A DNA stretch of 64,000 bases. Source: an uncultured Aquimarina sp. (GTDB lineage: Bacteria > Bacteroidota > Bacteroidia > Flavobacteriales > Flavobacteriaceae). Position 1 is the first letter of the stretch. Each line of letters begins with the position of its first letter. The position numbers and the translations under genes are program-made. The notes below the pieces were generated by a model. The model did not search any database and was not told where the DNA came from. It saw only the letters and a program-made list of their open reading frames with translations. Location of the stretch: the NCBI GenBank assembly GCA_947498705.1, contig CANMLW010000001.1:992001-1056000 (forward strand), in the 5' to 3' direction. This document shows, in pieces, positions 1 to 64,000 of this stretch.

Positions 1-344
1 TTTATCATTTTGGTGATGGTCAAAGCTTTACTCTTACCTCTGATGATGATGCAAACTTTTTTGGTACCGATGGTGCAAATCCGGTTTTTTCATATCACAA
101 ACTTAACTTGAGTACCAAAGAAAGTCTTGGTGTTTTATCAGAAAGTTTACCCAAAACATTTGCCGCTTCTAGAACTGCATTTATGATGCAAATAAGTGAT
201 ACAGAAATACTATTTCCGATCGCAGGAACAGACTTAGACGCTATCTATAGCTATAACCCAGCTACTGGAGAGACATCACAAAAATCAAAAAGCTCCAGTG
301 GCTATATTACAGGCATTGTAGCATTAACAAAACAAAACGACTAA
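1..344 (+). CDS. 3' end of a DUF4374-like lipoprotein gene (partial)
   Basis: The reading frame is open from the left window edge to the TAA at 342-344, so this is the C-terminal part (about 113 residues) of a longer gene that begins outside the window. Apparent start codons inside the fragment are not needed. The visible part alternates hydrophobic and polar residues with repeated NPVFSYHKL- and DAIYSYNPATGE-like stretches, as in beta-propeller proteins. DUF4374 proteins of this kind are often found beside TonB receptors and ABC exporters in Bacteroidota, which fits the following genes, but the match is by memory and context. The stop overlaps the next start as TAATG, so the two genes are translationally coupled. 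Confidence 0.5.
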   Translation, partial: YHFGDGQSFTLTSDDDANFFGTDGANPVFSYHKLNLSTKESLGVLSESLPKTFAASRTAFMMQISDTEILFPIAGTDLDAIYSYNPATGETSQKSKSSSGYITGIVALTKQND

Positions 345-1045
345 TGTTACAAGCAATTGATTTAACCAAAAAATATGGGGATTTTACAGCTGTAAAATCC
401 CTGAACCTTTCTATTAACCCCGGACAAATATTTTGTCTTTTAGGAGCTAACGGAGCAGGAAAATCGACAACCATTAATCTCTTCTTGAACTTTATTGGTG
501 CAACTAAGGGAAAAGCATTAGTTGGTAATATGGATGTAAAATCTAACCCACAAAAAACGAAAGGACTGATCTCTTACATTCCAGAAAATTTAATGCTCTA
601 TAAAAGTCTAACTGGATTAGAAAACCTTAGTTTCTTTTGCGGCTTGTCAAGAAGCCCATTGAACAAAGATGAATTGGAACATATCTTACTTAAATCTGGT
701 TTACAACCTGATTTTATAAATAAACGAGTTCATAGTTATTCTAAAGGAATGCGGCAAAAAGTAGGGATCGCATTGGCAAGAGCACGTAATTCAAAAATTC
801 TTTTATTAGATGAGCCCACCTCTGGTCTGGACCCTAAGGCCAGTAATGAGTTTTCTGAACTGTTATTAGAGATGAAAGAAAAAGGAGTAACCATACTTAT
901 GGCAACCCACGATCTGTTTAGGGCAAAAGATACAGGTACTCATATTGGAATTATGAAAGAAGGACAATTATTAGAAAAGTTTGATACCGGATCTGTAAGT
1001 TTTATGGATCTAGAAAGCCTTTATTTAAAACATATGAAAAACTAA
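344..1045 (+). CDS. ABC transporter ATP-binding protein (ABC-2 type, cassette 1)
   Basis: This 233-residue nucleotide-binding subunit has Walker A GANGAGKST at residues 34-42, the ABC signature YSKGMRQ at about 132-138 and Walker B KILLLDEP at 151-158, followed by a switch His (ATHD). It should power the two permeases encoded directly downstream at the inner membrane. It aligns without gaps over the first 160 residues with the ATPase at 15564-16259, about half identical by eye, so the two are paralogues. It starts inside the stop codon of the preceding gene (TAATG). The transported substrate cannot be read from the sequence; the family includes CcmA/NosF-like exporters. Confidence 0.93.
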   Translation: MLQAIDLTKKYGDFTAVKSLNLSINPGQIFCLLGANGAGKSTTINLFLNFIGATKGKALVGNMDVKSNPQKTKGLISYIPENLMLYKSLTGLENLSFFCGLSRSPLNKDELEHILLKSGLQPDFINKRVHSYSKGMRQKVGIALARARNSKILLLDEPTSGLDPKASNEFSELLLEMKEKGVTILMATHDLFRAKDTGTHIGIMKEGQLLEKFDTGSVSFMDLESLYLKHMKN

Positions 1046-1095
1046 CTTTTATCGATTGTATTCACTCCTAAAAGTCATTATCAACTTTTTTTAAA

Positions 1096-2532
1096 ATGAA
1101 AGTTTTAACATTACTTATTAAAAAAGAAATTAAAATAGCCTTACGACAACGCTTGATAAGGATCATGGCTATAATTATCGTACTATTATTAAGTACAGCA
1201 TTATGGGCTGGATACATTACTTATAACCAACAACAAGAAAATGTTGAACTAGCACAGGAGCAAAGAAGAATCGAGTGGTTGCATCAAATAGATAAAAACC
1301 CGCATACAGCCGCTCATTACGGCACCTTTGTTTTTAAACCTAAAACGCTTTTAAGTCTATTCGATTTTGGACTAGATACCTTTACAGGAACTTCTAAATA
1401 TCTGGAGGCTCATTACCAGCATGAATTTATGTTTAGACCTGCTCAAGAATATAGCAGTACTATTCGTTTTGGGCAGCTTAGTGCTGCATTGGTTTTTCAA
1501 CTTCTTATACCTTTGTTAGTTATTTTTTTATCCTTTAATTCTTTTACATCAGAAAGAGAAAACGGAACCTTACGTTTATTAATGAGTCAGCATATTTCCT
1601 ATGGCACTATTGCAACGGGAAAGATTGCTGCTATTTTACTAATTCTATTCTCACTGCTTGTCCCACTTTTTACAGTGGCTCTTATTTTTTCTAACAACTA
1701 TATAAATGCAAATGTTATCCAAGACTTGTCGTTTCGTATTCTTTTATTACTTGTTTTGTATGCATTGTACATTGTTATTTTTGTTTCTCTTTCGGTTTGG
1801 GTTTCTATGCTTTCAAAAACGGGACGTAATTCATTACTCATACTATTATCCATTTGGGTGTTTTTTGCTGTTATTGTTCCTAAAACTGCTACTGGTCTAG
1901 GAACACAATTAACTCCGTTACCATCCTTAAAAATTTTTAGAAACACCATCGCAGATGATATTAAAAACGGATTAGAAGGAGATCTCTCTGCTTCTGAAAG
2001 AAGAAAAGAATTAGAAAAAACCTATTTAAAAAAATATCAAAAAGATTCCTTGCATCAACTTCCTATAAATTTTTTAGGAATTAGTTTACAAGCCGGCGAA
2101 GATTATGCTGCAAAGGTATACGATCATCATTGGCAAAAACTTGAACAAACTATAGAAAAACAAAATGCCATAAGTAGTTGGGCCAGTTTTATTAGTCCTT
2201 ATATCGCCATAAGAAATTTATCAATGGCACTTACCTCGACAGATGTAAACGCCTACTTTCATTTTCATAAACATACTGAAGTATATAGAAGAAACCTGGT
2301 TAAAAAAATGAATATGGATTTGGCTAAAAACTCAAAAAACGGAGAATTCTTTGAGTATAAAGCTAATGAAAATTTATGGAAGACTATTGCTCCTTTTGCA
2401 TACACGACAACATCTGTTAACCGTGTAATTGCATCTTATTTTATAGAAATCGTTGCAATTTTTACATGGATTATACTATTGCTATTCGCAATTTATAGTT
2501 ATTCAAAAAAAATCAAAGCTAGTTATGTTTAG
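1096..2532 (+). CDS. ABC transporter permease, DUF3526 type (cassette 1, first permease)
   Basis: This is a 478-residue membrane protein. An N-terminal transmembrane helix (residues about 20-40) is followed by a roughly 100-residue extracytoplasmic region containing GTFVFKPKTLLSLFDFGLD. A cluster of five hydrophobic segments (about 130-265), a second soluble domain of about 170 residues and a final helix come after it. This layout and the ERENGTLRLLMSQ motif are typical of DUF3526/ABC-2 permeases. The paralogue at 11590-13041 shares the same landmarks in the same order. It lies 50 bp after the ATPase gene and its 3' end overlaps the next permease, so the three form one transporter. No substrate is evident. 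Confidence 0.88.
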   Translation: MKVLTLLIKKEIKIALRQRLIRIMAIIIVLLLSTALWAGYITYNQQQENVELAQEQRRIEWLHQIDKNPHTAAHYGTFVFKPKTLLSLFDFGLDTFTGTSKYLEAHYQHEFMFRPAQEYSSTIRFGQLSAALVFQLLIPLLVIFLSFNSFTSERENGTLRLLMSQHISYGTIATGKIAAILLILFSLLVPLFTVALIFSNNYINANVIQDLSFRILLLLVLYALYIVIFVSLSVWVSMLSKTGRNSLLILLSIWVFFAVIVPKTATGLGTQLTPLPSLKIFRNTIADDIKNGLEGDLSASERRKELEKTYLKKYQKDSLHQLPINFLGISLQAGEDYAAKVYDHHWQKLEQTIEKQNAISSWASFISPYIAIRNLSMALTSTDVNAYFHFHKHTEVYRRNLVKKMNMDLAKNSKNGEFFEYKANENLWKTIAPFAYTTTSVNRVIASYFIEIVAIFTWIILLLFAIYSYSKKIKASYV

Positions 2533-3961
2533 TGTTTTCAAGATTATCATAAAAAATGAGTGGCTTCATTTTATCAGAAATAAGTTTCAGATAGGTTTAT
2601 TGGTTGGGGTCTTGATTTTAGGAGTAGCAGCTGTATTTAACGGTATATTGTTGGTGAATTCGCAAAAGGAAACTATTGCAGAAATTTCTAAAATAGAATC
2701 TAAAGAATTTCAAGGGTATGAAGATGCTTTCAAAAATGAAATAACCAATCAAGAACAAAAAAGGCATTATACAAATGCTACCAACCCTGCTTTTGCCTGG
2801 CACCGTCACACATATAATGCAATTTTTCCTATACATGATTATGCATCTTTGTCTATTGGGCAATTAGATCTTAATCCCTTTTATTTTAGACTTACGGGTA
2901 TGAGTCTCTATTATCAAATTTTTGAGAATGATATTGCCAATCCGTTAAAACTGTTTGTAGGAAACTTTGACCTATCTTTTATCATTATTTACCTTTTTCC
3001 ATTACTTATTATAACTTTTACTTATAGTCTCTATGCCCAGGAAAAAGAACAAGGAATTTTACCAATGCTTAAACTTCAAACCTTGGGAGTTGATAGAATC
3101 GTTATATCTCAATGGGCTTTTTATTTTATTCTTATTACAGGATTGGCTTTAGGGGTTACCCTATTAGGGTTGTTGTGCAGTGGTAATATCTTAAAAGCAG
3201 ATAATCAATATCCTGTTTTTATATGGCTTGTGGGAGTATTTATGTATTGCTCATTTTGGTTTGGAGTGATGTTATTGATCATAGGGCTAAAAATGAGTTC
3301 GGCTTTTAATGCTATTATGAGTTTGGGTATTTGGTTGGTATTATTAATTGTTATTCCGGCTGTTTTAAACATATGGGTGACGATTCAATATCCTATTGAT
3401 AATACTCCTCTTGCAGCCATTTCCAGAAGAAATAGTATGGATAACGAAAATGATCCTAATGAAGCACATCAAATTATTCAGGATTTTTTCAGGCAAGACC
3501 CTCGTTACTACAGACCTAAAGACTCTGTTTCTAATAACTTGGCTGCAAAGGCATATGCAGGGTTAACATCTTTGCAAGATATTCATAATACGCTTCATGT
3601 AACTACTTACAGACACCAGGTGCGACAAAGGGATTTATGGACAAAAAAAATGAATTGGATCAGTCCGGCAATAAATATTCAAGAGTTGTTTAATCAAGTA
3701 GGACATACCGATGTTAGCTCTTATCAACATTTTCAACAATCGATTAAAATATTTCATGATCAAATCACTGCATTTTATTTCAAAAAACTGTTTTGGGATA
3801 AAAAAATTCAACAAAGTGATTACAAAAACCGCCCTGTATTTCGGTTGGTAGAAGGAAAAACCCTAAGATTCTATGCACTAATGGATTTAGGAAAAATAGT
3901 AGGTGCTTTTTTCCTATTCGCAACTATAGGATGGCTTCTCTTAAAAAGAAAAAACACTTAA
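2525..3961 (+). CDS. ABC transporter permease, DUF3526 type (cassette 1, second permease)
   Basis: The chosen start is the ATG at 2525, which overlaps the end of the previous permease gene by 8 bp and gives a 478-residue protein beginning MFSVFKIIIKNEW. A longer open frame reaches back to 2453 but would lie inside the upstream gene. It has an N-terminal helix, an extracytoplasmic region with SIGQLDLNPF, a DLSFIIIYLFPLLII helix, the cytoplasmic EKEQGILPMLKLQ motif, further helices and a second soluble domain before the last helix. The second permease of the other cassette (10244-11593) shares these motifs. The two permeases probably form a heterodimer with the ATPase encoded at 344. Confidence 0.87.
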   Translation: MFSVFKIIIKNEWLHFIRNKFQIGLLVGVLILGVAAVFNGILLVNSQKETIAEISKIESKEFQGYEDAFKNEITNQEQKRHYTNATNPAFAWHRHTYNAIFPIHDYASLSIGQLDLNPFYFRLTGMSLYYQIFENDIANPLKLFVGNFDLSFIIIYLFPLLIITFTYSLYAQEKEQGILPMLKLQTLGVDRIVISQWAFYFILITGLALGVTLLGLLCSGNILKADNQYPVFIWLVGVFMYCSFWFGVMLLIIGLKMSSAFNAIMSLGIWLVLLIVIPAVLNIWVTIQYPIDNTPLAAISRRNSMDNENDPNEAHQIIQDFFRQDPRYYRPKDSVSNNLAAKAYAGLTSLQDIHNTLHVTTYRHQVRQRDLWTKKMNWISPAINIQELFNQVGHTDVSSYQHFQQSIKIFHDQITAFYFKKLFWDKKIQQSDYKNRPVFRLVEGKTLRFYALMDLGKIVGAFFLFATIGWLLLKRKNT

Positions 3962-4043
3962 AAAAAGAAACGGTATGAACTTATTTTAATCCAAACATTC
4001 ATCAAAAAACGAACATTTATTTCTTAATTAAAACTACTATTTA

Positions 4044-6260
4044 GTGAACTTTACTTTGCCTAAAATATGGTGTATTCTTCTGGTTTTCTGTTGGTCTATA
4101 ACAGGTGTAATTGCACAAACCAATGATTTTTCACCACCAGAACATCCTTTAATTATCGAAGCTAAAAAAGCTTCAGAAGAAATTAAGATAGATGGAAAAC
4201 TTATTGAAAGTGATTGGCAACAAGCCCGTGTGACAAAAGATTTTTTCAGAAGAGAACCCAGACAAGGAGGAGCCTACAAATACGAGACAGAAGTAAAAGT
4301 TCTATTTGACGAAAAAAACATTTATTTTGGAGTATTTTGTAAAGACTCTTTAGGAAAAAAAGGAATTAGGGTTCAAAATCTTCAGCGCGATTTTGATGAA
4401 AGAGAAAACGATGTTTTTGCAATTCAAATAGATGCGCAAAACCTGAAACAATACAGTGTTTCATTTCAAACTACGCCTTTTGGAAACCAAAAAGACCTAC
4501 AAGATTTTAATGATAGAAGTCGTGATGCTAACTGGAACGCTCTTTGGACTGTAAGAACACAACGAACACCAGAGGGATATTATGCAGAGTTTGCGATACC
4601 ATTTAAAGCTCTTCGCTATGAAAAACCAAAAAATGGAGAAGAAATCACTTGGGGTATTACCATGAGTCGTCTTGCCAGAAGAGATTATGAACAAACTGTT
4701 TTTCCTCCTATACCACAAGCGGCGAGTCAATATCGAATGACCTATGCGGCTCAGTTAAAAGGTTTAGAATTACCAAATGCAGGTATTAATCTAAGGATAG
4801 AACCCTATATGTTATCCAAATATACCCGAAATGAGTCTATAGATCAAATAACATCTGACCATGATCCAAAAACAGGATTAGATATAAAATGGGCTTTTAA
4901 CCCCAGATCTGTACTTGACCTTACAGTTAATACAGATTTTGCACAGGCCGATGTCGACCTTACAGTTAACAACCTGGAACGTTTTAATCTTTTTTTTCCT
5001 GAAAGAAGATCATTTTTTTTAGAAAACTCGGGGATTTGGGCAGGAAGTTCTAGTAGATCAGTACTTCCTTTTTTTAGTAGAAAAATTGGATTACAAGGAA
5101 ATTTTAATGCAATACCAGTTCCTATAGATGTAGGTGCTAGATTTACAGATCGCAATGAAAAGCGAACTCTGGGAGCCTTATACATTCGACAAAGACAAAC
5201 AGACAATAGTGCTGCTGCCAATTTTGGAGTGTTACGCTATACCCAAAACTTTGGCAAAGAAAACAATATTGGCATTATGTATAATCATCGACTCGATGAA
5301 CCCAATACTACAATCGATACACAACAAAACAATAACTCTACAGTTACTGTAGATGGTTTTATGAGGTTTGATGACACCTGGTCTCTTTCATACTTATTGT
5401 CGGGTACTTATGATGAAAATCAAGATAAAAAAGGAATTGCAGGAAGTCTTCTTGCAGCGTATCGAAGTAGTCATATGTATTGGGGCTGGTCTACAGATTT
5501 TGTAAGTAAGGATTATCTACCGGGTACTGGGTTTGTTTTTCAAAATAACGCTGTTCATCATGATCCTGGAGGGTATTTTATCATTCGGCCAAAAAAAATC
5601 AAATGGATACGACGTTGGGACCCTGGTCTTTTTATTAACTATTATCATGATTATGAAAACCCTGAGAACTTTCAGCAAGCAAACCTATATTTATTTCCTG
5701 TGTATGTTTTTTTTAGTGATAATAGTTTTTTGGAATATGCAGTTATCCCTACCTGGCAAAATGTAAATTTTGATTTTAGTCCTTTGGGGATTCCAATAGA
5801 ACAACAACAATATTTTTACAATCGACAAACAATTCGGTATCGTAGTGATCAGTCAAAAAAACTATCAATTTCTTCTTCCCTGTCTTGGGGAGGGTTTTAC
5901 AATGGAAATCGTACCATCATAAAATCAGGAATCCGCTATGCTCCCATCCCACATATTTCTATTGGTACAGATTATGAATACAACGCATTACAAAACTTAG
6001 GTATCTCAAAAGAAGATAAAGACACTCATATATATACCGCAAACTCTCGCTTAGCCATTTCACCACAACTACAACTTACAGGGTCTTACCAATACAACTC
6101 GTTTAGTAAACAAGGGTTTTGGAATGCGCGATTTAGTTGGGAATATGCTCCATTGTCTTTTCTTTATTTGGTTTTTAATGAAACTCGATCTACCGATGAT
6201 CTGGATCCAACCAATAACCAACAGTTAATCGGAAAACTTACTTTTTTAAAGCAATTTTAA
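4044..6260 (+). CDS. DUF5916 domain protein with N-terminal CBM9-like domain, outer-membrane type
   Basis: The start is a GTG; a TAA lies in frame 15 bp upstream and no ATG is available. The 738-residue product opens with a signal peptide ending near VIAQ (residue 25). Residues about 35-235 resemble a CBM9-like beta-sandwich, including IKIDGKLIESDWQQA and the NIYFGVFCKD strand. The rest looks like the DUF5916 beta-barrel region: many alternating strands, FFPERRSFFLENSG, and a terminal aromatic F. Such proteins are predicted to sit in the outer membrane; no activity is established. It follows the second permease by 82 bp and is probably co-expressed with it and with the MATE gene 2 bp downstream. 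Confidence 0.85.
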   Translation: MNFTLPKIWCILLVFCWSITGVIAQTNDFSPPEHPLIIEAKKASEEIKIDGKLIESDWQQARVTKDFFRREPRQGGAYKYETEVKVLFDEKNIYFGVFCKDSLGKKGIRVQNLQRDFDERENDVFAIQIDAQNLKQYSVSFQTTPFGNQKDLQDFNDRSRDANWNALWTVRTQRTPEGYYAEFAIPFKALRYEKPKNGEEITWGITMSRLARRDYEQTVFPPIPQAASQYRMTYAAQLKGLELPNAGINLRIEPYMLSKYTRNESIDQITSDHDPKTGLDIKWAFNPRSVLDLTVNTDFAQADVDLTVNNLERFNLFFPERRSFFLENSGIWAGSSSRSVLPFFSRKIGLQGNFNAIPVPIDVGARFTDRNEKRTLGALYIRQRQTDNSAAANFGVLRYTQNFGKENNIGIMYNHRLDEPNTTIDTQQNNNSTVTVDGFMRFDDTWSLSYLLSGTYDENQDKKGIAGSLLAAYRSSHMYWGWSTDFVSKDYLPGTGFVFQNNAVHHDPGGYFIIRPKKIKWIRRWDPGLFINYYHDYENPENFQQANLYLFPVYVFFSDNSFLEYAVIPTWQNVNFDFSPLGIPIEQQQYFYNRQTIRYRSDQSKKLSISSSLSWGGFYNGNRTIIKSGIRYAPIPHISIGTDYEYNALQNLGISKEDKDTHIYTANSRLAISPQLQLTGSYQYNSFSKQGFWNARFSWEYAPLSFLYLVFNETRSTDDLDPTNNQQLIGKLTFLKQF

Positions 6261-6262
6261 AA

Positions 6263-7621
6263 ATGTCAAAAATAGACTTACAAAATACTCCTTTAAAACA
6301 GTTGATACTAAAGCTATCCATTCCAAGTATAATGGGTATGATGGTAGTAAGTCTTAATACACTAATTGATGCTTTTTATATAAGTCATTTTGAGAGTCAG
6401 GAAGCTTTTGCCGCTATATCTATTTTATTTCCATTTACATTAATTATAAATAGTATTACCGTATGCATTGCTGCCGGAAGTGCTTCACTGCTTAGTCGTT
6501 CGCTAGGATCTAAAGATGTAAACACTCAAAAAAAAATTCTTCCAAATATTAGAAGTATATCAATAGTAAGTGCTTTTATTTTGTTCATAGTCTGTCAATT
6601 ATTTGCTGAAGAATTAGTTGATAGTTTGGGGGCAAAAGATACCGTAGCACTTTATGCGATATCCTATTTAAAAGTTTATAGTACTGGATTTTTCTTTTCG
6701 ATCTTTGGATTAGCTGCAAATGGTTTGATACGAGCAGAAGGTCATATAAAAGAAGCCATGCGCTATACCATGTTGTCGGTGATTATAAATGTAGTATGTA
6801 CCCCTATTCTTATGGAGGTTCTAAAATTAGGAATTGTCGGGGCGGCCCTAAGTAGTGTTCTTGCCATGGGTGTTTATGCTATTGCTACTTCGCTTTACTT
6901 ACTTTCTAAAAAGTCACAATTTCCCTCAGGAAAATTTTTTCAGTTCAATATAAATAAACCCATCCTTTGGGAAATCTTAAAAATAGGTTTTTCTTCAAGT
7001 TTGATACAACTATCGAATACTGTAAAGTACTTCTTTTTATTTCAAGTTTTGACCACATTGGGAACTGTTACCGATATTACTTTATTTAGTGGAGTACTAC
7101 GTGTATTTACTTTTATGGCCATTCCTATACTGGGCTTTTTACAACCATTGCAACCCATTGTAGGTGTAAATTATGGAGCAAAGAACTATGATAAAATACA
7201 TAAAGCATTTGCTTTATTCACAAAAGGCGGAATTGTTTTTGCAATAGTTTTATTAATTCCTGTTCTTTTTTTTACCGAGTGGATGTTAAAAATTGTCGTA
7301 AACCAGACCATCCCAGATATAGCCACCCTATGGAAGATTCGCGTTGTATTTTTGGTTTTACTTATTTTACCGATTGGTTCTAGTGCGATTATTCTATTTC
7401 AATCATTAGGAAAAGCAAAAGAAGCTAGTATACTTCCTTTATTGCGTCCAATCGTGTTATTTTTGCCTTTGTTGTGGGTTTTTAAACATTTTTATGGAAT
7501 AGATGGATTATACTATGTCCTTATTGCAGAAAACACCCTTTACGCAATATTTGCCTGGCGATTGGTTCTAAGTGTAAAAAAGAAAATAAAATTACCTATT
7601 CTGAAATCTAAAATAGCCTAA
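6263..7621 (+). CDS. MATE family efflux transporter
   Basis: The 452-residue protein has about twelve hydrophobic segments in two similar halves. It opens with NTPLKQLILKLSIPSIMGMM and LNTLIDAFYISHF, the usual start of MATE cation/drug antiporters, and contains the LQPLQPIVGVNYGAKN motif of the second half. Family members export organic cations or other small molecules using Na+ or H+ gradients; the substrate is unknown. The gene begins 2 bp after the DUF5916 gene and ends the + strand operon. Its stop is only 18 bp from the convergent methyltransferase gene, with no clear terminator between them. Confidence 0.9.
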   Translation: MSKIDLQNTPLKQLILKLSIPSIMGMMVVSLNTLIDAFYISHFESQEAFAAISILFPFTLIINSITVCIAAGSASLLSRSLGSKDVNTQKKILPNIRSISIVSAFILFIVCQLFAEELVDSLGAKDTVALYAISYLKVYSTGFFFSIFGLAANGLIRAEGHIKEAMRYTMLSVIINVVCTPILMEVLKLGIVGAALSSVLAMGVYAIATSLYLLSKKSQFPSGKFFQFNINKPILWEILKIGFSSSLIQLSNTVKYFFLFQVLTTLGTVTDITLFSGVLRVFTFMAIPILGFLQPLQPIVGVNYGAKNYDKIHKAFALFTKGGIVFAIVLLIPVLFFTEWMLKIVVNQTIPDIATLWKIRVVFLVLLILPIGSSAIILFQSLGKAKEASILPLLRPIVLFLPLLWVFKHFYGIDGLYYVLIAENTLYAIFAWRLVLSVKKKIKLPILKSKIA

Positions 7622-7639
7622 GTAATACCCATTTGATGG

Positions 7640-8254
7640 TTATTGTTTTCTGGCAACAATATGAAATACATGCCAAAATTTTGAAGTTCCAGAAATGGTT
7701 TTTCCTTCGGCAGCTACTTCTTTTTTAACAATAATCGAAAAGTTTTCTAAAAGTTCAGAAACTTGAGTATTAGAATGAAACGTCATATGGGACATTTCTT
7801 TTGTATTCCAACTATCTTTGGGTCCAAAAAAATGTCCACAAAAAATTGCTTTAGAAGGTAATGCCTCTACAATTGCCTGCCACAATGACTCAAAGTTTGT
7901 TGGAGCACAAAACGGAAGACTAAAACTAGCATTAACCAATTGGGCTTCTGGCAATTTAGTAATCTGGTTAAAATCTAATAAACAAGTCTTCAGATGTTTC
8001 TTTAGATCATTTGGTACCGAGTTTGATAAGTGTTCCAATCCATCTATTTCTTTATCTATGGCAGTAACTTTCCATCCAGTTTCTAATAGTGCAAAGGTAT
8101 CAATGCCAGTACCACACCCCAGGTCCAATGCATTCTTAACTACAAAATCATTTGAGTCTATTGATACAATATCAAGTGCCTTCTGTAATGTTGCAGCTGG
8201 TGAATGTTCCTTTTTGAGAAAAGAGACGTAGTGATTTTTCCAGGTAGTTGCCAT
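7640..8254 (-). CDS. class I SAM-dependent methyltransferase
   Basis: The 204-residue cytoplasmic protein carries motif I ALDLGCGTGIDTFALL (about residues 42-57), an acidic motif II (VTAIDKE) and a motif resembling LVNASFSLPFC, which is the SAM-binding Rossmann layout. The C-terminal part has no recognisable substrate-specific domain, and the length suggests a small-molecule methylase. It is a single gene, divergent from the Fur-family regulator, with 193 bp between the starts. The putative Zur box at 8404-8420 lies nearer the regulator, so this gene is not obviously under its control. Confidence 0.82.
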   Translation of the reverse strand: MATTWKNHYVSFLKKEHSPAATLQKALDIVSIDSNDFVVKNALDLGCGTGIDTFALLETGWKVTAIDKEIDGLEHLSNSVPNDLKKHLKTCLLDFNQITKLPEAQLVNASFSLPFCAPTNFESLWQAIVEALPSKAIFCGHFFGPKDSWNTKEMSHMTFHSNTQVSELLENFSIIVKKEVAAEGKTISGTSKFWHVFHIVARKQ

Positions 8255-8403
8255 AATTTATTTGCTATAAAATTTTGATAGTAAACATAGTTTTGGTCTT
8301 TATTTATTACACATCATCATAAATAAATGTTGCTTAACAAGTCACTATAAAACCTTAAAAAGACAATAACAAGTATTCTTTGTATCTTTAGAACAAGAGT
8401 TAA

Positions 8404-8420
8404 TTGCAACTTTATTGCAA
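8404..8420. promoter_or_regulatory. putative Zur operator upstream of the Fur-family gene
   Basis: The sequence contains GCAAC-TTT-ATTGC (core 8406-8418), which matches the 13-bp cores at 16864-16876 and 27651-27663 with one mismatch. It sits 28 bp before the ATG of the Fur-family regulator. This suggests autoregulation by a zinc-responsive repressor. No convincing TAnnTTTG element was found between the box and the start; a near match (TATCTTTA) lies upstream at about 8383. The assignment is by similarity among the three sites and by gene context. Confidence 0.6.
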
Positions 8421-8447
8421 TAATAACAAATTATTTCATTTTCAACT

Positions 8448-8825
8448 ATGAAAAAAAGAAGGAATACCCAAAAACAGGAATTGGTACTGGAAATTTTGGC
8501 AAACGCATCTCACACTATGTCTGCCGAAACGATTTTGGAAGCAATGCCTATTAAGATAAATAAAACCACTATCTATAGAATATTAGAGCGATTTACAGAA
8601 AGTGGAAAAGTTCATTTTGTTACCGGAGATGATGGTAGAGCGTATTATGCACTTTGTAAACAGTGTTCTTCAGAACATGACTTACATAATCATATTCATT
8701 TTCAGTGTAAATATTGTAATCAAATAGCATGTTTACCTTATACCATTAATGTTCCCGAATTAGAGAATTATGAAGTGCAGGAAACCCAATTTCTGTTAAT
8801 AGGAAAATGTAAAGAATGTATCTAA
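8448..8825 (+). CDS. zur: Fur-family metal-responsive repressor, probably Zur
   Basis: The 125-residue protein has the Fur winged-helix N-terminus (QELVLEILANASHTMSAETI, then KTTIYRILERF) and a C-terminal metal region with CKQC, a HDLHNHIHF histidine cluster, CKYC and a terminal CKEC. These CxxC pairs form the structural zinc site in Fur proteins. Zur is preferred over Fur because three GCAAC-N3-GTTGC palindromes lie in front of this gene, a COG0523 GTPase gene and an ABC/DUF3299 operon, all typical zinc-starvation genes. It is a little shorter than most Fur proteins (135-150 residues). PerR or Fur specificity cannot be excluded without binding data. Confidence 0.72.
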   Translation: MKKRRNTQKQELVLEILANASHTMSAETILEAMPIKINKTTIYRILERFTESGKVHFVTGDDGRAYYALCKQCSSEHDLHNHIHFQCKYCNQIACLPYTINVPELENYEVQETQFLLIGKCKECI

Positions 8826-9189
8826 CATCATGGTATCTTAAATCTATGATATTCTTTGTTTGTTGATTGTTCTTTCCTATTATAAAAATACAATTGGATG
8901 CATAAAGTTTAACGCATCCCCTCAAAAGAATTATTTTTTTATCCAAATATTAATTTGGAATACATCCTAACTATATTCATAAAGCTCATTATTCTAAATA
9001 CAAAACCTATCGAGTAACTATTTTACAACTTTTATGTTTAATGCAAACTCAACCAAATAAAACAAACATTTAATTCTATGATTTAAAAACCATTGATTGT
9101 GGCTTAACGAAGCTTTTAGACTCCTAAACAAATACTAAATGTACTCTTGGGAACTGAATATTTATTTGAGTTTAACTAATTTTATTTAT
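8826..9189. other. intergenic region after zur
   Basis: No convincing gene is seen. A small inverted repeat GGATGC/GCATCC (8896-8901 and 8914-8919) is followed by a T-rich stretch ending in a run of T near 8940 and may terminate the upstream gene, but the stem is only 6 bp. The remainder is plain AT-rich sequence leading into the next + strand gene. Confidence 0.3.
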
Positions 9190-10236
9190 ATGATAAAAGC
9201 AAAAATTTTTTTATACTTGATTGTGTTTCCTTTTGCTTTAGGAATTGCTCAAAAATCTTTTGTTTTCCAGAATGAATTAGTTAAACCGGGAACTAAAAGT
9301 CATTTTAAGGTTCCTGTAACAGATGATAAGGATAGTACTTTTATTCCTATTACCATTTTTCATGGCATAAAATCTGGTCAGGTTTTGGGGATAACTGCGG
9401 GAATTCATGGTTATGAATATCCTCCGATATTAGCAGCACAGCAATTGAATCAAAAAATTGACCCAAAACTATTGTCAGGCACTATAATTTTAGTTCAAGT
9501 AGCTAATGTCCCTGCTTTTTTAAATAGGAGTCCTTTTTTAAATCCTTTAGATGATAAAAATCTGAATCGTTCTTTTCCAGGCAATGCTAAAGGATCAATT
9601 ACTCAACAAATGGCACATATCATTACTAAAGAGGTAATTACTAAGTCTGATTTTTTTATTGATATGCATGCGGGAGATGCCCCCGAAGATTTACTCCCAT
9701 ATAATGCTTGGTATCAAAGTAAGGCTTTTCCCGAAGTCTCTAAAAAAGGGCGAGAAATGGCATTAGCCATGGGTTTTGATTATTCTATTATTTTCGATAT
9801 TTCAGAAGAACGACTTAAAAAACCTAGTCTGTATTGTTCTCAAGAGGCTTTTCATCGTGGAATTCCTTCAGTAGATATTGAATGTGGAAGACTTGGTATT
9901 CCTGGCCAAATCGAAACTGACCGAATCGTAAATGGTGTATTTTCTTTATTAGCGCATTTAAGAATATTGAATTCTAACAAAGAACGTTCGTCCGCAACAC
10001 CAACAATTATTGCGAAACGATTTACTGTCAAGAGTAAATCAACCGGACTTTTTTATACTGAAAAAAAGTCTGGTGATTTTATAAAAAAAGGAGAGCTTGT
10101 GGGTTACATTACCGATTTTTTTGGCAATAAAATAGAAAAAATTAAAGCCCCACAAGGTGGAATGATATTATACATGATAGGTACTCCCCCTATTAACAAG
10201 AATGAAACGATTATGAATGTGGGTATTGTACCCTAA
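9190..10236 (+). CDS. exported succinylglutamate desuccinylase/aspartoacylase-family zinc hydrolase
   Basis: The start chosen is the ATG at 9190, because it places MIKAKIFLYLIVFPFALGIA directly at the N-terminus as a signal peptide; an in-frame ATG at 9139 would add 17 residues before it. The mature protein shows zinc ligands of the M14-like AstE/AspA fold: the GIHGYE motif (H..E), a DMHAG motif and the catalytic region DIECG. The C-terminal domain has a beta-sandwich look. Such enzymes deacylate N-acyl amino acids or related amides; the substrate is unknown. The gene stands alone and converges on the permease gene at 10244. Confidence 0.82.
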   Translation: MIKAKIFLYLIVFPFALGIAQKSFVFQNELVKPGTKSHFKVPVTDDKDSTFIPITIFHGIKSGQVLGITAGIHGYEYPPILAAQQLNQKIDPKLLSGTIILVQVANVPAFLNRSPFLNPLDDKNLNRSFPGNAKGSITQQMAHIITKEVITKSDFFIDMHAGDAPEDLLPYNAWYQSKAFPEVSKKGREMALAMGFDYSIIFDISEERLKKPSLYCSQEAFHRGIPSVDIECGRLGIPGQIETDRIVNGVFSLLAHLRILNSNKERSSATPTIIAKRFTVKSKSTGLFYTEKKSGDFIKKGELVGYITDFFGNKIEKIKAPQGGMILYMIGTPPINKNETIMNVGIVP

Positions 10237-10243
10237 GTTTATA

Positions 10244-11593
10244 TTATAATCGCTTCATCTTTGGTATTGATATTAATAGCATAATTATTGATGCTATTAT
10301 TAGTGGTATCATACTTTGCATAGGTTGTAAGTTAACCTCTACATCATAATACTCTGGTTTAAATTGATTCCAATCGATTGTATCTGCATGTTTATCTTCG
10401 AATATTTTAGGGTAGAAAAACAATCTTAATTTTTCATGAAACGCATTGGTAGCGTTCAAATAATCCATTTGTTGACTCATACTGGTCCCTGCTAATTGAT
10501 TAAATAAAAGCTGCAAATGCATGTTAGGGATTATAGAAGCAATTCGTTTGCTGGTTTGTTCACGCAATTTGATCTTCTTGTTGAGTGCATTTTGTTGTTT
10601 TCTCGAATCATCGTCACCCATCTGCTGCATGGCGTAATACCATAGCCAACTAAATCCATCTATTGGGTATCCATATTTTTTAAATTGTGGATAGTGTTGA
10701 TAAAATTTTTCTATAGTAGCTAGCTTATCAGTATCCCACTTTACGTGATATCCATCTCTTTGTGCTATAGCCGTACTTAATGCTTCTGACACCGGGTATT
10801 TGGATGATACATACGCATTAACTCCCGCCGGTAAAAGAATGATCAATACTAACCAAATTGATAAAAGTAAAGACGCATTAAAGCCGGAAAGTTTCTTAAA
10901 ACTAATAATAAAAAAAGTTAGAGTAAACCAGAAAAAAATATAGAGCATCGATAATCCTAACATCCAAAAAAAGTGAGTATCTAAAGGTAAGTTGAGGATT
11001 AGTTTAGCTATACCAAAAAGAAATAGTAAGATTGTGTACAACAACATCAATCGAATCAAAAGTTTAGCAATAATAAACCCCAGTTTAGACCTTGCTTGAA
11101 TTACTACTAAATTCCATGTTCCAGTTTCTGTTTCCTCTGAAACTATATTAAAAGTCATAACAATAACTAAAAGAGGAAATAGATAAATAATCACAAAAGA
11201 AAGGTCAAGATTACCAGATTGCAGATTCATTGGGTTTACCAAATCTGTATCATATTTCTGCGCCTCAAAGGTCTTTATAGTGATTTGTTTTATCGTTGGG
11301 TTTACATCTGCTTGTCCTATTGATATTCCTGCCAACGAATTTACAGTATTGACATAAGCAAACTTTGTATAATATAACAACAGCCCTAAATCCTTATTAT
11401 GAAGCGATACTTGCCGATCAAAATGTTGTTTTTGATGTGTTTTCACTTCGGCGATTGCATCTTCTTGTCTTTCGAGGTGTTTATCTCCTATGATAATTCC
11501 AATAACACCTAACAATGTAATAAGTAATAGACTTATCCAAACTTCCTTTGTTCGAATGCATTGCTGTAAAAATAGTTTATATAGTATTATCAT
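10244..11593 (-). CDS. ABC transporter permease, DUF3526 type (cassette 2, second permease)
   Basis: The start is the ATG at 11593, which overlaps the stop of the preceding permease as ATGA; a longer frame up to 11650 lies inside that gene. The 449-residue product begins MIILYKLFLQQC and has an N-terminal helix, a soluble segment with SIGQADVNP, the DLSFVIIYLFPLLVIV helix, the EETETGTWNLVVIQ cytoplasmic motif, several further helices, a soluble domain and a C-terminal helix. It is the counterpart of the permease at 2525-3961. It is the last gene of the - strand operon with the ATPase and TonB receptor. Confidence 0.87.
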   Translation of the reverse strand: MIILYKLFLQQCIRTKEVWISLLLITLLGVIGIIIGDKHLERQEDAIAEVKTHQKQHFDRQVSLHNKDLGLLLYYTKFAYVNTVNSLAGISIGQADVNPTIKQITIKTFEAQKYDTDLVNPMNLQSGNLDLSFVIIYLFPLLVIVMTFNIVSEETETGTWNLVVIQARSKLGFIIAKLLIRLMLLYTILLFLFGIAKLILNLPLDTHFFWMLGLSMLYIFFWFTLTFFIISFKKLSGFNASLLLSIWLVLIILLPAGVNAYVSSKYPVSEALSTAIAQRDGYHVKWDTDKLATIEKFYQHYPQFKKYGYPIDGFSWLWYYAMQQMGDDDSRKQQNALNKKIKLREQTSKRIASIIPNMHLQLLFNQLAGTSMSQQMDYLNATNAFHEKLRLFFYPKIFEDKHADTIDWNQFKPEYYDVEVNLQPMQSMIPLIIASIIMLLISIPKMKRL

Positions 11594-13041
11594 ATCGCCC
11601 TTGCTTTTTTTGAAGTGAATACTAGTAAGCCTAAAACACCAATTACCCACAATAGTATAGAAATTAATGCTGGAAAAGCTTCTTTTAACGAATTACCAAA
11701 TCCCATAGGTATATGGTTAAAATCCCTAAATTCTTGCCAATGTTGGTGATTTACAACATGAGTTTTCCCTTCTGAACCACTTTCTTTTTTCGGACTGATA
11801 TATTCCATTTGTAACTCATTCATGGTTTGAGCTAATTGATAACGATAGTCATCTGCTTTATTTTGAAAATCGATATAGGATGAGAAATCTGTTCCAGCCA
11901 TAGTCATCGATAATTGTTTGATCGCTGTAAATGGATTGATAAAAGACGAAAACCTAGTTATATCATTTTGACTTTTAAAAATGTTCACCAACTTGGTATG
12001 GTGTTTTCTATATAAGGCAGATGTAATTTTTTCTCCTTCCCGCATCACAAAACCCGAATAATTAAAAGGTAAATCGACTACTTTACTTACCTTATGTACT
12101 GTTAAAACAGAATCTTTTAGGTTATTATAGTGAGGGTCATTAGGATTATGACTATCCCCTTTTTGAATCACTTCTTTCTCAATCGCTGATTGAAAAGCCA
12201 GCTTACTTGGTGTAGGAAACCAGTAATTGCCCATGGCCTGAGCAGATTTTGGTAAAAGTACTACCAACAGTAACCAAATCCCCAATAACCGTAATAAGGC
12301 ATTTTTTGGTGTAGTACTGCTTGTTGATACTGCTACAGTAAGACCCGCTATAATAGCTAGAAATGCTAAATACCCTAAACTGATTAGTAATAAACGTATC
12401 CAGGTAAGATTGTTTATGGTTTGATCACCAATTATTAAAAGTGCTAGACTAACTATGACTAAGATAGGTATAAAAAACAGCAAGGAAATCGCAAAAAGTC
12501 CCAATGATTTTCCAAATAGTATCTCTTTCCAACTGGCTCCTTGAGACAAAAGCATTTTTAATGTCCCATTTTGCCTATCCGCGGCAACAGTAGAAAAACC
12601 TACAAAAAACAGAATTAGTGGTAGAACTAGTTGTAATAATAACGCCAAGCTTAGCTCTCCAAATCGTAACATACCTGTAGAAAATGTGGCCTCAGAGAAG
12701 TTTACACTATTTTGTCGATGCGCTTCCAAAAAAACTGTATTCCCGGTAAAACTTTCCAATCCGTAATCAAATATTGCCAAAGAAGGATTTATTCGAAATG
12801 CAAAAGTTCCAAAATGGGCCATACGATGTGGATGTTTATCGGGATTTGCCTCCCAACTTTGTCTGGCTTTGTTTTGATGTTCTTGCCGAATATTATTTTG
12901 AGAACTATACTTTTTTATACCGCTAACAGCGGCATAAGCTGTTAGCAGTATAAAAATTGAGAATAGTAGATAAAAAGTTTTGGGTGTTGTTGCATTTTGC
13001 CAAAAATTCAATGCAAATAACCGAACATTAGCCCATTTCAT
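11590..13041 (-). CDS. ABC transporter permease, DUF3526 type (cassette 2, first permease)
   Basis: The 483-residue integral membrane protein has the DUF3526 layout: an N-terminal helix, an extracytoplasmic stretch with GTFAFRINPSLAIFDYGLE, clustered helices around the ADRQNGTLKMLLSQ motif, a large second soluble domain and one C-terminal helix. The permease at 1096-2532 carries the same motifs in the same order. It begins 3 bp after the TonB receptor gene ends and overlaps the next permease by 4 bp, so the receptor and transporter are made together. It probably pairs with the product of 10244-11593. Confidence 0.88.
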   Translation of the reverse strand: MKWANVRLFALNFWQNATTPKTFYLLFSIFILLTAYAAVSGIKKYSSQNNIRQEHQNKARQSWEANPDKHPHRMAHFGTFAFRINPSLAIFDYGLESFTGNTVFLEAHRQNSVNFSEATFSTGMLRFGELSLALLLQLVLPLILFFVGFSTVAADRQNGTLKMLLSQGASWKEILFGKSLGLFAISLLFFIPILVIVSLALLIIGDQTINNLTWIRLLLISLGYLAFLAIIAGLTVAVSTSSTTPKNALLRLLGIWLLLVVLLPKSAQAMGNYWFPTPSKLAFQSAIEKEVIQKGDSHNPNDPHYNNLKDSVLTVHKVSKVVDLPFNYSGFVMREGEKITSALYRKHHTKLVNIFKSQNDITRFSSFINPFTAIKQLSMTMAGTDFSSYIDFQNKADDYRYQLAQTMNELQMEYISPKKESGSEGKTHVVNHQHWQEFRDFNHIPMGFGNSLKEAFPALISILLWVIGVLGLLVFTSKKARAI

Positions 13042-13044
13042 CTT

Positions 13045-15543
13045 TTAGAATTTATAAGTTGCATTTAATAAAATATTTCTTGGTGCACCCGGTCCTAGCC
13101 TAGAAGGGTTAAGACCACCTAACCAATACGTATCATTAAATAAGTTGTTTACTTTTAGTGTTAACTGCATATTTATGTTGTTAGGTTTGTAATATACAGC
13201 TCCATCTAATACCGTGTATTCTGGTAATAGTACTCTATCGGTACTATATGTAGGATTGTACCAGGTATATCTCTCGTCTACATATTGAGCTCCTAAACCA
13301 ATTCCAATGCCTTTTAATAAAGAAATTGAATTAAAATCATATCTCCCCCAAAAATTTGCATTATGCTCTGGAGCTCCACCTATTCGTGCTCCTATAAATT
13401 CTGCAACGGCATCTTCTTCAATTGTAGCCTCTGTATAAGCATACGAAGCTGTTAATTGTAAGTTAGGTAATACATAACCTGAAATATCCGTTTCAAAACC
13501 TCTACTTCTTTGCTCTCCTCTTGTTGTTAAGTTATCTAAATCATAAGTATCTCCAAGTAAGATATTTTTTTGGGTAACATTAAAAACTGCGAGGTTGGCA
13601 AATATTTTCCCATTTAAAAACTCTCCTTTGGCACCTACTTCCATTAAGGTACTTTCTAATGGATCAAACCTGCTTGGTGATGCTGCCCAGAAAAAACCTT
13701 CTGCTGTTGGTGACAATGATACTGTATTAGTATGTGGTTGAAATCCTTGCAGATATGTAGCATACGCACTAATATCATTAGTTATTTCATAGGTTAAACC
13801 AAACCTAGGTACAAAAGCACTAGTCTCAAATTCTTCTTCTTCACCTTTATAATCAAAAATATCAGTAAACCACTCATACCTTAAGTTTACTAATGCTGAG
13901 AGTTTTCCAATCTTGAATTGGTTTTGAAAATAGATCCCGTTTGAAGTATTCAAATTTGCAGGAATTGTTAATTCAGAAAGGTTATAAGCATTTGTATTTC
14001 TAGCTCCGTTAAAAGGGTTTTCTAAATTAAAATGAGGAACAGCAGGCACTGGCATAGTTACACCATCTACCACCATTTGTTGAAAATTTCCTGGATCACT
14101 TGGGTCAAAATTAGCCTGACCACCATTAATTGTTAAATATCTTCTAGCACGAAGGAATCCTGCACCAATTTTTCTTTCCCACCTCGTAGCATCATATCCA
14201 ACTAATAACTTATTGGTAAGGTTACCTTTTTTGATATCGTAATTAAAATATGCGCTAAAATTATCTGTTTTCCAAAACTGTTGTCTTTTATCATATCGCA
14301 TTCTTGCAAGTGTAGGAATCACATTACCATCAATATCAACTGCCGTACCATCAACTCTATGCTCGGCTAAATCCTCATCCCAAGTTTGTTTCATGAACTG
14401 AGCATTGAAACCAAAGTTTTCAGTAAACTTTTGATTAAAATTAGCCATAAATATGAGCTCTTTAGTTTTGTAGTGGTCGTTTGATGCACCAACATTCCTT
14501 GTGATAGGAGTACTATTTAAATCGAATTCACCATTAATTGCACCAAAAATTGGCTGACCTCTATCCAAATTACCTTCAGCGTTATTGTAAATCATTTCAA
14601 CATTTAGGGATGTCTTTTTGTTAGGGACATAACTTAAAGAAGGAGTAATTAAAATAGCATTGTTATTTACGACATCTCTAAAAGAATCTGCTTCTTGAAC
14701 TGCTGCATTAAAACGATATAATAAGGTTTTAGAATCGTTCAATGGCCCTGTAAAATCTGCTGTAGCTCTTAGGGTTCCAAAACTCCCAGTTGTTAAACTT
14801 ATTGAATTTCTTTTTTCGGTCAACGGCTTTTTAGTTACCATATTTACCGTTCCCCCAGGATCTGCACTAGAAAAAGTTACAGAAGACGGTCCTTTAATAA
14901 CCTCTACGCGTTCTAAATGCGAAGTAATAGGTTGTAAAAAGTAATATTGACGTGTACGCATTCCATTAAGCATTTGTCCATCATCGGCTTGAGTGATACC
15001 TCTAATATTATAATGATTATATATACCAGTAGCCGATACACCACTTACTGTTTTTACAGCATCTGGTAACTGAAATGCTTGCCGATCTTCAATAAGTTCT
15101 TTGGTTACAGTAGCCACTGCTTGTGGCAACTCTTTATTTTTGATAGCTATTTTGGTTGCAGAAAACGAATAATCACTGTTATAATCCGTTCGGGCGCGGC
15201 CAATAACTTCTACACTTTGTAGTTGTTCGGTACCTTCTTCTAACGAAATTGTCCCGATATCGAATGTGGTACCATCACCGGTCTCAATATTATTTTTGTA
15301 AGCCTGAAATCCTAAATATCTTACTTCTAAATTATATTTACCAGAAGGAGCATTTATTTCAAATTGTCCAGTTTCATTAGAGAGTTCACCAAAAGTATTT
15401 TCTGTGTTTTTTAGTGAAATGGTTGCTCCTATTATTGGATTATTTTTATTATCGACCACAGTACCTGTTATTTGTACTTGTGCCAAAGAGGTATACCCAA
15501 TAAATGACAATGCAATTATGAGAATTGATTTAAAAAGTTTCAT
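13045..15543 (-). CDS. TonB-dependent siderophore receptor with N-terminal carboxypeptidase-like domain
   Basis: The 832-residue outer-membrane protein has a signal peptide (residues 1-21, ending SLA), a carboxypeptidase-regulatory-like beta-sandwich (about 24-110, with VQITGTVVDNKNNPIIGATI), a plug domain (about 140-240, with the GPSSVTFSSADPGGTVNMVT motif typical of ferri-siderophore receptors) and a beta-barrel ending in an aromatic residue (NATYKF). It should import a ferric siderophore or similar complex using TonB energy. It lies 20 bp after the ATPase gene and 3 bp before the permease genes. The ligand cannot be deduced. Confidence 0.92.
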   Translation of the reverse strand: MKLFKSILIIALSFIGYTSLAQVQITGTVVDNKNNPIIGATISLKNTENTFGELSNETGQFEINAPSGKYNLEVRYLGFQAYKNNIETGDGTTFDIGTISLEEGTEQLQSVEVIGRARTDYNSDYSFSATKIAIKNKELPQAVATVTKELIEDRQAFQLPDAVKTVSGVSATGIYNHYNIRGITQADDGQMLNGMRTRQYYFLQPITSHLERVEVIKGPSSVTFSSADPGGTVNMVTKKPLTEKRNSISLTTGSFGTLRATADFTGPLNDSKTLLYRFNAAVQEADSFRDVVNNNAILITPSLSYVPNKKTSLNVEMIYNNAEGNLDRGQPIFGAINGEFDLNSTPITRNVGASNDHYKTKELIFMANFNQKFTENFGFNAQFMKQTWDEDLAEHRVDGTAVDIDGNVIPTLARMRYDKRQQFWKTDNFSAYFNYDIKKGNLTNKLLVGYDATRWERKIGAGFLRARRYLTINGGQANFDPSDPGNFQQMVVDGVTMPVPAVPHFNLENPFNGARNTNAYNLSELTIPANLNTSNGIYFQNQFKIGKLSALVNLRYEWFTDIFDYKGEEEEFETSAFVPRFGLTYEITNDISAYATYLQGFQPHTNTVSLSPTAEGFFWAASPSRFDPLESTLMEVGAKGEFLNGKIFANLAVFNVTQKNILLGDTYDLDNLTTRGEQRSRGFETDISGYVLPNLQLTASYAYTEATIEEDAVAEFIGARIGGAPEHNANFWGRYDFNSISLLKGIGIGLGAQYVDERYTWYNPTYSTDRVLLPEYTVLDGAVYYKPNNINMQLTLKVNNLFNDTYWLGGLNPSRLGPGAPRNILLNATYKF

Positions 15544-15563
15544 TACGTTAATTGTTTTTAAGT

Positions 15564-16259
15564 TTAAATTGTTTTTAGGTATAAGTTTTGTAATTCGGTA
15601 GCATTAATACTATCGGTGCTTGTGTTATGAAGCAATTTTCCTTCTTTCATAATCCCAATTTTAGTCCCCACGTTTACAGCATTAAAAATATCGTGAGTAG
15701 CCATAAAAATGGCAGTACCATCTTGGCTTAATTCTTTACAGATTTTAGTAAATTCTATGGTCGCTTTGGGGTCCAAACCAGAAATAGGTTCGTCCATAAA
15801 AATATAATCCGCATTCTTTGACAAGGCTATAGCGATACCAACTTTTTGTCTCATCCCCTTAGAGTATGAAGACAATTTTTTATGATGTGCTGTTTCTTGA
15901 AGTCCCGCTTTGGATAGAAAAATGGATAACTCGGTATTTGCATATCGAAACCCGGCTAACCTACTGAAGAAGTTAAGATTATCAATCCCCGAAAGGTTGC
16001 CATATAGCTGAACAACTTCGGGAATATATGCAATCATTTGGGTGGTTTTGTTATTATTTGGTTTCACAGGTATCCCATTAACCAAAACTTCACCACTTGT
16101 AGGCTCAATTAGGCCTAAAAACAGATTGATTGTTGTTGTTTTACCTGCGCCATTTTGACCAAGTAAACAAAAAATTTCTCCTTTATCAATTGATAAATTC
16201 AGTTGACTAAGTGCTACGTGCTTACCATATTTTTTGGTAAGATTGATGGCTTGAAGCAT
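15564..16259 (-). CDS. ABC transporter ATP-binding protein (ABC-2 type, cassette 2)
   Basis: The 231-residue ATPase has Walker A GQNGAGKTT at residues 34-42, signature YSKGMRQ at 132-138, Walker B DYIFMDEP at 151-158 and a downstream ATHD switch His. It is the first gene of the - strand operon ATPase-receptor-permease-permease. It is a clear paralogue of the ATPase at 344-1045, with motif positions identical in both proteins. The separation of ATPase and permease genes by a TonB receptor gene is unusual and argues for a shared role of receptor and transporter in metal-chelate handling. Confidence 0.93.
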   Translation of the reverse strand: MLQAINLTKKYGKHVALSQLNLSIDKGEIFCLLGQNGAGKTTTINLFLGLIEPTSGEVLVNGIPVKPNNNKTTQMIAYIPEVVQLYGNLSGIDNLNFFSRLAGFRYANTELSIFLSKAGLQETAHHKKLSSYSKGMRQKVGIAIALSKNADYIFMDEPISGLDPKATIEFTKICKELSQDGTAIFMATHDIFNAVNVGTKIGIMKEGKLLHNTSTDSINATELQNLYLKTI

Positions 16260-16506
16260 ACTATATACTTTAAAAATGAAATTGACAATTTGTGTTTAAT
16301 GTTCGGCTAGCACCGATAATAGAATAAGATATATGCAGGAATCCCCAATTAATTATATAACAACCTGTTACAAACCACAATTACTTCTTTATTAAATTTC
16401 TTTCCCTTACTGAAAATGTAGATATTGATAATAAAGTGGTATAAAAAATCTATAAGCAAATAGAAGCTCCTATTATGCAAGATTTTTAATATTAAAGGTA
16501 TATCCT

Positions 16507-16812
16507 TTATAAAAAAGGTGGTGGTTTATTATAAACAAACGTTGGAGAAGCAATCTTTTCTTGAGGGCCTCTGTATTGGATTAAAGCAATAAATGAACTT
16601 GGGATATTTGATTGTTCTTTTTCTAAATGAGAATGATCATTATGAAATAAATCAAGTTGGTGAGAATAAACTAAAATATCGCAAAGTTCACAAGAAACAG
16701 GTTCATCGTCCTCTGATAAATGATTTAAAACATGCAGGTCTACAACCCTTGGAGCAAGGAATGCTACAGTAAATAACAACGTGATGATATGCACTATAAT
16801 ACACTGAAACAT
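16507..16812 (-). CDS. small exported CxxC protein with C-terminal KPPPFL motif (copy 1)
   Basis: No named family was recognised. With the start at 16812 the product is 101 residues, the same length as the paralogue at 23061-23366. A longer frame begins at 16842, but that ATG overlaps the predicted -7 promoter element (16840-16847), so it is unlikely to be transcribed. The protein has an N-terminal hydrophobic segment (CIIVHIITLLFTVAFLAP), then DLHVLNHLSEDDEP with CELCDI, histidines (HQLDLFHNDHSH) and a C-terminal YNKPPPFL. The two copies share R-[VI]-[VA]-DLH, H-[LF]-S-[ED]-DD, CELC[DE]I and YNKPPP. Metal binding at the cell envelope is likely but inferred from the Cys/His content and the Zur-type promoter. 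Confidence 0.72.
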   Translation of the reverse strand: MFQCIIVHIITLLFTVAFLAPRVVDLHVLNHLSEDDEPVSCELCDILVYSHQLDLFHNDHSHLEKEQSNIPSSFIALIQYRGPQEKIASPTFVYNKPPPFL

Positions 16813-16839
16813 AGAGTACAACCTATTTATCTTAACGTA

Positions 16840-16847
16840 CAAAGATA
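16840..16847 (-). promoter_or_regulatory. -7 promoter element of the small CxxC gene
   Basis: On the - strand this reads TATCTTTG, an exact match to the Bacteroidota TAnnTTTG element. A TTG within the Zur half-site (CAA at 16865-16867 on the + strand) lies 17 bp upstream and can serve as the -33 element. Transcription would start a few bases downstream, before the ATG at 16812. Confidence 0.6.
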
Positions 16848-16850
16848 ATA

Positions 16851-16889
16851 AAATTTTAATAATGCAACTTTGTTGCGTTATTAAAATTT
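16851..16889. promoter_or_regulatory. 39-bp palindrome, putative Zur operator of a divergent promoter
   Basis: Two 18-bp arms (16851-16868 and 16872-16889) are separated by TTT and match at 17 of 18 positions; the core is GCAAC-TTT-GTTGC. The same core occurs at 27651 and, with one mismatch, at 8406. The palindrome lies exactly between two opposing TAnnTTTG elements, and its half-sites supply the TTG (-33) of both promoters at 17-bp spacing. A bound repressor would therefore block both transcripts. Zinc-responsive control by the Fur-family protein at 8448 is inferred. Confidence 0.75.
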
Positions 16890-16892
16890 ATT

Positions 16893-16900
16893 TACTTTTG
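16893..16900 (+). promoter_or_regulatory. -7 promoter element of the ABC/DUF3299 operon
   Basis: The sequence TACTTTTG matches TAnnTTTG. A TTG at 16873-16875, inside the right half-site of the palindrome, lies 17 bp upstream as the -33 element. The ATG at 16914 follows 13 bp after the -7 box, so the leader is very short. Confidence 0.6.
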
Positions 16901-16913
16901 GAAAAACAATTTT

Positions 16914-17546
16914 ATGATTCGTACCCACGCTCTTCAGTTTACATATCAAGATGTAGAAAATCAAACTCTTTATTTTCCGGATATAGATTTATCTGCAAAA
17001 GAGGATTTACTGATTTTGGGAGCGTCGGGAGTGGGAAAAACAACATTCATTCATCTTTTGGCAGGTCTCTTACCTCCAAAAGGAGGTAAAATTTTTATTG
17101 ATGACACTTTTCTAAACAAACTTACAAGAAAGCAATTGGATTATTTTAGAGGTCAACATATAGGTCTAATTTTTCAACGTGCATATTTTATTAGGTCATT
17201 ATCTGTTTTAGAGAATTTAACCTTACGAGAGAAGCTCTCTAAAAAAAAGAGCGATCCTCAAAGAAAAGAGGAACTAATCCAGCAATTAGGTCTATCTAAT
17301 CTTCAAAACAAAAGGATTCATCAATTAAGTGAGGGACAACAACAACGACTTTCGATTGCTTTAGGGGTTGTTCATAGTCCCAAAGTAATACTTGCAGATG
17401 AACCTACATCAAATTTAGATGACGTGAATTGTGAAAAGGTCATTTCATTATTAAAAAAAGAAGCGCGAATCTGTAAAAGTAATTTAGTGATTATAACCCA
17501 TGATCAAAGGGTAAAATCACATTTTAACAATCATATAATTTTATAA
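16914..17546 (+). CDS. LolD/MacB-like ABC transporter ATP-binding protein, putatively zinc-responsive
   Basis: The 210-residue ATPase has Walker A GASGVGKT at residues 36-43, signature LSEGQQQR at 138-145 and Walker B VILADEPTSNLDD at 158-170, with a terminal ITHD switch. These features place it with LolD/FtsE/MacB-type ATPases that partner FtsX-like permeases, as encoded 2 bp downstream. It starts just after the palindromic operator and is the first gene of a three-gene operon. In Pseudomonas aeruginosa a Zur-controlled cluster (PA4063-PA4066, from memory) has the same ATPase-FtsX permease-DUF3299 order, which supports a zinc-related role rather than lipoprotein release. Confidence 0.88.
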   Translation: MIRTHALQFTYQDVENQTLYFPDIDLSAKEDLLILGASGVGKTTFIHLLAGLLPPKGGKIFIDDTFLNKLTRKQLDYFRGQHIGLIFQRAYFIRSLSVLENLTLREKLSKKKSDPQRKEELIQQLGLSNLQNKRIHQLSEGQQQRLSIALGVVHSPKVILADEPTSNLDDVNCEKVISLLKKEARICKSNLVIITHDQRVKSHFNNHIIL

Positions 17547-17548
17547 TC

Positions 17549-18745
17549 TTGTTATACCTGGCTTACAAAAATCTTATCTCTAAACCTTTGAATACTTTTT
17601 TAAGTATTTTGCTATTAATGTTAAGTATTTCCTTAGCAACTTTTGTTTTACAAATGAAAGATCAGCTTAATCAGCATTTAGAAAAAAATACAAAGCCATT
17701 TGATATGGTTATTGGTGCTAAAGGAAGTCCTCTTCAACTTATACTATCTTCTATTTTACATATAGATAATCCCACAGGTAATATATCTTTAAATGAAGCG
17801 CTAAAAATTGGAAAGAATCCCATGGTAAAAGAAATGATACCGGTTTCATACGGAGATAACTATAAAGGGTATAGGATTTTAGGGACCCCAGATAAGTATC
17901 TAAATCAATACGGGGCAACGCTAAGGGAAGGAAAATTATATAAAAAACCATTTGAAGTAGTTGTTGGAAGTTATGTTGCAGAAAAAAATAACTTACAACT
18001 GGGAAGTAGCTTTACCAGCACACATGGTCTAGCAGAAAATGGATTAGAAACTCATACTACAAAACCTTTTATGGTTACCGGAATACTAAACCCGACAGCA
18101 TCCATTCTTGATCACCTTATCATCACCAATTTAAAGAGTATTTGGGAAGTACATGAACACGAGCACGAACACACTCCTCATGAAGAATATCATGAAAAAG
18201 AACGAGAAATAACCTCACTTCTAGTTAAATTCAGAAACCCGATAGGAGCTTTACAAATGTCCCGATACATAAATGAAAAAACCACCATGCAAGCTGCCCT
18301 TCCAAAGTTTGAAATTGAGCGATTAATGAAATTTCTAGGAGTTGGCTTTCAAACAATTAACAGTATTGCTATTATAATATTATTGGTAGCAGGGCTTAGC
18401 ATATTTATTAATTTAATAAAAACAGTAAGAGAGAGAAAACAGGAACTAGCTTTGTTACGTACTTATGGAGCCAATATTTTTCAGTTGGTAAAACTGGTGT
18501 TTTTAGAAGCTATTTTTTTATCAATGTTAGGATTTATTTTAGGATGGTTTTTAGGTAGAATTAGCACTTGGTTTTTCTCAATTTATTCAGAAAACGCTTA
18601 TGGGTATCATTTTGTATTTGGGCTACCAAATAATAAAGAGTTATTCATATTGGCATTAGTGATTCTAACCACTTTCATAGCTGCAATTTTGGCCTCTACT
18701 TCATTATATAAATTAAATGTCTCTAAAATATTAGCCAATGTATAA
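17549..18745 (+). CDS. FtsX-like ABC permease with His-rich periplasmic loop
   Basis: The start is a TTG 2 bp after the ATPase stop; it gives MLYLAYKNLISKPLNTFLSI, the normal beginning of LolC/E-MacB permeases. The 398-residue protein has one N-terminal helix (about 15-36), a periplasmic MacB-like domain (about 40-260) and three C-terminal helices (about 270-390). The periplasmic domain carries a striking His/Glu cluster at residues 202-216 (VHEHEHEHTPHEEYHE), suited to binding zinc or another transition metal. Its stop overlaps the next start by 8 bp. Function is inferred from the Zur-type operator, this cluster and the neighbouring DUF3299-like gene. Confidence 0.88.
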   Translation: MLYLAYKNLISKPLNTFLSILLLMLSISLATFVLQMKDQLNQHLEKNTKPFDMVIGAKGSPLQLILSSILHIDNPTGNISLNEALKIGKNPMVKEMIPVSYGDNYKGYRILGTPDKYLNQYGATLREGKLYKKPFEVVVGSYVAEKNNLQLGSSFTSTHGLAENGLETHTTKPFMVTGILNPTASILDHLIITNLKSIWEVHEHEHEHTPHEEYHEKEREITSLLVKFRNPIGALQMSRYINEKTTMQAALPKFEIERLMKFLGVGFQTINSIAIIILLVAGLSIFINLIKTVRERKQELALLRTYGANIFQLVKLVFLEAIFLSMLGFILGWFLGRISTWFFSIYSENAYGYHFVFGLPNNKELFILALVILTTFIAAILASTSLYKLNVSKILANV

Positions 18746-19184
18746 AATGTTTTTTCTTTTTATGGTAACCATTTCGGTTCAATCTAATCTGTTTTCTCAG
18801 CATAAAATGACGTGGAATGATTTGACCGATGTGACTTTTAACAAGGTATATAGTGCTGCATATGATGACTTTTTTTTAAAGCCAACTTTTGGATCTTCTG
18901 TAAAATCGTACCGAGGTGTTTTAATTCGTGTAAAAGGTTATTTTTTAGATTTTTCGACAGGTGAAGACCAATTCCATTTATTATCAAAAAACCCTATGTC
19001 CTCTTGTTTTTTTTGTGGCGGTGCTGGCCCAGAAACCATTATAGAAGTTGTTTATAAACAAAAACCAAATTTCAAAACAGATCAAATAGTAGAGGTTACA
19101 GGAATCCTTGAACTTAATACAGATGACGTAGATCACTGTAATTATATTATTAAGGAAGCTACCAGTAAGTTAATCAATAAATAA
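18738..19184 (+). CDS. exported DUF3299-like protein with CxxC motif
   Basis: The 148-residue product has a signal peptide (residues 1-21, MYKMFFLFMVTISVQSNLFS) and a mature domain beginning MTWNDLTDVTF. It then shows a beta strand with RGVLIRVKGYFLDF and the segment SSCFFCGGAGPETIIEV, and ends with a TGILELN strand. The W-x-x-L start, the C-x-x-C-x-x-x-x-P segment and the overall length match my recollection of DUF3299 proteins, which sit beside FtsX-type ABC genes under zinc control in proteobacteria. It overlaps the permease gene by 8 bp. The family call is moderate; export and operon membership are clear. Confidence 0.75.
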   Translation: MYKMFFLFMVTISVQSNLFSQHKMTWNDLTDVTFNKVYSAAYDDFFLKPTFGSSVKSYRGVLIRVKGYFLDFSTGEDQFHLLSKNPMSSCFFCGGAGPETIIEVVYKQKPNFKTDQIVEVTGILELNTDDVDHCNYIIKEATSKLINK

Positions 19185-19233
19185 CAACGAAAACTACGAG
19201 AATTGCAGTAAACCCTTAGATTTAATTGATAAA

Positions 19234-19266
19234 AAAAAGCCTGTGTATAAAAACCACAGGCTTTTT
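19234..19266. terminator. bidirectional Rho-independent terminator
   Basis: A 12-bp perfect stem (19234-19245 and 19255-19266, AAAAAGCCTGTG with its complement) with a 9-nt loop is flanked by an A-run on one side and T-run on the other. It lies between the converging genes ending at 19184 (+) and 19280 (-) and can stop both transcripts. Confidence 0.85.
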
Positions 19267-19279
19267 CTAAGCACCTTAT

Positions 19280-20101
19280 TTATTCTTTTAATAGTACTTT
19301 GCGATTCACTTTATTGAACGGACCTGGAATCAATTCTCCTGCCTCATCCAACAATTCCAGTTGTATAGTAATTTCTCCCATAGGGAGCCCTTTGATAACC
19401 TGCGGAGCCCATTCGGTAATGATAAATTCTTCTCCATTAATTGTAGCACGAACTTTATGGCCCTTTTTAGAAAGTTGGGTATTAAGTACAAAGAAATCTA
19501 ATAAAATTTGTTCTGTATCCTTTCCAGAATATTCTCCTTTAGGTCTACTATAAATTAATGTTGGTGTATCCATGGCAAGATTAAAAGTATCTTTGGGGTC
19601 TTCGCCAACTACCAACTTACGTACTACAACAGAATTTTCATTCTTTACAGATTCATGATAAGAACGACTTAAAAAAGCCACCAAATGATGTACCCCTTCT
19701 GGAACCTCTTTTTTAAACTCTGGCTCATAGTGAGCAGAGTAAGGTTGGTTATTTACTATAAAATGAATATGCTGCCCTTTACCAGAGTTTGCTAGCTTTT
19801 GTGTATTTTCTCCTTTTGTTTGAGCCCCAAGTTCGTAATTCTCTACTTTGAAAGAAAAACCTTTTTCTCCAGACTTTCCCACAACTATTTCTTCTGGAGT
19901 GTCTAAAACAAGTGCAGCATCAGAATAGGCAGGAGAGCCTTCTAATTTTTCCAATGTAATTTTTGGTTTAGCAACTTCTTGGACAGTTTCAATATCATTA
20001 TTATTTGTAGCATCAGGAGCTTTTTTCTCCTGCTTACATGAATTTATGACAAGGCATAATAAAAATACTTTTAGGTAGAGATGTTTTGCGTAAAATTTCA
20101 T
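19280..20101 (-). CDS. lipoprotein with DUF4399-like His motif
   Basis: The 273-residue product has a lipoprotein signal (LCLVINSCKQEKK) with the Cys near residue 22 and an acidic linker. A domain follows with GKGQHIHFIVNNQPYSAHYE and EGVHHLVAFLSRSYHES, reminiscent of DUF4399 (G-x-H-x-H strands), and a C-terminal part with TINGEEFIITEWAPQ. Similar flavobacterial proteins are sometimes labelled phosphopeptide-binding without strong evidence. It is the last gene of a five-gene - strand operon, 12 bp after its neighbour. The histidines could bind metal; this is inference. Confidence 0.65.
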   Translation of the reverse strand: MKFYAKHLYLKVFLLCLVINSCKQEKKAPDATNNNDIETVQEVAKPKITLEKLEGSPAYSDAALVLDTPEEIVVGKSGEKGFSFKVENYELGAQTKGENTQKLANSGKGQHIHFIVNNQPYSAHYEPEFKKEVPEGVHHLVAFLSRSYHESVKNENSVVVRKLVVGEDPKDTFNLAMDTPTLIYSRPKGEYSGKDTEQILLDFFVLNTQLSKKGHKVRATINGEEFIITEWAPQVIKGLPMGEITIQLELLDEAGELIPGPFNKVNRKVLLKE

Positions 20102-20113
20102 TTTTTTAAATTT

Positions 20114-21133
20114 TCAAAGGTTATTATTATATAGGTTTTTAAGATTCCAAATAGATTTATTACCTTGATTGGTAATGATTAGATTTCCTAACCGGGTAAT
20201 GCTATAATCTGCATTATTAAGCTCACAGATAATCTTGGTTATTCTACTATATGCAACAATATCAGAAGGCTCTATATGCAATATCACATCCCCTCCTTTA
20301 ATCATAAGTATATTGCCTTTTCTCTGTAAAAGTTCACATTGTAAATGTTTTAGTTCTTGAACAATACGAAGGTAATCATCCAATGTACAGGTTGCATAAA
20401 TTTCTTTGACTCCATTAAATAGTTTTTTCTTTTTATAATTAGGTTCCAGAAATGCTTCTCGTGAATAAGAGGTATAATGTTTTCCGTACAGGCTATCTAA
20501 AAAAGATGGATTATAAAAAGCATACCAGGTATGTAAAGATGTTCCTGGGCTCGGTGTATAAAATGCCTTAAACCATGTGTACTTATAATCTCTTAAAGGC
20601 ATTTGTACCGTCTGAACAGCCTGAAGCAACGAACTCTTTGATGGTTTTAGTTTAGGCTTTAATCCTAAATGAAAGTGTTCCTCCTTATTTTTTAGGGAGA
20701 ATCCAATACCACTTTTCCCTACCGATTCATTATACGTGTTTTTAGGACCTAAAATTTCGATATAATGTCGATGCCCCCTTAAATAACAAGTAGAGGCATG
20801 CATATTTACAGCGGCAAAATCTGGTAATCCACGATCAAAGGAAGCATATGTGTTTTTCCATCGATTGTCATTAATTAATTTTGAATAGGTAACACTATCT
20901 ACAACTACATACAAATGATCCAATAAAACTTTGGATTTATCCTTATTAAAAGCTTCATCGATCTTTTCCCGATCAATACTATAATAAGATTCGCTTTCTG
21001 TTTTTTGCTTTTGGCATGACATTAGAAACACACCAAACAAAGTAACATAACTTAGTCTAAAAAATGTTCCCAAAAAACGACTTTCTATATAAGTAATTTC
21101 TTTCTTCCGACTGAACAGAGAATTAATATCCAT
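20114..21133 (-). CDS. lipoprotein, possibly DUF5829 family
   Basis: The 339-residue protein has a long N-terminal region, then a hydrophobic segment ending LFGVFLMSCQKQ, a likely lipobox. The body begins LLDHLYVVVDSVTYSKL and continues with GHRHYIEILGP and GIGFSLK, resembling the DUF5829 / glyoxalase-like fold. The His-containing motif may be structural. It lies 12-17 bp from both operon neighbours, between HupE/UreJ and the DUF4399-like gene. The family assignment is from memory and weak; the gene itself is clear from its length and codon use. Confidence 0.6.
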   Translation of the reverse strand: MDINSLFSRKKEITYIESRFLGTFFRLSYVTLFGVFLMSCQKQKTESESYYSIDREKIDEAFNKDKSKVLLDHLYVVVDSVTYSKLINDNRWKNTYASFDRGLPDFAAVNMHASTCYLRGHRHYIEILGPKNTYNESVGKSGIGFSLKNKEEHFHLGLKPKLKPSKSSLLQAVQTVQMPLRDYKYTWFKAFYTPSPGTSLHTWYAFYNPSFLDSLYGKHYTSYSREAFLEPNYKKKKLFNGVKEIYATCTLDDYLRIVQELKHLQCELLQRKGNILMIKGGDVILHIEPSDIVAYSRITKIICELNNADYSITRLGNLIITNQGNKSIWNLKNLYNNNL

Positions 21134-21150
21134 CTATAGATTTTTTCACA

Positions 21151-21732
21151 TTAACCATTTACAGCATTTATAAAGATCGTAGTCGCAATGCCAAAACCCG
21201 CTCCTGAAACAAATAAATTCCATTTGAAATGCTCTCCACTAATTATTCTAGTATATAACCATAAAGAGATCATAAAAAGCAATACTATAAACAATTGCCC
21301 GACTTCTATACCCATATTAAAAGCAAACAAAGGCATAATAATACTATCTTCAAATAGCATGAATTTAAAATTACTGGCGAATGCTAATCCATGAATCAAT
21401 CCAAAAATCAATGCAATTGCATATTTCACCTTGTTACCAGAAAACCTACCTTTATTATCATAGTAAATAATATTTGCCAATGCTGTTATCATTATAGTAA
21501 AAGGAATCAACGTATCTATTAATTTTGAATTGGCAGGAATTATATCCAAGGCACTTAGTATTAGGGTTCCGCTATGTCCTATAGTAAAGGCAGTAATAAT
21601 GACTAGTATTTGTTTCCATTGTGTTAATTTGAAAGCTGCGCATAATGTCATTACAAACAACAGATGGTCATAGGCATTTATATCTACTATATGCTCCCAC
21701 CCGTTAATAAAAAAAGAACTTAAATTATTCAT
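21151..21732 (-). CDS. HupE/UreJ-family membrane protein
   Basis: The 193-residue protein has about six hydrophobic segments and the family landmarks AYDHLLFVMTL (DHLLF motif), FTIGHSGTL and FGLIHGLAFAS. HupE/UreJ proteins are linked to nickel or other metal uptake in some bacteria, but many Bacteroidota members have no known substrate. It lies 3 bp after the DUF6702 gene, a pairing commonly seen in this phylum. Position next to a metal-regulated island suggests a metal-related role, which remains inference. Confidence 0.83.
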   Translation of the reverse strand: MNNLSSFFINGWEHIVDINAYDHLLFVMTLCAAFKLTQWKQILVIITAFTIGHSGTLILSALDIIPANSKLIDTLIPFTIMITALANIIYYDNKGRFSGNKVKYAIALIFGLIHGLAFASNFKFMLFEDSIIMPLFAFNMGIEVGQLFIVLLFMISLWLYTRIISGEHFKWNLFVSGAGFGIATTIFINAVNG

Positions 21733-21735
21733 GTT

Positions 21736-22263
21736 TTATAAATTAAAGGTTATAGAATAGTCATCGAATGTAGTTTGGTAATTCTCTGTAACAAAAGGCT
21801 CCATTCTTACTGTAATTCTGTTTGATTGTAAAAAACCAAATTCCTCAAAAAAAAGCTTGTTTTTTATACAGATTTGATCCCCTTTTTTAATCTTCAAGTC
21901 ACTTTCTGAAAATTTAATACAAAACACATTGTACTCTGCAAGAATCTCAGATTCCAGATATTTTAGAGAATATATCTTATTGTTAATTGTTATCGTATAA
22001 TACTTTTTGAAATAGTCTTCTATACCTTTCTTATCTTCGGTAGAGAGGTTTGATATATTGATGTTTTTGGTTAATGTACTATTTATACTGTTCTCAAAAT
22101 CATCAATAAAGACTCTGCACTCCATTCTAATACTATTGGTTTTAGAATTGTATTCTATAAGAGATGCTGTTAGCTTAATTGGATGTGCACTTTTAAGAGA
22201 TGTAGACAAAAGTAGTACTCCAAACAGCATCAATATTTTATAAGTTTTTATTTTCGGTTTCAT
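21736..22263 (-). CDS. DUF6702-family exported protein
   Basis: The 175-residue product has a signal peptide (MKPKIKTYKILMLFGVLLLS...) followed by HPIKLTASLIEYNSKTNSIR and RVFIDDFENSI, the usual start of DUF6702 proteins that accompany HupE/UreJ genes. The mature part is mostly beta strands. It lies 20 bp after the HMA-domain gene and 3 bp before the HupE gene. Its activity is unknown; the conserved His directly after the signal peptide could contribute to metal binding. Confidence 0.72.
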   Translation of the reverse strand: MKPKIKTYKILMLFGVLLLSTSLKSAHPIKLTASLIEYNSKTNSIRMECRVFIDDFENSINSTLTKNINISNLSTEDKKGIEDYFKKYYTITINNKIYSLKYLESEILAEYNVFCIKFSESDLKIKKGDQICIKNKLFFEEFGFLQSNRITVRMEPFVTENYQTTFDDYSITFNL

Positions 22264-22283
22264 TTTTAATGTGTTTTAATTAA

Positions 22284-22589
22284 TTATTTGCAGGGGATTT
22301 TCTTTGCTATTTTTTTTACGGTTGTCTCAAGTATCTTTGGTGTTACTTTTTCTGGAGTATAAACAACCGATAATTTTTTAGAACTTAAATCTAAAATAGA
22401 TTGTTGTACACCGTTTTCATTTTGAAGTCCTTCCTCTATTATCTTTTGACATTTTTTACAACCTGCTTTAGGAACATGAATCACAAAGATCTCGTCCCCT
22501 GGCTCTTGTCTCAAAACCCTTTCTTCTTTTTCTATGCGATTGCATGAAATTATTACCAATAGAATGGTAATTATGGCGGTTTTATTCAT
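22284..22589 (-). CDS. heavy-metal-associated (HMA) domain lipoprotein
   Basis: The 101-residue product has a short lipoprotein signal (IITILLVIISCNR) and one ferredoxin-like HMA domain with the metal-binding loop KAGCKKCQKIIEEGL near residues 40-56. A second strand (KKLSVVYTPEKVTPKILE) follows the MerP/CopZ pattern. CxxC HMA domains usually bind Cu(I), and less often Zn(II) or Cd(II). It is the first gene of the operon with DUF6702 and HupE/UreJ. The periplasmic lipid-anchored location is unusual for a copper chaperone. No Zur-type box was found upstream. Confidence 0.8.
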   Translation of the reverse strand: MNKTAIITILLVIISCNRIEKEERVLRQEPGDEIFVIHVPKAGCKKCQKIIEEGLQNENGVQQSILDLSSKKLSVVYTPEKVTPKILETTVKKIAKKIPCK

Positions 22590-23060
22590 AATTTCTATTC
22601 TTTTCTTTATTATATTTTTGTTGAATTATGTCTTACCCAGTGATAAATTTCGAGAATAGTGCTAATCAGCATTTCTAAAAAAAAGATGTTCGTAATATCG
22701 TTCTCACATTCGAGTATCTTGTTTCACATCATAATTAGACAATATCTTCATTAGCTTAAAAAATCAAATGCGCGTAGATATTCATCCTTTTTACCACAAA
22801 ACTTACAACTGCTTAGCGCTAAAAATCGATTAATCTAATTTTTGATAATTACTTTAAAAAAATCACTTATCATCATTTTAAAGGCACCCAAAGACATCGG
22901 AAAACTTTTCTTTATAGTGTTTAATAATTATATCGCTAGAATTGCTGAAAACGAAATTTCCATACCACGATATCACACAGTGGTTTTTATCTATTGATAT
23001 TAATCAAATACTATCTAATATTCGGATTTATTTAACCTAGAAAGAAAAAATAAGGGTACG
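22590..23060. other. intergenic region without recognised gene
   Basis: Both strands are rich in stop codons and no RNA gene was recognised. A tiny inverted repeat (GCTAATCAGC at about 22661) is the only structure seen. The operon promoter for 22284-22589 must lie here, but no exact TAnnTTTG element was found on the - strand. Confidence 0.3.
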
Positions 23061-23366
23061 CTAAAGTATAGGAGGAGGTTTATTATATACAATTTCGGGT
23101 TGAGTGATAGAATAATAAGGTGTCTTATATCGAAGATCAACCTTAATCACATGAAAAACAACATCCTGATGTGTTTTTTCTTCGATAAACGGACTATCTA
23201 ACAGCGGTGTAAATTGGTTTGATGTAATTATTATCTCACATAATTCACAATGTGTTAGATCATCATCAGAAAAATGAGAATAAGAATGTAGATCAGCGAT
23301 TCTTATAAACAGAAAAGCTAAAAGAAAAAATAATGAGATATTTTTGGTCTTTTTGTTTACCCTCAT
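23061..23366 (-). CDS. small exported CxxC protein with C-terminal KPPPIL motif (copy 2)
   Basis: This 101-residue protein is a paralogue of the product of 16507-16812. It has a signal-like hydrophobic segment (ISLFFLLAFLFIRIA), DLHSYSHFSDDDLTHCELCEI and a terminal YNKPPPIL. The middle is variable between the copies. No named family was recognised; small Cys/His proteins with a proline-rich tail (for example DUF2946) look broadly similar in proteobacteria. It lies 61 bp after the metallophosphatase gene and may belong to that transcript. No palindromic operator was seen in front of it, unlike copy 1. Confidence 0.7.
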   Translation of the reverse strand: MRVNKKTKNISLFFLLAFLFIRIADLHSYSHFSDDDLTHCELCEIIITSNQFTPLLDSPFIEEKTHQDVVFHVIKVDLRYKTPYYSITQPEIVYNKPPPIL

Positions 23367-23427
23367 AGGACTAAATATAGTAATAATTTAAAAACCCTAT
23401 TTTCTGAACGTTTTCGATAGCTTTAAA

Positions 23428-24342
23428 TTATATCAGAATGCTCGTGCCTTTTGATGTTTTATTATCGTTTTTATCAAAATAGAAATCTACTCTTCCCAAA
23501 TTAACTCCATAAGCACCGACTTGATTAACCAACATATTTTTACCTTCTATATTTTTTACAATAGTTGGTTTAGGTAAAAAAGTATGGGTATGCCCCCCAA
23601 TTATTAAATCTATGTTTTTGGTAGCCTTTGCTAAATTTAAATCTGATATTTTATCAGGCTCATTTTTATAATAATACCCCAAATGTGACAAACAAATAAT
23701 CAAATCACATTTTTGCTCGTTTTTCAACTCATGGGTTATATCTTGAGCAATTTCAACTGGGTTTAAATACTTTGTTTCTTTATACATTCTTTTATCTACC
23801 AGCCCTTCTAGCTCGATTCCCAAACCAAATATTCCTATTTTTATTCCGCCTCTATTCATGATTTTATAAGGTCTTATATGGGTATCTAAAACGGTGTTGT
23901 TAAAATTATAATTAGCAGAAACAAAATCAAATTTTGCATTTGGTAGTTGTTTGTATAAACCTTCTATAGAATTATCAAAATCATGATTCCCGATGGTAGC
24001 TACATCATATTTAAGCATACTCATTAACTTAAATTCTAAAGCACCTTCAAAATAATTGAAGTAGGGTGTTCCTTGAAAAATATCTCCAGCATCTAGCAAC
24101 AAAGTATTTTTATTTTCCTTTCTTATTTTCTCTATCAAGGTAGCCCGTTTGGCAACTCCCCCTTTATTTGCATATCTATTGTGATTTGCTTGAAAAGGTT
24201 CTATATGACTATGTGTATCGTTGGTATGTAAGATAGTAATGTGACATTGCTGTTTACCAATAAACGAGGGTGCTATTAGTCCACTTGTCAGGGCTAAAGT
24301 TGATGCCCCTCCTAACTGTTTAATAAAGCTCCTTCTTTTCAT
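23428..24342 (-). CDS. metallophosphatase, 5'-nucleotidase catalytic domain, Tat-type signal
   Basis: The 304-residue protein starts MKRRSFIKQLGGASTLALTS, a twin-arginine signal. The calcineurin-like phosphoesterase motifs follow in order: NDTHSH (about residues 41-46), LDAGDIFQGTPY, IGNHDFD, SHLG and GGHTHTF. These bind two metal ions, commonly Zn or Mn, in UshA-type 5'-nucleotidases. The usual C-terminal nucleotide-binding domain is absent and is encoded by the preceding gene, so the enzyme is split in two. Its ATG overlaps the ancestral stop of that gene as ATGA, which shows that the two were translationally coupled. Confidence 0.88.
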   Translation of the reverse strand: MKRRSFIKQLGGASTLALTSGLIAPSFIGKQQCHITILHTNDTHSHIEPFQANHNRYANKGGVAKRATLIEKIRKENKNTLLLDAGDIFQGTPYFNYFEGALEFKLMSMLKYDVATIGNHDFDNSIEGLYKQLPNAKFDFVSANYNFNNTVLDTHIRPYKIMNRGGIKIGIFGLGIELEGLVDKRMYKETKYLNPVEIAQDITHELKNEQKCDLIICLSHLGYYYKNEPDKISDLNLAKATKNIDLIIGGHTHTFLPKPTIVKNIEGKNMLVNQVGAYGVNLGRVDFYFDKNDNKTSKGTSILI

Positions 24343-25087
24343 GACTTAATGATTACTCGATTATCAATACTTGCTTGTAACGTATCTACTTTTTTAAAAT
24401 AATCAATAATGGCATCTCTTATTTTATAATCTAATTTTGTTAGCTTTTCTGGGTTTTAAAGAAATTCATTTTACTTCCTCCATTTTGTAAATAATCAGAT
24501 GTTAGTACAGTATAGCGTTTATTTTTATCAAACTCCAATCCTTTAATTTTCAAATCATAACCATTCTTATCAATTATTAACTCAACATCTTTTGATAAAG
24601 GATGCGCTCTTTCACTTTTAATAAAATAATCTACCAATTCTATTATTTTCTCTCCAGTAATTTCTACTACCACCAATTCATTTTCAAACGGCATCAATTG
24701 AAAAGCGTGTTCTTTTGTTACCTTTCCTTTTGATATCGTGGCACGTATTCCTCCATGATTTAACATTGCAAAATCAATAGGTTTCTTGGTTTGATTTTTG
24801 AAAATAGGATTTGCAATTTCAAAACAAATATCTACCATCAAATTTCCTAAGGAACTTTGCTTATTTCCATCATTTTTGAGTAAATCTTTTGGTGTATAGG
24901 TTAGCACTTGTTGCATTTCGGCAATCAATTCTTCTTTATAAGGAGTAATCATGCTATCTATTGCTTCCAAAGGTTTAATCGAATTGTCTATAGTCATTGT
25001 TTCTGCAGTTATTTTGGTAAGCTGCATATCGGTTTTCTTACAAGAAACGAATACAAGAAAAAGACATATAAAGAAGAATGGTTTCAT
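24339..25087 (-). pseudogene. 5'-nucleotidase C-terminal domain lipoprotein, frameshifted near its 3' end
   Basis: The intact frame from 25087 gives 215 residues: a lipoprotein signal (FLVFVSCKKT) and a 5'-nucleotidase C-terminal domain with NHGGIRA, MPFENELVVVEITG and LTSDYLQNGGSKMNFF, then a premature stop at 24440-24442. Shifting frame at the T4 run (24454-24457; AAAA on the coding strand) restores a normal ending, NPEKLTKLDYKIRDAIIDYF..., that runs to a TGA at 24339-24341 overlapping the next start as ATGA. One missing A in that run explains the break. It could be a sequencing error or a real mutation; most of the domain would still be made. Confidence 0.75.
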
Positions 25088-25114
25088 TTTTATTTGAAAT
25101 TAATAGTTGAAAAA

Positions 25115-26035
25115 TTAAATTGAGTTGGTTTCCTTTATACTTAATTTAATTGCTTTTTCTAGTACCCAAGGATTAGACCCAGGTCCTATAGTCAAAAGTT
25201 TGGTTCCGGTAATTGGTATTCCATTAAATGGTCGAATATGAACGTCTCCATCGGGTTTACGCTCAAAGTATGTATAATTTTCTTCTTGCCCAATTTTGGT
25301 ACAACCTTTTACTCTAAGGATACTGTCTGGTAATGCCTCACAAATATCATGAATGTTTTTTATACTAGATAGGTGTGGTAGATCTACAGAACAAGAAGCC
25401 CAATGTGATTTTTGATGGTCGAATTTTTGAGCAGAATTATTGGATGGTAATAGTTCTGGAAGCTGTAAAATATCCAAATCCTCTATGGCCACTATTCTAG
25501 CCATGGGGTTAAGTTTTTTTAGTTCATCAACAACCAATACTTTTCTTCTTTCATCTTCTTTTTCAAGATGCGTGAGCATTATAAGTGAGGAAACTTGAAT
25601 TTGAGTTGCTTCAAGTTCGTTATGTTGTCCTCGTTTTTGCCAGTTTTTAACATCAACAACAGATATTTGTATCGGAGGTAAAAACCGATCATCTAGTCCA
25701 ACTCCCAAAAATTCCATTAACGAGCATGCATCAGAGGTTCCGTTAGCTTCAACCAAAGTGATTCCATTCTTACGCTCTGGAATTCTATTCACTGTATTTC
25801 TGAGTTCAACAATACCACTACAACAAATACAACTTCCACTCAATGCTTTAATACGGTTTAATTCTATTTGTTGTGCAAGTTGTTGGGCATCCATATTTGC
25901 ATTTTCATAATCATTCAGAATAACGAAAGGATTCCAACCTTTAGCGTTAAAGTTAGTTATCAAATATCTAAGTAATGTAGTTTTTCCAGCACCTAAAAAT
26001 CCAACAATAGTTATGATCGCTTCCTTATTTTTCAT
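25115..26035 (-). CDS. COG0523-family GTPase (CobW/ZNG1-like metallochaperone), shorter copy
   Basis: The 306-residue cytoplasmic protein has Walker [10 protein letters not shown] at residues 12-20, the metal-binding CICC motif at 69-72 and a Walker B-like LVEANGTSD. The C-terminal domain (about 210-300) has the CobW_C-like pattern. Where other G3E GTPases have NKxD, this protein has LTHLEKED, so guanine specificity may be altered. COG0523 proteins deliver or manage metals, often under zinc starvation. It heads a possible operon with the split 5'-nucleotidase and the second CxxC protein. No GCAAC-N3-GTTGC box was seen upstream. Confidence 0.85.
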   Translation of the reverse strand: MKNKEAIITIVGFLGAGKTTLLRYLITNFNAKGWNPFVILNDYENANMDAQQLAQQIELNRIKALSGSCICCSGIVELRNTVNRIPERKNGITLVEANGTSDACSLMEFLGVGLDDRFLPPIQISVVDVKNWQKRGQHNELEATQIQVSSLIMLTHLEKEDERRKVLVVDELKKLNPMARIVAIEDLDILQLPELLPSNNSAQKFDHQKSHWASCSVDLPHLSSIKNIHDICEALPDSILRVKGCTKIGQEENYTYFERKPDGDVHIRPFNGIPITGTKLLTIGPGSNPWVLEKAIKLSIKETNSI

Positions 26036-26093
26036 TAATACATTTTTCAGTAATAAAATTTTGGGTCTAGTAAGTACCAGATTAACTATATTT

Positions 26094-26333
26094 TTAAACT
26101 TCAGCTTCCTTGAGTTTATTCATCTTCTCTATTATTTCCTCTTGAATAGCTACTACAGCTGGTTTAAGAATGTTATCTGTATCAAAGGATCATTTACTTT
26201 TTAGGTTGTTCAAATCTTAGGACTGTCCTTCTGGATGTTCAACACTTAAAAATAACGTTTTTTCGTCAGTAGAAAACCATGGTTCGGTAAACTCTGTATC
26301 TCCTTGAGCAAAAGTAATACAGATTACTTTACC
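26094..26333 (-). pseudogene. remnant of a PhoX/DUF839-like phosphatase gene
   Basis: Two - strand fragments in different frames survive. The first (26333 to 26217) encodes GKVICITFAQGDTEFTEP, then WFSTDEKTLFLSVEHPEGQ and a stop; the FT-P-WFS-D-KTLFLSVQHP pattern is that of PhoX/DUF839 C-termini. The second (about 26186 to 26094) encodes FDTDNILKPAVVAIQEEI..., matching the PxPAVVAI end of the same family. Frameshifts and a stop lie between them and nothing upstream remains. This is what is left of a lost gene between two COG0523 genes. Confidence 0.55.
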
Positions 26334-26363
26334 CTATCTGGGAAAAACAAATAAACTGTTATT

Positions 26364-27587
26364 TTATTTCAATGCATACACTCTTTCGACGGGCCATTCA
26401 TCATTATAGCCTTCTTCCCATTTTTGACCCACTAATTCTTTATCATTTAGTAAACAAGCATTGAGTTCTTCAATAATTTGTTTTTCATCCATATATCGAC
26501 CTATAAACACTATTTCATTTTTTCGATCACCAAAGGTTTTGTCCCAACTTTTTTCAATTGTTTCTTGATTTTCGATAAATGGTAAATATTCGATTCGTTT
26601 TTCGAAAGGCATACTACTCCACCAAACTCCTGCACTGTCTGCTTTCAAAGAACCACCTGCTTGCCCCCAAACCAATGCTTGTTCTGGTCTCGAAGCAACC
26701 CAAAATAAACCTTTGCTTCGAATAACACTATTCGGAAATTTTTGTTGTACAAATTTCCAAAAACGATTAGGGTCAAAAGGTTTTTTTGATCTATATACAA
26801 AAGAAGATATTCCATATTCTTCTGTTTCTGGAGTATGTTTGTCCTTATTGAGTTCTTCTATCCAACCAGCACTTTGCTCTGCTTCCTCAAAATTGAAAAG
26901 TCTTGTATTAAGGATTTCTTTGGGTTCTATTTTACTATAGCTTGATTCTATAATGCGAGCGGTAGGGTTCAATTTATGGATGGATGCTTTCAATATACCT
27001 AGGTGTTCTTTTGATACCAAATCTGTTTTGTTCAGCACAATGATGTTAGCAAATTCGATTTGATCGGTCAATAAATTGACAATAGTTCTGTAATCACCTT
27101 CTATGTTGGTTAGTTTTCTATCTATCAAGGTTTCTGGACTTCCAAAATCTTTAAAAAAATTAAAGGCATCTACTACAGTCACCATGGTATCAATGTAGCT
27201 AAAACGAGAAAGGTCAATCCCATTTTCTTCATCTACAAAACTGAAGGTTTGTGCTACCGGAACAGGCTCACTGATCCCAGTACTTTCAATAAGCAAGTAA
27301 TCAAATCGATTCTCTTTGGCCAAACGTTCTACTTCGATCATCAAGTCTTCTCTTAGCGTACAACAGATACATCCATTACTCATTTCAACCAACTTCTCTT
27401 CAGTACGTGAAAGTGTGTTTTCATTTTTCACAAGCTTGGCATCTACGTTCACCTCGCTCATATCATTTACGATAACAGCAACTTTTAATCCTTCTTTATT
27501 GTGTAGAATGTGGTTGAGTAATGTTGTTTTTCCGGCTCCTAGGAAACCACTTAAAACAGTAACTGGTAATTTCTTTGTGATGCTCAT
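26364..27587 (-). CDS. COG0523-family GTPase (ZigA/ZNG1-like), putatively Zur-controlled
   Basis: The 407-residue protein has Walker [11 protein letters not shown] (residues 13-22), the CICC metal motif at 73-76, Walker [12 protein letters not shown], a canonical NKTD ([10 protein letters not shown]) and a full CobW C-terminal domain (about 270-400, with [18 protein letters not shown]). It fits the zinc-responsive COG0523 subgroup that is induced when zinc is scarce and is thought to pass zinc to client enzymes. A perfect GCAAC-AAT-GTTGC palindrome lies 64 bp upstream together with a TAAATTTG promoter element. It differs from the shorter paralogue at 25115 in length and in keeping NKxD. Confidence 0.9.
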
Positions 27588-27624
27588 TAGTATGCTTGCT
27601 AGATGTTGACAATATATTTGATTA

Positions 27625-27632
27625 CAAATTTA
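27625..27632 (-). promoter_or_regulatory. -7 promoter element of the Zur-type COG0523 gene
   Basis: On the - strand this reads TAAATTTG (TAnnTTTG). The TTG in the palindrome at 27651-27663 lies 19 bp upstream and can be the -33 element, the same arrangement as at 16840-16900. Confidence 0.55.
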
Positions 27633-27650
27633 ACAAGAAAAAACACAAAA

Positions 27651-27663
27651 GCAACAATGTTGC
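27651..27663. promoter_or_regulatory. putative Zur operator, GCAAC-AAT-GTTGC
   Basis: A perfect 13-bp palindrome with a 3-bp centre matches the core of the operator at 16864-16876. It overlaps the predicted -33 region of the COG0523 gene at 26364-27587, so repression by a zinc-loaded Fur-family protein is expected. Confidence 0.7.
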
Positions 27664-27857
27664 ATTTAAAGAATTGCGGCACCAACAAAATAACATAACC
27701 CAAATTGCCAATATATAAAAACTAGATCATACAACTAAAAGAGGTATTTATTAAAAGAAAAGCATATCTAATGATCTTAATACATACCAATCATTCTACT
27801 GTATAAACAATACTGATCGACATTATGCCTTTGTTATTCTCTATTTTGAACCAATAA

Positions 27858-27882
27858 AAAACCACGCCAGAGGCGTGGTTTT
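27858..27882. terminator. Rho-independent terminator of the SusCD operon
   Basis: An 11-bp perfect stem (27858-27868 and 27872-27882, AAAACCACGCC and its complement) with an AGA loop is flanked by A and T runs. It lies about 95 bp after the last gene of the - strand SusC/SusD/lipoprotein operon. The rest of the 27588-27975 gap holds the COG0523 promoter and no gene. Confidence 0.85.
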
Positions 27883-27975
27883 ATACTTGATGTTATTGTT
27901 AAGATACAATTATTAAACTCTTTCTTTTTAACAAAAGACTATAATTGCTAATCTACTTTAGTATAAATTTTATAC

Positions 27976-28794
27976 TTACTGTTTAGTGAATCTATATGTC
28001 ACTTGTACTCCAGCAGAAGCTGAACAAGCTTCAGATGCGTCTCCTGTAAATGTCAATTCAAAAACGTTATCATCATCCAAATCATATGTAGAAGGGGTAA
28101 CAGCAGGTGCAAAATAACCTATATCACCACAACCGCAATTACCATCTTGAATTGGTACTATAATTTTCCCACACACCAAATCAAACTTGAAAGGGATGAT
28201 TTCTGTACTACACCAGTAAGGAAAAGTAAATGTATCAAAAGTTCTTCTTGTATCACTTTCAGCTGTAACTGCTACCACTGTATCGTGAGTTAAGGTAGAC
28301 TGACCAAACAAGAAGGGAATAGGAGCAATTTGCTCCATATAATAATTACCTACAAATGCAGTATTAGGAATTGGGCATATTTGAAAAACATTAACCGTTA
28401 ATTTAGCATTACCTCCTGAAACCTCTGCACTATTAGGCACATGTAATACTAAAACCTTTGCATCAGATTCAGCACCTGAATCTTCTACATCAATTTTCAA
28501 CATTCCTTCATAAGAATTTGCTGGTACTACGATCGATCCTAACGTATATTGTCCTGATTCGACTGTAGTTTCTTCTTCAATTACTTCAACTGCAATAGAT
28601 CTTTCTGATGAGCTAAGGCTACTTACAGTAATTGGAACTTCAACAGAAGCTGATCTACCAATAGGAACTGAAACAGTTGGGTTTGCTTCTTCAAATCTTA
28701 CAAAAGTTTGACTTTCGTCAAAAATTACTTTATCCTGTTCACAGGATACCAATATTGCACAAAGTGCAATAAGGCTTATTATACATTTTTTCAT
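27976..28794 (-). CDS. SusCD-associated lipoprotein of unknown function
   Basis: The 272-residue product has a lipoprotein signal (IALCAILVSCEQDK). Its first half is an Ig/Calx-beta-like sandwich: FVRFEEANPTVSVPIGRSAS, PITVSSLSSSERSIAVEV, GSIVVPANSYEGMLKIDV. The second half has several cysteines (CPIP, YWCSTE, CGCGDIG, ACSAS) and aromatic strands. It is the third gene after SusC and SusD, 19 bp downstream, where surface glycan- or ligand-binding lipoproteins are usual. The layout fits a surface-exposed binding protein, but the ligand is unknown and no named family was recognised with confidence. Confidence 0.65.
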   Translation of the reverse strand: MKKCIISLIALCAILVSCEQDKVIFDESQTFVRFEEANPTVSVPIGRSASVEVPITVSSLSSSERSIAVEVIEEETTVESGQYTLGSIVVPANSYEGMLKIDVEDSGAESDAKVLVLHVPNSAEVSGGNAKLTVNVFQICPIPNTAFVGNYYMEQIAPIPFLFGQSTLTHDTVVAVTAESDTRRTFDTFTFPYWCSTEIIPFKFDLVCGKIIVPIQDGNCGCGDIGYFAPAVTPSTYDLDDDNVFELTFTGDASEACSASAGVQVTYRFTKQ

Positions 28795-28813
28795 AACTTA
28801 ATTTGTTTTTAGG

Positions 28814-30319
28814 TTAATAACCTGGGTTTTGTTGTTCTCGCATAGTAGGATTAGCAATCAACTCTACCTGTGGAATAGGTAACGTAAATCTATGATCTGT
28901 CACAGATAACGAGCATGCTCCATTCACTCTAGAATCAGCACAATCCAAAGGATCTCTTAATATACCTTGGTTGGCAAGACTTCCTAAACGTTTTAAATCT
29001 AGGTATCTATGTCCTTCAAAAGCAAACTCTATACGACGCTCATTTAAAATAGCAGCATACGCTTCTGTTGCATTAGCATAGTTATCTAGAGGCTGTGCTG
29101 CTGTAAATCTAGCATCACGTAATTGTTTTATATACGCCGCTGTAGAATTAGCTGCACCATTAATATTACCATTAACAGCTGCCGCTTCAGCCAAAATTAA
29201 TAACATCTCTGAAGATCTAAATACTTTTAAATCATTCATTAAAGGTTGCGTTTCAGACCCAGGGTACTTACCAACTAATAAAATATCTTCATTTTCAAAA
29301 TCTGCTGCATTTTGATAATCTGCAGAAATTACTGACTCTGATCCAACATTAACATCAAATCTAATATCATCTGTGTCTAATAGATTAAACAAAGATCTTC
29401 CAATTTCAAAATATGCTCCTCCGTTAATAGTTTCATTGGTAAAGGCAAACTTAGCACCTGCTCTACTTTGAGCGGCTATACCAGATACACCATTACCTGC
29501 TCTATCAAATACATCTCCTAAAGTACGCTCAAGTTTGAAGATAATCTCTGTATTATCAACATCTAAAAACATGTTAGCATACTCTGTTCTATCAGCTATA
29601 GGATAATCCCCTAGTAATGATTGAGCATGTGTAACTGCAGTAGCATATTGACCACGATATAATGCCATACGTGCTCTTAATGCAGTAACAAAATCTTGAG
29701 ATACAAAAGTAGCATTGCTTTGATCTGCAATTAAATTTTCTGCTCTTTGTAAATCAGCTTCAATTAATGCAAAAACCTGAGCATTAGTATTACGTGGTAA
29801 AGCATCATCTATACTAGGTATAAAATCCACCGCTACAACTCCAAGAGCACTGTCATCTGTCATATCTGTCGAAAAATAAGACAATAATTTGAAATGAGAA
29901 TATGCTCTAAGCGCATGCGCTTGTCCTAATATATCATTATAATCACCTTGCTCTCCCTCTTCTACAGGTACATTTTCTGCTGCCAAAATTATTCGAGTAG
30001 CAGTGTTTATTTCTCCATAACCTCTCACCCATAACGTTGCAGGAGCAGCAGAAGTCGCATCTAAAATAAATTGATACTCGGTTGCTCTTTGTCCCCCACT
30101 ATTAAATCCAATAGCTAGTTCATCTGTAAAGGTAGATGCATGAGCTATTTCCTGAACCATATCATAGTTGGTATAAAGTCCATTAAGACCTTCTTGTAAA
30201 TCTTGGACGCTCTGAAACGCCACATCTGTAGTAATATTACCTACTTGATCAATATCTATGGCGTCTTCACAAGATGCAAAAAGTGCCAATAAAAATACAA
30301 ATTTTATTATTTTTTTCAT
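28814..30319 (-). CDS. RagB/SusD-family nutrient-uptake lipoprotein
   Basis: The 501-residue product has a lipoprotein signal (FVFLLALFASCEDA), the SusD-like helical N-terminal region (FQSVQDLQEGLNGLYTNYDMV), TPR-like helices (ALRARMALYRGQYATAVTHA) and the typical C-terminal ILNERRIEFAFEGHRYLDLK motif. SusD proteins cap the SusC channel at the cell surface and capture oligomeric ligands. It lies 12 bp after susC in the same operon. No glycoside hydrolase or peptidase gene is nearby, so the substrate cannot be guessed from context. Confidence 0.93.
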   Translation of the reverse strand: MKKIIKFVFLLALFASCEDAIDIDQVGNITTDVAFQSVQDLQEGLNGLYTNYDMVQEIAHASTFTDELAIGFNSGGQRATEYQFILDATSAAPATLWVRGYGEINTATRIILAAENVPVEEGEQGDYNDILGQAHALRAYSHFKLLSYFSTDMTDDSALGVVAVDFIPSIDDALPRNTNAQVFALIEADLQRAENLIADQSNATFVSQDFVTALRARMALYRGQYATAVTHAQSLLGDYPIADRTEYANMFLDVDNTEIIFKLERTLGDVFDRAGNGVSGIAAQSRAGAKFAFTNETINGGAYFEIGRSLFNLLDTDDIRFDVNVGSESVISADYQNAADFENEDILLVGKYPGSETQPLMNDLKVFRSSEMLLILAEAAAVNGNINGAANSTAAYIKQLRDARFTAAQPLDNYANATEAYAAILNERRIEFAFEGHRYLDLKRLGSLANQGILRDPLDCADSRVNGACSLSVTDHRFTLPIPQVELIANPTMREQQNPGY

Positions 30320-30331
30320 GTCTTTTTTTTT

Positions 30332-33300
30332 TTAAAATCCTAGTTCAACTCCAAATGAGAATATTCTTGGAGAAGGATATGCTCTCGTTTCTAAATCACC
30401 ACGTGTTTCGGCATCATATCCTCTCCACTCTGTAAATGTTACCAAATTTTCTGCCGAGCTAAATATCTTAAGTTTCGATAAACCAGTACCTTTTAAATAT
30501 TCTTTAGGAAAAACATATCCAAAATTTAAAAAACGTAATCTTACAAAATCTGCACTAGTCAGAAAACGATCACTAGTATCTCTCAATATAGTAGAGTTAG
30601 AAGCTGTTATACTAGGAATGTCGGTACTACGATTATCTGGAGTCCATGCATTAAACAAGTCTGCAGATAACTGAAAGTTAGAAGGAGCAAAACCATTATT
30701 AATAAGTTCATAATAAATAACGTCTGTTCTATCAACTCCAACAACAAAACTCCATTGATTATCTAAATAAAATCCTTTATAATTAAGGTTAAATCCAAAA
30801 CTTCCTGTTGCTTCAGGGATTCTACTTTTACCTGTCCAAACGGCATCTGTATCAGGATTTGGATTTTCTGTTAAGTTTCCATCTATATCTAAAAACAATA
30901 CATTACCGTTAGCTGGGTTCACCCCTGCATATCGAACTAGCTTTCTTTCACGTAATCCACCACCATTTCTACCTATTCCTAATATCTCACCTGTTTCAGA
31001 AGGTAAGTTCGCAAGTTCATTTTTATTATAGTTACCTACAAAGTTAAGTGTTAAGGTTAGGTCTTTTCTTTTAAGAAGATCATAATGTAATACCCAATCT
31101 ATACCCTTGTTAATTACATCACCTACATTTGCATTAATTCCAGTAGTTCCATTTATAGCAGATATTCTATCTAACTGAAATGCCCCTTCTGTTTTTTTGT
31201 GGTATACATCTAAACTACCTCTTAATCTACTATTGAATACTTGAAAATCCAGACCAATATTTGCCTGAGCTACTTCTTCCCATCGTAAGGTATCATTACC
31301 CAATTGAGTTAACACTAAAGAGTTTAGATTACCATAACCACTACTACTAGTTCCAAAAAACGTTTCAGAAAGCTCTGGAGCTGTAAAGTAATCTCCATCA
31401 ATAATTCTTTGGTTTCCTGAGATACCGTATGAAGCTCTTAACTTTAAATCATTAAAGGCAGAGTTTAACATAAAATCTTCTTGAGAGATATTCCAACGTG
31501 CACCAATAGAGTAAAACGTTCCCCATCTGTTTGTTGATGAAAATCTATAAGAAGCATCACGTCTTAAAGTAGTAGAAACTCCATATTTACCAGCATAATC
31601 ATAATCAAGATTTCCAAAATAAGAGAACAGTCCAGCATCACTTCTAAAAGAACTGGCATCATCTACAAAGAAATCATTGTTTGCATTGTCACTTATATAT
31701 CCACTACCATCACCTGGTGAAAAAGTTCTTGGATTTAAACCTCTTGCAAAATGTCCATGTCCTCTACGATGTGCTTTAAAGTATTCTAGAAAAGCTGTAG
31801 CATCTATAGTATGGTCAGAAAAAGATTTATTATAATTTAATGACAAGTTATTGTTAATAGAAACATCTCTTCTTGAAATTTGATTTTGAAAACCTGGAGT
31901 AGTATTTCCAGCTTGTGCAAAAACTAATGCTCTATAAGCATCTGGCGGTACTGCTTCGTATTGAGTTTCATGCTCGTAATCAATACCTACATTAATTTTC
32001 GCCGTTAAATTTTCTATCAATTCATAATCTGCAGAAAATCCTGCCACTACCTTCGTCTCTTCTTCAAGAAAGTTATAATTTCTCAATCTATCCATTAGAT
32101 ATATCGGAGTAAGTGCAAGAGAGAATCCTTGATTTGCCAAATCTGCTCCATTTGTATATTCATCTGGAGAGATATAAGGAAGTCCCGCATTTGCTCCATA
32201 GAAAAAGTTTGTTGTTACCCCAAATGACTCATCATCATCTTGAGTATTACTTTTAGAGTAATTTGCCGTTAGTGAAGTACTATAATTAAACTTACCGTTC
32301 TCCGAACTTCCGTTAATATTATTTCTAAAACTAAAACGTTGTAATCCTGTATTTCTAAGAATTCCATCTTGACTCATATACCCTAAAGAAGTATAAGTAG
32401 AACTGTTTTTACCTCCTTGTCTAAACGCTAAGTTATGATTTAGTGTAAGACCTGTTCTGAAAAATACATCTTCCCAATCTGTAGTTGGTGTAGCATCAAT
32501 TTGTGCGTCGGTCATACCAACTCCTCTTCCAGACCCTAATATATCACGCTCAAAACGTAAATATTCTGGAGCAGTCATAAAATTATAATCATGCCCTTGA
32601 AGTCTTGAAAAACTTTGAGAACCAGTATAAGTGATTTCTAAAGGTGAGTCCTTTTTACCTTGTTTAGTTTTAATAACAATTACCCCGTTTGCTCCTCTAC
32701 TTCCAAAAATAGAAGATCCAGCAGCATCCTTAATAACTGATATAGATTCTATATCATTAGGGTTTAAACTTCTAAAGTTATCCTCATTAACAGGAACACC
32801 ATCCATTATAAACAAAGGCTCTGTGTTACCATTAATCGAGGCAACCCCTCTAATTTGCACCAAGGAATTAGCTCCAGGTTGTCCACTATTAGTTGCGATA
32901 TCCAAACCTGCAACCTGACCAGATAGTGATGTTACAAAACTTGCCTGTGGCCTAGCTTCTAATGCATCAGAAGTAAGCATTACACTAGCAACAACAGATT
33001 TTGCTCTGGCTACAGTTCGATATCCTTCAATAACGACTTCTTGTAACTCAGAATAATCTTCTTCCATTTCTATATTTACCCTGTCATTGCCACTTACGGT
33101 TATTTCGACAGTCTTTAATCCAAGAAATGAAAATACCAAAACTTCTCCTTGAGATGCTTGAATGGTATAATTACCATCAAAATCCGTAAGGACCCCGTTT
33201 GTAGTATTTTTAACAATAACATTTACCCCTGGGATGGGCAAATTACTTGACGATGATGTTACGGTACCAGTAATGGCACTTTGTTGCGCGACCATAAAAT

Positions 33301-33352
33301 GGGTCGCAATCATCATTAACAACAATAATAATTTAACATTTTTAGTTTCCAT
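30332..33352 (-). CDS. SusC/RagA-family TonB-linked outer-membrane transporter
   Basis: The 1006-residue protein has a signal peptide, a carboxypeptidase-like domain (about 25-105, AITGTVTSSSSNLPIPGVNV), a TonB plug (about 115-230, GVASINGNTEPLFIMDGVPV and SIFGSRGANGVIVIKT) and a large beta-barrel ending VELGF. It imports large ligands together with the SusD protein encoded 12 bp downstream. There is no adjacent sigma/anti-sigma pair, hybrid sensor or degradative enzyme gene; the 1.3 kb upstream is decayed. The lack of a plug-proximal regulatory (STN) domain suggests no FecR-type signalling. Confidence 0.94.
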   Translation of the reverse strand: METKNVKLLLLLMMIATHFMVAQQSAITGTVTSSSSNLPIPGVNVIVKNTTNGVLTDFDGNYTIQASQGEVLVFSFLGLKTVEITVSGNDRVNIEMEEDYSELQEVVIEGYRTVARAKSVVASVMLTSDALEARPQASFVTSLSGQVAGLDIATNSGQPGANSLVQIRGVASINGNTEPLFIMDGVPVNEDNFRSLNPNDIESISVIKDAAGSSIFGSRGANGVIVIKTKQGKKDSPLEITYTGSQSFSRLQGHDYNFMTAPEYLRFERDILGSGRGVGMTDAQIDATPTTDWEDVFFRTGLTLNHNLAFRQGGKNSSTYTSLGYMSQDGILRNTGLQRFSFRNNINGSSENGKFNYSTSLTANYSKSNTQDDDESFGVTTNFFYGANAGLPYISPDEYTNGADLANQGFSLALTPIYLMDRLRNYNFLEEETKVVAGFSADYELIENLTAKINVGIDYEHETQYEAVPPDAYRALVFAQAGNTTPGFQNQISRRDVSINNNLSLNYNKSFSDHTIDATAFLEYFKAHRRGHGHFARGLNPRTFSPGDGSGYISDNANNDFFVDDASSFRSDAGLFSYFGNLDYDYAGKYGVSTTLRRDASYRFSSTNRWGTFYSIGARWNISQEDFMLNSAFNDLKLRASYGISGNQRIIDGDYFTAPELSETFFGTSSSGYGNLNSLVLTQLGNDTLRWEEVAQANIGLDFQVFNSRLRGSLDVYHKKTEGAFQLDRISAINGTTGINANVGDVINKGIDWVLHYDLLKRKDLTLTLNFVGNYNKNELANLPSETGEILGIGRNGGGLRERKLVRYAGVNPANGNVLFLDIDGNLTENPNPDTDAVWTGKSRIPEATGSFGFNLNYKGFYLDNQWSFVVGVDRTDVIYYELINNGFAPSNFQLSADLFNAWTPDNRSTDIPSITASNSTILRDTSDRFLTSADFVRLRFLNFGYVFPKEYLKGTGLSKLKIFSSAENLVTFTEWRGYDAETRGDLETRAYPSPRIFSFGVELGF

Positions 33353-34669
33353 ATTTTGCTCTTACATTATTAATTCAGCAATGAAGTTGATATTTATTAA
33401 TTAATTCAGCTTATTAATTCGGGTTGAAATTGATATTTATTATTGGCATATCAAACAAAAAGTAACTATTTGGATAATATAGTATCATAATTGGATAATA
33501 TAAAAATAAAATAAAACCTTCGTAGGTTCGTTCTGCTCTATAGTTAATATTATGTTAATTTTCATGTCAAAAGATGTAAAATCGTCTTTTCCAAGATATT
33601 AAAATTTTAGTTCTTTTGACAAGTATGGATGAGTGAATTTAAATAAAAATTCTTAAAGAGTTGATATCTATTTGACTTAAAGGTTAAATTTCAGTGTATA
33701 ACGTTAAAATATTATGGGAATTCCTGTGCTTTTTTGTAAAAATCCGCTTTAATTTAAAGATTAGGAAAGAAAATGATCTCAAAAGAAGCATTACTATGAT
33801 CAATTTTACTCTTGCACAATAAAATTCTTGAGAAATTTATAACGCGCTTTTAGGCTATTTAGTATAGATTAATTGTTAGATATTTTAATTATTTATGAAG
33901 ACTTGCCTTAAAAGAGATTATCAAGGTGATTTATTCGCTTCCTACAGACTATTTACTTTGCATTTACCCTGAGATACGTAACTCACCAAAGACATTTCTT
34001 AAGGCACAGATAAAAAGTTCTACTCCATCTTTATCCTATTTTACATTAGAACCTTTAAATACTTTTTGAGCACTCCAAATCGTGATGCTATCAAACATTA
34101 TTAAATTCAGATGAAAGGGCAAAAACTTTAAAACACATTACAAAGAGCATATTTTCGTTTTTGAATAGACTTAACATTTTTAATAATTGCTCTTCTTCTT
34201 CATTCCTGTCCTTGAAGATTGCGATTTTTGAATTTATAATTTCATCAATCTAAAATAGTTTATTACTATCCTTCTCTGTGAGCTTCAAAATTTATCTCAC
34301 CTGCATTTTTAAGCTTCCCGTATTCAAAAATATCTGCGTTTTTTTTTAACAACTCCAGGTTATTGACCAATTGATCTCCTTTATTTCATTTTTTTTGTGA
34401 AAACAACCTATTAATTTCATGCCAATTAGAAAATATAGTTTAGTCCCTCAAACAGAGAGTACACCTCCTTTATTTCTAAGGTATAATAATCATCAACACA
34501 AAAGCGAGGCGATAATATCTAGTATCGAACGATATTATCCAAAAAGCCACCCTTAAATATTAACGATTCAAACTTTTTAGTAGATTCTTTGGAAGAAATC
34601 TCTACCTATTTAAAAGAAAATCAAATCTTATTGATTATCGGGTAACGTATAAATTAGCTATAATCATTT
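33353..34669. other. 1.3-kb region of decayed sequence upstream of susC
   Basis: No intact gene is present. Near susC an imperfect tandem repeat occurs, with TTGATATTTATTA at 33387-33399 and 33430-33442, possibly regulatory. Between about 33940 and 34386 the - strand has coding-like pieces in shifting frames broken by stops, such as GDQLVNNLELLKKNADIFEY (near 34370). On the + strand 34419-34556 encodes a 45-residue frame (MPIRKYSLVPQTESTPPLF...) which seems to continue after a frameshift to 34645 with DSLEEISTYLKENQILLIIG. No family was recognised. The region looks like the remains of one or more lost genes. Confidence 0.4.
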
Positions 34670-35436
34670 TTATTCTTCTGATTCAAGTTTTTCTAACCTT
34701 GATTGTAACTCGAGGAATTTATTGCTTAATTGAATTAGTTCTTCATTCTTTTTTTCAAGCTTTTTTATTTTTTTCTCCTGTTGTATGGTATAAAGGGTCA
34801 ACTCTTCAATTTTCTGAAGTAATTTGGAGTTCATCTTTCCAAGAAAAACACCATTTTTTTCTACTTCTTCAGCATTAGGAATATCTTTAAGGTGTCCATT
34901 TTCTTTTATATGATTCTCAACTTCTTGAAGTGTCGGCAACTCATAGTCATCCTCAAAAACAAAATCTGACCAATCTGTTTCCACTTTGATCTCTTTTGCT
35001 CTTATTGCCCCATTTACTGCTAATCTCCAAGAGCCAGGATTCGTAGTACCTATCCCTACATTTCCATTATGATTTAATACCATTTTTACACCTAGGTTTG
35101 AGTTGATAGTATTATCCTGAGTCCAAAATTCTAATTGTGTTCCAGCTTGATTAGAATTGCTTCCCCAAGAACCGACTGATCTAGCCACAATTAAACCACC
35201 CCAGTGATTAGGTCCTCTAAAATTAATCTGACCAATCACACTTCCACTTCCGATATTAGATTGATCTTTGAATAAGTTTATCATTGGAGAGTTTGATCTT
35301 TTAACAGTAACTATACTTGTTTGGACTTCCCCAGTCCGACTTATTAAACCTGTTATATTGTTTGGTCCAGTCCATTGTTGTGCATATGTTGATAAAAAGG
35401 TTATCCCAAAGACACATAGTAAAATTTTTTTTTCAT
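34670..35436 (-). pseudogene. secreted coiled-coil protein (tail-fibre-like), signal peptide out of frame at an A9 tract
   Basis: The continuous frame from the internal ATG at 35284 gives 204 residues: GNVGIGTTNPGSWRLAVNGA, then EIKVETDWSDFVFEDDYELP, NGHLKDIPNAEEVEKNGVF and a C-terminal coiled coil. This matches a common Bacteroidota family of secreted proteins with a tail-fibre-like repeat. Upstream, the same frame carries a signal peptide (ILLCVFGITFLSTYAQQWTG), but its only ATG (35434-35436) is followed by nine A (T run 35425-35433), which leaves it one base out of frame. Ten or seven A would give MKKKILLCV.... It may be a phase-variable gene, a mutation or a sequencing error. Confidence 0.65.
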
Positions 35437-36037
35437 GATTTCTTATTTTTCTAGTTCTTGTTCTAAAGTATATGTCACAGTAATTAAAAATGTTACCAAA
35501 ATTAATGTTTTTTCGAAAACATCATTAAAAATTTAAGCTTTAAACTTCCAACAAAAAAACCAGATAATATTGTCTGGGTTTTCGCGCCCAGGAAGGATTA
35601 TTTTCATCACCTCCAATAAACAACTACTGCAAATAGAAAAACACGAGCTATCGCTCTAATTCTTTATTTTTCTATAAAGCATGAAAGTTTTTTCAGATTT
35701 TTTTCCAAAAACAAAGAATAAGCCCAGAATGCCCCATAGTTCCTCACTATCAATTTTCTATCTACTAACTCCAAGACCATATCAAGTGTTTAAAGGTATA
35801 TGATATTTTTTTATTGGTATAAAGGCAGTCATCGTTTTCAAGTTAGATTCGGAAATGATTTTATTGCTAAAAAGTGATTGTGTGAATATTGCCATTATAA
35901 TAGAAAGAGAGCAAAATTGTATAAAGGATATATATAGGTAAATGCGACTGTGTTATACTTTTCTATTTTTTTAGCATTTACAAGGATTTCTTAATGAAGA
36001 GGTAATGATACTGCATCTGCTACGTAGCAAGCTTTTT
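35437..36037. other. 600-bp intergenic region with a terminator-like hairpin
   Basis: No gene is seen on either strand. The hairpin CCAGATAATATTGTCTGG (35561-35578) is preceded by seven A, a - strand terminator shape, though no nearby - strand gene ends here; the GNAT gene stop is about 460 bp away. It resembles the tRNA-Arg terminator at 37841-37866. Confidence 0.35.
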
Positions 36038-36478
36038 TCATTTATTTGGCATTTCCATTTCATACAAATCAAGGCCTTTTTCCCAATAATTTTTTTCAAT
36101 TCTAGTTGTTCTATATCCAAATTTCTCAAAAAAACTATTAGCGTACTGTGAGGTTGTCACTATAAACTTTTCAACTCGTTCGTCTTTACCTAATAATTTG
36201 AGGCAATATTCTACCGTCTTTCTTCCAAGTCCTTTTCCAGAATAATTAGGGTCAAAAAAAATCCAAGTAATCCTTCCAGACTTATCCATTTCATTCACAT
36301 AATATCCTGTGCCACCTACAATTTCATCGTCTTGTAATATTGTTAAATAGGTTTCCCCATTTTGCCCTAAATATTTCTTAAAATCCTCTGTCTCTTTTTT
36401 GTCAAAAAATTTAGGCGTATTGAGTTTGAAAATCTCCAACAATTTCTCTTTATCTGTTTGATTATAAGCTCTTATCAT
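36038..36478 (-). CDS. GNAT-family N-acetyltransferase
   Basis: The 146-residue cytoplasmic protein has the GNAT fold: IRAYNQTDKEKLLEIF, the beta-4 strand region VGGTGYYVNE, and motif A WIFFDPNYSGKGLGRKTVEYC (the R/Q-x-x-G-x-G/A acetyl-CoA loop appears as YSGKGLG). It ends with FFEKFGYRTTRIEKNYW, the usual FYEKxGF end. It transfers an acetyl group from acetyl-CoA to an unknown amine. It stands alone between long non-coding spacers with no operon partner, as small accessory acetyltransferases often do. Confidence 0.85.
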   Translation of the reverse strand: MIRAYNQTDKEKLLEIFKLNTPKFFDKKETEDFKKYLGQNGETYLTILQDDEIVGGTGYYVNEMDKSGRITWIFFDPNYSGKGLGRKTVEYCLKLLGKDERVEKFIVTTSQYANSFFEKFGYRTTRIEKNYWEKGLDLYEMEMPNK

Positions 36479-36479
36479 C

Positions 36480-36672
36480 GTTTTGTTTTTTACTTACCGC
36501 TAACAGCTTCGTATAAGAGTAGTAGTGTAGGCTCTTAACACGGTCTTTCGGATTGCAATATACCTTAATTCAACAAAATAGCGGTTCAAATTTGCACTTA
36601 AACCGCTATTGCTTTTATACATTGCTATAGCCAACTTTTAATCAGTTAAATATTGGTATTATCATTCAAAAA
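36480..36672. repeat. spacer with hairpin, candidate dispersed intergenic element
   Basis: The spacer holds a 10-bp perfect hairpin, AATAGCGGTT at 36577-36586 with its complement at 36601-36610, flanked by GCTATAGC-like and GCTAACAGC-like ends (about 36497 and 36625-36640). Such spacers recur between small accessory genes in flavobacterial genomes in my recollection; only one copy is in this window, so this cannot be confirmed here. Confidence 0.35.
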
Positions 36673-37104
36673 CTATTCTATTGATTCAAGAATTCCTTCG
36701 GGTTTATAAATTTCCTTTTCATTGCTAGCGCATCCATAAATCCTTTTTGTTTTTGTATTAAAAATGAGAGTTACTGTCCACAAGGATTCTTCTAACATTG
36801 ATATGGTATAGATGTCATCATCAATTTTTCTTGCATAATAATTGTTTTCAATGTTAGACTCTCCTTTTTCCCAACCTTCTAAACCTTTCCAGGACACAGT
36901 TCCGTTGGCTTTATACTCAATTCTGTATTTAGCGCCTTCAAAATCACCTTCACCCCATTTATAAGTAATAGTTAATCCATTAATAAATCTTCCTTTTATT
37001 AATTTAAAACTTCCCATATTACTTTCGTTTTTAGTTTCTTTTTGGTTACAGCTAGTAGCTATAGCCAATATTGTAACCATTATTAAAATTGATGTTTTTT
37101 TCAT
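36673..37104 (-). CDS. small lipoprotein with MoaF-like (calycin) domain
   Basis: The 143-residue product has a lipoprotein signal (LIMVTILAIATSCNQKE). The domain that follows is rich in beta strands and has the pattern LTITYKWGEGDFEGAKYRIEY, VSWKGLEGWEKGE, DDIYTISMLEESLWTVTLIF and an N-x-x-T-x-x-I-Y-G turn, which resembles MoaF-like lipocalin domains. These bind small ligands in related proteins; no ligand is known here. It is a single gene, with spacer elements on the 3' side and a Crp-family gene beyond its 5' side. Confidence 0.65.
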   Translation of the reverse strand: MKKTSILIMVTILAIATSCNQKETKNESNMGSFKLIKGRFINGLTITYKWGEGDFEGAKYRIEYKANGTVSWKGLEGWEKGESNIENNYYARKIDDDIYTISMLEESLWTVTLIFNTKTKRIYGCASNEKEIYKPEGILESIE

Positions 37105-37196
37105 TCTAAGTATCTTTAGAATGCAAAGGTGATAAGGTTAAAGTGAATAAAAGTTAATGTAGATTAACTTCGGCCAATGATTATTAAAACCGAACC

Positions 37197-37778
37197 TTAA
37201 CTGTTCTTTAAATAATTGGCTTTCATTTTACTGAAAAATTGCGGTGTTACACCTAGATATGAGGAGATTAACTTTTGAGAAACACGTTGTTCTATGTCTG
37301 GAAACTTTAACAACAACTGCTGGTAATTATATAGTGTGGGCTTTGAAATACTATTTAGCATTCTTAGCTTCATTGATTTTAGAGCCATTCGTAACAATTT
37401 TACTTCTAAAAAAGCTAATTCTTTGTTTTTTGTATATAAATTTTCTAAAATGGTAGATTCGATTCTAAATAGCTTTGAATTTTCTATGCTCTTGGTGTAA
37501 ACTCCATTAACGTTATAATTGACACCTCCACCTGCCCAATATTTTTCAGGAATAAAGTTTAAAACCTGTATTTCTCCATTTTGATTATAAGTGTAATCTA
37601 TAAGTAATCCTTTTTCAACTAAATAAGAATATTTTGATATTTTTCCTTCTTTTTGAAGAATATGATTTCTTTCAATTTTTACCAACTCATATTGACTTAC
37701 TATCTCTTCTATTTCTTCAGAGGTTAGAACATTGAAGTTTCGGTAATAGTTAATAAGAAAATCCTTTTTAGAGATCAT
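37197..37778 (-). CDS. Crp/Fnr-family transcriptional regulator
   Basis: The 193-residue protein has an N-terminal cyclic-nucleotide-binding-like beta-roll (VKIERNHILQKEGKISKYSYLVEKG, then GEIQVLNFIPE) and a C-terminal helix-turn-helix with SQKLISSYLGVTPQFFSKMK. The cAMP-contacting phosphate-binding cassette is not conserved, as in many Bacteroidota members that respond to unknown signals. It is transcribed alone. A target cannot be assigned; a role in controlling nearby accessory genes is possible but not shown. Confidence 0.85.
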   Translation of the reverse strand: MISKKDFLINYYRNFNVLTSEEIEEIVSQYELVKIERNHILQKEGKISKYSYLVEKGLLIDYTYNQNGEIQVLNFIPEKYWAGGGVNYNVNGVYTKSIENSKLFRIESTILENLYTKNKELAFLEVKLLRMALKSMKLRMLNSISKPTLYNYQQLLLKFPDIEQRVSQKLISSYLGVTPQFFSKMKANYLKNS

Positions 37779-37840
37779 TTTTAGAAATAGGCACTTTAAT
37801 TGGCTACAACAATATTATAAAAGTAGTAATAAACACCAAA

Positions 37841-37866
37841 AAAGCCAGACAAAATTGCCTGGCTTT
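37841..37866 (-). terminator. terminator downstream of tRNA-Arg
   Basis: The hairpin AAAGCCAG...CTGGCTTT (37841-37848 and 37859-37866) has a run of A on its left (T-run on the - strand) and lies 20 bp after the 3' end of the tRNA. A second small hairpin, TTGGG...CCCAA, adjoins it at about 37865-37882. Confidence 0.7.
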
Positions 37867-37886
37867 GGGTAATATTGCCCAAAAAG

Positions 37887-37960
37887 TGACCGCGGAGGGA
37901 TTCAAACCCCCAACCCTCAGAGCCGAAATCTGATGCGCTATTCAGTTGCGCCACGCGGCC
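37887..37960 (-). tRNA. tRNA-Arg (anticodon TCG)
   Basis: The - strand folds as a 74-nt cloverleaf. The acceptor stem GGCCGCG pairs with CGCGGTC, the D arm contains GTGGCGCAACTGAATAGCGC, the anticodon stem TCAGA/TCTGA holds loop TTTCGGC with anticodon TCG, and the T arm has GGGTTTGAATCCC. The CCA end is not encoded. It reads CGA arginine codons. Confidence 0.95.
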
Positions 37961-37994
37961 ATTACTCATTCTTAAATCGTATAATTCGCTATAA

Positions 37995-38444
37995 TTATGA
38001 TAATTTACTTTTTACAATAGTAGAAATTGTTTTACCATCTGCTTTTCCTGTTAATGCCGCATTGGCCATCCCCATCACTTTACCCATATCTTTCATTCCT
38101 TCTGCGCCAGTTTTTGAAATAATATCCACTACCACTTTTTCTATCTCTTCTTCGCTTAATTGTTCTGGCAAAAATTTCTCTATCACTTTGGCTTGATCTA
38201 TCTCTGGCCGTGCCAAATCATCTCGCCCTTGTTCTGTAAAAATAGTAGCACTATCTTTACGCTGTTTTACAAGTTTTTGCAACAGTTTCAATTCTTGATC
38301 TTCTGTAAGCTCTTCTTTTGCTCCACTTTCTGTCTGAGCCAACAAAATAGCAGATTTTATAGCTCGCAATGAGGTTAACGCATTCGAATCTTTTGCCTTC
38401 ATAGCTTCCTTCATCGAAGCCATTACCTTTTGTTGTAAACTCAT
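37995..38444 (-). CDS. GatB/YqeY domain-containing protein
   Basis: The 149-residue helical protein begins MSLQQKVMASMKEAMKAKDS, followed by TSLRAIKSAILLAQTE and the second helical domain with FLPEQLSEEEIEKVVVDII and GMKDMGKVMGMANAAL. This is the YqeY family, related to the tail domain of the GatB amidotransferase subunit, probably with a tRNA-associated role. It lies downstream of ftsZ beyond a strong terminator and just before tRNA-Arg; the ftsZ-yqeY neighbourhood is common in Bacteroidota. Confidence 0.9.
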   Translation of the reverse strand: MSLQQKVMASMKEAMKAKDSNALTSLRAIKSAILLAQTESGAKEELTEDQELKLLQKLVKQRKDSATIFTEQGRDDLARPEIDQAKVIEKFLPEQLSEEEIEKVVVDIISKTGAEGMKDMGKVMGMANAALTGKADGKTISTIVKSKLS

Positions 38445-38481
38445 GATAATTTAGTTTTGATCTTTTGGATTGCGAAGATAA

Positions 38482-38523
38482 AAAATAAACCGATATTCTA
38501 CAGTCAGAGTATCGGTTTATTTT
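38482..38523. terminator. Rho-independent terminator after ftsZ
   Basis: A 14-bp perfect stem (38482-38495 and 38510-38523, centred on AAACCGATA and TATCGGTTT) with a 14-nt loop lies 18 bp after the ftsZ stop. It probably ends the dcw transcript before yqeY. Confidence 0.8.
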
Positions 38524-38541
38524 ACAATTACACTTCCCTTT

Positions 38542-40533
38542 CTAATCTACATTATCATGTAAAAAAGAATTGTTTTTTCGCAACTGTATATCATCGTTAT
38601 TATCTGTACCCAAAGATGTTCTAGATAGTCCAGACTCTGTAGGTCTCGAATCTACATCGATTCCTGCTCTTTTATAAGCAGGCTCCTTTTCTATATCGTC
38701 TATGGTATTGTTATTTCTAAATTTATAATTAAATTCTTTCATTTTTGCACGACGCTCAGCAGCTCTCGCTTTTAGTGTCTCTGATATTGGCTGATCAACA
38801 GGATCTACTTCTCCTTCTACGATTTCTTCTTCTGGAGCTGCAGTTACTGTTTTCTTTTCTATAAGGATTTCCTCTTCAACCACTTCTGAAGGCTTAGCAT
38901 TTGTTAAACGCTCTTCTTCTTCCATATATTCTTCGAGGCTATATCTGCGCACATCATCAGAAATATTTTCTGAAGCCGGCACAACTTCGATAGGATCATT
39001 CACTTCCATATCCATTATATCATCACTAAGATCAAAAATAATAGGACCTTCATCATCTTTTACATCGGTAACAGGAGATATATTTTCATTGCTCATTATC
39101 ACTTCTTCATTTACCTCTTCTTTTTCATTTCCTGCAGAAGGCATATCAAAAGCAAAGGCAAATTGATCCTCTTTTTCTATTACTTTTTCTGCTGTCGTTT
39201 CTTGTTCTGCATTTAATTCCTGCTCTTCGTTAACTTCAATTTGCTTAATAATATCTTGTGCATTAATAATTACAAAATCATTATCATTAGCAAATGGACT
39301 TACAACTTCACATGATACATCTATATTTTTTAAGAAATCTGTAGTAGGGATCAATTCATTATCCTTATCTGCTTCTTCTTCGACCAGTTCATGTTTAATT
39401 ATTTCTTCTTTTGGCTCTTCGTTTTTGGGAATGGCAGCCAAAGGAGTTCCTGTAGATTTTGGTAACAAATCCTGCACAGCAGCACGTTGCTCATCTTCGA
39501 GGGTATGAATTATCTTTTTGGTTTCTGTATTTACAATTTCATCCTGTTGTTCTACATCAAACCCCGTTGCAATTACGGTAACAGAAATAGCTTCTTCTAA
39601 CGATTCATCTTCACCAACTCCCATTATGATATTTGCTCCATGACCTGCTTCCTGTTGGATATGGTCATTGATTTCTCCTATCTCGTCAATCGTTATTTCT
39701 TCTTTTCCAGAAACAATAAGTAATAATACATTTTTGGCACCAGTAATTTTATTATCATTAAGCAATGGTGAATCCAAAGCTTTTACGATCGCATCATGAG
39801 CACGTTTATTTCCTGAGGCATTAGCAGACCCCATAATTGCCGTACCACTGTTACTAAGTACAGTTTTAGCATCACGTAAATCGATATTTTGTGTATAGTG
39901 ATGTGTAATAACTTCTGCAATCCCTCTCGACGCAGTAGCAAGAACCTCATCTGCCTTAGAGAAACCAGCTTTAAACCCTAAGTTACCATAAACTTCTCGT
40001 AGTTTATTATTATTGATTACAATCAAAGAATCTACATGTGACCTTAGTCGCTCTACTCCTAATTGGGCTTGCTCATTACGCATACGCCCTTCGAACTGAA
40101 ATGGGATAGTTACAATCCCTACCGTTAGAATATCCAGTTCTTTTGCCATTTTGGCAATTACAGGAGCTGCACCTGTACCTGTACCACCTCCCATACCTGC
40201 AGTAATGAAAACCATTTTGGTATTGGTATCTAACATGGTTTTTATCTCTTCATAACTCTCTACCGCAGACTGCTCTCCTACTTCTGGATTGGCACCAGCA
40301 CCTAATCCTTCTGTTAGAGACACTCCTAATTGAATTTTGTTAGGGATCGAGCTATTTTCTAATGCCTGAGCATCTGTATTACAAATAACAAAATCAACTC
40401 CTTTAATCCCTTGTAAAAACATGTGATTAATGGCATTACTTCCTCCTCCTCCAACTCCAATCACCTTAATCACATTGGATTGGTTCTTGGGTAAATCAAA
40501 AGAGATATTTTCAAAATCCTGGTTATCACTCAT
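38542..40533 (-). CDS. ftsZ: cell division protein FtsZ with long acidic C-terminal extension
   Basis: FtsZ is the tubulin-like GTPase that forms the division ring. The first 320 residues are a standard core: [15 protein letters not shown] (nucleotide base), the tubulin signature [14 protein letters not shown] and the T7-region NAADE-like [12 protein letters not shown]. Unlike the usual 380-400 residues, this protein has 663. The extra 300 residues form a very acidic linker (many E/D, such as [10 protein letters not shown]) and end [10 protein letters not shown], which may be the partner-binding tail. Long linkers are common in Flavobacteriia. It is the last gene of the dcw cluster and sits 122 bp after ftsA. 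Confidence 0.98.
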
Positions 40534-40655
40534 AATTGCTAATTTTCTGGTTTTCCTACTTTAATTTTTTTTATATGCTTTCTATTCAAAAAGAAAAAAC
40601 TTCTTTTTGATGTGTACTTTTCAATTGCTTTGGGGCTATCTATTATGTACAAATG

Positions 40656-42011
40656 TCATTCTGCGTTATCTAAGAATTCTTTGAATTTTTCTGTCCATTT
40701 CTCTAAAATATTTTTCCTTGGCTTTGTTTCTGCCTTTGGGCTTTCTTTTTGAGTTGGCAAATCTTCTTCTAAAGTTATCTCGTCTTCGCTTGTTACCTGG
40801 GCACTCGTAATAGTTTCTTCTTTAATGATTCTTTTCTGTTTTTTGACATGTTCTAGTCCTCCCATCACCAATCCTACTGCGGTTGCATACATAGGACTTG
40901 TTGTTTCGGTATTACTGTTACCTGCCAAATGTTCATTAGGATACCCTATTCTTGTGTCCATTCCGGTAATATATTCTACCAGTTGCTTTAAATGTTTAAG
41001 CTGTGAGCCTCCACCTGTTAAAACAATACCAGCTATCAATTTTTTCTTTGGCGATTCATGACCATAATTCTTTACCTCTAAGAAAACCTGTTCTATAATC
41101 TCTACCACTCTTGCATGGATGATTTTAGATAAGTTTTTTAAGGTAATCTCTTTAGGCTCACGTCCTCTTAAACCAGGAATAGAAACAATCTCATTATCCT
41201 TATTTTCTCCCGGCCAAGCAGATCCAAATTTTATCTTAAGCAATTCTGCCTGTTTTTCGATTATCGAACACCCTTCTTTAATATCTTCGGTAATCACATT
41301 ACCTCCAAACGGAATTACAGCCGTATGACGAATAATCCCATCTTTAAAAATGGCTAAATCTGTGGTTCCTCCCCCTATATCTATCAAAGCAACTCCTGCC
41401 TCTTTTTCTTCTTGGCTTAAAACCGCATTTGCAGAAGCTAATGGCTCTAGAGTTACATCAGATAGTTCCAGTCCAGAGCTTTTTACACATCTTCCTATAT
41501 TGCGAATTGAAGTTACCTGTCCAACAACTACATGAAAATTAGCTTCTAATCTTCCTCCGTACATCCCTACTGGTTCCTTTATCTCTGCCTGACCGTCTAC
41601 TTTATATTCTTGTGGTAATACATGTAGTATTTCTTCTCCTGGCAGCATTACCAATTTATGCACCTGGTTACATAACTTTTCTATATCATCCTCATCTATT
41701 ACTGCATCAGCATTGGGTCTAGTGATATAATCACTATGTTGTAAACTTCGAATATGCTGACCTGCAATTCCTACTGTAACATTTTCTATTTTAACGCCTC
41801 CTACACTTTCTGCTTCTTGCACTGCTTGTTGTATAGATTGTATCGTTTGGGTAATGTTATTAACAACACCTCGATGTACACCTAAGCTTTTTGATTTACC
41901 AATCCCCAAAACTTCCATTTTCCCATATTCGTTGAATTTTCCGACCATAGCAACAATCTTAGTTGTCCCTATGTCTAATCCTACCGCTATTTCATTAGTT
42001 TCTCTTTCCAT
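40656..42011 (-). CDS. ftsA: cell division protein FtsA
   Basis: The 451-residue actin-like ATPase anchors FtsZ to the membrane. It has the phosphate-1 motif AVGLDIGTTKIVAMVG (residues 8-23), the SHS2 (1C) insertion, phosphate-2 VALIDIGGGTTDLAIF and the adenosine motif IVLTGGGSQLKH. A variable charged linker follows, and the C-terminal RKNILEKWTEKFKEFLDN is an amphipathic membrane-targeting helix. It lies 8 bp after ftsQ within the dcw operon. Confidence 0.97.
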   Translation of the reverse strand: MERETNEIAVGLDIGTTKIVAMVGKFNEYGKMEVLGIGKSKSLGVHRGVVNNITQTIQSIQQAVQEAESVGGVKIENVTVGIAGQHIRSLQHSDYITRPNADAVIDEDDIEKLCNQVHKLVMLPGEEILHVLPQEYKVDGQAEIKEPVGMYGGRLEANFHVVVGQVTSIRNIGRCVKSSGLELSDVTLEPLASANAVLSQEEKEAGVALIDIGGGTTDLAIFKDGIIRHTAVIPFGGNVITEDIKEGCSIIEKQAELLKIKFGSAWPGENKDNEIVSIPGLRGREPKEITLKNLSKIIHARVVEIIEQVFLEVKNYGHESPKKKLIAGIVLTGGGSQLKHLKQLVEYITGMDTRIGYPNEHLAGNSNTETTSPMYATAVGLVMGGLEHVKKQKRIIKEETITSAQVTSEDEITLEEDLPTQKESPKAETKPRKNILEKWTEKFKEFLDNAE

Positions 42012-42018
42012 ACGGGTA

Positions 42019-42738
42019 TTATTTAAGTGTGCACACTACCTGATTACTATATTGCAAACTGACCTTTTTATACTTATCCAAAGTTTTGTCTTTTGTAGCC
42101 TTTTGATAAAAAGCTTTAAAATTTTTAACCTTACGATTTACATCTTCTATTTTTCCTATCACCAATTTAAATGCATTGGTACGTAACTCTAATTCGTAGT
42201 TTTTTTCAGAATTACGATAAATGGCTACTACATGCATTTTTAAAAACTTATCGTCTCTAATTTTTTTTAACAACGGAAACACATTAGAAATTTCTCTCTC
42301 TGACACATTGTGTACTATTGGGACATGGGCCGAATAACTTTTTGAGAGAGGCATTCGTTTACCGGTAACATCAATATAAAAAGGAGTAACCGCATTAACC
42401 CTAGCAATTGGGGTGCGTTGCTTAATTCTTGCCCTAAGTTCTCCATTTACAGTGAGGTACACATCAGAATGCTCAATCATTTTGTGTGAATCGAGTTCTT
42501 TCTCTACAGTATTCAAAACTAAAATTTCTTTTCCCACGTTCGTAGCTCTTTCATGATTTTGTATTAACAATTTATTAACCATCGATTCATTAATGTATGG
42601 ATCTTGTTCTTCTACAAATTCAACATATACTTCTTTTATCTTTCGTCTTTCATTACGTTTCCCCGCAAAAGCAAATAGAGCAGCTAGTAAAGCAAATAAA
42701 CCAACGAATTTCAAATATGTTAGCATTCTTTTTTTCAC
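42019..42738 (-). CDS. ftsQ: cell division protein FtsQ
   Basis: The 239-residue bitopic protein has one N-terminal helix (residues about 8-25, YLKFVGLFALLAALFAFAG), then a POTRA-like region (EVYVEFVEEQDPYINESMVN) and a FtsQ-type beta domain (PFYIDVTGKRMPLSKSY). It links FtsL/FtsB to the ring. Sequence conservation is low in the phylum, so position between murC and ftsA carries much of the call. Its ATG overlaps the murC stop (ATGA). Confidence 0.9.
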   Translation of the reverse strand: MKKRMLTYLKFVGLFALLAALFAFAGKRNERRKIKEVYVEFVEEQDPYINESMVNKLLIQNHERATNVGKEILVLNTVEKELDSHKMIEHSDVYLTVNGELRARIKQRTPIARVNAVTPFYIDVTGKRMPLSKSYSAHVPIVHNVSEREISNVFPLLKKIRDDKFLKMHVVAIYRNSEKNYELELRTNAFKLVIGKIEDVNRKVKNFKAFYQKATKDKTLDKYKKVSLQYSNQVVCTLK

Positions 42739-44078
42739 AACAACGCTTTTTTAATTTCCTGCACTTCTTCTCCAATATCTCCAGCTCCAATAGTCACTAC
42801 TATCATTGCCTCGCTTTTTGTAATCTCTTCTACCAAATTACTTTTATCGATCAATTTTTTATTTTCATGATCCATCATCCCTAACAACCAATTTGAATCT
42901 ATTCCTTTTATAGGCAGTTCTCTGGCCGGATAAATATCTAACAATAGTACCTGATCAAATTGACTAAGACTTTGTGCAAATTCAGACCCAAAATCTCTTG
43001 TTCGACTAAATAAATGAGGCTGAAAAACAGCTAATACTTCTTTATCAGGATGCATTTCTCTTACTGCCTGATGTAGTGCATTAATTTCTGTAGGATGATG
43101 TGCATAATCATCAATATATACTTTATCCTGTCTCTTAATTTGGTAACTAAATCTTCTTTGAACACCTTTGAATGAAAATAGGGCCTTTGCTAGAGAGTCG
43201 GTTGGGGAACCATAAAGCATCGCTATAGCAAAGGCCGTAATAGCATTTAACAAGTTGTGTCTACCCGGTAGGTTTAAATGCAAGCCCTTAATATATTCAT
43301 GTGGTGTTTTTAAATCAAAAATGTAAGTACCATTCTCTATTCTTATATTTTGCGCACAATAATCAGCGTCATCTTCGATGCCGAAAGTCATTCCGTTTAT
43401 AGGAAGTCCATTGCATACCAATAAATGGTCTTTTGTCTTTTTCGAAAATTCTATAAAAGATGCTTCCAAAGCATTTGCTTTTTCATAAATATCCAAATGA
43501 TCTGCATCCATAGATGTGATTGCCGCAATATCCGGATGCAATTGTAAAAAAGATCTATCAAATTCATCTGCCTCTGCAACCATAACCTCATTTCCCTCTA
43601 AAATTAAATTAGAGTTGTAATTCTCGCTAATACCTCCTAAAAATGCTGTTAATTTTGCACCAGATTCTTTAAGTAAGTGTGCAAGAATAGCTGTTGTGGT
43701 GGTTTTACCGTGAGTTCCTGCCACTGCAAGTGTATACACATCTTGACTAATAGCCCCTAACACCTGAGCTCTCTTTTTTAGAACAAATCCCTTTTCTTTG
43801 ACAAATGTGAGCTCTTTATGATTTTTAGGTATCGCAGGTGTATATACCACCATCGTTTCTTCTGGATTCAAAAATTCTTGCGGAATCAGAGTCACATTAT
43901 CCTCAAAATGCACCGCAACATCTATTGCAGATAAATCTGTAGTAATTTGGCTAGGAGTCTTATCATACCCCGCCACATTCTTACCAAGAAATTTAAAATA
44001 TCTGGCCAGAGCACTCATACCAATACCACCGATACCGATAAAATATATATTCTGTATGTCTTTTAAACTCTTATCCAT
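42735..44078 (-). CDS. murC: UDP-N-acetylmuramate--L-alanine ligase
   Basis: MurC adds L-Ala to UDP-MurNAc, the first step of the peptide stem. The 447-residue protein has the N-terminal Rossmann motif IYFIGIGGIGMSALARY, the ATP loop AVAGTHGKTTTTAILAHLL (about residues 109-127), a central EADEFDRSF metal/substrate motif and the C-terminal YDDYAHHPTEI-like YIDDYAHHPTEINAL. It overlaps murG by one base (TAATG) and ftsQ by four. Confidence 0.97.
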   Translation of the reverse strand: MDKSLKDIQNIYFIGIGGIGMSALARYFKFLGKNVAGYDKTPSQITTDLSAIDVAVHFEDNVTLIPQEFLNPEETMVVYTPAIPKNHKELTFVKEKGFVLKKRAQVLGAISQDVYTLAVAGTHGKTTTTAILAHLLKESGAKLTAFLGGISENYNSNLILEGNEVMVAEADEFDRSFLQLHPDIAAITSMDADHLDIYEKANALEASFIEFSKKTKDHLLVCNGLPINGMTFGIEDDADYCAQNIRIENGTYIFDLKTPHEYIKGLHLNLPGRHNLLNAITAFAIAMLYGSPTDSLAKALFSFKGVQRRFSYQIKRQDKVYIDDYAHHPTEINALHQAVREMHPDKEVLAVFQPHLFSRTRDFGSEFAQSLSQFDQVLLLDIYPARELPIKGIDSNWLLGMMDHENKKLIDKSNLVEEITKSEAMIVVTIGAGDIGEEVQEIKKALL

Positions 44079-45190
44079 TAATTTAATTCCTTCTTGTTTT
44101 TTTCTAATAAATCTTCTATCTCGTCTACTATGGCCAAGGTTGCGTTTGGTAATCCTAGTTTTTTGATACTTACAGAAAGTTTTTTTTGCATTTCTTCCGA
44201 CTCCAATAGCTCTGAAAAAACTTGTTGAAAACGTTCTTCTAACACTCCTTCCTTAAGCATCAATGCCCCCCCTTTATCCACTACAGCTTTGGCATTTTTA
44301 GTCTGATGATCTTCTGCCACGTTAGGGGACGGAATAAATAATGTTGGTTTTGCAACAATACATAATTCTGAAACCGAACTTGCTCCCGCTCTTGAGATTA
44401 TGATATCGGCAGCAGCATATGCCAAATCCATAGTGTCCAGAAATTGATGTACCTGCACCTCATTTTGATCATATTGTTTATAATCCTCATAATACAGCTG
44501 CCCACATTGCCAAATAAGCTGCATTCCTTTTTCTTTAAAAAAACCCAACTCATTTTGGATTAATTGATTGATTCGTCTAGCCCCCAAACTTCCTCCTATA
44601 ATCAACAACGTTGTTTTATTGGGGTCTAGCTTATATTTTTGAATTGCCAGACTACGTTTCTCATTGGTATTTACAATATCCTGGCGAACCGGATTACCTG
44701 TTTTATTAATTTTATCTTTCGGAAAAAATCGTTGCATCCCATCATAAGCAACACATATTCTATTCGCATCTTTTGCCAACCACTTATTGGTAATGCCCGG
44801 AAACGAATTTTGCTCCTGAAGTAGCGTCGGAATATTTTTAGAATTTGCCATCCTTAACAAAGGACCACTGGCAAATCCACCAGTTCCTACAACTACATCT
44901 GGGTTAAATCTTTTAAGTATTGCTCTTGATTTCCAGAGGCTACTTATAAGTTTAAGCGGAAACATTAAATTACTAAACGTAAGTTTTCTTTGAATACCGC
45001 TAATCCAAAGCCCTATAATTTCATACCCTGCTTTTGGCACTTTTTGCATTTCCATTCTATCACTAGCTCCAACAAACAAAATAGAAGCATCGGGATATCT
45101 GTTCTCAATTTCTTTGGCAATAGCAATAGCCGGGTAAATATGTCCCCCGGTTCCTCCTCCAGATAATATGATTCTAGGTTTTTTATTCAT
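44078..45190 (-). CDS. murG: UDP-GlcNAc--undecaprenyl-PP-MurNAc-pentapeptide GlcNAc transferase
   Basis: MurG converts lipid I to lipid II at the inner face of the membrane. The 370-residue GT-B enzyme has the first glycine loop [17 protein letters not shown] (residues 9-25), the second [14 protein letters not shown], the donor-site region [12 protein letters not shown], and [11 protein letters not shown] with the Glu that binds UDP-GlcNAc. It starts directly at the end of ftsW in the dcw operon. Confidence 0.97.
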
Positions 45191-46414
45191 TTACAAAACT
45201 TCACTTAAAACCTCTAATGGATTTTCTTCTTGTATTCTTTTTTCTGTTTCTTTTGTTTGTTCTTTTTCTTGTTGGCGCTGTGCTTCTCTTTGACTACTCA
45301 CACTTAAAACAATTCCTATCGCCAAACATGTCATCCAAATAGATGTCCCACCACTACTTATAAGTGGTAACGTTTGCCCAGTAACAGGAAATAACTCTAC
45401 TGCAACCGCCATATTTATCAATGCCTGAAAAACAATAGGCAATCCAACTCCTATAACTAATAGTTTACCAAAAATATCACCACATTTATGAGCAACAATA
45501 ACCAAACGCAGCAATAACATTGTATACAACAGCATTAAAAAAATTCCTCCTACAAAACCCCATTCTTCAATAATAATTGCATAAATAAAATCTGAAGAAG
45601 ACTGTGGCAAGAAGTTTCTTTGCACACTTTTCCCAGGTCCTGCACCCATTACTCCTCCTCTTGCAATTGCTATTTTTGCTCTTTCTATTTGATAATCTTC
45701 TTGTGTATCTTTATCATCACTAAAGTTCTCTATCCTACTCACCCAAGTATCTACCCTATTTGGAAAAACACCCGGAAATGCTTTTGCAAACAAAATGAAA
45801 AAAGTAAGTATCAAGAGCCCCGATCCCAATATCACAGAAATATACTTTACTGGATACCCTCCTATAAAAACAAGAACAATTACCATCGAGAAGATAATCG
45901 CAGTTGTAGAAAAATTAGCCGGTAAAATTAACATTAAAATCAAAAATACAGGCATCCATAGCGGCAGTAAGGTTTCTTTAAACGATACAACTTTATCCTT
46001 AATCTTTGACAGGTATCGTGCAACATACGCCATTAGCACTACAGCAGCCAACGTAGAGGTTTGAAATGTAACTCCTACAAACGGCACTCTAATCCATCGA
46101 CTTGCATTTGCTCCTCCTATGGTGGTATTCTGTGCCATTGTAACCAACAACAATACAATGATCACAGGTATCATAATAATAGAAAGTCCCTTAAAATAAT
46201 GATATGGTATTTTATGCACTCCGTACATAATCAAAAAACCTAAAACCAGATGTGCAAAATGCTTAATCAAAAAAGTAAAAGTATCTCCATCTCCGTATAA
46301 ATAAGCCAAATTACTGCTTGCACTATACACAGGAAGAAAAGAGAACAAGGCTAGCAAGGCTGCAATAGCCCAAACCATCTTATCTCCTTTAATATTTGTT
46401 AATACTTTTGTCAT
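45191..46414 (-). CDS. ftsW: FtsW/RodA-family peptidoglycan glycosyltransferase
   Basis: The 407-residue SEDS protein has about ten membrane segments and the landmarks TIGGANASRWIRV, the GPGKSVQRNFLPQSSSDFIYAIIIEEWG loop that contains the catalytic region, and the C-terminal PVTGQTLPLISSGGTS. SEDS proteins polymerise lipid II together with a class B PBP, here FtsI encoded upstream. Location inside the dcw cluster favours FtsW over RodA. The charged C-terminal tail is cytoplasmic. Confidence 0.95.
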   Translation of the reverse strand: MTKVLTNIKGDKMVWAIAALLALFSFLPVYSASSNLAYLYGDGDTFTFLIKHFAHLVLGFLIMYGVHKIPYHYFKGLSIIMIPVIIVLLLVTMAQNTTIGGANASRWIRVPFVGVTFQTSTLAAVVLMAYVARYLSKIKDKVVSFKETLLPLWMPVFLILMLILPANFSTTAIIFSMVIVLVFIGGYPVKYISVILGSGLLILTFFILFAKAFPGVFPNRVDTWVSRIENFSDDKDTQEDYQIERAKIAIARGGVMGAGPGKSVQRNFLPQSSSDFIYAIIIEEWGFVGGIFLMLLYTMLLLRLVIVAHKCGDIFGKLLVIGVGLPIVFQALINMAVAVELFPVTGQTLPLISSGGTSIWMTCLAIGIVLSVSSQREAQRQQEKEQTKETEKRIQEENPLEVLSEVL

Positions 46415-46499
46415 CTAATCCTATATTACTTTTTGCATGTACTATACCTTAATACTATTTTAAGCTGCGTCTATCCATTTTTGACTTCGGACACTACTT

Positions 46500-47837
46500 T
46501 TATAGCTCTCGTACTGCTTCTTTAAACTGTCTTCCTCTTTCTTCGTAGTTTTTAAACAAATCAAAACTCGCACATGCCGGAGATAACAAAACATTTTCAT
46601 TTCTCTCTGCTATCTCATACGCCATGTTTACTGCTTCTTTCATAGATTGTGTTTCTAAAATATGATCTACGCAGTTGCCAAATGAATTAATAATCTTAGT
46701 ATTATCTACTCCTAAGCAAATAATAGCTTTTACCTTTTCATTTACCAGTGAATAAAGCTCTGTGTAATCATTTCCTTTATCTACTCCTCCTACAATCCAC
46801 ACGGTTGCTGACTTCATTGCGTCTAAAGCATAATAAGTAGCATTTACATTGGTAGCTTTAGAATCATTTATGTATTGTACATTATTTATTTTCAATACAC
46901 TTTCTAACCTGTGTTCTACCCCATGAAAGTTCTCTAAACATTCTCTGATCGTATTTTTTCTAATTTTCAACAAATGAGACACTGTGGCAGCAGCCATAGC
47001 GTTCTTAACGTTGTGATTTCCTTTGAGTGCTAAATCTGTTGTTGGCATGGTAATTTTATTGTTATCTATTATTATTGTTATATTTTCTTTTTCTAAATAC
47101 GCCCCGTTATTATCTATCTTTTTGGTCAACGAAAAAGGCAAAAGCTTTGATTTTATTGGGTGTCTATCTAAATAATTTGTTATATTCTTATCATCTGCGT
47201 CATAAATAAAGTAATCAAACTCACTTTGATTCATGGCTATCCTAAATTTTGACGCTATATACTTCTCTAATTTATAGTCATATCGATCCAAATGATCAGG
47301 AGTTATATTTGTCAAAATTGCTATATGAGGAGTAAAATCTACAATACCATCCAACTGAAAGCTACTTAGCTCCAAAACATAATAACGAGAATTTTTCTCT
47401 GCTACCTGCTTTGCAAAACTATCCCCAATATTACCCGCCATACTTACATCCAACTCACCTCCCTTTAATAAGTGATGCGTCAACATTGTTGTTGTGGTTT
47501 TACCATTACTACCGGTAATACCCACAATGGTAGCAGAGGTATATTGTGCTCCAAATTCGATTTCTGATATCACAGGAATTCCTTTTTCTTTTATATCGCT
47601 TATCAACGATATATTATCAGGAATTCCTGGGCTTTTCATAACCACATCAGCATTTAGAATTTGAGCAATCGTATGTTGCTTTTCTTCCCATTCGACTTCA
47701 AAACTTTTAAGAACTTCTTTATAATAATCTGTTATTACTCCTTTATCAGAAACAAAAACATTATATCCTTTTCTTTTGCCCAATATTGCGGTTCCTACTC
47801 CACTTTCTCCTGCGCCCAATACCACTAACCTTTTCAT
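46500..47837 (-). CDS. murD: UDP-N-acetylmuramoylalanine--D-glutamate ligase
   Basis: MurD adds D-Glu to UDP-MurNAc-L-Ala. The 445-residue enzyme starts with the Rossmann-like LVVLGAGESGVGTAILG, has the ATP loop VGITGSNGKTTTTMLTHHLL (about residues 105-124), NITPDHLDRYD, and the C-terminal LSPACASFDLFKNYEERG that is diagnostic of MurD. It lies 1 bp after mraY and 85 bp before ftsW. Confidence 0.97.
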   Translation of the reverse strand: MKRLVVLGAGESGVGTAILGKRKGYNVFVSDKGVITDYYKEVLKSFEVEWEEKQHTIAQILNADVVMKSPGIPDNISLISDIKEKGIPVISEIEFGAQYTSATIVGITGSNGKTTTTMLTHHLLKGGELDVSMAGNIGDSFAKQVAEKNSRYYVLELSSFQLDGIVDFTPHIAILTNITPDHLDRYDYKLEKYIASKFRIAMNQSEFDYFIYDADDKNITNYLDRHPIKSKLLPFSLTKKIDNNGAYLEKENITIIIDNNKITMPTTDLALKGNHNVKNAMAAATVSHLLKIRKNTIRECLENFHGVEHRLESVLKINNVQYINDSKATNVNATYYALDAMKSATVWIVGGVDKGNDYTELYSLVNEKVKAIICLGVDNTKIINSFGNCVDHILETQSMKEAVNMAYEIAERNENVLLSPACASFDLFKNYEERGRQFKEAVREL

Positions 47838-47838
47838 A

Positions 47839-49068
47839 TCATCTTACCTTAAGCGTGATCACTGCAATAATTGCCAGAAAAATTCCTACGATCCAAAATC
47901 TAGCTACAATTTTACTTTCATGTATTCCTTTTTTCTGATAATGATGATGTAAAGGGGACATCAAAAATATTCGTCTTCCTTCACCATATTTTTTCCTGGT
48001 ATATTTAAAATAACTCACCTGCATCATTACGGATAGTGTCTCAATAAAAAAGATTCCGCATAAAATTGGAATTAAAAACTCTTTACGAATTGCAATAGCA
48101 ATTACTGCAATAATCCCTCCTATTGTCAAGCTACCCGTATCTCCCATAAAAACCTGTGCAGGAAAAGTATTGTACCATAAAAATCCTACCAACGCTCCTG
48201 CAAAAGCAGCGACAAAAATGGTAATTTCACCAGAGTTGGGGATATACATTACATTGAGATAATCTGAAAAAATTATATTACCCGACACCCATGCAAATAA
48301 TGCCAACGTAAGCACTATTATAGCAGATGACCCTGCTGCAAGACCATCTATCCCATCGGTAAGGTTTGCTCCATTAGAAACTGCAGTTACAATAAAAATC
48401 ACAATAGGAATAAATATAATCCAGGCATACTTTGCCAGATCCGGGTTAATCCATGATATCAAACTTGCATAATCAAATTCATTATTCTTAAAAAAAGGAA
48501 TTGTTGTTTTGGTAGATTTTATCGCAGCTTTAAACTCAGATTCACCTTCAACTGTTACAACCTGTTCTGTATCCGTATTTGCCTTTTCTTCTTTAATAGT
48601 AATATCTTCATGAAAATACATTGTACACCCCACAATGAGCCCTAACACCACCTGTCCTATCACTTTGAACTTACCAGCTAATCCCGCCTTATCCTTTCTT
48701 TTAATTTTTAAGTAGTCATCAGCAAAACCAATTACTCCCATCCATAGTGTAGTAACTATTAATAGAATTACATATATATTATCAAGTTTTGCAAACAATA
48801 ACACAGGAACTAAGGTTGCCAGAATAATAATGATTCCCCCCATAGTTGGCGTCCCTGCTTTTTGAGCCTGACCTTCTAATCCAAGTTCACGAATACTTTC
48901 TCCCATTTGTTTTGTTCTAAGGAAATTAATTATTCGCTTACCATAAATCGTAGAGATTAATAGCGAAAGTATAATTGCCATAGCAGCTCTGAACGTTATA
49001 AACTGAAACAACGTAGCTCCTGGAAACTGATACTCACTTTCTAAATATTCAAATAAATAGTATAACAT
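47839..49068 (-). CDS. mraY: phospho-N-acetylmuramoyl-pentapeptide transferase
   Basis: MraY forms lipid I from UDP-MurNAc-pentapeptide and undecaprenyl phosphate. The 409-residue integral membrane enzyme has the catalytic motifs [33 protein letters not shown] and [11 protein letters not shown]. It is about 50 residues longer than the E. coli protein; the excess is a charged loop with [18 protein letters not shown] after the GCTMYFHED segment, an insertion seen in Bacteroidota. It lies 43 bp after murE. Confidence 0.97.
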
Positions 49069-49111
49069 ATATATCTCTACCTTTTTATAGCCTGCTAAAG
49101 CACTAAAGGGT

Positions 49112-50575
49112 TTATTTGTTAAGTTTTTTAAGTTCTTGTTTTATAATTTCAAAATCATTAAATTCTGTTCTTTCTCCATTAATTTCCTGATATGTTTCAT
49201 GACCTTTTCCTGCAACAAGAATAATATCATCTTTACTTGCAAATTGACATGCCACTTTAATCGCTTGTTTTCTATCAGTAATCGACAGCACTTTTTTATA
49301 ATTTTGAGGTTCTACCCCTTTTTCTATATCTTCAATAATCTTATCAGGATCTTCTGTTCGTGGATTATCACTGGTGAAAATCACTTTATTACTTAGCTTT
49401 GCTGCTATATTACCCATTACCGGGCGTTTCATTTTATCTCTATCACCACCGCAACCAACAATCGTGATCAGAGTTTCATTATTTGTTCTTATATCATTGA
49501 TAGTCTCTAATACATTTTTCAATGCATCAGGAGTATGTGCATAGTCCACAATTGCTGTTATTTTTTGATCAGATATCAAGTATTGAAACCTACCACTGAC
49601 ACTTTGTAAATCACTTAACAATTGAAGCGTTTCAAGGTTTTCTAATCCAAGAAGTTCTGCGGTACCAAAAATTGCCAGCAGATTATACGCATTAAAACTT
49701 CCTATAAGCTTTGTCCATACCTCGTGATCATTTAGCTTTAAAAGCAAGCCTTCTAAACTGCTTTCTAAAATTTGACCTCGATAATTTGCATATGATTTCA
49801 ACGCATAGGTATATTGTTTTGCTTTAGTGTTTTGAAGCATAAACATCCCATTCTTATCATCTTTATTTACTAATGCAAATGCTTTGGGTGACAAACCATC
49901 AAAAAACTCCTTTTTTACATCTCTATACTCTTTGAACGTATTATGGTAATCTAAATGATCATGTGATAAATTGGTAAAAACCCCACCTTCAAATACTAAT
50001 CCTTCTGTTCTTTTTTGATGAATCCCGTGAGAGCTCACCTCCATAAAACAGTATTCTACCCCTGCCTTATTCATTTCATTAAGGTAAAAGTTGATCGTTA
50101 AAGAATCGGGAGTCGTATGTGTTGCCTTATACTCCTGAGTGTCGACCAATATTTTTACTGTAGACAATAAACCCACTTTAAACCCTGCTTTCTTAAACAA
50201 TTGATACAAAAGTGTTGCTATGGTTGTTTTTCCGTTAGTTCCTGTTACACCAACCAGCTTCAAATTAGCAGATGGAGCATCATAATAATTAGAAGCCATA
50301 ATAGCCAATGCTGATTGCGTATCATTTACCTCAACATACGTCACTCCTTTTATTTTAGCATCTGGTATCTTTTCACAAATAACAACTACCGCACCTTGAT
50401 CTATTGCTTTTTGGATAAAAGCATGACCATCTGACACAGAACCACGAATTGCAACAAACACATCGTTTTGCTCAATATTCCTAGAATCAAACTCTATCTT
50501 ATTGACATCAATAGTGGTTGCACCAACAACAGTATCAATAGCTACTTTATATAAAATATCTTTTAAAGGTGTCAC
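49112..50575 (-). CDS. murE: UDP-MurNAc-tripeptide ligase (meso-diaminopimelate type)
   Basis: The 487-residue enzyme adds the third residue of the peptide stem. The ATP loop is [17 protein letters not shown] (about residues 108-124), the carbamylated-lysine region is [18 protein letters not shown], and the substrate motif is [13 protein letters not shown] indicates meso-DAP rather than lysine. Its start overlaps the ftsI stop by four bases (ATGA). Confidence 0.97.
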
Positions 50576-52563
50576 GATAATTCTAGTCTTACTGTTTGGT
50601 TTATTTTTACTTTTGTTCCCGGCTCTATTGATTGCTTATCAACTTTACCAGCTCCTTTTATTTCTACTTTAAGCCCCATATTTTCTAATAAAGAAATTAC
50701 ATCCATAGCTGGCATTCCTTTTACATTAGGCATAATCGTTTTATATTTCTGTGCATTTTGATAGTATGAATCATAACTTTTTACTTTCACTTCTCTCTCT
50801 ATCATATCATAAGTTATTTCATCAATAACCGGTATATCATTATATATTTTTGTTGCTATTGTTTTAAAAACAGGAGCAGCAACTTCATTGCCATAATACC
50901 CTTTCTCTTTATTTGGTTTATGCACAACTACAATACATGAATAAATTGGTTTATCTGTTGGAAAATATCCCGCAAAAGATGAGATATATTCTCTACTATC
51001 TTTACCATAATTACCCCAACAAGTGCCTGTTTTACCTGCTATTCCGAAATTATTAGTTTGTATGTTATCTGCTGTTCCTCTTTTAACTACATTCTTCATC
51101 ATTTCCTGAACAATTTTGGCAGTCTCTGTCGAACAAATGGTTGGGTTTAATATTTCTTTATCAAATTTTTCACGGGTCCTATCCCAAGCTTTTACTTCCT
51201 TAATAAATCTCGGTTTTACCATCTCACCATCATTAGCTATTGCATTATAAAAAGCCAATGTTTGTAGTGGTGTAAGTGCTACTCCATACCCATGTGCCAT
51301 CCACGGTAAAGTAGTACCATACCAGTCTTTATCTCCCGGATAAGGTATCTTAGGCTTCCCTTCTCCTTTAATAGACACTCCTAATGTTTCACCTAACCCC
51401 ATATTTATGAGACGATCAATAAACTTTCTAGGGTTATCTCTATAATTCTCATCAATCATTTTTGCAAAGGCTGTATTTGATGAAAGCTCAAATGCCTTGG
51501 CGGCAGAAATCTTACCATACCCTCCCCATTTAGAATCTTTTACCACTCTATCGTAAAATTTTACCCGACCATTCTCTGTATCAATTACATAGCTAGAATC
51601 AATTACCTTATCTTCTAAGGCAGCGACCATAGTCATTAACTTAAATGTAGATCCCGGCTCGTGTGATTCTCCTACGGCATAATTTAATCGCTCATAATAC
51701 TGACCTGCTTTGGTGCGTCCCAAATTAGAAATTGCTTTAATCTCTCCTGTTTCGGTTTCCATCACAACTGCTGTGCCGTGTTCTGCTTCAAATTCTTCTA
51801 ATTGTTTCAGCAATGCATGATGCGTAATATCTTGAATATTAACATCTATAGTAGATACCACATCATATCCATCTTGTGGCTCAACCTCATTAGCATCTCC
51901 TAATGGTTTCCATTGATTCTTTGCTATTTTTTGTTTTTTACGCTTTCCATCTTTTCCTCTTAAAAACGGACCATATGCTCCTTCTAACCCCACTCGCGTA
52001 TAATACCCCTGCTCATCTCTTCTTTCATACCCAACGGTGCGCTCTGCTATCTTACCTATCGGATGCTCTCTTACTGTTCTTTGCTCTACGATAAGCCCCC
52101 CTCTATTAGCTCCAAACTCAAAAAGTGGGAATTTCTTAACTCTCATATACTGTGAATACCCAAGATTTCTACAAACCAACAAGTACCTATTCTTATTTGC
52201 TCTTGCAGTTCTAAGTATTTTATTATAATAAGATGCAGGTCTATTAAATTCTTTTGACAAGGCAAGACAAAGAGGTTTTACTTGTTCTCTAAAATCTTTA
52301 TCGGTTACAGTAATAGCATCAAATCGTATATCATATTTAGGAACAGATGTTGCCAGAAGATTTCCTTTACTATCATAAAGGTTGCCTCGATTTGCAGGAA
52401 TATCGAATGTTTTAAAAACTCGATCCTGAGCTTTTTTACGATACATATCACCTTCTACAAACTGGATATTCACTAATTTCACCAATACAACAACTGCAAA
52501 AACAAACATGCATGCCGCAATAAAGTACAAGCGATTTATTATGTTCTTTTCGTTTACTGCCAA
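50572..52563 (-). CDS. ftsI: FtsI, class B penicillin-binding protein with PASTA domain
   Basis: The 663-residue transpeptidase cross-links septal peptidoglycan. It has an N-terminal helix (about 10-30), a PBP dimerisation domain with RGNLYDSKGNLLA, and a transpeptidase domain with SxxK (PGSTFKLM), SxN (SSNTAFAK) and KTG (GKTGTCWG). A C-terminal PASTA domain (about 595-663) has NVKGMPAMDVISLLENMGLK. It lies 6 bp after the ftsL gene and overlaps murE. Confidence 0.97.
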   Translation of the reverse strand: MAVNEKNIINRLYFIAACMFVFAVVVLVKLVNIQFVEGDMYRKKAQDRVFKTFDIPANRGNLYDSKGNLLATSVPKYDIRFDAITVTDKDFREQVKPLCLALSKEFNRPASYYNKILRTARANKNRYLLVCRNLGYSQYMRVKKFPLFEFGANRGGLIVEQRTVREHPIGKIAERTVGYERRDEQGYYTRVGLEGAYGPFLRGKDGKRKKQKIAKNQWKPLGDANEVEPQDGYDVVSTIDVNIQDITHHALLKQLEEFEAEHGTAVVMETETGEIKAISNLGRTKAGQYYERLNYAVGESHEPGSTFKLMTMVAALEDKVIDSSYVIDTENGRVKFYDRVVKDSKWGGYGKISAAKAFELSSNTAFAKMIDENYRDNPRKFIDRLINMGLGETLGVSIKGEGKPKIPYPGDKDWYGTTLPWMAHGYGVALTPLQTLAFYNAIANDGEMVKPRFIKEVKAWDRTREKFDKEILNPTICSTETAKIVQEMMKNVVKRGTADNIQTNNFGIAGKTGTCWGNYGKDSREYISSFAGYFPTDKPIYSCIVVVHKPNKEKGYYGNEVAAPVFKTIATKIYNDIPVIDEITYDMIEREVKVKSYDSYYQNAQKYKTIMPNVKGMPAMDVISLLENMGLKVEIKGAGKVDKQSIEPGTKVKINQTVRLELS

Positions 52564-52569
52564 AATAAT

Positions 52570-52881
52570 TTACTTTTTAACGATTATTTTTCTTGGTGGA
52601 TTTGCAGGGCGCTTAAGTCCTTTTCGGGTCATTTTTTTTATAATAGATGACTCCATTTTCAATCTCATTAATTCTGTTTTACCATCTACAAATTGTGTTC
52701 GCAATTCTCTTACTTCATTATTTAATTTTGCTATTTCATGAACTTTACTTTCAGCATTATGAGAGCTCGCAATCATAATGATTGCTAAAAAGGAAAGAAA
52801 TAGTAACATGCGCCAATTTTTCATAGCATCATCTGCTATCAAAAATTTACCTTTTACTATATCGTAAACCGTTTGCTTCAT
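52570..52881 (-). CDS. ftsL: FtsL-like cell division protein
   Basis: The 103-residue bitopic protein has one membrane helix (MLLFLSFLAIIMIASSH, about residues 26-42) and then a coiled coil with heptads (KVHEIAKLNNEVRELRTQFV) and a basic C-terminus (KRPANPPRKIIVKK). FtsL sequences are poorly conserved; size, topology and position between rsmH and ftsI support the call. It forms the FtsQLB linker to FtsI/FtsW. Confidence 0.88.
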   Translation of the reverse strand: MKQTVYDIVKGKFLIADDAMKNWRMLLFLSFLAIIMIASSHNAESKVHEIAKLNNEVRELRTQFVDGKTELMRLKMESSIIKKMTRKGLKRPANPPRKIIVKK

Positions 52882-52886
52882 AATTC

Positions 52887-53819
52887 TTATTTAAACTTTT
52901 TTTTATTAGTAGCGGCCTCTAATGATATTCTTTCTGCCACTCTAAGTTTGGCGCTTCGTGCTCTATTATTTGTTTTAATTTCTTCTTCTGTAGGTATTAC
53001 CAAGCCTCCTATCTTTTTATATGGCACCGATACATTGCCATATAAATCTTTTTCTGGCTCCCCTTCGAACATTCCACTACGTATAAACCTCTTTACCAAC
53101 CTATCTTCTAGAGAATGATATGAGATCAAACTAATTCTACCTCCTACATTCAAAAGTTCTACGGTTTGAATTAAAAATTCTTTAAGAACTTCTATTTCCT
53201 GATTCACCTCTATACGTATTGCCTGATATATTTGTGCCAGCACTTTGTGTTCTCTATGTTTTGGCAAAAAGGGAAGCAACACTTCTTTTAGTGTTTCACT
53301 CGTTTTAATTTCATTAGTACCTCTTGCGGCTACAATAGCTCTTGCCAATTTGGGTGCATTTCTTAATTCTCCATATTGCAACAACAATGCTCTTAAGTCT
53401 AATTCATCATACTCATTTATGATGTGATATGCAGACACTTCTTTATCCTGATTCATTCTCATATCAAGATCTGCTTCAAATCTTGTAGAAAAACCTCTAT
53501 CTGCTACATCAAACTGATGAGACGAAACTCCAAAATCTCCTAAAATCCCATCAACCTTCTTCACTCCATAAAACCTAAGAAATCGTTTAATAAATCTAAA
53601 ATTCTCGTTGATCAACGTAAATCTTTCGTCTTCAATTTTATTTCTTAGTGCATCTTTATCTTGATCAAAAGCAATCAATTTTCCTTTAGGCCCTAATCGC
53701 GATAAAATTTCTTTAGAATGGCCACCACCTCCAAACGTAACATCAACATATGTCCCTTCTGGATTGATGGCCAACCCATCTACTGTTTCTTTAAGTAATA
53801 CCGGATTATGATACTCCAT
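52887..53819 (-). CDS. rsmH: 16S rRNA (cytosine(1402)-N(4))-methyltransferase
   Basis: RsmH (MraW) methylates N4 of C1402 in the ribosomal P site. The 310-residue enzyme has HNPVLLKETVDGL at the N-terminus, SAM motif I VDVTFGGGGHSKEILSRL, ILGDFGVSSHQFD, the RFSTRFEADLDMRM-like segment and the C-terminal ISYHSLEDRLVKRFI that is unique to the family. It is the second gene of the dcw cluster, 54 bp after mraZ. Confidence 0.97.
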   Translation of the reverse strand: MEYHNPVLLKETVDGLAINPEGTYVDVTFGGGGHSKEILSRLGPKGKLIAFDQDKDALRNKIEDERFTLINENFRFIKRFLRFYGVKKVDGILGDFGVSSHQFDVADRGFSTRFEADLDMRMNQDKEVSAYHIINEYDELDLRALLLQYGELRNAPKLARAIVAARGTNEIKTSETLKEVLLPFLPKHREHKVLAQIYQAIRIEVNQEIEVLKEFLIQTVELLNVGGRISLISYHSLEDRLVKRFIRSGMFEGEPEKDLYGNVSVPYKKIGGLVIPTEEEIKTNNRARSAKLRVAERISLEAATNKKKFK

Positions 53820-53873
53820 CTATTTTTTCATTTATTCTATCAACACTTAAAAAGAATATGATTATCTCCCGAG

Positions 53874-54344
53874 TTATTCTCCCAGATTTATTTCATCATC
53901 AAACCCCATTACCTCTTCTGCCAAATCTGCAAAATCATCTGCGGTATCTTCGATTGCCTTCTCATACTGTTCTTTATCCCAAATTTCTAGAATATTAACA
54001 GCTGATGACAACACCAAGTCTTTTGTAATCCCAGCAAAACCAATTAAATCTTTTGGTATCAAAAGACGACCTGCTGTATCAATTTCAACTACTTTTACAC
54101 CTGCCGTAAACTTTCGGATAAAGTCATTATTTTTCTTTTTAAACCTATTGAGTTTATTCATTTTTTGCATTAAAAGATTCCATTCTGCCATTGGATACAA
54201 TTCTAAACATGGCTGAAAAACACCTCTTTTTAATACAAAACCATCTTGTAACACAGATGAGAGCTGCTTCTTAAAAGCAACAGGCATCATCAAACGCCCC
54301 TTAGCGTCTGCCTTACACTCATATGTACCAATAAGATGTACCAC
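53874..54344 (-). CDS. mraZ: transcriptional regulator MraZ
   Basis: The 156-residue protein has two SpoVT/AbrB-type half-domains, each with a D-x-x-GR motif (DAKGRLMMPVAFK near residue 13 and DTAGRLLIPKDLI near residue 90). MraZ forms a ring, binds repeated operators in front of its own gene and tunes the dcw operon. Three 10-bp direct repeats of the expected kind lie 45-74 bp upstream. It is the first gene of the - strand dcw cluster. Confidence 0.96.
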   Translation of the reverse strand: MVHLIGTYECKADAKGRLMMPVAFKKQLSSVLQDGFVLKRGVFQPCLELYPMAEWNLLMQKMNKLNRFKKKNNDFIRKFTAGVKVVEIDTAGRLLIPKDLIGFAGITKDLVLSSAVNILEIWDKEQYEKAIEDTADDFADLAEEVMGFDDEINLGE

Positions 54345-54370
54345 TTTGTTTCCCTAAACGTTTAATTATT

Positions 54371-54378
54371 CAAATATA
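54371..54378 (-). promoter_or_regulatory. -7 promoter element of the dcw operon
   Basis: On the - strand this reads TATATTTG, an exact TAnnTTTG match, 27 bp before the mraZ ATG. The putative MraZ repeats begin 10 bp upstream and cover its -33 region. Confidence 0.6.
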
Positions 54379-54388
54379 TTGAAAATAT

Positions 54389-54418
54389 TACCACTTTTTA
54401 CCACTTTTTACCACATTG
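54389..54418 (-). promoter_or_regulatory. putative MraZ operator: three 10-bp direct repeats
   Basis: On the - strand GTGGTAAAAA occurs twice in tandem and GTGGTAATAT follows, so the GTGG core recurs every 10 bp. E. coli MraZ binds TGGG-type repeats with the same 10-bp period upstream of mraZ. The spacing and position indicate an autoregulatory site that overlaps the promoter. The 54345-54645 gap holds this site, the dcw promoter, the + strand promoter and no gene. Confidence 0.75.
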
Positions 54419-54612
54419 TTAATAAGTTATCCCACAAAAAGAAAAAGAAGCCCCCTTAAAAACCTTAATCTTTTGTTTATCAGAATACTACAAAAAGCCC
54501 GTAAACACTTGGATTTCACTCATTTTTGAGCAGAAATAATCCATTCTAAAAAAAAACATAAAATTCATTTTGTACTATTGATAAAAAATCTAAAAACTAA
54601 ATATGAAAATGC

Positions 54613-54620
54613 TATATTTG
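54613..54620 (+). promoter_or_regulatory. -7 promoter element of the alpha/beta hydrolase gene
   Basis: TATATTTG is an exact TAnnTTTG match 25 bp before the ATG at 54646. No well-placed TTG was found at 17-23 bp upstream, so the -33 part is weak. Confidence 0.5.
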
Positions 54621-54645
54621 CCTTTAATTCTTGTAAGAAGTATTA

Positions 54646-55416
54646 ATGAAGCACGAATTAAAAAAAGACGGAAAGTTTAGTTATCTAGATTTAGGAGAGG
54701 GCACACCGATCATCATTTTACATGGATTGATGGGCGGCTTGAGCAATTTCGAAGGTGTTGCCTCCTATTTCCCTAAACAAGGATATAAAGTTTTAATTCC
54801 AGAACTTCCAATCTACACGTTACCCTTAATAAAAACTAAGGTGAGCACCTATGCTAGGTTTCTTAAAAGCTTCATAGATCATCTTGGGTATGGAGACAAA
54901 GAAGTAATACTTCTTGGCAATTCGTTAGGAGGTCATATTGGCTTGTTATGCACCAAAATGTTTCCTGAAAAAGTAAAAGCTTTGGTAATCACAGGTAGCT
55001 CTGGATTGTACGAAAGTGCTATGGGTGAAAGCTACCCTAAACGTGGAGACTACGAGTATATTAAAGCTAAAGCAGAAAACGTATTTTATGATCCAGAAAT
55101 TGCTACAAAAGAGATTGTAGATGAAGTATATGCTACTGTAAATGATCGTCACAAATTAATTAGAACCTTGGCCATTGCAAAAAGTGCAATTCGACATAAT
55201 ATGGCCAAAGATTTACCCAATATGCAAACACCAACTTGCATAATATGGGGCAAAAATGATAATGTAACACCTCCAGAGGTTGCTGACGACTTTAACAGAT
55301 TACTACCAGATTCTGATTTATATTGGATTGACAAATGTGGTCATGCCGCCATGATGGAACACCCCGAAGAATTTAACCAGTTATTTCATAGCTGGCTACT
55401 AGAGCGAGACATATAA
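54646..55416 (+). CDS. alpha/beta hydrolase
   Basis: The 256-residue cytoplasmic protein has the alpha/beta-hydrolase features in order: oxyanion region ILHGLMGGLSNF (about 29-40), nucleophile elbow LGNSLGGHIG (Ser near residue 93), acid WGKNDNVTPPE and base CGHAAMMEHPEEF. It resembles MhpC/BioH-like esterases with a helical cap, but the substrate is unknown. It is divergent from mraZ and 17 bp upstream of engB, a conserved neighbourhood in flavobacteria. Confidence 0.9.
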   Translation: MKHELKKDGKFSYLDLGEGTPIIILHGLMGGLSNFEGVASYFPKQGYKVLIPELPIYTLPLIKTKVSTYARFLKSFIDHLGYGDKEVILLGNSLGGHIGLLCTKMFPEKVKALVITGSSGLYESAMGESYPKRGDYEYIKAKAENVFYDPEIATKEIVDEVYATVNDRHKLIRTLAIAKSAIRHNMAKDLPNMQTPTCIIWGKNDNVTPPEVADDFNRLLPDSDLYWIDKCGHAAMMEHPEEFNQLFHSWLLERDI

Positions 55417-55433
55417 TTTGAAACTTTGATACT

Positions 55434-56042
55434 ATGAAGATTAGTAGCGCTGAATTTGTAATAAGTAATAGCGATGTTGCCAAATGCCCAAAAGACAAAC
55501 TCCCAGAATATGCATTTATAGGAAGGTCTAATGTTGGCAAATCTTCATTGATTAACATGCTTACGGATCGAAAGAATCTAGCAAAAACATCAGGAAAGCC
55601 TGGAAAAACACAATTAATAAACCATTTTATCATTAATAAAACATGGTTTTTAGTAGATCTTCCTGGATATGGTTATGCTCGTGTTTCTAAATCAATCAAA
55701 AAAGTATTTCAGAAATTTATCACGGCCTATTTTGCAAAACGAACTCAAATGGTTTGTGCTTTTGTTCTGGTAGATTGTCGTCATGAACCACAAAAAATTG
55801 ATCTGGAGTTTATGCAATGGTTAGGTGAAAACCAAATACCGTTTTCTATAGTTTTTACCAAAGCTGATAAATTATCAAAAAATAAACTACCAATCCAAAT
55901 TGAAAGCTACATCTCAGAAATGTTAAAGTACTGGGAAGAAATGCCTAACTATTTTATCACATCATCATCATCGGGCATGGGGAAAGATGAAATTCTTAAC
56001 TACATAGAAGATCTTAATAATCAATTAAATAGCACTAATTAG
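55434..56042 (+). CDS. engB: ribosome biogenesis GTP-binding protein EngB (YsxC/YihA)
   Basis: The 202-residue TRAFAC GTPase helps assemble the large ribosomal subunit. The motifs are G1 [12 protein letters not shown] (about residues 30-41), G2 region [10 protein letters not shown]3 [11 protein letters not shown]4 TKADK and G5 SSSSGMGK. Its 3' end overlaps the convergent CxxC gene at 56035 by 8 bp. Confidence 0.96.
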
Positions 56043-56400
56043 CATCGATTTTAGATAAAATCGATGCAATTAAATCTTCTGTATTTTGTAATTCTCCCAA
56101 TTGATCCGCAGTAAACAACAATTGCATCGTCTTTTCTTTTACAGTAAAAACAACAGGAAAATCAATATCCGAATAATCTGAATATGTATTAATAAATTGA
56201 TCTTTATACATAAATATCGAATCAAAACTCGCATATTGTCTAAAGTTTTTCCATGCAGTTTTTTCAGAAAACACACTGTGTGTTAAACTACACAAATCAC
56301 ACGAATAAGTTTTGGGACTAATAATTTTATGAATTGCATCCAGATATTTATCCAAAACACCCGTTGAGGCATTATATACAAAAATCAATGTTGTTTTCAA
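56035..56400 (-). CDS. conserved hypothetical protein with CxxC motif
   Basis: The 121-residue soluble protein starts [20 protein letters not shown] and has [20 protein letters not shown], a CxxC motif in a basic, aromatic context. It continues with [20 protein letters not shown] and [20 protein letters not shown]. The pattern suggests a small alpha/beta fold, perhaps thioredoxin-like, with the cysteines for metal or redox. Homologues in Bacteroidota are, as I recall, uncharacterised. It is convergent with engB, overlapping it by 8 bp, and divergent from nothing close; a MITE-like element lies upstream. Confidence 0.7.
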
Positions 56401-56500
56401 GACCTTCTTTTACAAGAATTAGTCAAAAAAAAGGTCCTATCATTTCATCAGACACCTAATTTTCTTTATTCTTGAATGCACAACACCGTTTTTAAACGAT

Positions 56501-56665
56501 TTATACCAGTTATACTTTGAATTTACTGTTAAAGAAAATGAGCTATTTTTTGTTTATGAGAAGAAGAAAAAATAAGCATAGCTGTAGTTACGGTTCTTTT
56601 TTATTCTGAAGCAGAAACGAAAAAGAGTATTTTATTACGGTAAATTCAAAGTGTAACTGGTATTA
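56501..56665. repeat. MITE-like element with 26-bp terminal inverted repeats and TTA duplication
   Basis: The element spans 56504-56662 (159 bp). Its ends (56504-56529 and 56637-56662) are inverted repeats beginning TACCAGTTA and matching at 24 of 26 positions. TTA flanks both sides (56501-56503 and 56663-56665), consistent with a 3-bp target duplication. The interior has no open frame. The right TTA is also the gldC stop codon. Only one copy is in the window, so family membership is unknown. Confidence 0.65.
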
Positions 56666-57001
56666 CTCTTGTTTCAACTCTAGTTTCTCGGCAAAATATT
56701 CACAAAAATCTTTCATTGTTGCCGACATTTTTTCATCTTGAGTAGCTCTCAGAAAAGTATCACTCATTGCCACCAATGTTTGGTGAAAAAATATTTTCAT
56801 TTCATCTACTGGCATATCCTTTGTCCACAAATCAATACGTAAACTCTCTTTATTTTTACTATCCCATACAGAAAGAAGTAACGCCTTAGTTTCTTCATTT
56901 TCTACTCCTCCATCTTTTGCTGTCCATTTTAATTGTTCAGGAATACGGTTTTCATCTAACTCGACATCAATCTTAATTTCAGATTTATATTTATTTGCCA
57001 T
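56663..57001 (-). CDS. gldC: gliding motility protein GldC
   Basis: The 112-residue soluble protein starts YKSEIKIDVELDENRIPEQL, contains LKWTAKDGG and LRIDLWTKDMPVDEMKIFFHQ, and matches GldC of Flavobacterium in size and context. GldC is an accessory protein of the gliding/T9SS system that stabilises other Gld proteins. It overlaps gldB by one base (TAATG). Its stop codon coincides with the flank of the MITE-like element. Confidence 0.92.
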   Translation of the reverse strand: MANKYKSEIKIDVELDENRIPEQLKWTAKDGGVENEETKALLLSVWDSKNKESLRIDLWTKDMPVDEMKIFFHQTLVAMSDTFLRATQDEKMSATMKDFCEYFAEKLELKQE

Positions 57002-57969
57002 TACTTTTTTGGTTTATATTTTGAAGTATTAAAAATTGTCTCTGCATCTGCCAATAACATTTGCTGCAAAGATACATTGTTATTTTCCATATAGGAAGAA
57101 ACTATTCTCCAGCCTATAAATTGCCCTATTCTATCGGGAGCTTCTTTATCAATTTCTTCTAAATAAAACTTAGAAAAAGGCGCCGGGTACAAAAATCTTG
57201 GCATTAGTTCGCTATCGGTACTAAACAACAATTGTCTATCTACAAAATATCTCCAAATCTGCGCTTCGTTTGCCATAGCCCACTCATACTGTTCATCCTC
57301 ATATCCCATTTTTAAAGGATTACTATATTTTGGCAAAAAAAGATTTTCCAGATACAATTCTTTACCAATTGTAATCAGATTACCTAAAAAGGTTCTATCT
57401 CGTATTGGGCCAACAATATTTTTAGCATACATAGACGCGATATCAGGAATTATATATTTCTTTTCAAAACCTTGTCTCAAATATTTTTGTATTCCTTCAT
57501 AAAAGTGGTGATCCTTGCCTAAATATGTATCTAAAGAAATGATGAGTAGTCCTTTTGAAAGCACTATCTTATTACGATAATCTACATCTGAAGTAATCGT
57601 TACAATTCTTGGAGTCTTTATTTCTGGAAAATAATATTTGATATGCTGAAACAAAGAATGTAATTCATCTTTCTCACTAGAAAGGTCTGGGAATCTTTTT
57701 TCGACCTCTTCGTTAAGTTCTATCTGAATAGTATCCTTTACTCTTTTAAGCCACAAACTATCTGCATATCTTTCTGAAAACAAAAAGGGGAACTCTTTTT
57801 TGAGATTACCTAAATTATCTGATGTTACACCTGCAAACAATCGCTCAAAACGTTCTATTTTAATTTCTACAGGAATAGCAGCAATTTCCTTCTCTATTTT
57901 ATTTTGCTTAGAACATCCAATCAACAAAAATAGCAATACACTTATTTTAATAAACTTTGTAAACTTCAT
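57001..57969 (-). CDS. gldB: gliding motility lipoprotein GldB
   Basis: The start is set at the ATG at 57969 because it puts MKFTKFIKISVLLFLLIGCSK at the N-terminus, a proper lipoprotein signal with the Cys at about residue 19, and gives 322 residues. A longer frame to 58020 would add 17 residues before the signal; it lies closer to a TACCTTTG promoter element at 58045-58052 and cannot be excluded. GldB is required for gliding and, with GldC, for T9SS-linked motility. The body has FPFLFSERYADSLWLKR and YPAPFSKFYLEEID motifs. It is divergent from nadE. Confidence 0.88.
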   Translation of the reverse strand: MKFTKFIKISVLLFLLIGCSKQNKIEKEIAAIPVEIKIERFERLFAGVTSDNLGNLKKEFPFLFSERYADSLWLKRVKDTIQIELNEEVEKRFPDLSSEKDELHSLFQHIKYYFPEIKTPRIVTITSDVDYRNKIVLSKGLLIISLDTYLGKDHHFYEGIQKYLRQGFEKKYIIPDIASMYAKNIVGPIRDRTFLGNLITIGKELYLENLFLPKYSNPLKMGYEDEQYEWAMANEAQIWRYFVDRQLLFSTDSELMPRFLYPAPFSKFYLEEIDKEAPDRIGQFIGWRIVSSYMENNNVSLQQMLLADAETIFNTSKYKPKK

Positions 57970-58192
57970 ATACATATTCCAACCGTCGTTTAAATACCTT
58001 TTATAACTATACAACGCCATCTTTTTTTATTAATTTTATCTCTGCAAAGGTAGTATATCAAAAATCGAATTGCGAACTATTAGAACATAGAAAATAATAT
58101 TTGTTTCGACTTGATGTTTTTATCTTTATTACTAAAAACCTTTAGACACTATATACCTTTATTAAACAAATTAATTGTATTAAAAACAACTT

Positions 58193-58981
58193 ATGCAAAC
58201 AGAAAAAGTAATTGACCACATCACAAACTGGCTTAAAGAATACGCAAATAACGCAAACATAAAAGGATTTGTAGTTGGTGTTAGCGGAGGTATAGATAGT
58301 GCCATAACATCTACTCTATGTGCAAAAACCGGTTTACAAACATTATGTGTAGAAATGCCAATCCACCAGGCACAGAGTCAAGTTAACCGAGCACAAGAGC
58401 ACATTGCTTTGCTAAAGGAACGATATACCAATGTTACAGACACTAGAGTAAACCTTACCTCTGTTTTTGAAGAGTTTAAATCGGTTGCTCCAAAAACCTC
58501 ACCTAGTCCACAACTTGACCTTTCACTTGCCAATACCAGAGCTAGATTACGAATGACAACACTATATTATTTTGCTGGCTTACACAAGTATCTGGTAGCA
58601 GGTACAGGAAACAAAGTAGAAGACTTTGGCGTTGGTTTTTTTACAAAATATGGAGATGGTGGTGTAGATTTAAGTCCGATAGCAGATTTAACCAAAAGCC
58701 AGGTATATGCATTAGGAAAAGCGTTAGAAGTACCAAATTCTATCCAAATTGCCGCTCCTACAGATGGGCTATTTGGAGATAGTCGTAGCGATGAAGATCA
58801 AATAGGAGCGAGTTATGATGAACTGGAATGGGCGATGAAAATGAAGGATGAAGGAAGGCAAATTGATGATTTTGAGGGTCGAGAACAAGAGGTTTTTAAG
58901 ATATTTATACGTCTAAATACCGTAAACCAGCATAAAATGAACCCTATTCCGGTATGTAAAATACCCTTTGAACTGCTTTAG
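58193..58981 (+). CDS. nadE: NAD+ synthetase
   Basis: The 262-residue enzyme amidates nicotinate adenine dinucleotide to NAD+. It has the N-type ATP pyrophosphatase loop VVGVSGGIDSAITSTL (SGGIDS near residues 31-36), ANTRARLRM, the VAGTGNKVEDFGVGFFTKYGDGGVDL segment and the C-terminal NQHKMNPIPV. The length is that of the ammonia-dependent form without a glutaminase domain. It is divergent from gldB, a common arrangement in Flavobacteriaceae. Confidence 0.95.
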   Translation: MQTEKVIDHITNWLKEYANNANIKGFVVGVSGGIDSAITSTLCAKTGLQTLCVEMPIHQAQSQVNRAQEHIALLKERYTNVTDTRVNLTSVFEEFKSVAPKTSPSPQLDLSLANTRARLRMTTLYYFAGLHKYLVAGTGNKVEDFGVGFFTKYGDGGVDLSPIADLTKSQVYALGKALEVPNSIQIAAPTDGLFGDSRSDEDQIGASYDELEWAMKMKDEGRQIDDFEGREQEVFKIFIRLNTVNQHKMNPIPVCKIPFELL

Positions 58982-59126
58982 AATGCTTTTTGTCGATAAA
59001 CGGATAAAAAAAAGTTTACAAGTCCATGTTCTTAGTAATTTTGTATCAACATTTTTAATGCTACCCCTGAGAATTAAGAATTGTCAAGCTCTTAATCTTA
59101 AATTAACATAACAATCGTAAACAAGA

Positions 59127-59759
59127 ATGACAACCGTATTAATCGCTGATCATCATCCAATTACAAGAAAAGGGATTGTTTCCTTATTTCGTAATTCTGA
59201 TGAATATGAAGTAATAGGAAAAGTAAGTAACGGAAATGATATGTATGATGTTTTGAAAGTAAATATCCCCGATGTACTTATCATGGAACTCGATCTACCA
59301 CAGATCAATGGGATTATGGCATTAAGAACCATTAAAAAAGAATTCGCCAAAATAAAGGTGATTATCTTTAGTTCTCATCCAGAAGAGATGTACGCTTTAA
59401 GTGCTATTAAAGCTGGAGCATCAGCTTATTTATCAAAAACCGTTTCGACGAAAACACTAAAAAAAGCTATCGAACGAGTTTCTAGAGGTGGAATTTACCT
59501 AAATGACAATCTTACACAACAATTGGCTAATGGTAACACTAACGAAAGTAACATGGTCGTAAAGTATAAGAAATTATCTTCTAGAGAGATCGAGGTCCTT
59601 AACCTGTTATCTTCTGGAAAACGTAATAAGGATATAGCTTCTACTTTATCTATCAATGAGAAAACAGTTAGTACCTACAAAACACGACTGCTTAAAAAAC
59701 TTAAAGTTGATAACCTTGCAGATTTGATTCACCAGTCAAGGTTGCTACATATTAGCTAG
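59127..59759 (+). CDS. NarL/FixJ-type response regulator with Glu at the phosphoacceptor position
   Basis: The 210-residue protein has a receiver domain (1-120) and a LuxR-type helix-turn-helix (about 145-210; LSSREIEVLNLLSSGKRNKD). In the receiver, the acidic pair (DHH, residues 8-10) and the conserved Lys (SKTVS, near 105) are present. The usual phospho-Asp of the D-[LIV]-x-[ML]-P motif is Glu54 (IPDVLIMELDLPQING). It may be constantly active or respond without phosphorylation. There is no adjacent histidine kinase gene. Confidence 0.92.
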   Translation: MTTVLIADHHPITRKGIVSLFRNSDEYEVIGKVSNGNDMYDVLKVNIPDVLIMELDLPQINGIMALRTIKKEFAKIKVIIFSSHPEEMYALSAIKAGASAYLSKTVSTKTLKKAIERVSRGGIYLNDNLTQQLANGNTNESNMVVKYKKLSSREIEVLNLLSSGKRNKDIASTLSINEKTVSTYKTRLLKKLKVDNLADLIHQSRLLHIS

Positions 59760-59810
59760 TTATTTTTATTTTATTCATAATATTATAAAAATATAGCTCA
59801 AGAGTACTTT

Positions 59811-59864
59811 TAACATTTATTTTCTGTAAGAAAAAAATACGATTCTTACAGAAAATAAATGTTA
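59811..59864. terminator. 22-bp perfect hairpin between convergent genes
   Basis: The arms 59811-59832 and 59843-59864 (starting TAACATTTATTTTCTG) are fully complementary with a 10-nt loop. It lies between the response regulator and dnaG, which converge, and probably serves as a two-way terminator although the flanking T-run is short. The motif TTTTCTGTAAG occurs a third time at 59876-59886 in direct orientation. Confidence 0.6.
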
Positions 59865-59949
59865 ACCTATTTGGGTTTTCTGTAAGTAGCTTTTTGATCA
59901 TATACATTTTATCATAACATCATGTAATGATAGTAAAATTGATATACTA

Positions 59950-61920
59950 TCACATAACTCTATTTAGCTTTTCTGAAAGTATTCTTTTAAGAGATAAGTA
60001 ATCCATTATATCTTGAATGGTTTCTTGATTATTTACTTCTTTATCACTACTATTCTTTTTAACTTCTTCCGAAAGTTCTTTTACCTTTTCGGCTATTAAA
60101 AATCTGCGTAAATTTAAAATAACATCACTTACATACTGAGCCACTGTAACTTCTTTCTTCTTTACATGAATTTCCATATCAACCCATCTGTGTAATGCAT
60201 ATCGTTCTTCATTCATCAATATTGCAGTGATTTCTGAAGCTATTTCTGGAGGTATATGATTAATAAAACTCTCTATTTTAAAATCTTCTTCCTGATTTAG
60301 CCCTTCGATTAACAAGGTATATATTGCTTTAAAACTTTCGTTAGCAAATTCTACTTCATCATCCTGAAGATCTAAGTAAACTTTTTCAAATACTTTTGTG
60401 GTATATGCTTCTGGTTCCAGTATTAATTCGCCGTCTTCATTTTCTTTTAAAATAAGATCTTCAAACTCTTCTTCTCTATCCCCATACAACAGTAATATTT
60501 CAATTATTTTACGTTCCAAAACATTTTTTTGATCAATCTTAGGAGATTTCTTCACCTCATCTTTGACCACTTCAAATGACTTCTTTTCCTGTTTCTGTTG
60601 TTTACGCTGATCTTTTATCTCAACATTGCGTATTTGTGCTAACGTATCAAACAAAACATCTTCAGAAACATCCATGATTCTAGAACATTCTTTCACATAG
60701 ATTTCTCGTTTAATAACATCAGGAATCTTAGAAATACTGGTCACCATATCACGAACCAGTTCTGCTTTTTTTATAGGATCATTTTCTGAGTCTTTTTTTA
60801 GCAAAGAAGCCTTATAACCAATAAAGTCTTGAGCATGATCTTTAAGATAGGTAGAAAGTTCTTCTAGTGTATTTTGTTTAGCAAAACTATCTGGATCCTC
60901 TCCCTCAGGAAAACTACACACCTTCACATTCATTCCCTGCTCCAGAATCAAATCTATCCCCCTTAGAGAGGCTCTCATTCCTGCAGGATCGCTATCAAAT
61001 AATACTGTAATATTTTTTGTTAACCTGTTAATCAAACGAATTTGATCTGGAGTAAGTGCTGTACCCGAAGATGAGACTACATTTTTTACTCCTGTTTGAT
61101 GAAATTGAATAACATCTGTATATCCTTCTACCAAAAAACAATTATCCTCTTTGGCAATAGTTTGTTTTGCATGATAAAGCCCATATAAGACCTTACTCTT
61201 ATGATAAATATCACTCTCTGGAGAGTTAAGGTATTTTGCCGCTTTTTTTTCATTGGTAAGTATCCTACCTCCAAAACCTAATACACGTCCAGACATTGAC
61301 TGTATAGGAAACATGACCCTACCTTTAAAACGATCAAACTGCTTTTCTTCTTTTACTATGGTAAGACCTGTCTTTTCAAGAAAACTTAATTGATAGCCTT
61401 TTTTTATGGCTTCTGTAGTAAAAGCATCCCATACATCTGGAGAATATCCCAATCCAAACTTTTTGATGGTTTCTTCTGTAAATCCTCTCTCCTTAAAATA
61501 GGTTAATCCTATGGCTTTCCCTCGTTCGGTTTTATGTAATGTATTCTGAAAAAAAGTTGACGCAAACTCACTAACCAAATACATACTTTCTCTTTCATTG
61601 GCTTGTTCCTTTTGCTCATCTGATTGCTCGGTTTCTTCTACCTCAATATTATACTTTTTTGCCAGATACTTTATAGCTTCGGGATAAGAAAAATGCTCAT
61701 GTTCCATTAAGAAAGCAACTACATTCCCTCCTTTACCACTAGAAAAATCTTTCCAGATTTGTTTTACAGGAGACACCATAAAAGATGGGGTTTTCTCATC
61801 GCTAAACGGACTCAATCCTTTAAAATTACTCCCTGCCTTTTTTAACTGAACAAAATCGCCTATTACTTCTTCTAAACGAGCAGTCTCAAATACAGCATCT
61901 ATGGTTGTCTTATGAATCAT
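59950..61920 (-). CDS. dnaG: DNA primase DnaG without zinc-ligand residues
   Basis: DnaG makes RNA primers for replication. The 656-residue protein has the N-terminal zinc-finger-like fold, but where CHC2 fingers have CPFHxE and CxxCG this one has SPFSDEKTPSF and DFSSGKGGN, so all four ligands are missing. The RNA polymerase core follows (YFKERGFTEETIKKFGLGYS) with Toprim motifs FLVEGYTDVIQFHQ and VLFDSDPAGMRAS. The C-terminal region is a long helical DnaB-binding type domain. Loss of the ligands may be general in Bacteroidota. It converges on the response regulator gene. Confidence 0.95.
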   Translation of the reverse strand: MIHKTTIDAVFETARLEEVIGDFVQLKKAGSNFKGLSPFSDEKTPSFMVSPVKQIWKDFSSGKGGNVVAFLMEHEHFSYPEAIKYLAKKYNIEVEETEQSDEQKEQANERESMYLVSEFASTFFQNTLHKTERGKAIGLTYFKERGFTEETIKKFGLGYSPDVWDAFTTEAIKKGYQLSFLEKTGLTIVKEEKQFDRFKGRVMFPIQSMSGRVLGFGGRILTNEKKAAKYLNSPESDIYHKSKVLYGLYHAKQTIAKEDNCFLVEGYTDVIQFHQTGVKNVVSSSGTALTPDQIRLINRLTKNITVLFDSDPAGMRASLRGIDLILEQGMNVKVCSFPEGEDPDSFAKQNTLEELSTYLKDHAQDFIGYKASLLKKDSENDPIKKAELVRDMVTSISKIPDVIKREIYVKECSRIMDVSEDVLFDTLAQIRNVEIKDQRKQQKQEKKSFEVVKDEVKKSPKIDQKNVLERKIIEILLLYGDREEEFEDLILKENEDGELILEPEAYTTKVFEKVYLDLQDDEVEFANESFKAIYTLLIEGLNQEEDFKIESFINHIPPEIASEITAILMNEERYALHRWVDMEIHVKKKEVTVAQYVSDVILNLRRFLIAEKVKELSEEVKKNSSDKEVNNQETIQDIMDYLSLKRILSEKLNRVM

Positions 61921-62301
61921 TATCTATATTGCCTAGTATCCAACTATAAAACCCTAGTATAAAAGTTTTATATCTTTTAAATGATCACAAAAATACACAA
62001 TTCTAAAACTTGAGTTATCTTCAATAAAATAAATAAACTTCAAGAACATCTAACAGAAAACATTTTTTAAGCTTCAGAAAACAAGTTAGGCAAAAGAAAA
62101 CACCATCAATATACTCATGTAAAGCACTTTACACATATACCAAAAAAATTATAAAAAAAAAGAGGCCGCTCAAACAAACAACCTCTTCATTTAGCAATAC
62201 CAATGCCAAATGGTCAATTCTACCTTGGGGAGGGGAGAAAGGAATTCAGATTTAAAATGGTATTCATATTCGAATTTTAATCACCGACTTACCATCCTTT
62301 T
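61921..62301. other. intergenic region before dnaG
   Basis: No gene is seen. It holds the terminator at 62160-62187 and a 16-bp inverted repeat TGTAAAG-CA-CTTTACA at 62118-62133, which could be a binding site in front of dnaG, though nothing identifies the protein. AATACCA/TGGTATT near 62196 and 62256 form a loose inverted pair. Confidence 0.35.
62160..62187 (-). terminator. Rho-independent terminator of the T9SS protein gene
   Basis: On the - strand AAGAGG (62187-62182) pairs with CCTCTT (62165-62160), followed at once by nine T. It lies 115 bp after the stop of the gene at 62302. Confidence 0.7.
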
Positions 62302-64000
62302 TTAATTTTTTATAAAACTTCTTGTTACCACATCATTTTTAGAAGTTATTCTCATAAAATATCTTCCTGATGCAATACCGCTTACATCAATATATTTTTT
62401 TGCTCCATGATTAGGGATTTTCTTTACCAAAGTACCGTACATAGAAAAAATTTCAAGATTTTGGATTAAACTTTCTTCTATAGCAATGTTTAGAATATCA
62501 TTTCTTACTGGGTTAGGTGATAGTATAAATCGTTGATCATCCTTGTCTGTATCTGCTAATTCATAAGTACTTATTCCTGCCTCATCTACTTGCACACAAA
62601 ATTCTACAGTATCTGCATCTGTAAAATTTCCTCCCGAAATAATGGTACCTGTATTACTTGACAGATAATAGGATCCCATACCATACTCACAACAAATACC
62701 ATCTCCAAAAGAATCCGAAAGAACAAAAGTATACCTCCCTGGTTTTAAATCATTAATAGTACTCACTACTGTGGATTGAGCTGTATTTCCGCTAGAATAT
62801 CTTTCTGAAGCAACAACCTTATCCTCTTCATCCATAAGTACCCATGAAGTTTCTTCTGGGTGTTTATCAAAAGTTACACTTAATTGCAGATCATTCTCTA
62901 CACAAACGGCCCCAACAACGTTTGACTCAATAGAAATTGCATCTATTGCTATTTTGGTTTTCTCTGTGTTTCCTGTCCTACCACTAAAACGTAATTGTAT
63001 ACCACTCCCTCTATAAAGTGATAAATCTATAGAAGCAGTTTTCCATTCACTATCCTGATTTCCTATCTTTTTCCAAACACTATTCCAGGTAACACCTTTA
63101 TCATTGCTTATTTCGACCTCTAGTGATCCCATAGCATCATCTCCATTCATATAATAATTAAATGAGAGTATGGCAGAAGGCGCATGCATAAGATCAAAAC
63201 ACGGGGAATCAAGAGTCGCTTTTTTATTAAAATTGTTAGAAGATTCTATAAAAACATAACTCTCCCCTTCATACGCTTTAAAAGACTCAATATTTACAAA
63301 TTGTGTACTACTAGAACTCCTAACCCAATCAAGATCATCTTCTAACACTTGAGTCCATGACCCTAAGTCTTTTTCAAAGCTTTCATAATATGGGACGCTC
63401 ACTCCCTCTATACATCCTTTTATTGTAATTGCAGGTGTACTTACTACCAATGTATTACTTGGGGTTGATTGATTACCAGATAAATCTTTTGCCAACACAT
63501 AAAATGAATATGAAGTCTGTGGTGTCAAACCTTTAATAGTATATCTGGTTTTTGAAGTAGTACCTATGAATTGATCATCCTGAAAAACATAGTATTCCTT
63601 AACTACCACATTATCTACAGAAGCCTCCCAATCCAATGTGATAGACTTTGCTATTTTTTCTGAAACTACTAAATTATGTGGTGAAGAGGGAGGATCAATA
63701 TCATCAATTTTAGAATCTATTCTAAAAGCTACTACGTGGCTTTTCCTTATACTAGAAGGACCTTTCATATACTCACTAATATGCCAAAATGTTTTATCAT
63801 CTAACGGATCTACGGTTAATTGTCCATAATCACCATACCTACCATCACTCCTATTATTTTTTCTATCTCCATTGGCTGATACTTGTTCTTCTACTGTCAT
63901 ATATCCCAAAGGATCACTTGCCAATCTACCCGTATATCGCAATGATGTATATACATTGGGCCCTACGACGGTATAGGCCAATCCAATATTACCATCTACA
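62302..64000 (-). CDS. 3' part of a T9SS-secreted protein with FnIII domain (partial)
   Basis: The frame is open to the right window edge (VDGNIGLAYTVVG...), so the start lies outside; the TTG at 63981 is not a real start. The visible 566 residues hold the end of a repeat-like region (LASDPLGYMTVEEQV), a fibronectin type III domain (about 95-185; PPSSPHNLVVSEKIAKSITL), a MAM/jelly-roll-like domain (SPCFDLMHAPSAILSFNYYM) and a domain with LSDSFGDGICCEYGMGSYYL. The C-terminal T9SS type A sorting signal follows (FILSPNPVRNDILNI ... GRYFMRITSK). Export by the type IX system and surface or secreted location are expected. The enzymatic part, if any, is upstream of the window. Confidence 0.92.
   Translation of the reverse strand, partial: VDGNIGLAYTVVGPNVYTSLRYTGRLASDPLGYMTVEEQVSANGDRKNNRSDGRYGDYGQLTVDPLDDKTFWHISEYMKGPSSIRKSHVVAFRIDSKIDDIDPPSSPHNLVVSEKIAKSITLDWEASVDNVVVKEYYVFQDDQFIGTTSKTRYTIKGLTPQTSYSFYVLAKDLSGNQSTPSNTLVVSTPAITIKGCIEGVSVPYYESFEKDLGSWTQVLEDDLDWVRSSSSTQFVNIESFKAYEGESYVFIESSNNFNKKATLDSPCFDLMHAPSAILSFNYYMNGDDAMGSLEVEISNDKGVTWNSVWKKIGNQDSEWKTASIDLSLYRGSGIQLRFSGRTGNTEKTKIAIDAISIESNVVGAVCVENDLQLSVTFDKHPEETSWVLMDEEDKVVASERYSSGNTAQSTVVSTINDLKPGRYTFVLSDSFGDGICCEYGMGSYYLSSNTGTIISGGNFTDADTVEFCVQVDEAGISTYELADTDKDDQRFILSPNPVRNDILNIAIEESLIQNLEIFSMYGTLVKKIPNHGAKKYIDVSGIASGRYFMRITSKNDVVTRSFIKN

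Follow-up and report, generated by a model that had tools for sequence, protein, structure and literature searches.

A putative Zur operator common to two divergent promoters in an uncultured Aquimarina, and its conservation in relatives

In the genome of an uncultured Aquimarina sp. (5.08 Mb, 88 contigs), the palindromic site centred at position 16870 of the window (the stretch of 64,000 nucleotides analyzed here) is probably a Zur operator whose bound dimer would block both of two divergent promoters when zinc is sufficient. A single Fur-family (Zur-type) operator common to the two promoters, with zinc as the likely signal, had been proposed in a first-pass annotation of this DNA, and the idea is supported by the conservation of the site and by the content of the genes around it; as judged from sequence comparison, the shared Zur-type operator is well supported. 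The kind of switch is already known. The znuA and znuCB transcripts of Escherichia coli diverge from a promoter region with one Zur operator, and the site described here would likewise be a single Zur site between two divergent zinc-shortage transcripts. The E. coli region has proteobacterial -35/-10 promoters and another Zur box, whereas the present locus has -33/-7 promoters, a core of the form GCAAC-N3-GTTGC and an operator centred at -35 on both sides. The points of interest are the clean geometry, its conservation and a change of partner gene.

The region from 16840 to 16900 reads CAAAGATA...GCAACTTTGTTGC...TACTTTTG in the window sequence and is built as CAAAGATA, 16 bases, GCAAC TTT GTTGC, 16 bases and TACTTTTG; it lies between a leftward gene (16507-16812, minus strand) and a rightward gene (16914-17546, plus strand). 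A palindrome of 39 bp (16851-16889, no strand, centre 16870) is paired at 17 of the 18 arm positions counted (positions 2-19 around 16870). This is the best value in the window: the runner-up among odd-centred positions has 15 paired, and the maxima in 30 first-order Markov copies of the window were 13-15. The palindrome had been said to lie midway between two TAnnTTTG boxes, and this is confirmed. The motif occurs 41 times on one strand of the window and 43 times on the other, with 16840/16900 as the sole divergent pair 20-70 bp apart. By the Bacteroidota sigma-A -33/-7 consensus the box is exact on both sides of the operator, as TACTTTTG for the rightward operon (16893-16900, plus strand) and as TATCTTTG for the leftward gene (16840-16847, minus strand).

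Published start-site data, taken from the available parts of the papers concerned, set the register of these promoters. In Flavobacterium psychrophilum the TAnnTTTG box occupies -12 to -5 (PMC9723704), and in Flavobacterium johnsoniae 4 or 5 nucleotides separate the box from the start in many sequences, with a -33 motif that is much less evident (PMC6847099). TTTG at -33 belongs to the older consensus for flavobacterial and Bacteroides sigma-A promoters (PMC9723704, PMC6847099, PMC2483708). The promoters predicted here share the TAnnTTTG box of that class, with the G at -5 in the first two of these sources; operators common to two promoters, a feature of the present locus, are not treated in the available parts of the three papers, and the words zinc and Zur are absent from the text of PMC9723704. 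With the G at -5, starts are predicted at about 16905 and 16835, which places the operator centre at -35 of both and leaves leaders of 9 bases rightward and 23 bases leftward. Starts had been expected about 7 bp after the -7 boxes, and the published data correct this to 5 bases after them. The operator would thus overlap the upstream part of both predicted promoters.

The annotation had further held that each half-site supplies the -33 element of one promoter, a claim stronger than the data. TTG at 16873-16875 and the opposite-strand TTG at 16867-16865 are indeed each separated from a -7 box by 17 bp, and both fall at -32 to -30 of the predicted starts. The classical register of -36 to -33, however, is occupied rightward only: the rightward promoter reads TTTG there (16869-16872, plus strand), to which the central TTT of the operator contributes, whereas the leftward promoter reads AAAG, and the mirror symmetry is incomplete to that extent. 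TTTG is not general, because the central triplet varies outside the genus. Dependence of the promoters on a -33 TTG at 17 bp is retained only as a possibility.

The rightward operon begins with an ABC ATPase of the LolD/MacB type (16914-17546, plus strand; PF00005, best NCBIfam model LolD, below its cut-off) followed by an FtsX/MacB-type permease (17549-18745, plus strand; PF02687, PF12704) and a conserved third gene encoding a protein of 148 amino acids (18738-19184, plus strand) whose N-terminus appears hydrophobic by eye. The third protein is 59-71% identical among the five relatives aligned and has no Pfam match at E up to 1. Its earlier designation as DUF3299 (PF11736) is unsupported: a whole-genome profile search gave no match at E up to 10 (no control genome gave one over the cut-off either), none at E up to 5 in six orthologues, and no protein named DUF3299 among the solved structures found by profile. 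A structure model of this protein has a mean pLDDT of 39.9 and is too poor to use.

On the other side, the leftward gene (16507-16812, minus strand) encodes a small protein of 101 amino acids with a CELC motif and no Pfam match. Another small CELC protein is encoded at 23061-23366 (minus strand) and has the same NKPPP near its end; no core site among those listed with up to two mismatches is near its gene. Behind the leftward gene, after a gap of 247 bp, come an ABC ATPase (15564-16259, minus strand; PF00005), a TonB-dependent receptor (13045-15543, minus strand; PF00593, PF07715) and two DUF3526 ABC-2 permeases (11590-13041 and 10244-11650, a block spanning 10244-13041, minus strand; PF12040). 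The ATPase gene may continue the leftward operon, as the same order of small gene, ATPase and TonB receptor is found at locus L099 of a relative, and the small gene and the ABC-TonB-DUF3526 genes perhaps form one transcript across the gap.

The site is conserved within the genus. A search for FtsX in 52 genus genomes gave matches in 49, many of them only general FtsX relatives, and 30 loci were fetched, including that of this genome. The first-pass annotation had suggested searching relatives for the same promoter layout, and the layout recurs: the operator stands before the ABC/FtsX operon in 24 of the 30 loci (this genome included) at a near-fixed distance to the ATPase gene. Among these 24 the core is exact in 22, the left box is present in 23, the right box in 23 and both in 22, and the centre is TTT in 22; the spacer from core to box measures 16-17 bases to the left and 15-16 to the right. 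In the 23 genus loci with a site other than this one, the inner arms (positions 2-6, 8 and 9) are 97.5% paired, while the outer arms (positions 10-19) are 57% paired against 47% expected from composition. Since relatives do not preserve the outer arms, the conserved operator is about 19 bp rather than 39; it occupies 16861-16879 (no strand; core GCAAC-TTT-GTTGC at 16864-16876). The long palindrome described earlier is thus genuine in its pairing, but its extension to 39 bp is particular to this genome. Five of the 30 FtsX loci, with copies of 46-48% identity, have no site at the corresponding place, and in one of them (L041) a core with one mismatch is found at a much greater distance upstream. 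One further locus (L036) ends at a contig edge, and its genome (G010) carries a two-directional boxed site on another contig.

The gene on the left side is more variable. The small CxxC gene had been placed under the left promoter, and in this genome it does lie directly behind it, but the usual partner in relatives is merC, mostly together with folE. At genus loci with longer flanks, merC is near the site in 16 of 18 and folE in 16 of 18, although at least three of these 18 loci seem to be duplicates of the same genomes and the independent cases are fewer. L208 and L059, probably one genome, have folE and no merC was found; at L104, merC lies beside the site and a second zur-like gene is on the other side. 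The order from the operator at L099 is merC, folE, small CxxC gene, ATPase and TonB receptor, and at L212 a separate site belongs to the ATPase-TonB-DUF3526 block. In the present genome merC-folE and the second zur-like gene are neighbours on contig C3. The simplest account is that merC-folE was lost from this place in this lineage; the alternative is its insertion in other lineages. The shared promoter has been kept while the gene on one side changed. The folE beside the operator (L212:10532-11170 and similar genes) scores 263 bits, over a cut-off of 202, as an ordinary FolE, whereas the Zur-regulated clusters described in the available part of PMC2770081 have FolE2 as a zinc-independent substitute.

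The pattern reaches beyond this locus. One-sided matches (core and one box) occur in 42 of the 52 genus genomes, against none in the reversed control, and sites with boxes both ways in 23 of 52 (counted from the listing), again with no control match in 52. Spacers of 15-18 are found in 78 of the 91 listed one-sided genus matches, in which the two directions of a mirror site were counted apart and one site of genome G051 is listed twice; such spacers put the operator centre at -34 to -37. In the family, the exact mirror pattern was found in 7 of 299 genomes, only two of the 299 being from this genus, and the control gave none. The six mirror genomes outside the genus comprise four with ABC/FtsX facing merC and two with a Fur-family gene facing merC, and in four of these folE follows merC. 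The one-sided pattern becomes less frequent outside the genus and is then accompanied by some background, with matches in 25 of 198 genomes of the phylum (five reversed-control matches) and in 49 of 149 genomes of another order (four reversed-control matches). A scan of a larger collection for the mirror pattern gave at least 80 loci from 118 stretches, mostly of Bacteroidota, the exceptions including one record each of Gammaproteobacteria, Calditrichaeota and Ignavibacteriaceae; seven of the eight Aquimarina loci among them have the same ABC/FtsX neighbourhood. When the flanking genes of 80 of these loci were compared with reference proteins, at least one side was recognised in 64, of which 28 had both sides recognised, and neither side in 16; ABC-merC pairs number 11 and Fur-merC pairs 5.

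Within the genome the exact core GCAACNNNGTTGC occurs in six places, compared with two for the reversed control. An operator with the sequence AGCAACAATGTTGCA (27650-27664, no strand) lies upstream of a gene for a ZigA-like GTPase (26364-27587, minus strand), 18 bp from a TAAATTTG box. Other exact cores lie on contig C3 between the second zur-like gene and merC-folE (Pfam MerC and GTP_cyclohydroI), and between a gene for a 158-aa protein without a Pfam match and a TonB receptor gene (Plug), where the -7 box faces the 158-aa gene. The core at C4:67690 is inside a coding frame, and that at C7:26120 is more than 450 bp from the next gene found; two of the six exact cores are without a zinc-shortage gene. 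Across this genome and its relatives, ZigA, merC-folE, TonB, ABC/FtsX and zur-like genes are found near the one core and read as a zinc-shortage set. Scans with up to two mismatches were not counted as evidence on their own. They gave nine matches in the window against a shuffle mean of 5.2 (14 of 100 shuffles reach nine) and, in the whole genome, 115 matches where the reversed control gave 83; the motif is short and loose matches are near chance, so that a single loose match, such as the one before the Fur-family gene, proves little. Two pairs of operator-like sites 37-38 bp apart were also observed, at C1:863791-863843 and C1:987041-987092, one of them between the 158-aa gene and the TonB receptor gene.

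A Fur-family gene that is likely zur lies in the window itself (8448-8825, plus strand; PF01475, 39 bits against a cut-off of 23.1). The loose match just mentioned is TGCAACTTTATTGCA (8405-8419, no strand), which has one mismatch, lies 28 bases before the start codon of this gene and has no TAnnTTTG box behind it. The protein scores 19.9 bits against the NCBI Zur model NF008646, far below its cut-off of 167; we take this model to have been built on proteobacterial Zur, and the protein is for that reason called Zur-type by its targets and not filed under NF008646. Of the six solved structures that it matches, 3eyy ranks first and 2o03 second; the former is named a putative iron uptake regulator and the latter a probable zinc uptake regulator, and the others include a ferric uptake regulator and a peroxide regulator. 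Nine Cys and His residues are invariant in all six regulators aligned (H56, C70, H82, H84, C87, C90, C95, C121 and C124), and C70 aligns with a Cys of 2o03 that is presumably a zinc ligand. The product of the second zur-like gene (C3:117271-117711; L004 and L015) is 60% identical to the window protein, and its gene is followed by the exact operator and then merC-folE.

From the sequence, the geometry, the conservation of the site and the gene content, we infer Zur binding, a zinc signal and occlusion, as we do the start sites on which the register depends. With enough zinc available, the 19-bp element centred at 16870 would be bound by a Fur-family dimer loaded with zinc, most likely that of the 8448-8825 product. 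With the operator centre at -35 on either side, the dimer would cover the upstream half of each of the two divergent sigma-A-type promoters and exclude RNA polymerase from both. When zinc is short the dimer would be released, allowing joint expression of the ABC/FtsX/148-aa operon on the right and the small CxxC gene on the left, perhaps along with the ABC-TonB-DUF3526 genes behind the latter. It is unlikely that another member of the Fur family (the iron Fur, a PerR-like protein or the zur-like protein of contig C3) is the main binder and that the signal is not, or not only, zinc. The genome does encode four Fur-family proteins, and the 60% identity of the window and C3 zur-like proteins means that both could bind the same core, which is found directly behind the C3 gene. 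A core shared between these two would nevertheless remain under zinc control, and the exact cores before or beside the ZigA-like, merC-folE and TonB genes read as a zinc-shortage set.

A different doubt concerns the left side, where the box may be a leftover now that merC is no longer there, with only the rightward promoter real and controlled. Most of the relatives examined have another gene on the left, and the left promoter here is without TTTG at -36 to -33, yet TATCTTTG stands at a spacing of 16 as in many relatives, the small gene begins 23 bases past the predicted leftward start, and at L099 the same small gene follows merC-folE in the same direction from the operator; we regard a dead left promoter as quite improbable. 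The length and near-perfect pairing of the palindrome would fit a hairpin, terminator or cruciform instead of an operator. This reading is disfavoured because the outer arms are unconserved while the core is conserved, and since the palindrome lies upstream of both predicted starts it would be in neither predicted transcript, which makes a structural role very hard to credit. The Zur operator acting on both promoters is preferred over these alternatives.

Operons of the MacB/FtsX type that are controlled by Zur and induced by zinc shortage have been described in Pseudomonas aeruginosa (PA4063-PA4066; PMC11481552) and Vibrio (zrgABCDE; PMC9817125). As far as the available descriptions of these systems go, the rightward operon resembles them in that the ABC ATPase and the FtsX/MacB permease have a gene each, in one operon that also encodes small accessory proteins. 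It differs in its divergent arrangement and in having no DUF3299 protein by profile; DUF2796 is absent from the Pfam matches of the ten neighbours scanned. The P. aeruginosa study, in the part available, argues for export of a complex of pyochelin and cobalt and not for zinc import (PMC11481552), and zinc import by the window operon should therefore not be assumed. The present locus places an ABC/FtsX operon of debated function in the zinc-shortage set of another phylum. Zur control of COG0523 genes has also been published, and the ZigA-like gene resembles the COG0523/ZigA regulons described there in lying behind a putative Zur site (PMC2770081, as far as available); the word beginnings Bacteroid and Flavobact are absent from the text of that paper.

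A literature search, with subscription papers and preprints outside its scope, found no paper on a Zur box in Bacteroidota. A Fur-family study exists for Porphyromonas gingivalis (PMC4222909), and the accessible part of PMC9976891 contains nothing on this site. The one zinc-homeostasis study found for Flavobacteriales describes ZntR of Riemerella anatipestifer, which acts against zinc excess (PMC11960050). ZntR shares with the system proposed here its role in zinc homeostasis in this order, but it is a MerR-family and not a Fur-family protein, and no Zur box is mentioned in the available part of that paper. The locus described here offers a box that can be tested, in a defined position relative to -33/-7 promoters.

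The spacing between core and box provides a further lead, not a result. It is possible, but doubtful, that Bacteroidota use the core GCAAC-N3-GTTGC in two registers and that a 3-bp shift relative to the -7 box sets the sign of the response. At zinc-shortage genes the core centre is mostly at -34 to -38 and the Fur-family protein would repress, whereas at heavy-metal P-type ATPase genes of Bacteroidales, which are zinc-exporter-like, it would be exactly at -32, where the same kind of protein would act differently, perhaps as a zinc-dependent activator. In this scheme a divergent region like 16840-16900 would be repressed on both sides. Both the regulator at the exporters and the direction of its effect there are conjecture. 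Streptomyces Zur is reportedly both repressor and activator. According to the available part of a review (PMC8000910), one Zur can likewise repress uptake and activate export in Xanthomonas campestris, probably via different binding sequences, in contrast to the one core in two positions suggested here. As a MerR-family protein, ZntR of R. anatipestifer speaks for a non-Fur regulator as an alternative at the exporters (PMC11960050, in the part available). If the two-register idea were true, repression could be distinguished from another mode of action at one operator by how far it lies from the -7 box.

The gap from core to TAnnTTTG is 13 on all 21 sides that face a heavy-metal P-type ATPase gene among the 80 mirror loci listed (L060, L065, L066, L068, L073, L076, L077, L080, L083, L084, L087, L094, L096, L116, L118, L122, L123, L127, L131, L134 and L136), and on none of the 35 sides facing ABC or merC genes in the same sample, which consists of related genomes selected by the mirror pattern. 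At the ABC/FtsX and merC promoters the spacing most often seen is 16, so that the core stands 3 bp nearer the box at the ATPase genes. The exporter pattern was first seen in 15 loci picked partly for spacing and was retested on all 80 listed. The 21 ATPases were recognised by similarity to those of L087 and L096, both of the heavy-metal type by NCBIfam, and a Fur-family gene is on the opposite side in three of the 21 loci. No such ATPase gene was found within 400 bp of 61 other one-sided sites, at loci from the order and phylum searches. A search from one ATPase found the exact core upstream of only two of 12 homologues, both with a gap of 13. In one of these two the core is 610 bp upstream, and a site with two mismatches, also with a gap of 13, lies nearer the gene.
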